Part shown: positions 1 through 32,413 of the stretch, in pieces
How the letters are laid out: the number at the start of each line of letters is the position of its first letter
How positions within the stretch are numbered: position 1 is the stretch's first letter
From: a virus
Virus record (IMG/VR): IMGVR_UViG_3300008266_000275
Location: 1-32,413 of that record
Length of the DNA stretch: 32,413 nucleotides
Strand: one strand, 5' to 3'
Program-made: the position numbers and the translations under genes
Notes under the pieces: model-generated
The model's input: the letters and a program-made list of their open reading frames with translations, nothing else
What the model was told of the DNA's origin: nothing
The model's database searches: none

Positions 1-114
1 ATTAAAACCTTTAACACCATTAGTAGGTTTTTCGTATTTTTCTAGTTCATAAATAACACCGTTTGCATCTATTAACCTATGATAACCTACAGACTTCCAT
101 TTTAAAACATCTTT
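1..114. repeat. Terminal direct repeat, left copy
   Basis: Bases 1-114 are identical to 32300-32413. As the amidase gene continues in frame across the join, this is the same locus seen twice: a circular assembly or a circularly permuted, terminally redundant genome of about 32,299 bp. Confidence 0.97.
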
Positions 115-195
115 CCAATAATTTAAAATTGATTGTTTAGTAGCAGTTGGTTGAGTAGCTGTGCAGTGAATTACAATATAATTAATTTTTCTCAT
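1..195 (-). CDS. N-acetylmuramoyl-L-alanine amidase, N-terminal part (endolysin, split by window ends)
   Basis: This is the first 65 codons of a phage endolysin that cuts the amide bond between N-acetylmuramic acid and L-alanine in peptidoglycan. The gene runs off base 1 and continues in frame at 32299-32084, because the two window ends are the same sequence; joined, it gives 136 residues. Visible Amidase_2/PGRP features are IVIHCTA with zinc ligand His10, and GYHRLID with Tyr38, which matches the catalytic tyrosine of T7 lysozyme. The ATG at 195 overlaps the end of the small membrane-protein gene upstream by 14 bases, which indicates translational coupling in a holin-endolysin cassette. No signal peptide is visible, so export would depend on a holin. 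Confidence 0.93.
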   Translation of the reverse strand, partial: MRKINYIVIHCTATQPTATKQSILNYWKDVLKWKSVGYHRLIDANGVIYELEKYEKPTNGVKGFN

Positions 196-349
196 TATTT
201 TTATTTTTATAAGTTTCTATTGTTTTTAAAACTGTATAAAATATAGAAGCAATTAATAGAATTATTTTTAAAGCGTTTTCTATGTTAGAGAAACTTAAAG
301 CCATTGTTATAGTATTTAAAAAATACAATTTTAAATCGTTATTAGACAT
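182..349 (-). CDS. Small membrane protein, candidate holin or antiholin (55 aa)
   Basis: This 55-residue ORF lies between the 64-residue membrane protein and the amidase and overlaps both (8 bases with the upstream stop, 14 bases with the amidase start). It has one strong hydrophobic helix at about residues 26-45 (ALKIILLIASIFYTVLKTI) and a short basic tail ending in KNKNNEKN. Size, topology and position fit a small single-span holin or holin partner. I know no specific family for it. The compact overlaps and the membrane helix make it more than a chance ORF. Confidence 0.7.
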   Translation of the reverse strand: MSNNDLKLYFLNTITMALSFSNIENALKIILLIASIFYTVLKTIETYKNKNNEKN

Positions 350-536
350 TTTTACTTTTCATTAAACGTTCAACAATATTCGTAACTCCCTCTATAGTTA
401 TATAAGAAGTAGAAACTATAACCCAATCAGTAGAAGTAATAACTCCAAAGAATAAACCTATCGAAGCTATTACAAATACTGTTAGTTTTCTACTTAACCA
501 CTTATTTAAAAATAAATCTATTTTCTGTCTAGTCAT
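342..536 (-). CDS. Holin-like small membrane protein (64 aa)
   Basis: The protein has 64 residues with a basic amphipathic start, a hydrophobic segment at about 18-36 (KLTVFVIASIGLFFGVI), a polar turn with Asp-Trp, and a second moderately hydrophobic stretch (WVIVSTSYITIEGV). Proteins of this shape sit next to amidases in Flavobacterium phages and are inferred to be holins. Its start overlaps the stop of the 102-residue gene upstream by one base, and its stop overlaps the next membrane ORF. Two consecutive small membrane proteins before the amidase suggest a holin plus a second lysis-control protein. Which is which cannot be told from sequence. Confidence 0.65.
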   Translation of the reverse strand: MTRQKIDLFLNKWLSRKLTVFVIASIGLFFGVITSTDWVIVSTSYITIEGVTNIVERLMKSKNV

Positions 537-844
537 TACGAAGCAAAAGTATGTTTAGGGTTATTTACTTGTATTTCATTACTACCGAAATCAATTTTAT
601 TTTCACTCATTACGTCAAAATGGTATCCATCTGCGTAAACAGGTTCGGTAATTACATTAAATTTCTCATCGTAAGTACCATTCTCTAAAACGATTAAACC
701 TATGTCTACAATAGCTTGTATACCTTGCCCGTAAGCTAAAGTAATTTCTTTGTTAAGGTTTTCAGTTTCTACATAAACTTGCTTTGCTAATAAGTCAGCT
801 ATTGCAGTTTCTTTGTCTGTGTATTTTAATTTATATATGTACAT
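536..844 (-). CDS. Phage protein of unknown function between tail fibre and lysis genes (102 aa)
   Basis: This is a soluble-looking 102-residue protein starting MYIYKLKYTDKETAIADLL, with no signal peptide, membrane helix or recognised motif. It ends one base into the holin-like gene and begins 1 base after the end of the tail-fibre-like gene, so it belongs to the late tail/lysis operon. Small proteins in this position in other phages are often tail accessory or chaperone-like proteins, but nothing in this sequence proves that. Confidence 0.6.
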   Translation of the reverse strand: MYIYKLKYTDKETAIADLLAKQVYVETENLNKEITLAYGQGIQAIVDIGLIVLENGTYDEKFNVITEPVYADGYHFDVMSENKIDFGSNEIQVNNPKHTFAS

Positions 845-845
845 T

Positions 846-1991
846 TTAGATAGTTGTTAAGGTTGCTAATTCAGTTGAAGTTAAAGCTGTTTTCCAAATA
901 ACAGAAGATTTATATAATGATTTTACTGAAGCTGTACCTAAAGAACCAGCGCCATAATCAACAACTGATAAAGAGCTGCTAAAAGAAAATGCTGTAGTTC
1001 CTGAAGCTATAGAAACTCCATTAATGTATAAATTATAGTTTCCTGTTTTATAAGCTAAAGCAACTTTAATTATAGAATTATCTGTAATACTAAAAGAAGA
1101 ATTATCAAAAATTACTGAGGAATTTGATTTTAAATATGCTCGTATTTTATCATTTTGTTTTCCTATAAAAATCCAATTTATATCAGTACCATCATAAACA
1201 CTAAACCAATTAACGCCACTTTCATTTTGATTAGCAGATATTTCTACAAAAATAGTCCCCTCTGTTTGCCCTATTAAACTACTTATACCTGTTTTAGATA
1301 TTACATCTGCGTTTCGTGTTACACTTGCTGAAGTTGTAGGAATGTATGAAGTAGCGTAAGAACCTGCTTCGATTTGTGCGCCCCAAATGTAACAATACGC
1401 TACTCCACTTGTACCTCTTAATTCAATATCTATAAAGTTATTTGTAGAATTAAATGCAACAGAATAAGTATATCTTGTCCAATTTGCAGTAGGTGTAATA
1501 TCTACAGTACTTTTAGTATCGCTAATATCTAAAAATGCAGTTACTCCACTACCTTGTTTTATGTATAAAGAAAATGTTACAACAGTACCGTTTGATACAC
1601 CACTTATAGTTTGTCTTAATATAGCACTACCTGCCCCACCCATAGTAACTTTGTCAGCAGTATTAGTTCCATCGGGAGCTATAGTTTGATTTGCTAATAC
1701 ACTTCCATTAAACATAGTCCACGTTAAATTATCAAATTCTTGACTTCTTAACGCTAAATTAGTTCTTTGTGGCTCAACTAATATACTCGGACAATTACTA
1801 TTTGTATAGTCTAAACGTGGTACATTAACCGCTACGCTTTCAATTAAACCTGCACTATTAACTCTTGTTGCTGTTGTAGCTCTTGTAACACTTAAATCTC
1901 CTGCACCACTTGTTGGTTTTATAGCGTATAACTTACTCGCTTTTGCACCATTTGGAGTTATGCAAAGTGAGGCACTTTCAAATAGACTCAT
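846..1991 (-). CDS. Tail fibre or receptor-binding protein with lectin-like C-terminus (381 aa)
   Basis: The N-terminal third has the pattern TRATTATRVNSAGLIE...PRLDY...ILVEPQRTNLALRSQ, found in many phage head-spike and tail-fibre proteins. It is followed by a beta-rich Ser/Thr/Gly-rich middle region. The last ~150 residues (GTIFVEIS...YNLYINGVS...VVDYGAGSLG...) resemble a concanavalin A/LamG-type carbohydrate-binding fold. The likely role is adhesion to host surface glycans at the tail tip. It is preceded by a GIY-YIG endonuclease gene whose last 14 bases overlap its start. The fold is inferred from pattern, not from a search. Confidence 0.75.
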   Translation of the reverse strand: MSLFESASLCITPNGAKASKLYAIKPTSGAGDLSVTRATTATRVNSAGLIESVAVNVPRLDYTNSNCPSILVEPQRTNLALRSQEFDNLTWTMFNGSVLANQTIAPDGTNTADKVTMGGAGSAILRQTISGVSNGTVVTFSLYIKQGSGVTAFLDISDTKSTVDITPTANWTRYTYSVAFNSTNNFIDIELRGTSGVAYCYIWGAQIEAGSYATSYIPTTSASVTRNADVISKTGISSLIGQTEGTIFVEISANQNESGVNWFSVYDGTDINWIFIGKQNDKIRAYLKSNSSVIFDNSSFSITDNSIIKVALAYKTGNYNLYINGVSIASGTTAFSFSSSLSVVDYGAGSLGTASVKSLYKSSVIWKTALTSTELATLTTI

Positions 1992-2685
1992 AATCTTTTA
2001 ATTTTATTAAATTGGTTTTATTTTTATATTTTCCATTAAAAAGCATTCTTAAATAGTTATCTGAAATATTAACTGATTTAGCAGCTTCTTTCATTGTATT
2101 AAATATTTGTTTTGTTTCAATATTAATTACTTTTACTGCTGCAGGATTTTTACCACCTTTTACTGCATTGCTTTTTTTTATTAATGTTTCTTTTGTAAAA
2201 ACTTGTAAAGCTCTTTTTTGTTTTATTATTTCTTTTGTAGCATCAGTATGTTTTTTGTTTTTAAAACAACTTTCTTTTCCTTTTTTAGCTAAAGATAAAT
2301 TCTCACAGTGAGTTTTACTTCTTACATAATCTAAAGGCAAATTTCTAATTCCTTTTCTTCTTTCTGATATTTTTTTTCTAACGCTTTCAGTAACATTTTT
2401 AGTCCCTTCACCACCATCAGTTAAGTTACATAATATACCTGTTTTGGTATCTTTTCTACCATATAAGCTAATTAAAAAAACTTCTAATTCAATAGCATCT
2501 TCAAAAGATAAATTTTCAGCTAAAACTTCAACATAATATCCGTGTTTGTCAACTATGTTTTTCCAATATGAACTTCTTTTTGTTTTAGTATATGGTCTTG
2601 AGTTATTACCCATTCCAACATAAAAAACACTATTGTTGTCTTTTGTTATATGTCTATAAACACACTTATCAAAAGATAAACTCAT
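1978..2685 (-). CDS. GIY-YIG homing endonuclease (235 aa)
   Basis: This is a free-standing endonuclease of the GIY-YIG superfamily, probably cutting phage DNA lacking the gene so as to spread itself. The N-terminal domain (about 1-95) has VYRHITKDNNSVFYVGMG in place of GIY...YIG, then the family's later acidic segment (ELEVFLISLYG) and LCNLTDGGEG. The middle is highly basic (VRKKISERRKG, KNKKHTDATKE) like NUMOD3-type DNA-binding repeats, and the end has a helix-turn-helix-like stretch (MKEAAKSVNISDNYLRMLFNGKYK). It lies between two late genes with a 1-base gap upstream and a 14-base overlap downstream. The lysine-rich composition contrasts with the structural genes around it. Confidence 0.85.
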   Translation of the reverse strand: MSLSFDKCVYRHITKDNNSVFYVGMGNNSRPYTKTKRSSYWKNIVDKHGYYVEVLAENLSFEDAIELEVFLISLYGRKDTKTGILCNLTDGGEGTKNVTESVRKKISERRKGIRNLPLDYVRSKTHCENLSLAKKGKESCFKNKKHTDATKEIIKQKRALQVFTKETLIKKSNAVKGGKNPAAVKVINIETKQIFNTMKEAAKSVNISDNYLRMLFNGKYKNKTNLIKLKDYESI

Positions 2686-2686
2686 A

Positions 2687-2923
2687 TTATATATTTTCTA
2701 TATTATTAATTAAACATTGTTTTGCTTCAAATACTCCACTATCTGTATCAATTCTTGCTATAAAGTCTATAACCGCTTCTATTTCATTACCTAAAATTTC
2801 AGTTTCTCCACTCCAACTAGTAGAATAAACAGAACCCCAATTTATATCGTTATTTATAGCACCTTGACCCCAACCTATATCGTTGTTATTTACGCCTTGA
2901 CCCCAATCAATATTATTTGCCAT
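2687..2923 (-). CDS. Small repetitive tail-associated protein (78 aa)
   Basis: Residues 1-32 contain a degenerate tandem repeat with the unit NNDIGWGQG (NNIDWGQGV, NNDIGWGQGA, NNDINWGS). The C-terminal part carries FIARIDTDSGVFEAKQCL, the same motif seen twice at the N-terminus of the 820-residue tail protein at 13189-15651. The function is unknown. The shared motif suggests the two proteins sit together in the virion or carry the same binding module. The start codon lies inside the end of a 39-codon ORF. Confidence 0.7.
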   Translation of the reverse strand: MANNIDWGQGVNNNDIGWGQGAINNDINWGSVYSTSWSGETEILGNEIEAVIDFIARIDTDSGVFEAKQCLINNIENI

Positions 2924-3032
2924 TGTTAGATTTTAAAGTTTCTACTTTTTTTAATTGCTCAACTTTAGCCAAATATAAATTTAGCTTTTTAAAGTTTTTA
3001 ATCTTTACGTTACTATAAATACCAGCCACCAT
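2913..3032 (-). CDS. Small lysine-rich ORF overlapping both neighbours (39 aa)
   Basis: This ORF starts at an ATG inside the last codons of the connector gene and ends inside the first codons of the WGQG-repeat gene. It encodes MVAGIYSNVKIKNFKKLNL and continues as a basic, helical 39-residue peptide. It fills an otherwise 89-base gap, and its overlaps (20 and 11 bases) are like other coupled junctions in this genome. It has no recognised family. It could be a real small virion or regulatory protein, or merely open sequence. Confidence 0.45.
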   Translation of the reverse strand: MVAGIYSNVKIKNFKKLNLYLAKVEQLKKVETLKSNNGK

Positions 3033-3525
3033 AGAAATTATTTGTATCAGGGTTTACATCCTCGTTATTATTATTGTTATATTCAGGGTATGTATTTGTA
3101 TTATAACACATAAAATCTATAAAACGCTGTGTATAACTTTCTGCTATATCCCTTTCTTTTTCAACTAAAAAATCAACTTCCGCTTTGTCTACATTAGTTG
3201 AGTTTTCAGAAGTATGTTTAAACAAACCTTTGTTACTTAATGTATATGCTGCAAATGGTAAATAATAAACCATTGCCCAATGAATAAGCATAGGTTTAAT
3301 ATATGTAACTAAAAGATTTTTATAATCTACAAATGCAGTTTCGTTAATATCATCGTTTAAAATCAAATCCTGTAACTTTTTGTAAAGTTTAGAACCTAAA
3401 TAATTTTGAATAGTAATATCTTGACTAATTTTTATATACTCGATAAAATCATCAGCATCTAAATTACCGTTTGTAATTGTAAATTTCTTTACATCTTCTG
3501 TACTTATTAATAATGCGTAAGCCAT
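3013..3525 (-). CDS. Head-tail connector-like protein, DUF6712 type (170 aa)
   Basis: The 170-residue protein begins ALLISTEDVKKFTITNGNLD and contains the helical segment ISQDITIQNYLGSKLYKKL, the pattern of Bacteroidetes-phage DUF6712 and gp6-like head completion proteins, in which helices form a ring beneath the portal. The C-terminus is Asn-rich and low-complexity. The gene directly follows the portal gene with a 3-base gap, which is the usual place for a connector. The family call rests on pattern memory, and the precise neck position is inferred. Confidence 0.7.
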   Translation of the reverse strand: MAYALLISTEDVKKFTITNGNLDADDFIEYIKISQDITIQNYLGSKLYKKLQDLILNDDINETAFVDYKNLLVTYIKPMLIHWAMVYYLPFAAYTLSNKGLFKHTSENSTNVDKAEVDFLVEKERDIAESYTQRFIDFMCYNTNTYPEYNNNNNEDVNPDTNNFYGGWYL

Positions 3526-3528
3526 ATC

Positions 3529-5337
3529 TTAATTTGTTTTAGGTAAAAATCCCTTGTTTGGCATATCTATAGGTCTTTGTGCTACTAAATTTGGGTTTTT
3601 AATAACGTAGCCGTATTTCTCTGCTTTAGCCCCTGCTATCTGTTTTGCTTTTGGTGAATTAACATCAATATTTACACCCTCAAAACTTGCGTAAACTTGC
3701 TTATTCCACCTATGATGGCAAGCACCACCGCCTTTATATAACCACACATCTACAAAAGGCGAACCATTAGGTCCAAAACCTTTTTGTTCTCCCTCGTTAT
3801 TAGTTCTAACCTCGTTTACTATTTTGCTTGACATAGCAACAATATCTTCTTTACGATATATTTTACCTGCATCAATCATTTTCTGACAAAACTTTCTACT
3901 TTTTGTAGAAGTTTCTCCTGCATATACATAGCGTGTAATAAATCTTACACCATCTATATTTTCATCTTGCTCACTTTTTGCGTTACCTCTTGCAGTTCCT
4001 GTACTTACAAAATTATACGCTTTACTTAATAAACTTTGTTTAGGCTCTTTAGATAATATTTCATTTTCTGCATCATCATTATCATAATCTACTTCGCTTT
4101 CATCAATTAAAAGCCATTTAGCGTTTGCTGTTTCGCCTAATTCAATTAAACTATTAGCTACTTCATTATCTAAATTATCTTCGCTTAAACAACAAGTATG
4201 TGCAGATAATTGAGTTCCTGTTTCTTCTGTTACTTGGTCTTGTGTTTGTGCATTTGTTAAATCTGTAAACTCTAAAGGTTGAATAGTTTTAAAGTATAAT
4301 TTTAATTTAATATCATTAACAGCTAAAATAATATCTAATGCATCGATAATCTCTAATTGGTATGGTTTGATAACTAAATTATCATATAACAAAGTAGCTG
4401 TTTTAATTTCATCTGCATTATTACTAAAACCACCACCTGCATCACGAATACCTAAAAGCATAGGTGAAGTAACTCTATGCCCTACAACTAATTTTTCAAA
4501 ACATTCTTTACTTAAATATTCGTAGTGTGCTGGTGCATCATTTAAAGGAATATCATCTACAGTAGTTTTGTTATCTACCGAACTGTTAAAACCTACAATT
4601 ACTTTTTCACCTCTTGCACCTGTTAATTTTCTTTTAACCTCGTTTGCAATTTCTTCTCTTTTTTCTTCTGGTGGCACACCGTTATTAAAATTGATAACTT
4701 TAGTACCACTAAAACCATTCATTACATCATTAATCAAATAATCGCTTATTTCTTCTTCTAACTTTGCATAAGGTAAAGCACCGCTATAATCAATCGGAGT
4801 GTAATAATGATAACCACTAATATAAGGTTTAATAATGTATAACTCTACTTCTTTACCATCACCAAAACCAAAAGCAGGAATTCTTTTTATTTCTTCACTT
4901 GGTTTTTTATTAGCCCAATCAGGGTGATAATACCACGCTTCAATTTCGCCTTTATCGTTGCATTTTTCAGCTCGTAAAGTGTGCATTGGAAAATGGTCTA
5001 CAAATTTTACCTCGCCTTTTTCATAACCAACCTGCATAGCAGCCATTCCTAAAAGTTTACGCTCTAAACCAATTTTCTTTAAACAATTTGGTTTAATAAT
5101 AGATATCATTTTAGCGTACTCATCAGGTTTTTTATTAGCATCTAATGCTGATATACCTTTTCCGTAAATCATATTAGAAACACCTGTTATAATAGCGTTA
5201 TTTGTAGTACTGTATAAATATCTTTCAATTAAAAAATTAAAATAATTATTATCTGCACCGTACTCTACAAATTCACCCTTTTTACTTTCGTTTATTTGTG
5301 GTGAAGTATATGCACTTAAATTTAAAATGTGAAACAT
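3529..5337 (-). CDS. Portal protein with fused MuF-like C-terminal domain
   Basis: This is the dodecameric portal through which DNA enters the capsid. The first ~400 residues have portal hallmarks of Bacteroidetes phages (EYGADNNYFNFLIERYLYS, NAIITGVSNMIYGKG, PMHTLRAEK). The last ~140 residues (SRKFCQKMIDAGKIYRKEDI, GFGPNGSPFVDVWLYKGG, CHHRW) resemble the minor head protein (Mu gpF) domain, normally a separate gene. I start at the ATG at 5337, one base after the upstream stop (TAA-T-ATG). An in-frame ATG at 5412 would overlap the upstream gene by 74 bases and is less likely. The product is about 602 residues. Confidence 0.85.
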   Translation of the reverse strand: MFHILNLSAYTSPQINESKKGEFVEYGADNNYFNFLIERYLYSTTNNAIITGVSNMIYGKGISALDANKKPDEYAKMISIIKPNCLKKIGLERKLLGMAAMQVGYEKGEVKFVDHFPMHTLRAEKCNDKGEIEAWYYHPDWANKKPSEEIKRIPAFGFGDGKEVELYIIKPYISGYHYYTPIDYSGALPYAKLEEEISDYLINDVMNGFSGTKVINFNNGVPPEEKREEIANEVKRKLTGARGEKVIVGFNSSVDNKTTVDDIPLNDAPAHYEYLSKECFEKLVVGHRVTSPMLLGIRDAGGGFSNNADEIKTATLLYDNLVIKPYQLEIIDALDIILAVNDIKLKLYFKTIQPLEFTDLTNAQTQDQVTEETGTQLSAHTCCLSEDNLDNEVANSLIELGETANAKWLLIDESEVDYDNDDAENEILSKEPKQSLLSKAYNFVSTGTARGNAKSEQDENIDGVRFITRYVYAGETSTKSRKFCQKMIDAGKIYRKEDIVAMSSKIVNEVRTNNEGEQKGFGPNGSPFVDVWLYKGGGACHHRWNKQVYASFEGVNIDVNSPKAKQIAGAKAEKYGYVIKNPNLVAQRPIDMPNKGFLPKTN

Positions 5338-5338
5338 A

Positions 5339-5668
5339 TTATTCAAATATTTTGTATTCGTTACTTGTTGTATGTTGAGTATATTGGTCTTTGTTAATTG
5401 TGTAATTTGCAATTACTTGATTTGTACAAAAAACCTTATCCCTATAAACTATATCCGTGCCATTTAAAATAGTAAGTGTATAGTATTTATTTTCTTTAAT
5501 TGGGAATATTACAGAAGTTGCTACGTAATACCTATCTATTGAAAACGTGCAATTAATTTCTGTTTCTATATTCGTTTCTTCATCTCGCAATACAATAGCA
5601 TCAGCATTACTACCATAAATAATAGCGTTTAATGTTTGTGCTGTTTCTTGTTCTCTTAAGATTATCAT
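5339..5668 (-). CDS. Conserved virion-associated protein of unknown function (109 aa)
   Basis: This 109-residue beta-rich protein (MIILREQETAQTLNAIIYG..., YYTLTILNGTDIVYRDKVFCTNQ) is of a kind often found just before the portal in Flavobacterium-type phages. No catalytic motif is visible. Its start is preceded by the 14-base element TGTTTTTAAATAAA (5674-5687), 5 bases away. It is the first gene of the minus-strand portal block and lies back to back with the plus-strand cassette, so it needs its own promoter or read-through from 6.3 kb. Confidence 0.7.
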   Translation of the reverse strand: MIILREQETAQTLNAIIYGSNADAIVLRDEETNIETEINCTFSIDRYYVATSVIFPIKENKYYTLTILNGTDIVYRDKVFCTNQVIANYTINKDQYTQHTTSNEYKIFE

Positions 5669-5673
5669 ATTGT

Positions 5674-5687
5674 TTTATTTAAAAACA
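5674..5687 (-). promoter_or_regulatory. TGTTTTTAAATAAA element, copy 1 of 4
   Basis: This exact 14-base element, read on the minus strand, ends 5 bases before the ATG of the 109-residue gene. Identical copies precede three other structural genes at 9285, 10892 and 18393. The role is unknown; it may be a late promoter part or a translation-initiation element. Confidence 0.5.
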
Positions 5688-5725
5688 CAAAAGTTACATT
5701 TTTGTTTTTAATTATTTTAAAAAAG

Positions 5726-5755
5726 TTGTATTTTTAAAAATTATTTGTATATTTG
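5726..5755 (+). promoter_or_regulatory. Bacteroidetes-type promoter for the plus-strand cassette
   Basis: TTG at 5726-5728 and TATATTTG at 5748-5755 are separated by 19 bases, matching the Bacteroidetes -33/-7 consensus. Transcription should start near 5761, about 20 bases before the first ATG of the three-gene plus-strand block. This is the clearest plus-strand promoter feeding genes in the window. Confidence 0.75.
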
Positions 5756-5780
5756 TTGAAACAATTAAAATAAAATAATT

Positions 5781-5927
5781 ATGATAAAAACAAAAAAAGA
5801 AATAACAGAAATGCAAACTTTTGTAAAATTAATGTCAATTATTTACAAAGAAATGGGAAGTGATTTATTTAATAATTTACAAAGAGCTATTAATGAAATA
5901 GGGTGTGAAGAAAATTTAAAAAATTAA
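5781..5927 (+). CDS. Small protein of unknown function, plus-strand cassette gene 1 (48 aa)
   Basis: The 48-codon ORF starts about 20 bases after the predicted transcription start, begins MIKTKKEITEMQTFVKLM and ends CEENLKN. It is predicted helical and amphipathic, with no membrane span and no recognised domain. It is the first of three tightly spaced ORFs (2-base gap to the next) on the strand opposite to all other genes. The context suggests an accessory (moron) function such as host takeover or anti-defence; the sequence itself does not say which. Confidence 0.6.
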   Translation: MIKTKKEITEMQTFVKLMSIIYKEMGSDLFNNLQRAINEIGCEENLKN

Positions 5928-5929
5928 TT

Positions 5930-6061
5930 ATGGTTATAGGAATAAAATATAAGTTTTATAATAACTTAATAGGTACTTTAATACAAACAAATAAAAATTA
6001 CGGATTGTTTAAATTTGAAGATGGTAGTCAATTTGTGTTTAACTTAAATAAATTAAAATGA
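5930..6061 (+). CDS. Small protein of unknown function, plus-strand cassette gene 2 (43 aa)
   Basis: The 43-codon ORF begins MVIGIKYKFYNNLIGTLIQ and ends FVFNLNKLK. The alternation of hydrophobic and polar residues (KNYGLFKFEDGSQFVFNL) suggests a small beta-barrel or SH3-like fold; that is an inference. Its stop overlaps the next start as ATGA, a classic coupled junction, which supports real translation. Confidence 0.58.
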   Translation: MVIGIKYKFYNNLIGTLIQTNKNYGLFKFEDGSQFVFNLNKLK

Positions 6062-6252
6062 ATAAAATTATAAATAGTTTAATTGATAGAATAATACATT
6101 TAGAAATAGAAAATAAATCATTATCTAACTACAAATTTACTTCAGAAAATAAATTAAAAGCTGCTGAAAATATAATATCTAATCTTAAACAAGAAATAAC
6201 AAATATGCGTTTAGGTATAGATGAATTACAAAAAGAAAAGGGTAGCAATTAA
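6058..6252 (+). CDS. Coiled-coil small protein, plus-strand cassette gene 3 (64 aa)
   Basis: This 64-residue protein is almost wholly predicted coiled coil, with heptad-spaced Ile/Leu (INSLIDRIIHLEIENKSL, AENIISNLKQEITNMRLGI). There is no DNA-binding or membrane signature. It starts within the ATGA overlap of the preceding gene, and its last codons form the 5' arm of the terminator hairpin. It probably oligomerises and may act by binding a host or phage protein. It is unlike the other genes here in strand. Confidence 0.7.
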   Translation: MNKIINSLIDRIIHLEIENKSLSNYKFTSENKLKAAENIISNLKQEITNMRLGIDELQKEKGSN

Positions 6253-6265
6253 GTTACCCTTTTTT
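6236..6265 (+). terminator. Intrinsic terminator of plus-strand cassette
   Basis: AAAAGGGTAGC (6236-6246) pairs with GTTACCCTTTT (6253-6263), with one G-U pair, around a 6-base loop that contains the stop codon; a T-run follows. It closes the three-gene cassette. The minus-strand reading also has a T-run, so it may work both ways and stop the late transcript coming from 6.68 kb. Confidence 0.8.
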
Positions 6266-6312
6266 ATTGAAAAAACTATTTAAGTGTGCATTAAAGCATA
6301 AATAGTGTATTA

Positions 6313-6681
6313 TTAAAAAGTTGGTATTTTACCTAACTGATTAAAAAATGTTTGATAATCTTTAATTGATTTTTGTAAATTTTCTAAAGTATTAATCTCT
6401 TTTACATTATTAGCTTCAAGTCCTAAATCATTTGCTTGTTTTTTAAACTCATCTATTTGAGTTTTTACAAATTGCCCATAAGATAAAATAGATTTTACAC
6501 TATCACCTAAAGCGTTTTTAGTTTGTTGTGCTTTTGCTAATTCACTTGCTAATTGATTACCTATTTTTTCAACAGAACCAATACCACTATTAATATCTGA
6601 AATACTTTTTTGTAATTCTTTTACAGAAGCTAATTCAGTTTTAAATAATTTACTGAATACTTGTTTTTCTTGTGGTGTCAT
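6313..6681 (-). CDS. Coiled-coil head-region protein, MTPQEK family member 1 (122 aa)
   Basis: This 122-residue, strongly helical protein starts MTPQEKQVFSKLF and has a later DLGLEANNVKE segment. The gene at 9325-9663 has the same start (MTPQEKNVFGKLF) and GLDAK segment, so the two are diverged paralogues either side of the capsid genes. No enzyme motif is visible. It is likely a virion or assembly-associated protein by context. It lies downstream of the terminator at 6699-6731, so it needs read-through or its own promoter. Confidence 0.65.
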   Translation of the reverse strand: MTPQEKQVFSKLFKTELASVKELQKSISDINSGIGSVEKIGNQLASELAKAQQTKNALGDSVKSILSYGQFVKTQIDEFKKQANDLGLEANNVKEINTLENLQKSIKDYQTFFNQLGKIPTF

Positions 6682-6698
6682 ATATTTTATTTTTTTAA

Positions 6699-6731
6699 AA
6701 AAAGCGAGAATTATTTAAAATCTCGCTTTTT
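6699..6731 (-). terminator. Intrinsic terminator after the 175-aa structural gene
   Basis: AAAAAGCGAGA (6699-6709) pairs perfectly with TCTCGCTTTTT (6721-6731) around an 11-base A/T loop. On the minus strand the stem ends in a T-run. It lies 20 bases after the structural gene at 6751-7278, the usual place to trim expression of an abundant structural transcript. Confidence 0.85.
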
Positions 6732-6750
6732 CTTACATTAAAAAGATTTC

Positions 6751-7278
6751 TTAAGAACCAACTACTACTGTAAATCCTGCAGCAGTTAAAGTATCACCGA
6801 TAAAGTTAGCAGGTACTTTTTCTTGTCCTGTTAAAGTTAAAGTATAACCTGATAAATCTCCCATTGCACCACCTGTTACAATAGTACCACCTGTTACATC
6901 CATACCGTGCTGTAAACCTGCGTAAAAGAAATTACCGTTGTTATCTTCTATAATAACTTGTGGTCTACCATAAGCCATTAATTTTAATTCTTTATTATCT
7001 TTTGGAGTTAATTTTTTAAATGTTAATTCCAAAACTTGCTCAAAAAACGTTGTTCCGTTTTCTCTTGAGCTGTTAATGTTTTGAGTAAAGGTAGAAGCAC
7101 CTTTTAACTCATATTTGTATGCAGATGGAGTACCAACTACAGCGTCAATAACGTCTGTATTTGTAGCATCGTAAGTGTATCCTGTTACATCTCCGTAATT
7201 TACGAAGTAAACATTTTTTAAACCACCTACAGAGTCTTTACATACTTCCAATCTACCTAAACTTAAATCACAAGCCAT
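6751..7278 (-). CDS. Abundant-type structural protein, candidate tail tube or capsid decoration (175 aa)
   Basis: This 175-residue beta-rich protein starts MACDLSLGRLEVCKDSVGG and has a long VDVTGG/MGDLSGYTLTLTG region typical of Ig- or tail-tube-like folds. Similar proteins follow the capsid gene in Flavobacterium phages. It sits after the capsid gene and the inserted HNH gene and is followed by a strong terminator, as expected for a highly expressed structural protein. Major tail (tube) protein is the best guess; no other candidate tube gene is visible in the tail module. Confidence 0.7.
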   Translation of the reverse strand: MACDLSLGRLEVCKDSVGGLKNVYFVNYGDVTGYTYDATNTDVIDAVVGTPSAYKYELKGASTFTQNINSSRENGTTFFEQVLELTFKKLTPKDNKELKLMAYGRPQVIIEDNNGNFFYAGLQHGMDVTGGTIVTGGAMGDLSGYTLTLTGQEKVPANFIGDTLTAAGFTVVVGS

Positions 7279-7325
7279 AGTATATATTTTTTAAAAGTTA
7301 AAATTTTTAAAAGAAAATTATTTTT

Positions 7326-7691
7326 TTATAAAATAACTATTCTTTTTATTTGTTCAGTAATCCTTTCAGTAAAAACCGTCATATCAGGTAGATTATTTTT
7401 ATGTCTATTGTTTTGATATTGTGTCATCCATTCTAAATTTTCTAAATTATTATTAAGTCTATTTTTATCTTTATGATTAATAGTTTCTTTATTTTTTTCA
7501 TTTATTAAAAAAGTTTCACCAACTAATCTATGAACTCTTTTTGTATTTTTAGATAAATTTAGTTTTAAATAACCATCAGTACCAATACTTTGTTTAAGTA
7601 TTTTTTGACTTTTTATTGATTTAACTCTACCAAAAGTAGATACTAAATAATGTTTTTCAAAACCTTTAACTTCTTTCCAAATTTCTACCAT
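7326..7691 (-). CDS. NUMOD4-HNH homing endonuclease (121 aa)
   Basis: Residues 1-45 are a NUMOD4 DNA-binding module (EIWKEVKGFEKHYLVSTFGRVKS). The HNH nuclease follows, with RVHRLVGETF, the active-site segment INHKDKNRLNNNLENLEW and a final NNRH. The length is short for the family but complete. It lies between the capsid gene and the next structural gene, and its own promoter (7707-7737) overlaps the capsid terminator, so it can be expressed apart from the late transcript. It probably targets the matching gap in related phages. Confidence 0.88.
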   Translation of the reverse strand: MVEIWKEVKGFEKHYLVSTFGRVKSIKSQKILKQSIGTDGYLKLNLSKNTKRVHRLVGETFLINEKNKETINHKDKNRLNNNLENLEWMTQYQNNRHKNNLPDMTVFTERITEQIKRIVIL

Positions 7692-7706
7692 ATCTTTTTT
7701 TTATTA

Positions 7707-7737
7707 CAAAGATACTAATTTTTTAAAAAGGGTGCAA
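7707..7737 (-). promoter_or_regulatory. Promoter ahead of the HNH gene
   Basis: On the minus strand, TTG (7735-7737) and TATCTTTG (7707-7714) are 20 bases apart, close to the Bacteroidetes consensus. The -33 element lies in the loop of the capsid terminator. Transcription would start just before the HNH start codon at 7691. Confidence 0.55.
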
Positions 7738-7756
7738 CATATATCACACCCTTTTT
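7725..7756 (-). terminator. Intrinsic terminator of the major capsid gene
   Basis: AAAAAGGGTG (7725-7734) pairs perfectly with CACCCTTTTT (7747-7756) around a 12-base loop. It starts 8 bases past the capsid stop codon and ends in a T-run on the minus strand. Confidence 0.85.
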
Positions 7757-7764
7757 TATATTAA

Positions 7765-8697
7765 TTATGCTGGAGTGTAAAGAACGATTTCAGAACCTAC
7801 ACCGTATTGAACACCTGCAGTAAATCTCATTACAACTCTTACGTTTTGTGAACCATCGATATCAGCCATATCAATTAATTTAACTTCATTATGGTCAGAT
7901 AATAAACCTGTACCGAAGTATAAGTTAGATTTTTGTGCAGCCATCATATAGTTAGAAGCTAAACCGTTAGCAACAAAGATTTTAACACCATCAAAAGAAA
8001 GTGAACCGTTGTTAAACCATTGAGTACCTTGTGAGTTTGTACCGTTTGCACCTAAACCAGAAGCAGCAAAACCACCTAAAGCTCTAACGTAAGCACGAGC
8101 TACGTTTTGAGAAACATAAATGTATAAATCTTCTTTTCCGTATAATGCAGCAGGAATAGCATCAACCACTTTACCTAATTCAGCAATAACGTTAGAAGCA
8201 GTAACTGTAGTACCAACTACATCAACTACAGTTGCATCAGCAGTAGCTAAAGTTACAAATCCTGCGAATTGTCCAGCTGTAGCATCTACTCCACGCCAAA
8301 TTGAAATTTCATTATTTTCTGCTACTTTAGCAGCAACGTGTCCGATTAAATAATCAGCAAAAGATTTAGGTAAAGTTTCAAATGCAGACATTCCCATTTC
8401 GATAGATTGCCAAGTTGCACTAAAATCTTTTTTACATAATTCTAAATTTACCTGAAATTCCTCAGGAGTAATAATTCTTTCAGTTAAAGTAACTGTAGAA
8501 GTTGCATCAAAAGCACAAGTAGCATTTTTAACGATAGCATCAGTTGCTAAACGTTGGATAACTGATTTGTACTTTACGTTTGGCATTACTTCAATTCCAC
8601 CATTCTCAATAGTAGAAGCTGATAATAATGCAGCAGAGATATATTTCTTTGAAAATTCTCCGCTATAAGATGTTGTAATACTTGTTGTAGTAGCCAT
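7765..8697 (-). CDS. Major capsid protein, HK97-like (310 aa)
   Basis: The product is 310 residues, alanine-rich and evenly composed. It starts MATTTSITTSYSGEFSKKY and contains an E-loop-like and helical region (LPKSFADYLIGHVAAKVAENNEISIWRG) and a C-terminal VRVVMRFTAGVQYGVGSEIV strand, as in HK97-fold capsids. It uses more frequent, evenly chosen codons than its neighbours, as expected for the most abundant virion protein. A separate acidic scaffold-like gene lies immediately upstream, and a strong terminator follows. There is no built-in N-terminal delta domain. Confidence 0.85.
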   Translation of the reverse strand: MATTTSITTSYSGEFSKKYISAALLSASTIENGGIEVMPNVKYKSVIQRLATDAIVKNATCAFDATSTVTLTERIITPEEFQVNLELCKKDFSATWQSIEMGMSAFETLPKSFADYLIGHVAAKVAENNEISIWRGVDATAGQFAGFVTLATADATVVDVVGTTVTASNVIAELGKVVDAIPAALYGKEDLYIYVSQNVARAYVRALGGFAASGLGANGTNSQGTQWFNNGSLSFDGVKIFVANGLASNYMMAAQKSNLYFGTGLLSDHNEVKLIDMADIDGSQNVRVVMRFTAGVQYGVGSEIVLYTPA

Positions 8698-8713
8698 TTT
8701 TTTTAATTAATTA

Positions 8714-9274
8714 TTAGTTTGCTATTTTATTCATTACTCTGTCGAAAGTAGTCATTACTCTGTTTTGTGAGAATAATACTTTTTCAACGTTTGGTTTTGC
8801 ATCAGGGTTGTGTGTTAAAGGTTGTGCAGATAATTCTACTTTTTCTTCAATCACTTCTACCTGTTTTGCTAATTCTGTTTTAAGATTTTCGATTTCAGCT
8901 TTTAAAGCATCAACATCTTCTTTTGAAAAATGCGACTCTCTAACAGTAGACTCGATTACTTTTTTAGCGGTTGCTGGTGTTGGTTCTGCTGCTTGTTCTA
9001 CTTCTACTTCAACTTCAGGTGTTTCCACTTCTTCAGCTGCAGCTTCTTTAATTTCAGCAATTTCCCCCTCAACTGCAACTACTAAAATCTTTCCGTTATC
9101 AAGAATATACTCACCTACAGGCAAGGCAACTCTATCTTCACCGTTTACAATAAACACCGCTTGACCTGCTTCAAACATTTCTGCTTCAATTAAGGTACCG
9201 TTGTCTAATGTCATTTGCTCTAGTTTGATTTCCATACCAAGCAATTTTTTGATTTCTGTAATTACGTTTGACAT
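8714..9274 (-). CDS. Scaffold-like acidic protein upstream of capsid (186 aa)
   Basis: Residues 1-80 form a beta-rich domain (MTLDNGTLIEAEMFEAGQAV, VGEYILDNGKILVV). It is followed by a very acidic Glu/Ala/Val linker (about 82-105), a coiled coil (SKEDVDALKAEIENLKTELA), and a conserved tail with Phe/Arg/Lys (LFSQNRVMTTFDRVMNKIAN) of the kind that binds capsid protein. Position just before the capsid gene and composition fit a scaffolding protein that guides procapsid assembly and is then removed by the XkdF-type protease. It is preceded by a 14-base TGTTTTTAAATAAA element. Confidence 0.72.
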   Translation of the reverse strand: MSNVITEIKKLLGMEIKLEQMTLDNGTLIEAEMFEAGQAVFIVNGEDRVALPVGEYILDNGKILVVAVEGEIAEIKEAAAEEVETPEVEVEVEQAAEPTPATAKKVIESTVRESHFSKEDVDALKAEIENLKTELAKQVEVIEEKVELSAQPLTHNPDAKPNVEKVLFSQNRVMTTFDRVMNKIAN

Positions 9275-9284
9275 ATTTATTAAA

Positions 9285-9298
9285 TTTATTTAAAAACA
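9285..9298 (-). promoter_or_regulatory. TGTTTTTAAATAAA element, copy 2 of 4
   Basis: This exact copy of the 14-base element on the minus strand ends 10 bases before the ATG of the scaffold-like gene. It has the largest spacing of the four copies. Confidence 0.5.
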
Positions 9299-9324
9299 AT
9301 AGTTTTTAATTGTTGTTGTATTTT

Positions 9325-9663
9325 TTAAATACCAGACAATTTATTTTTTATACTTTCAGATTCTTTTAGATTTTTAATTGCAATATTTTTTGACTCAATC
9401 ATATCCTTTGCATCTAATCCTAATTCTTTAGCTCTATTTATTACATCGTCAGCTAATTTTATACATTCAGTATAATTTCTAATACAATTATTTAAAATAC
9501 CTGAATTAGTTTCTCTTATACTTTTTAAAGAGGCATCATATAAAGTATTACCTGTTTTTAATTTTTGATTTACATCATCAACTAAAGCCAAATCAATTTT
9601 ATGCGTTCCTAATTCAGTTTTAGTAAATAATTTACCAAATACGTTTTTTTCTTGTGGTGTCAT
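9325..9663 (-). CDS. Coiled-coil head-region protein, MTPQEK family member 2 (112 aa)
   Basis: This 112-residue helical protein starts MTPQEKNVFGKLFTKTEL and has the AKELGLDAKDMIESKN segment shared with the gene at 6313-6681. It lies 3 bases downstream of the Cys-rich gene and 50 bases upstream of the scaffold-like gene. The function is unknown. Two copies flanking the capsid block suggest a structural or assembly role. Confidence 0.65.
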   Translation of the reverse strand: MTPQEKNVFGKLFTKTELGTHKIDLALVDDVNQKLKTGNTLYDASLKSIRETNSGILNNCIRNYTECIKLADDVINRAKELGLDAKDMIESKNIAIKNLKESESIKNKLSGI

Positions 9664-9666
9664 TGT

Positions 9667-9861
9667 TTATCCGTTTACTCTTGTTATTACTCTTACTCCG
9701 TTGTTTTCTGTAACGGTTACATTATCTACTCCTGTAGTTTTACCAATAGCTTGGTTTTGTAAATCACCATTACAACATTCTTTGCTATATGTGTTATCAT
9801 CACACAAACAACCTTTTTTGCCACCTACTGGGCTTGTTTTACTTTTTGTTTTTCCTGACAT
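9667..9861 (-). CDS. Small Cys-rich protein (64 aa)
   Basis: The 64-residue protein has a basic start (MSGKTKSKTSPVGGKKG), a cysteine cluster C-x-C...C-C (GCLCDDNTYSKECCNGD) that could bind a metal, and a beta-like tail (VTVTENNGVRVITRVNG). Small proteins of this kind occur in head modules of Flavobacterium-type phages. The role is not known. Confidence 0.6.
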   Translation of the reverse strand: MSGKTKSKTSPVGGKKGCLCDDNTYSKECCNGDLQNQAIGKTTGVDNVTVTENNGVRVITRVNG

Positions 9862-9867
9862 TTTAAT

Positions 9868-9942
9868 TTAAATTTGTGTTAATATATCTTTTAGTAATTG
9901 TTGAACCTCTGCTTCTGTGTATAGCTTTGGTTTTTCTATTAT
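9868..9942 (-). pseudogene. Possible remnant or non-ATG small ORF (24 codons)
   Basis: The frame open from 9942 to the stop at 9868 reads EKPKLYTEAEVQQLLKDIL and looks like genuine protein, but there is no ATG, GTG or TTG. The first codons after the upstream in-frame stop are ATA ATA. It may be a small gene that lost its start, one with a rare ATA start, or chance. Confidence 0.3.
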
Positions 9943-10301
9943 TTAAGTTTTAATTCCATACTAAAATCTGTTCTTAGTTGGCTTGCAAATGCATCAAACT
10001 GCTCAGCATCTTCAAAAAATAAAACATCTAATATTTTATTTCCTACTGATGGTGTTAAGTTACTTGTTAATTCTATGTAATCGCCACAAAATTTAACCCA
10101 TTCTGTATTATTTGGAAAATCAGACGCACTTGCACTACCTACAAAATTAAAAATCAAATCAGCAGTAAAACTACCATCTGTGTTTAAACCTATAACAACA
10201 TTGTCTAAACCTGTTGCTAATTCTTGCTCTTTACTTGCTGTTATTGTAAATGTGTTTTTAGGGCTTTCTATTCCGCCCCCTCTTGTTAATAATCTACTCA
10301 T
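9939..10301 (-). CDS. Head-module protein of unknown function (120 aa)
   Basis: This 120-residue protein starts MSRLLTRGGGIESPKNTF and has alternating beta strands (TFTITASKEQEL, FTADLIFNFVG) and an acidic C-terminal half. There is no recognised domain. Its start overlaps the stop of the protease gene as ATGA, so the two are translated together. By position, between the maturation protease and the scaffold/capsid genes, it is probably a head-assembly protein. Confidence 0.6.
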   Translation of the reverse strand: MSRLLTRGGGIESPKNTFTITASKEQELATGLDNVVIGLNTDGSFTADLIFNFVGSASASDFPNNTEWVKFCGDYIELTSNLTPSVGNKILDVLFFEDAEQFDAFASQLRTDFSMELKLK

Positions 10302-10885
10302 TTTAGTAATTGTTTTATTTTTTCAATTAAAATTTCATCTTCATTTTGTTGTTTACTTAACTGCTTTTTTTCTTCTAACTTATCTGCAAAATAACCCTCT
10401 AATGAAAACCCTTTTACTTTACCTGTTTTAACATAGTCATTCCAAACGCTATCATCTTCAACTTTAACCGAAGCCATCCAAGTACCTATAGGCACACTTA
10501 AATTATAAATAGCTGATTTATCTTTTTCAGTATTTTCAACTATCCAACTTTCAACTACGGTTAAACCTTTAATTTCTTTACCGTGTTCTAATGTCCAATT
10601 ATTTTGATTACCATTTTTAAAGAATAACTGACTTGCTTTGTTTACAGTATCTTTTGAAAAATAAATGTAATATTCATCTTCGCCATTTCTTCTATAAATT
10701 GGCTTTTCAGGAATTAAAACCGCACCCATTAAAATACGTTTCTCAGTATCTACTTGAGCAAGTTTAATTTCTTCAGATTTTAACGCTACGAAATTTGACT
10801 CAATAGCAGGTGTAGCTACTACGCTAATAGCATCCACACCACTTAACTCGTCTTTATCGTCTATTATTAATTCTATAAGGTTCAT
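10298..10885 (-). CDS. Prohead maturation protease, XkdF-like (195 aa)
   Basis: The sequence matches the phage XkdF serine-protease pattern: GVDAISVVATPAIE near the start, KRILMGAVLIPEKPIYR, a histidine in NWTLEHGKE, VVESWIVEN, then GTWMASVKVEDDSVWNDY and the serine in KGFSLEGYF. It would cleave scaffold and other precursors during capsid maturation. An in-frame ATG at 10906 would add seven residues, but those codons fall inside the 14-base element found before three other genes, so I use the ATG at 10885 (MNLIELII). It has an ATGA overlap with the next gene. Confidence 0.8.
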   Translation of the reverse strand: MNLIELIIDDKDELSGVDAISVVATPAIESNFVALKSEEIKLAQVDTEKRILMGAVLIPEKPIYRRNGEDEYYIYFSKDTVNKASQLFFKNGNQNNWTLEHGKEIKGLTVVESWIVENTEKDKSAIYNLSVPIGTWMASVKVEDDSVWNDYVKTGKVKGFSLEGYFADKLEEKKQLSKQQNEDEILIEKIKQLLK

Positions 10886-10891
10886 ATTATT

Positions 10892-10905
10892 TTTATTTAA
10901 AAACA
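10892..10905 (-). promoter_or_regulatory. TGTTTTTAAATAAA element, copy 3 of 4
   Basis: This exact minus-strand copy ends 6 bases before the preferred ATG of the XkdF-like protease. It also contains the alternative upstream ATG of that ORF, which argues against the longer start. Confidence 0.5.
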
Positions 10906-10929
10906 TTAATTACTATATTTTGTTATTTT

Positions 10930-13074
10930 TTATCCTAAACTTGCATTGTTTACAATATTTCTATCTAAACTTTGTTGGCTTGTAACTTGGTTTGCAACTA
11001 CAAACGCTTGAACAGGTTGCTGATTTCCTAAAGTTTCTGCTAATTGATTAACACCTGTGTTACCTACAACGTTAAATTGTGGTGCAGCTGCAGCAGCAGA
11101 CATACCACCACCACCACCAGAACCACCCCCAACAGATGGAGAACTAACAGACCCACCACCTAATTCAGATAATGCTTTTTTAGTTGCTAATAACGAGCTT
11201 GCTATACCTAAAGCACCACCTATAGTATTTACTGCAACCCAAGGCATACCACCTGTTAAAGGTGAAGCTGCTACAGATTTAGCATTTGCTGCTTGAGTGT
11301 TTAAAATAATTCTTGCAATACCTACAGCGTTTTCAGCAATAATAGCAGCTTTTTGTACTCCTTTATTTTTTTCTCCTAATTGTTTTAAAATACCAATACC
11401 ACCTGCAACGTTATCTAAAACAGCATTTTGTATAGCTTCTTTTTGGTCTGCTTCTGCTTGTGCAATTCTATTTCTTGCTTCAGCATAAGATTTTTCTAAA
11501 TTGTTTCTTTGTTCTTCTGTTAGTGTTTTATCTTCTAATAAAAGATTTTCTTTATTTTTTAATTCTTCTCTTTTTGCTTCAAATGTTAAATTATCAAATT
11601 CTTTTGTAAGCTCAAGAGCAACAATTTTTTCTTCTTGTTCTTTTAATGTTTTAGCTGCTTGTTTTTCTTTATCTTCAGCATCAAATTTATCTTGTAATTC
11701 TTTTTCTTTTGTACGTTGTGCTTCCTTTAAAGCGGTTGTGTCATTACCATATTTTTCGGCTTCAGCAATTAAATTTTTGTATTGCTCTTGTACTTGTTTT
11801 AATTCTTCAGCTCTGCGTTCTGCTTCGGTATCAATTTCACCTTGTCTAATACGTTCTAAAGCGTCTGCTTTATCTTTAGCATCTTGTATTTCTTTATCCT
11901 TAGCTTCTTTTCTTTTATTTGCTGCATCTGTACTAGCTTGTTTGTCAATTCCTTGTAATGAAAGTTGCAAACCTGCTTTATCATTTTTAAGTTTCTCAAT
12001 ACTTTTTAAACTTTCTTTTCTTGTAGCTTCTGCGGCTGCTCTTTCTGCTTCAGGGTCAAATATTAAACTTGCACCTTTATCTAATAATTTGCTAAAACCT
12101 TTTGACAAACCAAAATCTTCACCTACTGCAGCACCTATACTATCAATAGTTTTTAAAACGGTTTGAAACGGGATACTTAAAAAGTCTAAAATACCTTTTA
12201 AAATAGTTTTGTTTCTTTCAGCTGCTTGTATTTGTGCCTTTGCAGTTATATCATTTTGCACAATTTGATTTTCAGTTGCTTTAATTACTTGGTCTGTTTG
12301 AGCTATTTTAATTTTTAAAATATCCTTTTCGCTTTTACCTTGTAATTTTAAAACATTATCTTGGCTGCCTATTGTGTCTAGTTTACTTTGTTCTGCATCT
12401 AAATTAGTTTGAGCTAATTTGTTTAAACTTTCTTGCTCACTACTTACACCATTAACTGCGGTTTTAATATCATCCCAATAAGCAACAACAGCACCTAAAG
12501 CAATTAACAAAACACCAATACCTGTAGCAGCTATTCCTGTTTTAATTCCACTTAAAGCAGCTTTTGCAGAAGTACCTAAAGCTTTAAATGAAGTAGCACC
12601 CTCACGAATACCACGTACACCCTCTGCTAACGCCATTGCACCCTGTACTTTTAGTATTGCTTGTTCTAATTGTTCAGATTGCCCACCTGTTAAAGCCATT
12701 GCACCCTGCACACCTGCAAAAGCAGAAGTAACACCTTGTAAAGCACCACCTAATTTAGCATCAAATGTAGTAGCAGCAGCATCTACAGCTAAATCGGTTT
12801 TCATTTGTACCTGTCTATAATTACCAACGCTTGCTAATAATTCTTTGTACTCATTACTTGCACTTTGCCCAGCTAAAGCTAATTCGTAAAGTCTATCTTC
12901 AGCTTCACCCATACGAGCAGTAAGTGGTTTTAAATCACCATAAACTTCTTCAAATGTAGCATCAACACCTTTAGCAGATTTATCTACTTGCAGTAAAGCA
13001 TCGTTTAAATTCTTTAAACCACCTACCGCTTGTAAAGAATTAACATCAATTTCTATCGTTTTTGTAATTGCCAT
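10930..13074 (-). CDS. Tail tape measure protein (714 aa)
   Basis: This is a tail-length ruler and tail-tube chaperone substrate. The 714-residue protein has an N-terminal helical segment, an Ala/Gly-rich region, a hydrophobic stretch at about 170-200 (IAATGIGVLLIALGAVVAYW), long Lys/Glu coiled coil (about 380-560), and a second hydrophobic region (GGALGIASSLLATKKALSEL) followed by a Gly/Ser-rich linker. It is the longest coiled-coil protein in the tail module and lies downstream of the frameshifted chaperones. By the rule of thumb of ~0.15 nm per residue it predicts a tail near 100 nm. Confidence 0.9.
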   Translation of the reverse strand: MAITKTIEIDVNSLQAVGGLKNLNDALLQVDKSAKGVDATFEEVYGDLKPLTARMGEAEDRLYELALAGQSASNEYKELLASVGNYRQVQMKTDLAVDAAATTFDAKLGGALQGVTSAFAGVQGAMALTGGQSEQLEQAILKVQGAMALAEGVRGIREGATSFKALGTSAKAALSGIKTGIAATGIGVLLIALGAVVAYWDDIKTAVNGVSSEQESLNKLAQTNLDAEQSKLDTIGSQDNVLKLQGKSEKDILKIKIAQTDQVIKATENQIVQNDITAKAQIQAAERNKTILKGILDFLSIPFQTVLKTIDSIGAAVGEDFGLSKGFSKLLDKGASLIFDPEAERAAAEATRKESLKSIEKLKNDKAGLQLSLQGIDKQASTDAANKRKEAKDKEIQDAKDKADALERIRQGEIDTEAERRAEELKQVQEQYKNLIAEAEKYGNDTTALKEAQRTKEKELQDKFDAEDKEKQAAKTLKEQEEKIVALELTKEFDNLTFEAKREELKNKENLLLEDKTLTEEQRNNLEKSYAEARNRIAQAEADQKEAIQNAVLDNVAGGIGILKQLGEKNKGVQKAAIIAENAVGIARIILNTQAANAKSVAASPLTGGMPWVAVNTIGGALGIASSLLATKKALSELGGGSVSSPSVGGGSGGGGGMSAAAAAPQFNVVGNTGVNQLAETLGNQQPVQAFVVANQVTSQQSLDRNIVNNASLG

Positions 13075-13196
13075 TTTATTGCTCTTTTAAGTTCGGTTAG
13101 TGTATCTGGTAATTTATATTTTCCTTTTGCTATATCTATAGCTTCGCTTGTTCCAAACTTTTGAAATTCAAGCATTTGTATTACTAATTTAAGCAT
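13053..13196 (-). CDS. Small ORF between baseplate-like gene and tape measure (47 aa)
   Basis: This 47-codon ORF overlaps the end of the 820-residue gene by 8 bases (ATGCTTAA) and the tape measure start by 22 bases. It encodes a basic helical peptide starting MLKLVIQMLEFQKFGTSEA and ending AIKWQLQKR. It fills the only gap in the tail operon, and the overlaps suggest coupling. It has no recognised family. Confidence 0.55.
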   Translation of the reverse strand: MLKLVIQMLEFQKFGTSEAIDIAKGKYKLPDTLTELKRAIKWQLQKR

Positions 13197-15651
13197 TTTG
13201 TTTTATTACTATTATATCGTTATTATCACTTTGTATACTTGTAATTTGTGCAACTCCTGTAAAGTTACCACGCATTTCAATTTCTACGTAATCGTCAAAA
13301 CTATTAACTGATATTATTTGTCCTACTGGGTTATTTAATATAGTCCAAGCTAAACGTTTATTTGAAACTGTATCTATTGTAAAAGTTAGCCCTGTATTTT
13401 CAAGTTCTATAAAATCTGAATTATTAAAAGTTAAAGTTCTAAAATCCTGTATCAATTCAAACTTACTTTCAAACGTGTCTAAATCAGTTGTAAAACTATT
13501 TATAATATACCTTTTGTCACGTATTATAATTCTATCGTTTAAACGTAACGCTAATAGTTCAGAATAAGGTAAACGCATTGCAACCTTAACCATTCTAGAT
13601 TTGATAGAATATAAGTTATTTAAATAATCAAAATAATAATCTTTAAATAACGTGTTGTTAATTGTTTGTAAATTATAGCTACTATATTCAATACCCCAAT
13701 TTAATGTATGTATATTGCTTTGATATTTTACATCTTGACCAAATACATTATAGTTTGTAATTTGGTTTGTAGTAGTACCATTATTAAAATAGAAATCACA
13801 AGTAGCGTTTTCGTATTGGTATAAAATAATTGGTTTTGGAATATATGGTTTAAAATCTTTGTTAAGAGAATACCCCACCTGTAAATTAGTACTTGTAAAT
13901 TTATTAAAAGTTAAATTTTCAAATGGTAATTTAATAGTATAATCGGAACCATCATTATTAAATTGATAATTTAAACTACCGTATTCTTTTGAAGCGTTAT
14001 CATAATAAGCACGATTTAAAAAACTTTCAGATTTTTCATATTCAAAATTTACTTTTTTATATGGTTTTATCCTTTCATATTCAAAATCAGTAATACAATT
14101 TTCTGAATAGTCTTTTATTTCTCCTTGGTAATACCAATTTTCTAACTGCTCTAATGTGTATGTAGTTTCATCAAAACTAAAAGCTGTTAGATTAAACATT
14201 TTTAAAATGCTACTAAAGAAATCAGATACTTTAATATCTGGCATAAAACTCGGTAAATCTAAATTTGCTATTGAAGTGCCACTACCATTACCAGAAGTTG
14301 TAAGTGTGTTTAAAGTATTATTTGCATCATCATATTCGAATATATTACTTGTAACAGAATTACTATAAGTAACAGCAGAAGTTGTGCTTAAATAAACTTT
14401 ATATGTGCCACCTGCTACAGGTAATTGAAAACTCGCACTAGTACCTGTACCTGTTATATTAAAAAGAAAAGCATTATTATTAAATACACTAACTACATAA
14501 CTTGTTGAAGATGAAAATGTAAATTCATACAAACCACTTGCTACAAAAGAATAACCAGATGGCGTACTTGAGTTTAATTCACTTATTACATTTGGGTTAA
14601 TTACAAAGTTATCAGCATTAATAGTTAAATAATCGTGTCCTATAACATCAATAGTATATTCCATTAATATCTTTGCACTTAACGAACTGAAAACATCTCT
14701 ATTTTTTAACCACAAATACGCTTTTGTAAATCTTGTTTGAGTTAAAAAATTACCATTAAAAGAAACACCGTATTTAGTTTCTATTGCATCAAATATTCTA
14801 GCTACTTTTAAAGCAGGGAATAATTCGTTATGGTGTATATGGTGTGAGTTTTGAGATATATCATTTGTACCACCACCGCCATATTGCCAAACTCTATTAC
14901 TTGAAATTAAAGGGAATGCTATATCAGTATCTGAAGTAGTTGTTATTTTATTTTGTACAACTGCACCTGTATAACTAATAGTATAATCGTTTAGCTCTGC
15001 AATATCTTTTAATTTATCTTCTTTAAATCTATCAGTTAAAGAAATTAAATTACCATAAAAAGTAATTTTATAATCTTCAATACGATTATTTTTTACAGTA
15101 GCACTTTCTAACTGCCATTTACCAACTCTAAATACTTGAGTATCTATTTCAATATATCCTGCATATCTTTGATTTTGATTGTAACCGTTATCTAATGCGT
15201 TATCGTACCAATGTCTAAATATTTCATTATTATTATCACTTGCAGGTATTGTAAAACTTTGTGAATAATCGGTAAATACTTTTGATATATCATTAACATT
15301 TTGAATAGAAGAAGTAATACTAATTTTCTCATCGTTAAATAATTCTATACGCCTAACGTAATCTATTTCTGTTGGTGTTGGTTCTACACCACCTAAATCA
15401 TTAATTATATTTAATAAACAATTTTCTGCTTCAAACGTACCACCATCTGTTTGAACTCTATTAGCAAAATCGCTTATAGTATTTAAAGCAACACCATAAA
15501 CACCACCTAAAGAATTAATTTCAGATACTAAACAACTATCAGCTTCAAAAGTACCACCATCAGCAATTACCCTTTCTTTAAATTTGTTTACAACTAAATC
15601 TACTGAAGCATCAATAGTTTTTTTAGTGTATATGTATAAAGCAACTTCCAT
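13189..15651 (-). CDS. Large baseplate or tail-tip protein with N-terminal repeated motif (820 aa)
   Basis: Residues 20-90 contain two copies of a motif (FKERVIADGGTFEADSCL and FANRVQTDGGTFEAENCL) that recurs in the small protein at 2687-2923. From about residue 95 the sequence becomes a long beta-rich tail protein (RRIELFNDEKISITSSIQ, KVFTDYSQSFTIPASDNN, RYAGYIEIDTQVFRVGKW). Such proteins in Bacteroidetes siphophages are taken as distal tail or tail-associated baseplate components. It overlaps the upstream gene by one base and the next small ORF by 8. Confidence 0.72.
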   Translation of the reverse strand: MEVALYIYTKKTIDASVDLVVNKFKERVIADGGTFEADSCLVSEINSLGGVYGVALNTISDFANRVQTDGGTFEAENCLLNIINDLGGVEPTPTEIDYVRRIELFNDEKISITSSIQNVNDISKVFTDYSQSFTIPASDNNNEIFRHWYDNALDNGYNQNQRYAGYIEIDTQVFRVGKWQLESATVKNNRIEDYKITFYGNLISLTDRFKEDKLKDIAELNDYTISYTGAVVQNKITTTSDTDIAFPLISSNRVWQYGGGGTNDISQNSHHIHHNELFPALKVARIFDAIETKYGVSFNGNFLTQTRFTKAYLWLKNRDVFSSLSAKILMEYTIDVIGHDYLTINADNFVINPNVISELNSSTPSGYSFVASGLYEFTFSSSTSYVVSVFNNNAFLFNITGTGTSASFQLPVAGGTYKVYLSTTSAVTYSNSVTSNIFEYDDANNTLNTLTTSGNGSGTSIANLDLPSFMPDIKVSDFFSSILKMFNLTAFSFDETTYTLEQLENWYYQGEIKDYSENCITDFEYERIKPYKKVNFEYEKSESFLNRAYYDNASKEYGSLNYQFNNDGSDYTIKLPFENLTFNKFTSTNLQVGYSLNKDFKPYIPKPIILYQYENATCDFYFNNGTTTNQITNYNVFGQDVKYQSNIHTLNWGIEYSSYNLQTINNTLFKDYYFDYLNNLYSIKSRMVKVAMRLPYSELLALRLNDRIIIRDKRYIINSFTTDLDTFESKFELIQDFRTLTFNNSDFIELENTGLTFTIDTVSNKRLAWTILNNPVGQIISVNSFDDYVEIEMRGNFTGVAQITSIQSDNNDIIVIKQNA

Positions 15652-16667
15652 TAAATTACATCGTTTATTAAACCGTAGTTAAATTCAAATTCTATTTCGT
15701 AATTTATATTTTTATCTTTTAAATGCGTTTTGTAATCAGAAGAAGTACTTTTTACTATTGCAGGTTTGTTATCCAATAGTACAACTTCGCTCATTAATAA
15801 ATCTTGTATTAAATCAAAGTAATTTTCATCTACCCAACCTGTATTACATTTTATTTTTTGTTTACCTTGTTGGTTAAACGTTCTTTTTTGCCCTTGAAAC
15901 ACATTATAATTTATGCTACTTGGTAATAGGTTAAAATCTTTACTTGTTGTTTCTATGCTTTGTAAATTAGCTTTAAAGAATGTAAGAAACTCCCAACCAC
16001 CAAAACGATTAATAAACGTACAAGTTATAGGAGTATATTTAGGCTCGCATAATTGTTCTGATTTAATTGAATATAATTGCCCTACTCCATCTTGACTTAT
16101 TAAAACATCTTTGCTAGATAATAATATTCTGTACATAGACGCTTCTGATACGCTAAAAGTTTGTACTGTTGTACCATTATCTACATCATAATTACCATCT
16201 TCAAAAAATACATTTACATAACTAGTAGTAAAGTCTTTTACATATTTTTTTATACCTGTATTAAACAAAGGTAAAACAGTATTAGTATCTGAATTATTAT
16301 ATCCACCTATATAATCTGTATAGCCATTTAAACAAACAAAAGTTTCAGTAGATAATAACGTATAAGTATTTAAAGTTAATTCCGTATATCTTTTAACTAC
16401 ACAATAGCACCAAGTTAGCTCATCTTCTTCAGCAGGTACAGTAGTTGTATATGTTTTAATAGGTTTAATAAACTCTTTAGCATAGTTAGCAATATTATAA
16501 GTGTTTTCTCTTTGTGTATTGCTTGCTATCTTTTTACTTAAAGTATAAGTAGGTAAAATAGGCACTCCATTACTTTTATTGTATAAATATAATTCTACCT
16601 TGCTGCCTAATTGGTTTGCTTCATTTACCTGTATAAAGTATGGGCTTCTAATAAATATCTTTTTCAT
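15651..16667 (-). CDS. Distal tail or baseplate-like protein (338 aa)
   Basis: The 338-residue beta-rich protein starts MKKIFIRSPYFIQVNEANQ and contains Ser/Thr-rich strands and a conserved-looking FINRFGGWEFLTFFK segment, seen in Bacteroidetes-phage tail proteins that precede the large tail-tip protein. It shares single-base overlaps with both neighbours. It is probably a tail-tip component. The exact role (distal tail protein versus hub) is not determined. Confidence 0.68.
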   Translation of the reverse strand: MKKIFIRSPYFIQVNEANQLGSKVELYLYNKSNGVPILPTYTLSKKIASNTQRENTYNIANYAKEFIKPIKTYTTTVPAEEDELTWCYCVVKRYTELTLNTYTLLSTETFVCLNGYTDYIGGYNNSDTNTVLPLFNTGIKKYVKDFTTSYVNVFFEDGNYDVDNGTTVQTFSVSEASMYRILLSSKDVLISQDGVGQLYSIKSEQLCEPKYTPITCTFINRFGGWEFLTFFKANLQSIETTSKDFNLLPSSINYNVFQGQKRTFNQQGKQKIKCNTGWVDENYFDLIQDLLMSEVVLLDNKPAIVKSTSSDYKTHLKDKNINYEIEFEFNYGLINDVI

Positions 16668-17239
16668 TATTTTTTATTAATTGTATATTGTAAAAATTGT
16701 TCAACATCTAAACCATACGCTTCAACTAATTCATCTGGCAAACGTTCAAAAGCTTTCTCAAATGGTTTAGTAAAAAATAAACTTGGTTTAATACCACGAA
16801 AGTAAATATTCCTTGCAACTATTTGGGCTATTGTTTTTACATTACCTTGAGTAAATTTACCTTTTGAGTCCCGCAACCTTAAATTTTTTGACTTAACCCA
16901 TTTTTCTAAACCATTAGTAAAAGTATCCCAAGTTCCTGCAAAATTACCACTACCAAATCTATATTCTGATTGAGGTGCTTGTTGACCTTTTATCTTTGCA
17001 TTTTTAGAAACCTTGCTCGGGTCTTTACCCCTAACACCTTTGTCTACAAATTTACCATAATCTTCCATTAAAAAAGCTAAACGAAAACTATTAGCACTTA
17101 CATTAATTTCGCTATCTAAACTATTGTAAAGTTTTTTTTCGTAATTTTTACCACCATTTGTTAAATTACTTCTACTTTGCTGAATAACGTATTTAGCAAA
17201 TTCGTTTAAATATTTGTTTGTATTTTTGTTATCTAACAT
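16667..17239 (-). CDS. Neck or tail-completion protein, HK97 gp10-like (190 aa)
   Basis: The 190-residue basic protein has RLAFLMEDYGKFVDKGVRG near residue 55 and a C-terminal FRGIKPSLFFTKPFEKAFE, the pattern of small head-tail joining or tail-completion proteins (HK97 gp10/minor capsid type). It lies between the tail terminator-like gene (7-base overlap) and the baseplate-like genes. The assignment is by pattern and place. Confidence 0.65.
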   Translation of the reverse strand: MLDNKNTNKYLNEFAKYVIQQSRSNLTNGGKNYEKKLYNSLDSEINVSANSFRLAFLMEDYGKFVDKGVRGKDPSKVSKNAKIKGQQAPQSEYRFGSGNFAGTWDTFTNGLEKWVKSKNLRLRDSKGKFTQGNVKTIAQIVARNIYFRGIKPSLFFTKPFEKAFERLPDELVEAYGLDVEQFLQYTINKK

Positions 17240-17655
17240 ATTGTCATATCGTTTTTAACTAACACATCAAACGTTAAGGCCCAACCTGCTAAATCGTTTT
17301 CAAAACGTTCTGTAAATGGTTCAAAGTTTGGGCTACCTGTTAATTCCCAAAAGCTATTACGCAAATCACCACGATTTAACCTATCCATTACGCGTACACC
17401 TAAAGCCATTTGAGTATTCCAAACATCTACTTTATTACTTTCATCTTTTTGATTAAGCAAATCCATTAAAAGTATAGTAATATTAAACTGAATTACATTA
17501 CCTTGATGCGTTGCATTGTTTATCATTATATGTGATAAAGGGAATAATGTACGCTTTGCTAAATCTACACCAAATATATCACCCTCTGTAACTGTGTTTA
17601 CAAAAGGCTCATCTAATAAAGCTTCTTTAATTTTATTTATAATACTATATACCAT
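17233..17655 (-). CDS. Tail terminator or tail completion-like protein (140 aa)
   Basis: This 140-residue alpha/beta protein contains VTEGDIFGVDLAKRTLFPLSH, FNITILLMDLLNQKDES and PFTERFENDLAGWALTFDVLV. This arrangement is typical of the gpU/tail-terminator-like proteins of Bacteroidetes phages, which cap the tail tube. It starts 10 bases inside the end of the frameshifted chaperone frame and overlaps the next gene by 7 bases. Confidence 0.65.
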   Translation of the reverse strand: MVYSIINKIKEALLDEPFVNTVTEGDIFGVDLAKRTLFPLSHIMINNATHQGNVIQFNITILLMDLLNQKDESNKVDVWNTQMALGVRVMDRLNRGDLRNSFWELTGSPNFEPFTERFENDLAGWALTFDVLVKNDMTIC

Positions 17656-17914
17656 TACGTTTTAAATTTTTAATTTCTATTTCTGTTTTTTCTTTTTCAA
17701 ACATTAACCACATCATTAATTGAGTGATGGGAAGTTTGGTAATTGCATCAAATCGTAAAATGTCGCCTTGAGCTGCTCCGTAGATTGATTGATACCAACC
17801 CCATTTTTTTCCAAAAGCTTCTTCGCTGTTTCCGATTGCTCCGCTTCGTTGTGTATAAAGTCCATCAAACCGTTCACGCAATCGTTCATTAAAGTCGAAA
17901 AAAAAACCAAGCAA
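17645..17914 (-). CDS. Tail assembly chaperone, -1 frameshift extension (gpT-like)
   Basis: This frame overlaps the gene at 17716-18387 by about 200 bases and lies exactly in its -1 frame. It has no ATG before the conserved part; a TTG at 17914 is the only early start. It encodes the tail-module motif FGKKWGWYQSIYGAAQGD and FDAITKLPITQL, so I infer expression by ribosomal slippage from the upstream frame. Candidate slippery sites are T-TTT-TTT in a nine-T run (17898-17906) and A-AAA-AAT (17803-17809). Either gives a fusion of about 247-249 residues. This G/GT arrangement just before tail completion and tape measure genes is standard in siphophages. A homopolymer sequencing error is the main alternative. 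Confidence 0.72.
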   Translation of the reverse strand: MLGFFFDFNERLRERFDGLYTQRSGAIGNSEEAFGKKWGWYQSIYGAAQGDILRFDAITKLPITQLMMWLMFEKEKTEIEIKNLKRNGI

Positions 17915-18387
17915 CCTAAAACAACATCTAAAGGCATATATTTTAAAACCTCGCTGTACTTCTCTGAGCTTTCGTATTCTTCTATTGTATATAAATCCTT
18001 TACTTTTGTTTTTATTGGTCTAAAAAGCACTGCCATTGCTTTATGAAACGTTGCTGTATCACTTAAATAGTTTTCTAAATCTATGTATTCACCAGAAGTC
18101 ATATCTTCTAACTTTGGTATAAAGCCAAATTCATAAATACCCAATTTAAAAGTATTTATTAATTTAGGTTTTTGATTTAGCAATTCGTTTAAATGATTTA
18201 ACAAATCATCTGTATCAGCTAAACGAATACGAGCCACGTCTTTTAATTCTATATTACAAAATATTTCAATAGTTTTTTGATTAACAAATTCACTCGCTTC
18301 ATTATCCTTAACCAATTTTTCAAACCTTTGATATTGATAAAGAGTAATTTCGTTTAGCGTTTCTGGTATTTTAATATCTATTTTCAT
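17716..18387 (-). CDS. Tail assembly chaperone, unshifted product (gpG-like, 223 aa)
   Basis: The product starts MKIDIKIPETLNEITLYQYQ and is mostly helical. It contains EYIDLENYLSDTATFHKAM and YMPLDVVLGCLVFF, resembling the first frame of Bacteroidetes-phage tail chaperones that bind the tape measure. I prefer the ATG at 18387 over the one at 18393, because the latter is formed by the end of the 14-base element and the spacing from the element to 18387 (5 bases) matches the other copies. The last ~60 codons are read in two frames and are unusually G+C-rich for this genome. Confidence 0.75.
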   Translation of the reverse strand: MKIDIKIPETLNEITLYQYQRFEKLVKDNEASEFVNQKTIEIFCNIELKDVARIRLADTDDLLNHLNELLNQKPKLINTFKLGIYEFGFIPKLEDMTSGEYIDLENYLSDTATFHKAMAVLFRPIKTKVKDLYTIEEYESSEKYSEVLKYMPLDVVLGCLVFFSTLMNDCVNGLMDFIHNEAEQSETAKKLLEKNGVGINQSTEQLKATFYDLMQLPNFPSLN

Positions 18388-18392
18388 AAGCA

Positions 18393-18406
18393 TTTATTTA
18401 AAAACA
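18393..18406 (-). promoter_or_regulatory. TGTTTTTAAATAAA element, copy 4 of 4
   Basis: This exact minus-strand copy lies just upstream of the tail chaperone gene, 5 bases before the preferred ATG at 18387 and after the terminator that ends the terminase operon. It is thus at the likely start of the tail/head transcription unit. Confidence 0.5.
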
Positions 18407-18437
18407 TTAAAGTTGATTTTTTGTATAAAATAAAAAA

Positions 18438-18457
18438 CAACTAAATTTGATTAGTTG
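18438..18457 (-). terminator. Intrinsic terminator after the terminase operon
   Basis: CAACTAA (18438-18444) pairs with TTAGTTG (18451-18457). On the minus strand the hairpin is followed by TTTTTTATTTT. It overlaps the stop codon of the 52-codon gene and separates the terminase and tail operons. Confidence 0.7.
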
Positions 18458-18599
18458 CTAATTTGTATGCGTGTATTAATTTTTTTATTTCTCCTACATT
18501 ACGTGGTAAGTTAATAGTAACTTGTTTACCTGTTTTTTTTAATATGTGTACTTCTACCACATAAATCATTTCGCCATAAGTTGGTTGGTTAGTAGACAT
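18441..18599 (-). CDS. Small protein following terminase (52 aa)
   Basis: This 52-codon ORF overlaps the terminase stop by 11 bases. It begins MSTNQPTYGEMIYVVEVHI and continues through a basic ILKKTGKQVTINLPRNVGE to an AYKLATNQI end. It is a compact alpha/beta protein with no known domain. The overlap with terminase and a terminator at its own stop make it a convincing last gene of the operon. Confidence 0.6.
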   Translation of the reverse strand: MSTNQPTYGEMIYVVEVHILKKTGKQVTINLPRNVGEIKKLIHAYKLATNQI

Positions 18600-19794
18600 A
18601 ATAAGAACCTTTGTTTGGGTTATCTAAATGAAAGGTAACATTGTAACGTATTGCATCTATAGCGTGGTTAAAATCATCTATATACAATTTACTACCTTTG
18701 TTTAAGTAAGCATAATTGTTTAATTCCTTTGCAATATTACTACTATCGTTATCAACTATAATATCATAATCTAACATCATAGTAACACCGCTTTCAATAG
18801 TACCTTTTTTAATTGGTTCTATGTTTAAACCTTTGTGCCTTAAATCTACTATTAACCTATTCTCTGCACTATCAGCTATTATCAATTTATTAGTTGCTTT
18901 ATCTGTACATATTTTTGCCAATTCTTCCATACGTAAACCATTCTGATACAAATGCTCTTTAACGTAAATCTTTTTATGGTCTTTGTCTATTGCAACTTCA
19001 ATAAGTGTATCAGGGTCAATACTAAAACCAAAGTCCAAACCAAATGAAGTAGGTAAATTGTTTGGGTTAAACGTTCCAAACTGCCAATTAGTAAATACAA
19101 CTCCTTCTGCTTTGTCTAACCAACCCCCTAAAATTTGATGCTTGTACTTTTGAGGGCGTCTTACTTTCATATCCTCAATTTGAAGTATAAAAGATTGTGA
19201 AAGATTTTTGAAGTTATCCTCGTAAGTTGTGTGAATGTATGTTGTATCGCCTTTAACCAAGTTACTACCGTCGGCTACTCCTTTGCTTTCGTAGAACCTT
19301 TTATAAATGAAATGCTCTTTTGTTGCAGGGTTTAGTACTAGTATAACCCTGTTTTGCACTTCCTTAGCACGAATTGAAAAGTCTATCTTGTCGAAAGTAT
19401 CTTCATCGTTAAGTTCTTCTGCTTCATCTAATACCCACGTAGTAACTCCAGCTAAAGATTTTAAGTTTGCAGTTTGTGTACCGCTGCTTGTTTTAATACC
19501 TTTAAATAAAATTTTGCTACCTGTTTTAAGGTTTATAATTTCATCTTTAGTAATGTAAAAATCTTGGGTTAAATTGGCTGTTTCTATTTTATCAATAAAC
19601 TCAGGTATAATTGAAACGTGAGCAGAAGTTAAAGTATAACGAGTAAATAATATTACGTGGCCTACTTCGTAAGTAAGAAGTAGTAAAAACGAATTAAGGG
19701 AGTAGGATTTACCGCTTCCCCTACCCCCTGTAATTACAAAGTACCTACTATTTGCCCCGAGTAAGTTATATTTTTCATTAAGATTTATCACCAA
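18589..19794 (-). CDS. terL: Terminase large subunit (401 aa)
   Basis: This is the packaging motor ATPase and nuclease. Walker A is GGRGSGKS at residues 23-30; Walker B is TTWVLDEAEE near 120-130; coupling residues lie near VILVLNPAT. The C-terminal RNase-H-like nuclease shows acidic sites in LDFGFSIDPD, IIADSAENRL and DDFNHAIDAIRY (last Asp near residue 380). Length and motifs fit the PBSX/XtmB-type Terminase_3 family. It overlaps the small subunit gene by 17 bases. Confidence 0.95.
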   Translation of the reverse strand: MVINLNEKYNLLGANSRYFVITGGRGSGKSYSLNSFLLLLTYEVGHVILFTRYTLTSAHVSIIPEFIDKIETANLTQDFYITKDEIINLKTGSKILFKGIKTSSGTQTANLKSLAGVTTWVLDEAEELNDEDTFDKIDFSIRAKEVQNRVILVLNPATKEHFIYKRFYESKGVADGSNLVKGDTTYIHTTYEDNFKNLSQSFILQIEDMKVRRPQKYKHQILGGWLDKAEGVVFTNWQFGTFNPNNLPTSFGLDFGFSIDPDTLIEVAIDKDHKKIYVKEHLYQNGLRMEELAKICTDKATNKLIIADSAENRLIVDLRHKGLNIEPIKKGTIESGVTMMLDYDIIVDNDSSNIAKELNNYAYLNKGSKLYIDDFNHAIDAIRYNVTFHLDNPNKGSYYVY

Positions 19795-20071
19795 TTTTAA
19801 ATATATCCTTAATGTTAAAGTCGTTTATGTTATGCGTAGTTTCAACTGTTTCTTTTGGTTTACCAAATATATGCTCTGCAATAAATATCTGACCTCTTTG
19901 GCTATCCATTAAAGTATTTTTAACAAATGTTTTCTTTGCTTCGTCATCTGTTTCAGTATTGTATAATTCCTTTAAAGCGTTTACAAACAAAGTATTTACT
20001 TTTTGCTCATCTACTTTAGGTTTTCTACCTGCGTTTTTATTACCACCGTTATATTTCCTTTTATCTTCCAT
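19778..20071 (-). CDS. terS: Terminase small subunit (97 aa)
   Basis: This 97-residue protein begins with a basic NGGNKNAGRKPKVDEQKV segment typical of small terminases, followed by helices (NTLFVNALKELYN, FVKNTLMDSQRGQIFIAEHI) and a GKPKETVETTH tail that in this family precedes the oligomerisation/TerL-binding end. It recognises packaging-start DNA and hands it to TerL. It lies directly upstream of terL and overlaps it. It is shorter than many TerS but complete. Confidence 0.83.
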   Translation of the reverse strand: MEDKRKYNGGNKNAGRKPKVDEQKVNTLFVNALKELYNTETDDEAKKTFVKNTLMDSQRGQIFIAEHIFGKPKETVETTHNINDFNIKDIFKIGDKS

Positions 20072-20096
20072 AAATCAAAAAAGTATTCATTAATGA

Positions 20097-20483
20097 TTAT
20101 ACAATAGTTGCATCGTAAACTTGCTGTAATTCTCTTATCATATCTCTCCAACAAGAACCACAGCTTGTACTTTGAAAGTTAATATTAAATACTTCTTTGT
20201 AAATAGCTTTTAAACGTTCTTGTAGTTTAATTGTAAGTTGGTCTGGTTGGTTAGGTAAGAAGTCTTTAAGAAACGTTATACTATCTTCTGATAAACAATT
20301 TAATGTTTTATCTTCTGTACTTCTGTAACTCCATAACTTGTTAAGCGTTTCTTTTCTATCCTCGCATCCACAGTTAATACCTGTTACTTCGCTTATCTTA
20401 TCTACTACTGCTTTAATTCCTGTAGCTGTAGTTATTTGTTCTATTGTATCTCCTAAGCCTTTTGCTTTTTTAGTTCGTGCCAT
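20097..20483 (-). CDS. Conserved phage protein with two Cys pairs, before terminase (128 aa)
   Basis: The 128-residue protein starts MARTKKAKGLGDTIEQITTATG. It has CGC near residue 39 and CGSC near residue 108, four cysteines that could form a zinc site bridging the two ends. Similar proteins precede terminase in other Flavobacterium-type phages. The function is not established. It overlaps the upstream gene by 14 bases and is 25 bases from terS. Confidence 0.65.
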   Translation of the reverse strand: MARTKKAKGLGDTIEQITTATGIKAVVDKISEVTGINCGCEDRKETLNKLWSYRSTEDKTLNCLSEDSITFLKDFLPNQPDQLTIKLQERLKAIYKEVFNINFQSTSCGSCWRDMIRELQQVYDATIV

Positions 20484-20706
20484 ATTTTTTAATTATTTTT
20501 TTATGATATAATTTATCTTTTTTTGTTATTGTATAATTTCCTTTTCTTAATTCGTTTAATACATTTGCAACCATAAAAATTAATTGAGCATCATCATTAA
20601 TTGCTTTATCTTTTATTTCAAATTTGCTTAACGAATTAAAATCTATGTATTTATAGAATTCTATTAAACCAAAAACATATTTTATAAAAGTTTTATTATC
20701 TGTCAT
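20470..20706 (-). CDS. Hypothetical helical protein (78 aa)
   Basis: The 78-residue protein begins MTDNKTFIKYVFGLIEFYKY and ends with a very basic tail (KKDKLYHKKIIKKYGTN). It is predicted all-helical and carries no known motif. It lies in the run of small genes between the sigma-like regulator and terminase, 1 base after the 54-codon ORF. A nucleic-acid-binding role would fit the basic tail but is only a guess. Confidence 0.55.
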   Translation of the reverse strand: MTDNKTFIKYVFGLIEFYKYIDFNSLSKFEIKDKAINDDAQLIFMVANVLNELRKGNYTITKKDKLYHKKIIKKYGTN

Positions 20707-20707
20707 A

Positions 20708-20872
20708 TTATTTTAATTCAATTTCTATTTTTAAATCTTTATCAAATGGCATATCAATATTTTTTGTTATAATACCATTTGAATATCTCAATCTATAACA
20801 TAAATATCCATTTTCTGATTGATAAGTTAATTCTACACTTTGTAAATAATATTTATTATTTGTTGCATCCAT
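20708..20872 (-). CDS. Small hypothetical protein (54 aa)
   Basis: This 54-codon ORF is between the sigma-like gene (1-base gap) and the 78-residue gene (1-base gap). It starts MDATNNKYYLQSVELTYQS and ends FDKDLKIEIELK, with regular alternation suggesting a small beta sheet. The exact tiling with neighbours on both sides supports it as real. It has no recognised family. Confidence 0.6.
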   Translation of the reverse strand: MDATNNKYYLQSVELTYQSENGYLCYRLRYSNGIITKNIDMPFDKDLKIEIELK

Positions 20873-20873
20873 A

Positions 20874-21362
20874 TTATTTTAAATTATTATAATCTTCTTG
20901 GAATAACTCCCTTAACTTTTTTTTATGCCCTTTTAGTGAATGGAATATAGAAACGAAACTTATACCTGTTTCTTTTGCTAATTTACGCATACTTAAATCA
21001 CTATCCCTATAAATGGTAAATAGTTTTTTGTCGTACATATCCCAGCTATTAACTTCGGCTTCGCATTTGCTTCTAAACTTGTGCCATTCTATAGCGTATT
21101 CCTCATCAAAATCAGGTTGTACTGCTTCATCTACAAAATCTACAATAGTAAATTTATTATAAAAATGCGTTACATAAACACTACGTATTACAATAAAAAT
21201 ATATCCTTTGTTTAGCTTACCATTGGTAAAGCATTTATCCTCACTTGAATAAAGGTGCAGCTTAATATAAGTTTCCTGCACTATATCTTCATAGTTTATT
21301 TTATCGAATATCTTTGCGTATTCAATTAATTGCTTGTGGTGTTTATATAACTTTTCTAACAT
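20874..21362 (-). CDS. Sigma-70-like transcription regulator (162 aa)
   Basis: The protein has the layout of a short RNA polymerase sigma factor. A region 2-like segment lies at residues 20-40 (INYEDIVQETYIKLHLY). An acidic middle follows, then a region 4 helix-turn-helix at about 122-152 (LSMRKLAKETGISFVSIFHSLKGHKKKL). Such proteins in Bacteroidetes phages sit between early and late genes. It would direct host polymerase to late phage promoters, possibly those carrying the 14-base element. It lies at the head of the terminase-proximal genes, behind an inverted repeat. Confidence 0.72.
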   Translation of the reverse strand: MLEKLYKHHKQLIEYAKIFDKINYEDIVQETYIKLHLYSSEDKCFTNGKLNKGYIFIVIRSVYVTHFYNKFTIVDFVDEAVQPDFDEEYAIEWHKFRSKCEAEVNSWDMYDKKLFTIYRDSDLSMRKLAKETGISFVSIFHSLKGHKKKLRELFQEDYNNLK

Positions 21363-21366
21363 TACA

Positions 21367-21420
21367 CAAATGTTACAAAAACATTTTATATTATTAAAAC
21401 ATCATTGTAACATATTTGTA
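21367..21420. repeat. Inverted repeat upstream of the sigma-like gene
   Basis: ATGTTACAA (21370-21378) and TTGTAACAT (21405-21413) are perfect inverted repeats 26 bases apart. Beyond them both arms also carry ACAAAT-type sequence, offset by two bases. The proximal arm begins about 5 bases before the sigma-like gene's ATG. This is a plausible operator for a dimeric repressor or for autoregulation. Confidence 0.5.
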
Positions 21421-21432
21421 TAAAGTTATTAA

Positions 21433-21540
21433 CTATTCTTTTATTTCTTCTGCTTCTGTAAATTGTTCTAAACAACTACTGCATAAATCACTCCAAATGT
21501 AATGCCTTTCTGCACCACAACAATAACTGTATTCTGTCAT
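21433..21540 (-). CDS. Small zinc-ribbon-like protein (35 aa)
   Basis: This 35-codon ORF (MTEYSYCCGAERHYIWSD, then LCSSCLEQF and an acidic tail) has the spacing CC...CxxC typical of a tiny zinc knuckle. Similar small Cys proteins are frequent in Flavobacterium phages. It is 3 bases downstream of the 44-codon gene. It may bind RNA, DNA or a host protein; the target is unknown. Confidence 0.62.
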   Translation of the reverse strand: MTEYSYCCGAERHYIWSDLCSSCLEQFTEAEEIKE

Positions 21541-21543
21541 ATA

Positions 21544-21678
21544 TTATTTGTTTAGTTCTTCTATTATTTGTAAATCTTGATGAATATCTATTAGCATATT
21601 TACTGCATCTTGGTAATCTTCGTTTAGTATAGCTCCAATTACTATATCTATGTCGTTTATTATTGTTTCTAAATTCAT
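21544..21678 (-). CDS. Small acidic helical protein (44 aa)
   Basis: This 44-codon ORF begins MNLETIINDIDIVIGAILN and is acidic and helical (DYQDAVNMLIDIHQDLQIIEE). Its ATG overlaps the TGA of the upstream membrane peptide (ATGA), a coupled junction that supports translation. It has no recognised domain. Confidence 0.6.
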   Translation of the reverse strand: MNLETIINDIDIVIGAILNEDYQDAVNMLIDIHQDLQIIEELNK

Positions 21679-21761
21679 AGTATAAAGAATAAAATTGTAA
21701 AGAATGTAACCCAATAAACTGTAATTAGTAATACGTCTGATAATGTTAGTTTTGCTTTCAT
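21675..21761 (-). CDS. Tiny membrane peptide (28 aa)
   Basis: This 28-codon ORF has a basic start (MKAKLTLSD) and one hydrophobic helix (VLLITVYWVTFFTILFFIL). It is the first gene after a TATATTTG promoter box and overlaps the next start as ATGA. It could be a host-membrane effector or superinfection-exclusion peptide. The role is inferred only from topology and its place in the operon. Confidence 0.5.
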   Translation of the reverse strand: MKAKLTLSDVLLITVYWVTFFTILFFIL

Positions 21762-21795
21762 AATTTTTTTGTTTTAATTGTTAATAATTGTTTGG

Positions 21796-21803
21796 CAAAT
21801 ATA
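21796..21803 (-). promoter_or_regulatory. Promoter -7 box ahead of the small-peptide operon
   Basis: TATATTTG on the minus strand lies 34 bases before the membrane-peptide ATG. The expected -33 position 19 bases upstream reads TTTT rather than TTTG, so this is a weaker or regulated promoter. It directly follows the end of the replication operon. Confidence 0.5.
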
Positions 21804-21844
21804 CAAATACTTTTCTAATAAAAAAATTTTTTATTACTTTTTTT

Positions 21845-22411
21845 TTATTTTAAATAACTATCAAACATTTCAGGGTTAATTTCTCTTAATTTATGCCAAT
21901 CATCATTAGTATAATCTAATAGCATTTTATCCCAAAACTTTGTATTTTTTAATACTTTGTTTGCTTTTAAATAATCAGCTACCTGTAAATTACTCATTAA
22001 CTTATTTACTTTAGTTCTTATTGGAATGTTTACTTTTGGTTTAGGTTCATAATCTTTACCATCGTAATATTTTTTAAAACTCCATTGTTGTTTATAACTA
22101 TCTTTTTGTTGTTGTATTAAATCGTAATATTTTTTTATATACTCTTTATCTTTGTTTATATATGCTTTTACAATTAGTTTAGAAGCCTTATCTGTTTTAT
22201 AGGTTTTCATTTTTTTAAAGTAATTGTAAATATTTGAGCGTTTACAATTAATATCATTTGTTACGCTACGTAATATTTCTGCTTGTTTTAAATGCTTTAA
22301 TTGTTTATATTGTTGTTCTACATATAATGCTTTTAAAACTGTATTTACTACGGTTCTATTTTGTAAAGTTAAATCTACTCCTAAAGTTTCTTTTATTTCG
22401 TTAATTGTCAT
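21845..22411 (-). CDS. Hypothetical basic protein with HTH-like segment (188 aa)
   Basis: The 188-residue Lys/Tyr-rich protein has a helix-turn-helix-like region at about residues 36-68 (QLKHLKQAEILRSVTNDI, KRSNIYNYFKKMKTY) that resembles a small DNA-binding domain. The rest is helical with a PKPKVNIPIRTKV linker. It is the last gene of the replication operon, overlapping the upstream gene by 11 bases. It may be a DNA-binding replication or regulatory protein; no family is recognised. Confidence 0.6.
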   Translation of the reverse strand: MTINEIKETLGVDLTLQNRTVVNTVLKALYVEQQYKQLKHLKQAEILRSVTNDINCKRSNIYNYFKKMKTYKTDKASKLIVKAYINKDKEYIKKYYDLIQQQKDSYKQQWSFKKYYDGKDYEPKPKVNIPIRTKVNKLMSNLQVADYLKANKVLKNTKFWDKMLLDYTNDDWHKLREINPEMFDSYLK

Positions 22412-22634
22412 TGTTTAAATTTTTATGTAAATGAATAATCGTTTTGTTAATTGCTAAAGTTATTTCTCCTTGTGCTACTGGTTTTGTAAATCGTGTTACT
22501 TCGCCATTGTATTTATATTCAATCCACCATTTAAAGTTATTATACGTTGGATAAACTTCATACCCTTGTTTTAATAGCTCGTAATATTGTTTACTTGTAT
22601 CAGGTAGGTTTTCTATTTCTTTACGCTTTGCCAT
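22401..22634 (-). CDS. Hypothetical protein (77 aa)
   Basis: The 77-residue protein starts MAKRKEIENLPDTSKQYYEL and has aromatic-rich strands (YNNFKWWIEYKYNGEVTRF) and a helical end. It overlaps the NinG-like gene by 14 bases and the next gene by 11, so it is firmly embedded in the operon. No domain is recognised. Confidence 0.58.
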   Translation of the reverse strand: MAKRKEIENLPDTSKQYYELLKQGYEVYPTYNNFKWWIEYKYNGEVTRFTKPVAQGEITLAINKTIIHLHKNLNNDN

Positions 22635-23163
22635 TTAATTCTTTTGTTTTTACTCTGTAGATAGCAATTAGTTCTTTTATATCCTCAATAGTCAATAGAG
22701 CGGGTTTATTTCTATCATTTAGTAGTTGGTTATATTCTTCTATGCTTAAAATATTTTGAAGCCTTAAATCGTATTCTTTTACGTTTCCGTGTTTATCCCT
22801 GTTACAGTGAACGCATTGCCCAAAAACATTATTTTCATTAAAGCGTAAGTTTGGATAAGCACCTACTGAAAAAAAATGTCCTGCATCGTATTTACCTACT
22901 AACTTTTTATTACAACTTATGCAGTTTTTATCTTTATCCCTTGTACGTATGTAAGTATTAAAAACCTTTTGGCAAATATTTAAGTAATCAGATTTTGTCA
23001 TTAACTTTTCCTTAAGTACTTTCTTTTCTTTTTGCCAATCGTTTGCTTTTTTACTTTTCATATAATCAATAGCACATTTTGGGCTGCAGCATATTTGAGT
23101 ATTATTCTGCGGTGTATATTTATCTTTACAGCTTACGCATTTTCTTTGATATACTTTTTGCAT
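22621..23163 (-). CDS. ninG: NinG/Rap-like recombination nuclease (180 aa)
   Basis: This protein resembles lambda NinG (Rap), a structure-specific nuclease that acts on recombination junctions. It has an N-terminal zinc cluster (CVSCKDKY...CCSPKC), a basic helix (KKANDWQKEKKVL), and the NinG core: CISCNKKLVGKYDAGHFFSV, LRFNENNVFGQCVHCNRDKHG with His/Asn/Cys of an HNH-like metal site. Its 180-residue length is close to lambda NinG. It shares one base with the methyltransferase gene. Together with the NinB-like gene it forms a lambda nin-type recombination set. Confidence 0.85.
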   Translation of the reverse strand: MQKVYQRKCVSCKDKYTPQNNTQICCSPKCAIDYMKSKKANDWQKEKKVLKEKLMTKSDYLNICQKVFNTYIRTRDKDKNCISCNKKLVGKYDAGHFFSVGAYPNLRFNENNVFGQCVHCNRDKHGNVKEYDLRLQNILSIEEYNQLLNDRNKPALLTIEDIKELIAIYRVKTKELNGKA

Positions 23164-23810
23164 TAGAATAGTTTTTGCTGTGATACGTGGTTTTTAATTC
23201 TTTGAATAGCCTTATCGTAATACTCTTTATCCAATTCACAAGCAGTAAGTTCAAATCCGTAATCGTGACAAGCTATTGCTATTGAGCCTGAGCCTAAATG
23301 TGTGTCAAGTATTTTGTCGTTTTCTTTTGCGTATTTATCAATTAACCACTTATATAATTGTGGCGGTTTTTGTGTTGGGTGAAATTTCTCTCTTTTGTTT
23401 AAATATGCAGAATATCTAAATATTTTATTGGCACCACTAAAAGAAGTCCAAGCATATTCACAATCTGAAAATGACAAACCTTCAGGTATTTCTTTATCCC
23501 AAATTATAAACTTATTACATATTCCTAAATTAAAATAATTACCACCCCATATAATTTGATTTTTTGAAACTCTAAAAAGTTCTACAAAGTACTCATCACT
23601 TGGTATTGAAGTATCCCAATCTTTAGCCTTCCATTTTCTATTTTTAGATTTTGATGCTTTAGGTGTATTACCTATACCCATATTCATATTAGCTAAATCA
23701 ATTCCATAAGGAGGGTCTACAATAGCTAAATCAAAATAGTTATCAGGGTAACGTTTCATAAGTTCCATGTTATCCTCGTTTGTTATTGTTATTTTATCTG
23801 TTATTTTCAT
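23163..23810 (-). CDS. DNA methyltransferase, N6-adenine or N4-cytosine type (215 aa)
   Basis: The catalytic motif IV DPPY is at residues 32-35. It is followed later by HPTQKP (144-149) and the SAM-binding motif I in DTHLGSGS (169-176, where D-x-F-x-G-S-G is usual). This order, catalytic motif before the SAM motif, is that of the beta class. There is no partner restriction enzyme, so it is probably a lone protective or regulatory methylase shielding phage DNA from host enzymes. It has single-base overlaps on both sides. Confidence 0.9.
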   Translation of the reverse strand: MKITDKITITNEDNMELMKRYPDNYFDLAIVDPPYGIDLANMNMGIGNTPKASKSKNRKWKAKDWDTSIPSDEYFVELFRVSKNQIIWGGNYFNLGICNKFIIWDKEIPEGLSFSDCEYAWTSFSGANKIFRYSAYLNKREKFHPTQKPPQLYKWLIDKYAKENDKILDTHLGSGSIAIACHDYGFELTACELDKEYYDKAIQRIKNHVSQQKLF

Positions 23811-24244
23811 TACTCTAAATTTAAAGTTAAATCATCGTTTGGACTTGGTAACGTAACACCAAAGTATTCAAATGTAAAGTTATTAATTTCTGCGAGTAAA
23901 TCCATAAATTGACTTGTTGAAAGTTCAGTAGTAGATTTTATTCGTTCTATTACTTCGCCTGTTTCTTCGTTTACAAATAGTGCTTCTTTTAAAAACTTTA
24001 GTTTAATTAAATCGTGGGTGCTTTCATTTGTCATTATATGCCCAGCTTCTTTTAAACAATTTTGTACTATTGGAATAATCACACCGTAATAAAATCTGTT
24101 TTGCTGTGTACTTCTTTTCTTTTTTGCCTTTTCTATTTTAATTACAATTTGCTTACCCTCAAAAGTTTGTATTGCATCTTTAATTAAATTTGTATTGCGT
24201 GTTAAAGTTCCGTTTTTAACCTCGCTTCTAATTTCGTAATTCAT
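23810..24244 (-). CDS. NinB-like recombination protein (144 aa)
   Basis: The 144-residue protein has AKKKRSTQQNRFYYGVIIPI, TNESTHDLIKLKFLKEALF and STTELSTSQFMDLLAEINNF, ending in FGVTLPSPNDD. This pattern is shared with NinB-type ssDNA-binding recombination proteins of many phages. It probably helps load or replace SSB at recombination intermediates, alongside the NinG-like nuclease two genes downstream. The family call is by motif memory. Confidence 0.68.
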   Translation of the reverse strand: MNYEIRSEVKNGTLTRNTNLIKDAIQTFEGKQIVIKIEKAKKKRSTQQNRFYYGVIIPIVQNCLKEAGHIMTNESTHDLIKLKFLKEALFVNEETGEVIERIKSTTELSTSQFMDLLAEINNFTFEYFGVTLPSPNDDLTLNLE

Positions 24245-25080
24245 TATTCAATTAAATAAGGTAAACCATTACTATTAACATCAAAGTTAAAATCATCAAA
24301 TCTATAACCTCTTGAGAATGGATTTGAAACGTTTATACTACCATCTTCATTTTGCTCTAAAGATATAACATTTTCTGCTTTTTTTAATACATAAGTTCCT
24401 AAATGTCCTAAAGGTTTTCCTGTGCTTCCAGATTTATGTATAACAGTCATAACGTGTATTCCGTATTCATAAGTCCATTTAGTTAGATAATCAGCAGCTT
24501 GTTTACTCATAACTATATCATTTGTATTTTCTATTAAATCAGCAATACCATCAATAGAAACAAATTTAACTTTTGTATTATATAACTTATCTTGATTAGC
24601 TAAACAATAATCTATTAACTTCAATCTTTGCTCACTTGGTAAATTACGTGTAATATAACATTTATAGTTAGGATATAAACCGCCTACCATATCATTTACT
24701 CTTCTAAATGTTCTTTGTGCATAGTAAGCACCTTGCTCAGTATCAAAATCTAATATAGTAAAATCTTCTTTACGGTGGCTTTTAATGTTTGGGAATAATT
24801 GATTAGTATTACCACCAATAAAACTTGCTATAAATGCAGATTTAATAAATGATTTCTTTTTTTTACTTTCAGCTATAATAGCAGAAAACTCACTTGAAGT
24901 ACATAATGAAGTAGGATAACTATTACCTTTGTAAGTATGTTCTCCAATAGATAAAAGTGTATCAGGTGGTAAAAGTTCCTCGCTTAAATCTACATAACTG
25001 CTTTTTTCAATATCATTTATATTAAATTCAAATTCTTTTAAATTTTCTTCGCTAATTAATTCATCAAAATTTATATCCAT
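24244..25080 (-). CDS. RecA/RepA-like AAA ATPase with variant Walker A (278 aa)
   Basis: This is a probable replication or recombination ATPase. The Walker A position (residues 69-78) reads IAESKKKKSF, keeping Lys-Ser but lacking the usual Gly-rich loop. A conserved DFDTEQ lies at 111-116, Walker B-like VSIDGIADL at 174-182, and a sensor-like HKSGSTGKPLGHLG at 215-228. The fold resembles RepA-helicase/RecA core proteins of Bacteroidetes phages, where I recall the same substituted P-loop. It is the central gene of the operon with single-base overlaps at both ends. Confidence 0.75.
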   Translation of the reverse strand: MDINFDELISEENLKEFEFNINDIEKSSYVDLSEELLPPDTLLSIGEHTYKGNSYPTSLCTSSEFSAIIAESKKKKSFIKSAFIASFIGGNTNQLFPNIKSHRKEDFTILDFDTEQGAYYAQRTFRRVNDMVGGLYPNYKCYITRNLPSEQRLKLIDYCLANQDKLYNTKVKFVSIDGIADLIENTNDIVMSKQAADYLTKWTYEYGIHVMTVIHKSGSTGKPLGHLGTYVLKKAENVISLEQNEDGSINVSNPFSRGYRFDDFNFDVNSNGLPYLIE

Positions 25081-25589
25081 TATGTATAATTATTTGCGTT
25101 AGTAATAAATTCGTTAATTGTTTTTTCAAAAGATTTTTTAACATCATCAAACTCCCATTTTTCTATAATGTTTTTGCTAAATTCTTTTTCGTATTTTTTA
25201 ATTATTTCTAAATTATTATTTTTACTTTGTAAATCCTGCACTAATTCAAAATTGATACCTTTTGATTTCATTAAGTTTTGCAAAGATTGTAAATTTAATT
25301 CATTTGTCAATCTTTCTATGTGAGAAATTAAAGGTAAATCTAAATCATTTTGTACTTCTTTAATTGATTGGTTTATATCTCCGTGTCTTAATAAAGAAAA
25401 AAACATATTAGCAGATACTATTTTAGCAAATAAAGTCTGTTCTGTAACTCTTAATTCTGTTAGCTCGTTTATTGTTTCCTGTAAAGTTTTTAATGCTTCA
25501 AAATCTTCTTTAAAAATTAACTTCTTTTCGTAAAGTCTTTTAAAACTATTACCAAGTCTTTTAAATGCACCTTGCGATTTCCAACTCAT
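25080..25589 (-). CDS. Hypothetical helical protein in replication operon (169 aa)
   Basis: The 169-residue mainly helical protein starts MSWKSQGAFKRLGNSFKRLY and has Lys/Glu-rich coiled segments. No motif is recognised. Its place between the replication-initiation-like protein and the RecA-like ATPase suggests a loader or accessory to that ATPase. That is inference from order only. Confidence 0.55.
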   Translation of the reverse strand: MSWKSQGAFKRLGNSFKRLYEKKLIFKEDFEALKTLQETINELTELRVTEQTLFAKIVSANMFFSLLRHGDINQSIKEVQNDLDLPLISHIERLTNELNLQSLQNLMKSKGINFELVQDLQSKNNNLEIIKKYEKEFSKNIIEKWEFDDVKKSFEKTINEFITNANNYT

Positions 25590-25592
25590 AAT

Positions 25593-26180
25593 TTAAAATG
25601 TTAGAGGTTTATGTGCATTTTGTTTATTTACTTTTGAATACCAATCAGCATCAAACCCACCCCAACTTTTCTCAACACATTTTTCTAAAACTTCATTAAT
25701 TGAATATCCGCTTTTATTGTATTGTATTACAAATTTTTTAAATGCTGTTTCTGTGTTTGTAAGTTTTTTGTTTTTACGTACTTTAATCCAATCTGAAACT
25801 AATTCTTTTTTAGCACCTAAATTAATCAAAGAATTATAAAAAGAAAAAGGCAAAGGCTTATTTATATATTCTTCTTTCTCTTTTACTTCTACTTGTAGGC
25901 AAGGGGTATCTGTACCCCCTACATCACCCCCTTGCGTAGGGTGTAAAATAGTTTTAGTTTTATCTTCATAACCTTTAACTTGGCTATCAATAGAATTGGT
26001 TTGTGAAATGTAGGCAAACTTTGCCATTCCTGTTAAATTTGTAGGTTTAATTCCTAAAAATTGTCTGTCTAATAATGCTTCAATAAAAGCTACTTTGTCT
26101 TTGTCTGTTTCCAACTCATTATAAACATCGTAATAAGAGCGAAAAAAATTAAATCCTTTTCTTTTTGTTAATTTTAACAT
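25593..26180 (-). CDS. Replication initiation-like protein, DUF6291 plus DnaD-like tail (195 aa)
   Basis: Residues 1-75 match the DUF6291 pattern (NFFRSYYDVYNELETDKDK, ALLDRQFLGIKPTNLTGMA). A short linker leads to a C-terminal helical segment (LVSDWIKVRKNKKLTNTETA, WGGFDADWYSKVN) like phage replisome organisers. It likely binds the origin and recruits the helicase-like ATPase encoded two genes on. It is the first gene after a perfect promoter and the structured leader RNA at 26195-26269. Confidence 0.65.
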   Translation of the reverse strand: MLKLTKRKGFNFFRSYYDVYNELETDKDKVAFIEALLDRQFLGIKPTNLTGMAKFAYISQTNSIDSQVKGYEDKTKTILHPTQGGDVGGTDTPCLQVEVKEKEEYINKPLPFSFYNSLINLGAKKELVSDWIKVRKNKKLTNTETAFKKFVIQYNKSGYSINEVLEKCVEKSWGGFDADWYSKVNKQNAHKPLTF

Positions 26181-26194
26181 ATTATTAAAAAGTT

Positions 26195-26269
26195 AATGCC
26201 CTACTACAAGCGGTGGACGTCGCAAGTAATAAGGCATTTATAATATTTTTATAGTAGCGTCCACTCTAC
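26195..26269 (-). ncRNA. Structured 5' leader RNA with kissing loops, copy A
   Basis: Read on the minus strand, hairpin 1 is GUAG-AGUGGACG-CUAC (26254-26269). After a spacer containing AAUAUUAUA, hairpin 2 spans 26195-26238: outer stem AAUGCC/GGCAUU, inner stems UACU/AGUA and GCG/CGC, and an 8-base loop ACGUCCAC. The loops pair over 7 bases (GUGGACG with CGUCCAC). The promoter -7 box ends at 26275, so hairpin 1 begins within a few bases of the transcript's 5' end. The same architecture recurs at 28231-28306 with compensatory changes. Confidence 0.72.
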
Positions 26270-26274
26270 AAATG

Positions 26275-26305
26275 CAAATATAGTATTTTAATTTAAACCT
26301 GCAAA
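26275..26305 (-). promoter_or_regulatory. Promoter of the replication operon
   Basis: On the minus strand, TTTG (26302-26305) and TATATTTG (26275-26282) are exactly 19 bases apart, a perfect Bacteroidetes promoter. The -33 box lies in the hairpin that follows the SSB gene. The transcript begins with the kissing-loop leader. Confidence 0.8.
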
Positions 26306-26320
26306 ATTAATTGCAGGTTT
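26295..26320. terminator. Hairpin after the SSB gene, candidate terminator
   Basis: AAACCTGCAA (26295-26304) pairs perfectly with TTGCAGGTTT (26311-26320) around AATTAA, 13 bases after the SSB stop. On the minus strand the T-run is only three bases, so termination may be weak. The plus strand has five Ts. The overlap with the -33 box of the next promoter is notable. Confidence 0.5.
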
Positions 26321-26332
26321 TTATTAACAATT

Positions 26333-26680
26333 TTAAAAAGGTAAATCATTTGCAGCTTGTTGTAATACTTCTGATGGTGCTGTAAAAGTTTCTGCTTGTG
26401 TAGTTGTACTTGCATCATCTTTATCTATTCTCCAGCCATTTAAGCTACAATACCATTTACCGTTATAAGAATTACCACGTATGTTAATTCCTACCTTTAC
26501 AGATTGCCCTATTGCGTATTTATCTAAAACATCGCATTTATCTTGCACAAAATCAATAGGCACTTCTTGAGCGTATTGCTCATTTGTTTTAACTACTAAT
26601 AATCTTTTTTTGAAAGTTCCTGCACTTCCTACTGTTTCTGTATTTCCAATATGGATAATACTACCAATTACTTCACTCAT
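26333..26680 (-). CDS. Single-stranded DNA-binding protein, DUF3127-like (115 aa)
   Basis: This is an OB-fold-sized protein with MSEVIGSIIHIGNTETVGS, KRLLVVKTNEQYAQEVPIDF, GINIRGNSYNGKWYCSLNGW, then a Thr/Ala-rich linker and the tail AANDLPF. The acidic, Phe-terminated tail is the SSB partner-binding tip. The pattern fits the Bacteroidetes DUF3127 SSB family. It binds ssDNA during phage replication and recombination and is the last gene of the recombination operon. Confidence 0.85.
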   Translation of the reverse strand: MSEVIGSIIHIGNTETVGSAGTFKKRLLVVKTNEQYAQEVPIDFVQDKCDVLDKYAIGQSVKVGINIRGNSYNGKWYCSLNGWRIDKDDASTTTQAETFTAPSEVLQQAANDLPF

Positions 26681-26686
26681 TTTTAT

Positions 26687-26869
26687 TTAATTTAATTGTT
26701 TAATTATTTTTTTAAGTTTCTTTTTAAGTCTTTTATTTTCACTTTTTAAAAATGCTATTTCAAATTCTAAAATTCTATTTTCTATTTCTTTTTTACCAAA
26801 AACAAAATGATTATTTTTTATTTTTACTTCTCTTTTAGGCCTTAACCAAGTTGGAACTACGTATGCCAT
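26687..26869 (-). CDS. Small basic coiled-coil protein (60 aa)
   Basis: The 60-residue protein starts MAYVVPTWLRPKREVKIKNN and ends in a Lys/Leu heptad helix (NKRLKKKLKKIIKQLN). It lies between the annealing-type protein and SSB with gaps of 2 and 6 bases. It may be a nucleic-acid-binding accessory; the family is unknown. Confidence 0.55.
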   Translation of the reverse strand: MAYVVPTWLRPKREVKIKNNHFVFGKKEIENRILEFEIAFLKSENKRLKKKLKKIIKQLN

Positions 26870-26871
26870 AA

Positions 26872-27258
26872 TTATTTACGTTTAAAATCTTCGCTTTCAT
26901 CTTCTCCAAATACTCCCAATTCATAAAACCCTGTTAGTTTTAATACTGCTCTACTCATTGCACGCTTTTCTGCCATTTCCATAACATACCAACTTTGAGT
27001 ATTACCGTCTTTAAAACTATCGCCTTTTAAAGCACTACCAAAAGTTTCAATTCGTGTATTTTCTTTTATTGCAGTTGCCTTAACTACGCAAAATTTAGGT
27101 TCGCAAGTTATAACATCATAACTTATTTGTACTTTTTCTTTTGCTTGTATCTTATCAATACCACTACGAGTAATAATAATATAATGCTGGTGCTTGTATA
27201 CATCATCTTTAGTTAATTCAAACTTAACGTAAAGCTCTTTTAATTTATCTACATTCAT
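26872..27258 (-). CDS. Conserved phage protein, possible ssDNA-annealing factor (128 aa)
   Basis: The sequence (YKHQHYIIITRSGIDKIQAK, WYVMEMAEKRAMSRAVLKLT, GVFGEDESEDF) belongs to a group found next to SSB in Bacteroidetes phages. The segment AEKRAMSRAVLKLTG resembles the conserved helix of ERF/RAD52-type annealing proteins, which gives a weak case for homologous pairing. It is 128 residues, shorter than those families, so it could be a minimal version or something else. Confidence 0.55.
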   Translation of the reverse strand: MNVDKLKELYVKFELTKDDVYKHQHYIIITRSGIDKIQAKEKVQISYDVITCEPKFCVVKATAIKENTRIETFGSALKGDSFKDGNTQSWYVMEMAEKRAMSRAVLKLTGFYELGVFGEDESEDFKRK

Positions 27259-27262
27259 AATT

Positions 27263-27706
27263 TTAGTATTTAATTGTTAAACTATCTGCTGAATATTTTA
27301 CTGATACTTTTGGTACATCATTACCGTAAGCATCAAATACATCCATTCTTTGTGCAAGTTTTAATAATTCCTCACGCTCTTTTAAATCTGCGTTTAATTG
27401 TACCCAAATTGCATCTTCTGAAAATTGTATCATTTGGCGACCGTTTATAGGGTTTATTTCTATTCCGTATGCTGTTTGCTTTTCACGTGGTAAAGACGCT
27501 TTTAATTCATCTCTAACGTTGCTTATTGCAGTTGTTAAACGTTCTGCTTGTGCAAACGCTTCTACTTTATCAATATCACCTGTATCGATTAGATTTTTAG
27601 CGAATGTTTTTGAAGATAATTCTAACTCTTTTTTTGTTAATAGAAAGTTATTACTTTCTACTTCTTGTTCCTGCATTAGCATTAATAAATTTTTAGTTGC
27701 TCCCAT
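27263..27706 (-). CDS. Conserved phage protein in recombination operon (147 aa)
   Basis: This 147-residue protein has a helical N-terminal two-thirds and a conserved-looking end (YGIEINPINGRQMIQFSEDA, WVQLNADLKEREELLKL, KVSVKYSADSLTIKY). I recognise the type from phage recombination clusters but cannot name a function. Its first 14 bases overlap the inserted HNH gene's end. Without that insertion it would be the first gene behind the 28231-28306 leader. Confidence 0.58.
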   Translation of the reverse strand: MGATKNLLMLMQEQEVESNNFLLTKKELELSSKTFAKNLIDTGDIDKVEAFAQAERLTTAISNVRDELKASLPREKQTAYGIEINPINGRQMIQFSEDAIWVQLNADLKEREELLKLAQRMDVFDAYGNDVPKVSVKYSADSLTIKY

Positions 27707-28220
27707 AATTTTTAATTTGTTTTAATTTTTGTTGATATATATTTGATGCTTCTTCTGGTGTGTTAAAGATACCTAAATATTCTCTAAAACCATTTATTGT
27801 AATTCTTGACATATATTTTTTTCCACTTTTATTTACACCTGCAGGAGTTCCACTTTTAATAGTTCTTTCTTTAGATGAATTTTCTCTTTGAGTAATAATT
27901 TGTAAATTGTTTAAATTATTATTTTGTTTATTACTGTCTATATGGTCAATAACCATTTTAAAACCACAAGTTTTATGATTTAAAAAACTTTCGCAAACCA
28001 TAATATGTATTTTTTTATTTTGCTTTTTATTTTCTTTACATAAACTAACCATTAAATATCCCCCTCCGTCTAAACTTGGTTTTAACATTTTTTCTTTTAA
28101 AACTTTATTTCCACCCCAATTGTGCTTTACAATTCTTTTTAATGCTTTTACTCTGCCAAAATTGCTTACTTGATAAAGTCCTTCGTAATCTAATACGTCT
28201 TTAAATATTTCTTTTTCCAT
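27693..28220 (-). CDS. NUMOD4-HNH-AP2 homing endonuclease (175 aa)
   Basis: Domain order is NUMOD4 at about 5-35 (IFKDVLDYEGLYQVSNFGRV), HNH at about 75-120 (HIMVCESFLNHKTCGFKMV, IDHIDSNKQNNNLNNLQII), and an AP2-type DNA-binding tail at about 130-170 (PAGVNKSGKKYMSRITINGF, FNTPEEASNIYQQ). It is longer than the other HNH enzyme here (7326-7691) and a separate acquisition. It sits exactly between the structured leader RNA and the first recombination gene and ends with a 14-base overlap into that gene. Confidence 0.88.
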   Translation of the reverse strand: MEKEIFKDVLDYEGLYQVSNFGRVKALKRIVKHNWGGNKVLKEKMLKPSLDGGGYLMVSLCKENKKQNKKIHIMVCESFLNHKTCGFKMVIDHIDSNKQNNNLNNLQIITQRENSSKERTIKSGTPAGVNKSGKKYMSRITINGFREYLGIFNTPEEASNIYQQKLKQIKNYGSN

Positions 28221-28230
28221 AAATAAAAAA

Positions 28231-28306
28231 CCAGCAAATCAAAAGGTCGTCGTCTTTATCAATGCTGGATTTTGTATAATATTGTTATTTGTAGCGACGA
28301 CTCTAC
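28231..28306 (-). ncRNA. Structured 5' leader RNA with kissing loops, copy B
   Basis: Read on the minus strand, hairpin 1 is GUAG-AGUCGUCG-CUAC (28291-28306). After a spacer containing AAUAUUAUA, hairpin 2 (28231-28268) has outer stem CCAGCA/UGCUGG, inner stem AAAG/CUUU and loop ACGACGAC. The loops pair over 7 bases (GUCGUCG with CGACGAC). Hairpin 2 is followed at once by six Us and then, 4 bases on, the HNH start codon, so it could also act as an attenuator. The promoter -7 box ends at 28311, 5 bases before hairpin 1. Confidence 0.75.
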
Positions 28307-28310
28307 TATG

Positions 28311-28341
28311 CAAATATACAAAAACTTTTTTAATTGACAAA
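28311..28341 (-). promoter_or_regulatory. Promoter of the recombination operon
   Basis: On the minus strand, TTTG (28338-28341) and TATATTTG (28311-28318) are exactly 19 bases apart. Transcription should start at the first bases of the kissing-loop leader, ahead of the HNH gene and the recombination genes. Confidence 0.8.
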
Positions 28342-28353
28342 CTTTTTATTACT

Positions 28354-28626
28354 TTACTCTGTTATCATTGTATAATTTTTACGAATAACTGTATCTATTT
28401 TAAAAGCTAATTCATTTAAATACGTTCCTTTAGATATTTGTTTACTTTCAAATATTGCATCCATCATTGGCTCAAGTGAATTTTCTAATTCTTTGCCTTT
28501 GTCTATAATTTCTTTTGCTAAAAAACTATTTGCTTCTATATCGTTTAATTCTGTAATTAGTAAATAAGTTAAAGTTGCAATTTTATGGCTGCTTAAATTG
28601 TGCTTTTTATTTGTTTGTAGTTTCAT
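28354..28626 (-). CDS. Hypothetical early protein (90 aa)
   Basis: The 90-residue helical protein starts MKLQTNKKHNLSSHKIATLT and ends KIDTVIRKNYTMITE. It has no recognised motif. It is the last gene of the early operon, 1 base after the gene upstream, and lies just before the promoter and leader of the recombination operon. Confidence 0.55.
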   Translation of the reverse strand: MKLQTNKKHNLSSHKIATLTYLLITELNDIEANSFLAKEIIDKGKELENSLEPMMDAIFESKQISKGTYLNELAFKIDTVIRKNYTMITE

Positions 28627-28627
28627 A

Positions 28628-28909
28628 TTAATTTTGTATTGGTTGTTGAAATACTGTATCTTTTACAGTTGTATAAGGTAAAGCTGCACGTCTATTAAAA
28701 TAATTGCTTACATTGTTATTTTCGTTTATTGCTTCTAATTTACGTTTACTTAATTCTTCTTCAAAATCACGTTTTAATTCTAAAAATAAATTAATACTTT
28801 GTGCAGTTGTTTTATCTCTAAATAAAATTAATTTTAAATCTAATAATTCTTCTGATTGGTTTTTAACCCCAGCTAAAATATTCCAATAATTTGTTATTCT
28901 TTTTTTCAT
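28628..28909 (-). CDS. Hypothetical early protein (93 aa)
   Basis: The 93-residue helical and basic protein (LFLELKRDFEEELSKRKLEA) has an Asn-rich loop and a RRAALPYTTVKDTVFQQP tail. It lies 4 bases after the HTH regulator gene. The function is unknown; early operon membership suggests host takeover or replication support. Confidence 0.55.
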   Translation of the reverse strand: MKKRITNYWNILAGVKNQSEELLDLKLILFRDKTTAQSINLFLELKRDFEEELSKRKLEAINENNNVSNYFNRRAALPYTTVKDTVFQQPIQN

Positions 28910-28913
28910 AATT

Positions 28914-29126
28914 TTAAATTTTAGTTATTATTTCGTTTTCTACTAATATTAAATCTTTATCAATTAAACCTTTTTGCTTTAGTATTTTAGCAAGGTGTAC
29001 AGCTTCTTTTAAATTGTACTGTTTTTTCTTTTGATAGTGTAATAGTTGAGTACTTACTCCTGTATGCTTACTTAACCTGTATGCGGTTAAATTTGTTTGC
29101 CTTAATAATTGTCCTATTGCATTCAT
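28914..29126 (-). CDS. Cro/CI-like HTH regulator (70 aa)
   Basis: The helix-turn-helix covers about residues 14-50 (LTAYRLSKHTGVSTQLLHY, YNLKEAVHLAKILKQKGL), typical of small XRE-family phage regulators. At 70 residues it is Cro-sized, without a dimerisation or cleavage domain. It lies third from the end of the early operon and probably represses early transcription. No opposing CI gene is seen, in line with a non-temperate lifestyle. Confidence 0.75.
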   Translation of the reverse strand: MNAIGQLLRQTNLTAYRLSKHTGVSTQLLHYQKKKQYNLKEAVHLAKILKQKGLIDKDLILVENEIITKI

Positions 29127-29332
29127 TATTTTATTTGGTTTTTAAGTTGTTCAATAGTTGCTTGTAATTCTCTATTCTGCTTTTCTAATTTTGTTAAATA
29201 ATCTTCTATTTTAATAAAAGCCAAACCTACTTCTGTTTGTGCCATTACTTCAAAATCTACTGCTTCGGTGTGATAAAGTTCCTCAACTTCAATACCTAAT
29301 TCTTCTAAATCGGTTCTAAATAAATTATTCAT
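29126..29332 (-). CDS. Small coiled-coil early protein (68 aa)
   Basis: The 68-residue acidic protein (MNNLFRTDLEELGIEVEELY) ends in a heptad-repeat coiled coil (DYLTKLEKQNRELQATIEQL). Its stop shares one base with the HTH gene start. It is probably an oligomeric partner of an early regulator; the function is unknown. Confidence 0.58.
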   Translation of the reverse strand: MNNLFRTDLEELGIEVEELYHTEAVDFEVMAQTEVGLAFIKIEDYLTKLEKQNRELQATIEQLKNQIK

Positions 29333-29335
29333 ATC

Positions 29336-29530
29336 TTATTTTTTAAATTTGTCGTTGTAGTATTGTTCATTCAATTTAAAAGTATTGTCGCTATCTGAAT
29401 AACCATCTTCGTAAGCATCAATAATCTGTTGCTTTTCCATTTCTTTGGCTTGTTCCATAATTTCTATTTGATTAAGAGTTGGGTATCTTAATTTAAATAA
29501 TTGGTCTATTAACCACTCAACTGCTGTCAT
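29336..29530 (-). CDS. Small early protein, MTAVEWL type (64 aa)
   Basis: The protein begins MTAVEWLIDQLFKLRYPTLN, followed by an acidic helical stretch (EKQQIIDAYEDGYSDSDNTF), a pattern seen repeatedly in Bacteroidetes phages without known function. I start at the ATG at 29530, which follows the upstream stop as TAA-T-ATG, rather than four codons earlier inside the upstream gene. Confidence 0.65.
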   Translation of the reverse strand: MTAVEWLIDQLFKLRYPTLNQIEIMEQAKEMEKQQIIDAYEDGYSDSDNTFKLNEQYYNDKFKK

Positions 29531-29531
29531 A

Positions 29532-29750
29532 TTACTTTCCATCGAATAAATCTGTTAAAGGGTTAATATCAAATCTTTTTGAGTTGGTTTCCTGCAATAA
29601 ATACAATGCGTGTTCCATTTTTAAACTTGTCCAAGCAACCTCACTTTTTAAAGCGTTTATTAAATTACTTGCAGTTGTTGGGTAAAGTCTTTTAGTTTCT
29701 TTCAACTTGTTTCTGTTTTCTTTACTTAATTTTTTCCAAAGTGTTTTCAT
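29532..29750 (-). CDS. First gene of the early operon (72 aa)
   Basis: The 72-residue basic protein starts MKTLWKKLSKENRNKLKETK and contains YPTTASNLINALKSEVAWTS. It is predicted helical, with no known domain. Following the TATATTTG box at 29780-29787 by 29 bases, it should be among the first proteins made after infection. Confidence 0.6.
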   Translation of the reverse strand: MKTLWKKLSKENRNKLKETKRLYPTTASNLINALKSEVAWTSLKMEHALYLLQETNSKRFDINPLTDLFDGK

Positions 29751-29779
29751 AATATTTTGTTTTAGTTATTAATATGGTA

Positions 29780-29787
29780 CAAATATA
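29780..29787 (-). promoter_or_regulatory. Promoter -7 box of the early operon
   Basis: TATATTTG on the minus strand is 29 bases before the first early gene. The -33 position 19 bases upstream is TTTT, as at 21823, so it matches the consensus less well than the leader-RNA promoters. Confidence 0.55.
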
Positions 29788-29837
29788 AAACGTTTATTTT
29801 TAATAAAAAAATATTTTACTAATTATTTTATAAAAAA

Positions 29838-29860
29838 AGAGCTAATTTTTTGTTAGCCCT
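29838..29860 (-). terminator. Terminator after the spanin-like gene
   Basis: AGAGCTAA (29838-29845) pairs with TTAGCCCT (29853-29860), with one G-U pair; on the minus strand the hairpin is followed by seven Ts. It lies 22 bases past the stop of the gene at 29883-30509. Confidence 0.8.
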
Positions 29861-29882
29861 TGAAAACATTGGTAAAAATATT

Positions 29883-30509
29883 TTAAAATAATTTTTTGTA
29901 GTAGCCTATTCCGATACGTTTTTCTGTATCAAATGAAAAGTTAAGTATATTTCCTTTCTTGTTTTGTATTCCAATTCCTGCAGAAAATAAAGGCTTATTT
30001 AGTTGCAAGTTATTAGCTACGTTTACACCTAAATATAAATTGTTTTTTTGTTTGGGTGCATCTACTTTTAATTCTTGTGGCTTTATTGTGTAGTCTAAAC
30101 GCATTTGCTTTACATTACCCATCACTTCACCGCTAACTTGGGCGTTTATATACTTATCATCAAATGTTTGTTTAAAAGCGTTTATTTCGATTGCTTTGTT
30201 ATATGCTTGTATTTGTTGCAAACTATCCATTTTTAAAAACTCTAATTGCATCTTATTATTTTCTTCAAATAGTTTATCTATTTGGTTTACGTAAAATCCA
30301 GTTCCTGCAGTATCTTTTATTGTTCTAATAATAGGCACGTTAATTACTTTTTCTTTTGTTACAATCGAACCTTTTATTTCTTTTGTAACTACCTTAATTT
30401 TTTCGGCAGTTTGTAATTCAGTATTGCAACCACGAAAAAATAAAACGATAAATAATAATATCCACCCTAACCAAGTTAAATAATTTATTCTTTTATTAGT
30501 TGCTTCCAT
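29883..30509 (-). CDS. Membrane-anchored phage protein, spanin-like (DUF6808-type) (208 aa)
   Basis: One N-terminal membrane helix (about 10-27, LTWLGWILLFIVLFFRGC) ends in a cysteine. A periplasmic helical or coiled region follows (about 30-125). A beta-rich C-terminus (NNLYLGVNVANNLQLNKPLF, IGIGYYKKLF) resembles the DUF6808 proteins of Bacteroidetes phages. Inner-membrane anchor plus outward-reaching domain suggests a role in bridging or fusing the envelope during lysis (spanin-like). It lies near the amidase once the genome is closed, but in a different operon. Confidence 0.65.
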   Translation of the reverse strand: MEATNKRINYLTWLGWILLFIVLFFRGCNTELQTAEKIKVVTKEIKGSIVTKEKVINVPIIRTIKDTAGTGFYVNQIDKLFEENNKMQLEFLKMDSLQQIQAYNKAIEINAFKQTFDDKYINAQVSGEVMGNVKQMRLDYTIKPQELKVDAPKQKNNLYLGVNVANNLQLNKPLFSAGIGIQNKKGNILNFSFDTEKRIGIGYYKKLF

Positions 30510-30666
30510 CTGCTAATTCTTTTATTGTGTTGTTAATACTTTCTTTTTGGTAACCTAACTGAATTAATAAACCTGTAATAATTTCAATTACTTCGCTAAT
30601 TTCTAAATCGTCTGTTTCGGTTTCTACTGTATAGGTATTTCCGTAATTCTTAATTTCTATTTTCAT
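30496..30666 (-). CDS. Small acidic protein (56 aa)
   Basis: This 56-codon ORF (MKIEIKNYGNTYTVETETDD followed by LEISEVIEIITGLLIQLGY) overlaps the spanin-like gene start by 14 bases and the 40-codon ORF by 17 bases. Similar short acidic ORFs occur in Flavobacterium phages. The function is unknown. The overlaps and composition support a real gene. Confidence 0.6.
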   Translation of the reverse strand: MKIEIKNYGNTYTVETETDDLEISEVIEIITGLLIQLGYQKESINNTIKELADGSN

Positions 30667-30772
30667 ATTTTATTCTTAAAATTTTATGATATACTTTGTT
30701 TACGCTTTCTTTGTTGCAACCACGATTATAATTAAATTTTATAATTCGTAATATTCTTTGTAAATCTGACAT
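30650..30772 (-). CDS. Small basic protein (40 aa)
   Basis: This 40-codon ORF begins MSDLQRILRIIKFNYNRGC and is rich in Lys and Arg. It starts 2 bases after the metallophosphoesterase stop and overlaps the next ORF by 17 bases. It has no known domain. The tight tiling argues that it is translated. Confidence 0.55.
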   Translation of the reverse strand: MSDLQRILRIIKFNYNRGCNKESVNKVYHKILRIKYENRN

Positions 30773-30774
30773 AG

Positions 30775-31941
30775 TTAAAATATAAATGTTAAACGTTGTA
30801 CTTGTCCGTGTTCTTTATCGTGTATGTAACCCTCAACTGCTTTTGGTGCGTGTTGATACCCGTTTCTATGGTGCCAACTATCTGTTCCGCTTGGGCTTCT
30901 TAAAGTTTCTACGCATACACTCATATAATCTTTGCTAATTTTATGGTGCATATGGTGTGTATAAATATATTTATGTTTGCAACTACTCCAATCTTTACTT
31001 TCATTTGCCATTAGCAAAGGTAAATCTTGAGGCTTTGCACCATCGCCGTGAGTAGTTCCAATTAAATTTTTACCATAAACAAAGTATTTTCTATGTGCTA
31101 TTGTAGTATCAAATGTAACGTTTTTACAATCTTTAAAATGCGTTTCAATTACTTGAGCTAAAAAGAAACCATTTGTATAATCGTGGTTACTTGGATTGTA
31201 AACCACGTGTACATCAGCAATAGACATTAATATTTCTACAATATCTACGTATAATTGTTTTGCAATCAAAAAATTAGTGTGCCACATTCCATCTGTATCT
31301 TGTGGCGTTCCGCTTGTTGTAGTTCGTTTAGTATTGTCAATATGTAAAATATCGTTACCAATAACAAATAATATCTTATCAATACTATTTTCTTTAATTT
31401 CATTTAAAATGCCCTTACAACCATTTAAAACACGTTGTACTGCTATTTGATTATTATATGCTTCTCCAACTTCAAAAGCACTGCATAATTTACCAATATG
31501 AATGTCTGCAGGGTCGAAAACAAATAACCTTTTATTTTCGTTATTTTTTTTTCTTTTAATTGTTGGGTATTTAGGTACGTAATTTTGTAGCTCTTTTAAT
31601 AATTCCGTTTTAATTAATTCTAAATCGTTTTCAGAATTTTCAACAAAGTTTGGGTTCTTAACAAAAATACTACTTTTCTTTGTTTTTAACCACAAATGTT
31701 TTACCGAAGTATTTGGTACGTCTAATTCATCTGTTGCATCAAACACGCCCTCGTGTGTATCTAATAAACGCTTTCTATTTCTTTTAACGTAGGTGCGAAG
31801 TAAATCTACTTCTTTACTTTGATAACAGCTTTCTGTTGTTTTTAATAATTTCTTTGCAATTTCAGTATCTGTATTGTTCCTATTATCTTGTAATAGTTCC
31901 GTTAATTGCAAATCGTAATTTTTCCATTTTGAAACGCTCAT
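30775..31941 (-). CDS. Calcineurin-like metallophosphoesterase (388 aa)
   Basis: Metal-binding motifs of the family are visible in order: DIH (146-148), GND (195-197), SNHD (251-254), THGD (297-300) and the final histidines in YTHHMHH. The substrate cannot be told; phage members act as DNA repair nucleases or nucleotide phosphatases. The N-terminal ~60 residues look like a small HTH (NNTDTEIAKKLLKTTESC), which would favour DNA. It is the first gene behind the promoter at 31967-31997. Confidence 0.85.
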   Translation of the reverse strand: MSVSKWKNYDLQLTELLQDNRNNTDTEIAKKLLKTTESCYQSKEVDLLRTYVKRNRKRLLDTHEGVFDATDELDVPNTSVKHLWLKTKKSSIFVKNPNFVENSENDLELIKTELLKELQNYVPKYPTIKRKKNNENKRLFVFDPADIHIGKLCSAFEVGEAYNNQIAVQRVLNGCKGILNEIKENSIDKILFVIGNDILHIDNTKRTTTSGTPQDTDGMWHTNFLIAKQLYVDIVEILMSIADVHVVYNPSNHDYTNGFFLAQVIETHFKDCKNVTFDTTIAHRKYFVYGKNLIGTTHGDGAKPQDLPLLMANESKDWSSCKHKYIYTHHMHHKISKDYMSVCVETLRSPSGTDSWHHRNGYQHAPKAVEGYIHDKEHGQVQRLTFIF

Positions 31942-31966
31942 AATTTTTTTTGTTTAAAAGTTTTAA

Positions 31967-31997
31967 CAAATATATAAAAAAGTTTTGTATAAACAAA
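31967..31997 (-). promoter_or_regulatory. Promoter of the metallophosphoesterase operon
   Basis: On the minus strand, TTTG (31994-31997) and TATATTTG (31967-31974) are exactly 19 bases apart. This points leftward to the gene starting at 31941. Its -33 box sits inside the opposing plus-strand promoter and within the 12-base palindrome ACAAATATTTGT (31993-32004). Confidence 0.75.
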
Positions 31998-32014
31998 TAT
32001 TTGTATTATATTTG
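31984..32014 (+). promoter_or_regulatory. Opposing promoter with no gene behind it
   Basis: On the plus strand, TTTG (31984-31987) and TATATTTG (32007-32014) are also exactly 19 bases apart. Transcription would start near 32020 and meet the strong hairpin terminator ending at 32081, giving an RNA of about 60 bases with no ORF. It interleaves with the minus-strand promoter. Confidence 0.6.
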
Positions 32015-32047
32015 CGTATTCATAATTTGTTTTGATTAATAGTTAAG

Positions 32048-32081
32048 AAAAAACCCTTGCAGTATTTGTAAGGGTTTTTTT
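32048..32081. terminator. Bidirectional terminator after the amidase
   Basis: AAAAAACCCTT (32048-32058) pairs perfectly with AAGGGTTTTTT (32070-32080) around an 11-base loop. Both strands end in a T-run. It starts 3 bases past the amidase stop, ending the late lysis transcript, and also caps the short plus-strand RNA from 31984-32014. Confidence 0.88.
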
Positions 32082-32083
32082 GA

Positions 32084-32413
32084 TTAAATATTTTTGTATT
32101 CTTGTTTGGCTTCAAAACTTGGGCAGGCTTTTTTAACTCCTTCAAAATCTTTATGTCCTTGTACTATTGCATTTGGGAATTGTTTTTTAGCTTGTTTAAT
32201 TAATTCTAATAAAGCAAATTTTTGTTTTGGCGTTCTTGTATCTTTTGGCTTTCCTTTTTCATCTATGCCGCCAATATAACTAAAATGTATTGAAGTAGAA
32301 TTAAAACCTTTAACACCATTAGTAGGTTTTTCGTATTTTTCTAGTTCATAAATAACACCGTTTGCATCTATTAACCTATGATAACCTACAGACTTCCATT
32401 TTAAAACATCTTT
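32084..32413 (-). CDS. N-acetylmuramoyl-L-alanine amidase, C-terminal part (endolysin, split by window ends)
   Basis: This is the C-terminal portion of the endolysin that begins at 195. It reads from the window edge to a TAA at 32084, and its first part repeats bases 1-114. The end contains QGHKDFEGVKKACPSF, the family signature with zinc ligands His114 and Cys124 and catalytic Lys122 (numbering of the 136-residue joined protein). It is a single-domain enzyme with no cell-wall-binding domain, as is usual for phages of Gram-negative hosts. A perfect terminator follows the stop. Confidence 0.92.
   Translation of the reverse strand, partial: KDVLKWKSVGYHRLIDANGVIYELEKYEKPTNGVKGFNSTSIHFSYIGGIDEKGKPKDTRTPKQKFALLELIKQAKKQFPNAIVQGHKDFEGVKKACPSFEAKQEYKNI
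32300..32413. repeat. Terminal direct repeat, right copy
   Basis: This is the second copy of the 114-base repeat that closes the genome. The unique genome is bases 1-32299. Confidence 0.97.

Follow-up and report, generated by a model that had tools for sequence, protein, structure and literature searches.

In the ColE1 system, a kissing complex between two RNAs, RNAI and RNAII, controls replication, and the antisense-RNA-controlled attenuators of plasmids such as pT181 and pIP501 rely on mutually exclusive folds. The put RNAs of phage HK022 (putL and putR) are early-promoter leaders of approximately 70–80 nt with two stem-loops, they function without a dedicated protein, and they antiterminate autonomously by way of the zinc-binding domain of RNA polymerase beta' (PMC9378689). 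EAR and conAn are processive antitermination elements located at operon starts, and conAn also requires a protein (PMC8955417).

An earlier note on the 32.4 kb IMG/VR phage record IMGVR_UViG_3300008266_000275 (32,413 nt, analysed here in full and referred to as the window) had proposed that two minus-strand sequences, at 26195–26269 and 28231–28306, are leader RNAs whose two hairpin loops can kiss. The record has identical ends of 114 nt (1–114 and 32300–32413) and is therefore probably a complete phage map, either circular or with terminal redundancy. Its nearest named relatives are Flavobacterium phages.

Two kissing-loop leaders in the window

Direct reading of the minus strand recovered the hairpins, the complementary 7-nt loops and the promoter claimed for both copies. 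The complementarity of loops 1 and 2 is exact over 7 nt in each of them.

28311–28341, minus strand: promoter of copy A, TTTG (28341–28338), N19 and TATATTTG (28318–28311), read directly, with the published -7 consensus (PMC9723704)
28291–28306, minus strand: hairpin 1 of copy A, GUAG, loop A-GUCGUCG, CUAC, first base at the predicted +1; in DNA, GTAG (28306–28303), loop AGTCGTCG (28302–28295) and CTAC (28294–28291)
28269–28290, minus strand: A/U-rich spacer of copy A, containing AAUAUUAUA on direct reading (also read as containing AATATTATA)
28231–28268, minus strand: hairpin 2 of copy A, loop A-CGACGAC, which kisses hairpin 1; outer stem CCAGCA/UGCUGG, internal loop UUGAU/UGAUU, inner stem AAAG/CUUU, apical loop ACGACGAC (28253–28246)
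28225–28230, minus strand: U-tract of copy A, TTTTTT; the ATG is at 28220, 10 nt past the stem
27693–28220, minus strand: NUMOD4/HNH-type homing endonuclease gene directly 3' of copy A, from the ORF list, its product among the downstream proteins searched for family matches, with a homologous cassette in phage tooticki
26275–26305, minus strand: promoter of copy B, TTTG (26305–26302), N19 and TATATTTG (26282–26275), read directly
26254–26269, minus strand: hairpin 1 of copy B, GUAG, loop A-GUGGACG, CUAC, first base at the predicted +2; in DNA, GTAG (26269–26266), loop AGTGGACG (26265–26258) and CTAC (26257–26254)
26239–26253, minus strand: A/U-rich spacer of copy B, read directly
26195–26238, minus strand: hairpin 2 of copy B, loop A-CGUCCAC, which kisses hairpin 1; 13-bp outer stem, internal loop UU/UU, inner stem GCG/CGC, apical loop ACGTCCAC (26220–26213)
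26187–26191, minus strand: U-tract of copy B, TTTTT, after AAC (together AACTTTTT); the ATG is at 26180, 14 nt past the stem
25593–26180, minus strand: replication initiation (primosomal/O-like) gene 3' of copy B (phrog_6451, E = 2.6e-20; phrog_678, E = 2.9e-14)

The second hairpin had been described as running straight into six Us, which holds for the 28231–28306 copy but not for the 26195–26269 copy, where AAC and then five Us follow. In the copy B class, a 14-codon ORF (in the window MPYYLRRPPLVVGH, 26195–26237, minus strand) coincides almost exactly with hairpin 2, running from one arm to the other; it recurs in class members L008, L011, L025, L059, L063, L079 and L121 and may be a by-product of the palindrome. 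A perfect inverted repeat, AAACCTGCAA..TTGCAGGTTT (26296–26322, minus strand), lies between the DUF3127 gene and copy B, where it overlaps the -33 TTTG of copy B, and is possibly the end of the upstream transcript.

Homologues in viral genomes

The window by itself is suggestive only, because a generic two-hairpin scan yields several chance matches (nine observed on its minus strand versus 2.95 in simulations). We therefore rely on homologues. IMG/VR was scanned for TATTTG followed after a short gap by GTAG-AG-N6-CTAC, with loop 2 left unconstrained, which gave at least 119 matches. Among the matches listed, 66 of 69 distinct sites with a TAnnTTTG box have an exact complement to the 7 nt of loop 1 no more than 75 nt downstream, in 18 different loop pairs, whereas shuffling the loops among these sites gives 0.065 exact partners on average; no exact partner was found at the listed sites that have the motif without the box (0/28). 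These unselected sites confirm that the observation is real and settle the existence of kissing-loop leaders. The homologues and covariation that the earlier note had named as a check on its reading were thus both found, and the leader structure is near certain; its function is inferred.

Anatomy and covariation of the family

Seventy-one distinct copies, included only if their loops were complementary, share one order of elements: promoter, 4–5 nt, hairpin 1, an A/U-rich spacer (usually 14–22 nt), hairpin 2, U-tract and start codon. Hairpin 1 consists of 4 bp and an 8-nt loop (A plus 7), and hairpin 2 of a variable outer stem, an internal loop, an inner stem of 3–5 bp and an 8-nt loop whose 7 nt are accompanied by A in 60 of the 71. 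The internal loops are of the UGAU/UGAU tandem-GA type, the AGUA/GAA sarcin-ricin type (by sequence), UU/UU or UAA/C.

Two-sided changes were observed at 6/7 kissing pairs, 7/7 outer-stem pairs and 4/4 inner-stem pairs of hairpin 2 (47 distinct rows), with a covariation score of 0.484 over these three helices versus 0.132 when shuffled. The kissing pairs were pre-selected in this count, and the unbiased test of the kiss is the partner count among the matches listed. In the first set the search pattern had dictated the 5' stem. In a second set, for which two loop pairs were fixed and the stem was free (n = 90), the stem is GTAG/CTAC at 66 sites, TAGG/CCTA at six and TCGG/CCGA at six, with TCAG/CTGA, GTTG/CAAC and others also present; the stem of hairpin 1 varies in a compensatory way once only the loops are fixed.

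It can scarcely be maintained that the pattern is due to chance, or to an inverted-repeat operator in DNA instead of an RNA structure. Loops 1 and 2 do form an inverted repeat in DNA as well, and G-U pairs are absent from the kiss, but they are present in the outer stem of hairpin 2, which places the pairing at the RNA level. The shuffle controls and the strand asymmetry with promoter and U-tract also count against this explanation, and 18 different paired sequences are more than any single repressor would accept.

Two apparent features of the window did not extend to the family. The perfect TTTG-N19-TATATTTG promoter of the earlier note stands at both copies, but a conserved -33 TTTG was rejected as a family feature as it occurs in only 10 of 90 sites. 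Orthogonality of loops within a genome was also rejected: identical loop pairs were not found within any one of the scanned phages, but the difference was not significant (P = 0.09), and one contig (IMGVR_UViG_3300043470_000543) has two almost identical elements that share one loop pair (L490 and L493).

Other sequence classes and distribution

A generalised scan, in which a box and a 5' hairpin had to be followed by a hairpin containing 6 nt or more of complement and by a U-tract, covered the window, two named phages and 20 phage contigs. It returned 54 matches at 1646 boxes versus nine at a reversed-box control, and matches scoring 38 or more correspond to one to three elements per phage. 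The additional classes include elements with 8- to 9-nt kisses and a GGTCAG/CTGACC class at an early promoter, in which a second complement of loop 1 overlaps the 5' arm of the terminator in about half of 18 members. In L045, L117, L124, L015, L022, L098, L264 and L281 of the GGTCAG class, CTGAC is present both in the apical loop and at the top of the outer stem, which gives loop 1 two candidate partners. The window has a plain 30-nt leader (29780–29751, minus strand) before an early gene that is an orthologue (35% identity) of the gene behind the GGTCAG element, and elements are therefore gained or lost at a given promoter. That many unrelated sequences share the architecture alone argues against a sequence-specific protein, and the protein-binding operator suggested in the earlier note is unlikely.

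Among named phages, elements are present in tooticki, lillamy, filifjonk, FCV-1 and P12002S; none were found in P12024S, JQ or the first 50 kb of crAss001. The two single loop pairs alone retrieve 97 and 42 IMG/VR contigs, and part of the 97-contig set consists of chance matches in G+C-rich DNA. Host genomes are essentially without the element. In 257 Gb of bacterial and archaeal genome sequence the exact pattern was matched five times, each time on a MAG contig, and a covariance-model search of Flavobacteriaceae genomes found it in one of 199, a case already known, under stricter filters that possibly missed weak relatives. Regulation of host genes was rejected on these counts. Rfam 15 covariance models gave no match in the window at the gathering score, permissive Rfam searches of the elements gave only sub-threshold, unrelated matches, and targeted literature searches, which did not cover most subscription papers, found no description of such an element. 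This agrees with the earlier note, whose author knew of no described family, and the elements apparently form a large, undescribed, virus-only RNA family.

A virus-only distribution, and structure retained while sequence drifts, would suit a terminated leader that is itself the product, as a structural decoy or inhibitor of a host nuclease or RNA sensor. We consider this very unlikely, as the elements lie nearly always at the head of a gene, with several copies per genome, which suggests a role in cis.

Position at the predicted transcript start

In F. psychrophilum the Flavobacterium -7 box TAnnTTTG spans -12 to -5 (PMC9723704). By this spacing hairpin 1 is predicted to begin at +2 in 53 copies, +1 in 17 and +3 in one (70/71 at +1 or +2). 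Transcripts are thus predicted to start at the base of hairpin 1, which is consistent with the claim that the leader is the 5' end of the mRNA, although no 5' end has been mapped. Such a position would also suit a stabiliser, in which a blunt hairpin at +1/+2, held in place by the kiss, protects the mRNA from 5'-end-dependent decay, with termination minor or absent. Hairpin 1 has only 4 bp, so its stability would require the kiss, and it is the architecture that is kept, not the sequence. We regard this as unlikely, yet a serious alternative; it leaves unexplained a U-tract fixed to the stem, which would cost expression.

Hairpin 2 has the character of a terminator

At the end of the hairpin 2 stem, 65 of 71 copies have at least five Ts in six bases, versus 8% of random positions in the same DNA, and T reaches 94–97% at the fourth and fifth base past the stem. 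Hairpin 2 therefore has the sequence hallmark of an intrinsic terminator, a stable stem with a U-tract directly behind it; there are no RNA data on release. A terminator scan tool made no call at these hairpins because it accepts neither interrupted stems nor loops longer than 8.

The stem usually ends 6–17 nt before the ATG. Three elements of one sub-class (L063 at 3973, L079 at 4273 and L099 at 6502, all minus strand) lie approximately 70–115 nt upstream of the first start codon with an ORF behind it. Ordinary start regions in tooticki and FCV-1 show an A-rich stretch from -10 to -13, and 68% of them have A at -3, whereas the genes behind elements have T at -7 to -10 and often lack the usual A at -3. 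The U-run therefore belongs to the hairpin and not to a usual ribosome site. The short distance and the missing A would be compatible with translational control, in which hairpin 2 beside the start codon tunes ribosome loading and the kiss sets its stability. This seems improbable to us, given that the position of the U-tract tracks the stem and not the start codon and that several elements have no gene directly after them.

The earlier note had listed an attenuation switch among possible roles; in its classical form, with mutually exclusive folds, it found no support in the main class. The longest helix that hairpin 1 and the spacer can form is 3.80 with the 5' arm (4.09 shuffled) and 5.16 with the 3' arm (5.25 shuffled), and an alternative antiterminator fold was rejected for this class. 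A leader-peptide attenuator was also rejected: there is no conserved ORF, 26 of 71 leaders are without an ATG and the peptides differ between classes.

Genes downstream of the elements

The leaders had been said to open replication and recombination transcripts, and the downstream genes are indeed homing endonucleases and replication or recombination genes. Among 68 downstream proteins there are 26 matches to HNH_3, 21 to NUMOD4 and three to GIY-YIG; the remaining families are DUF6291, DUF7833, helicase, primase-polymerase and VapE-type, and no structural families are listed among the 68. In tooticki, the promoter, the element and an endonuclease gene lie between two genes that directly adjoin in its relative filifjonk, so element and endonuclease were gained or lost as one cassette. 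Copy A is part of a homing-endonuclease cassette, and the cassette homologous to that of tooticki has a different location in the window. This cassette, the terminator-like character of hairpin 2 in nearly all copies and the other sequence classes are absent from the earlier note.

Elsewhere in the window, ORFs at 7326–7691 and 1978–2685 (minus strand) resemble by eye NUMOD4/HNH and GIY-YIG homing endonucleases, respectively, and are without kissing leaders; the box of the former is only about 23 nt upstream of its start. An ORF at 20877–21362 (minus strand) has a weak match to the phage RNA polymerase sigma factor family phrog_1740 (E = 2.6e-6), and its predicted product is a possible late regulator.

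The nearest upstream ORF is co-directional at 60 of the 63 sites where it could be placed. Within such gene strings it would help to discriminate between transcripts, as would a put-like RNA that binds RNA polymerase so that transcripts from its own promoter pass terminators, including its own, and others stop. The leader also resembles HK022 putL in its length of about 70–80 nt, two stem-loops, early promoter and lack of an obvious protein (PMC9378689). We consider this reading rather unlikely, and there are no biochemical data for it: put has no internal terminator and no reported loop-loop complementarity, read-through transcripts would carry the same RNA, and no primary sequence is conserved between classes. 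Promoter-spacer pairing that could tell read-through from own transcripts was at the permuted level (6.08 observed, 6.12 permuted).

Proposed mechanism

The core of the earlier note, that covarying kissing leaders outside any described family open two replication/recombination transcripts, has strong support. None of the four roles that it left open (attenuation, antitermination in cis, 5'-end protection, protein binding) is provable from sequence. The reading that we favour, tentatively and with a little less than even confidence, is a cis-acting conditional intrinsic terminator that the kiss couples to the hairpin at the 5' end; a 5'-end stabiliser and a put-like RNA are its main rivals. The leader of approximately 80 nt would be made by host RNA polymerase from a host-type promoter. 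Transcription would start at the base of hairpin 1, which would fold as the RNA emerges, and its 7-nt loop would then capture the complementary loop at the tip of hairpin 2. This second hairpin would zip up and, together with the U-tract, halt a share of polymerases just upstream of the start codon. By setting the strength of this terminator, the kiss may tune or delay expression of homing endonuclease and replication genes.

We have established the structure, its covariation, the predicted +1/+2 position, the U-tract and the association with genes; termination, an effect of the kiss on it and the direction of that effect are all inferred. The U-tract argues for termination, a classical attenuator is disfavoured because the main class has no alternative fold, and the link by the kiss between the U-tract hairpin and the first hairpin of the transcript argues that both parts act together. 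The kiss more likely assists termination than opposes it because it leaves the terminator stem intact. Several points count against a conditional terminator. No RNA has been measured, and since hairpin 2 can keep its terminator stem while kissing, there is no evident switch of a simple kind. AAC lies between stem and U-tract in the copy B class. The distance from stem to ATG is short and fairly constant, which is equally expected for a translational or stability element, and a trans-acting regulator has not been identified.

A broader principle is possible but doubtful: an RNA-only, sequence-independent control in Bacteroidota phages. A hairpin at +1 would kiss the first terminator's loop and thereby control a polymerase that has only just cleared the promoter; each of several promoters would have its own exchangeable loop address, and neither protein nor ligand would be required.

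Comparison with known systems

The elements appear to be an undescribed, strongly covarying RNA family with at least 60 distinct viral sites and members in isolated phages (the Muminvirus group, FCV-1 and P12002S). The family points to a mode of phage gene regulation not known before, in a bacterial phylum whose phages are hardly understood in this respect. How co-transcriptional folding of RNA determines termination can be asked cleanly in this system, and the built-in loop pairs make break-and-restore testing simple.

Flavo-1 and other Bacteroidota RNAs in Rfam are likewise structured RNAs of Flavobacteriaceae, but no Rfam family matches the elements. EAR and conAn are also RNA-containing, operon-start systems that decide which transcripts pass terminators; they differ in their hosts, and neither is described as a kissing terminator (PMC8955417). 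HK022 put RNAs share with the elements the size of a phage early-promoter leader, two stem-loops and the lack of a dedicated protein. However, put has a conserved sequence, no terminator of its own and no reported kissing, whereas the elements combine a terminator-like hairpin with a kiss.

The plasmid attenuators also place a promoter-proximal terminator hairpin before a gene. Unlike them, the main class has no alternative antiterminator pairing beyond chance, and the partner of the terminator hairpin is a cis hairpin at +1. With ColE1 RNAI/RNAII the elements share fully complementary 7-nt hairpin loops; there the kiss joins two RNAs, whereas here, where only complementarity in cis was examined, it lies within one leader, beside a terminator. 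Compared with these systems, the mechanism that we favour is that of a structured leader with a terminator, and a wholly new principle is not excluded.
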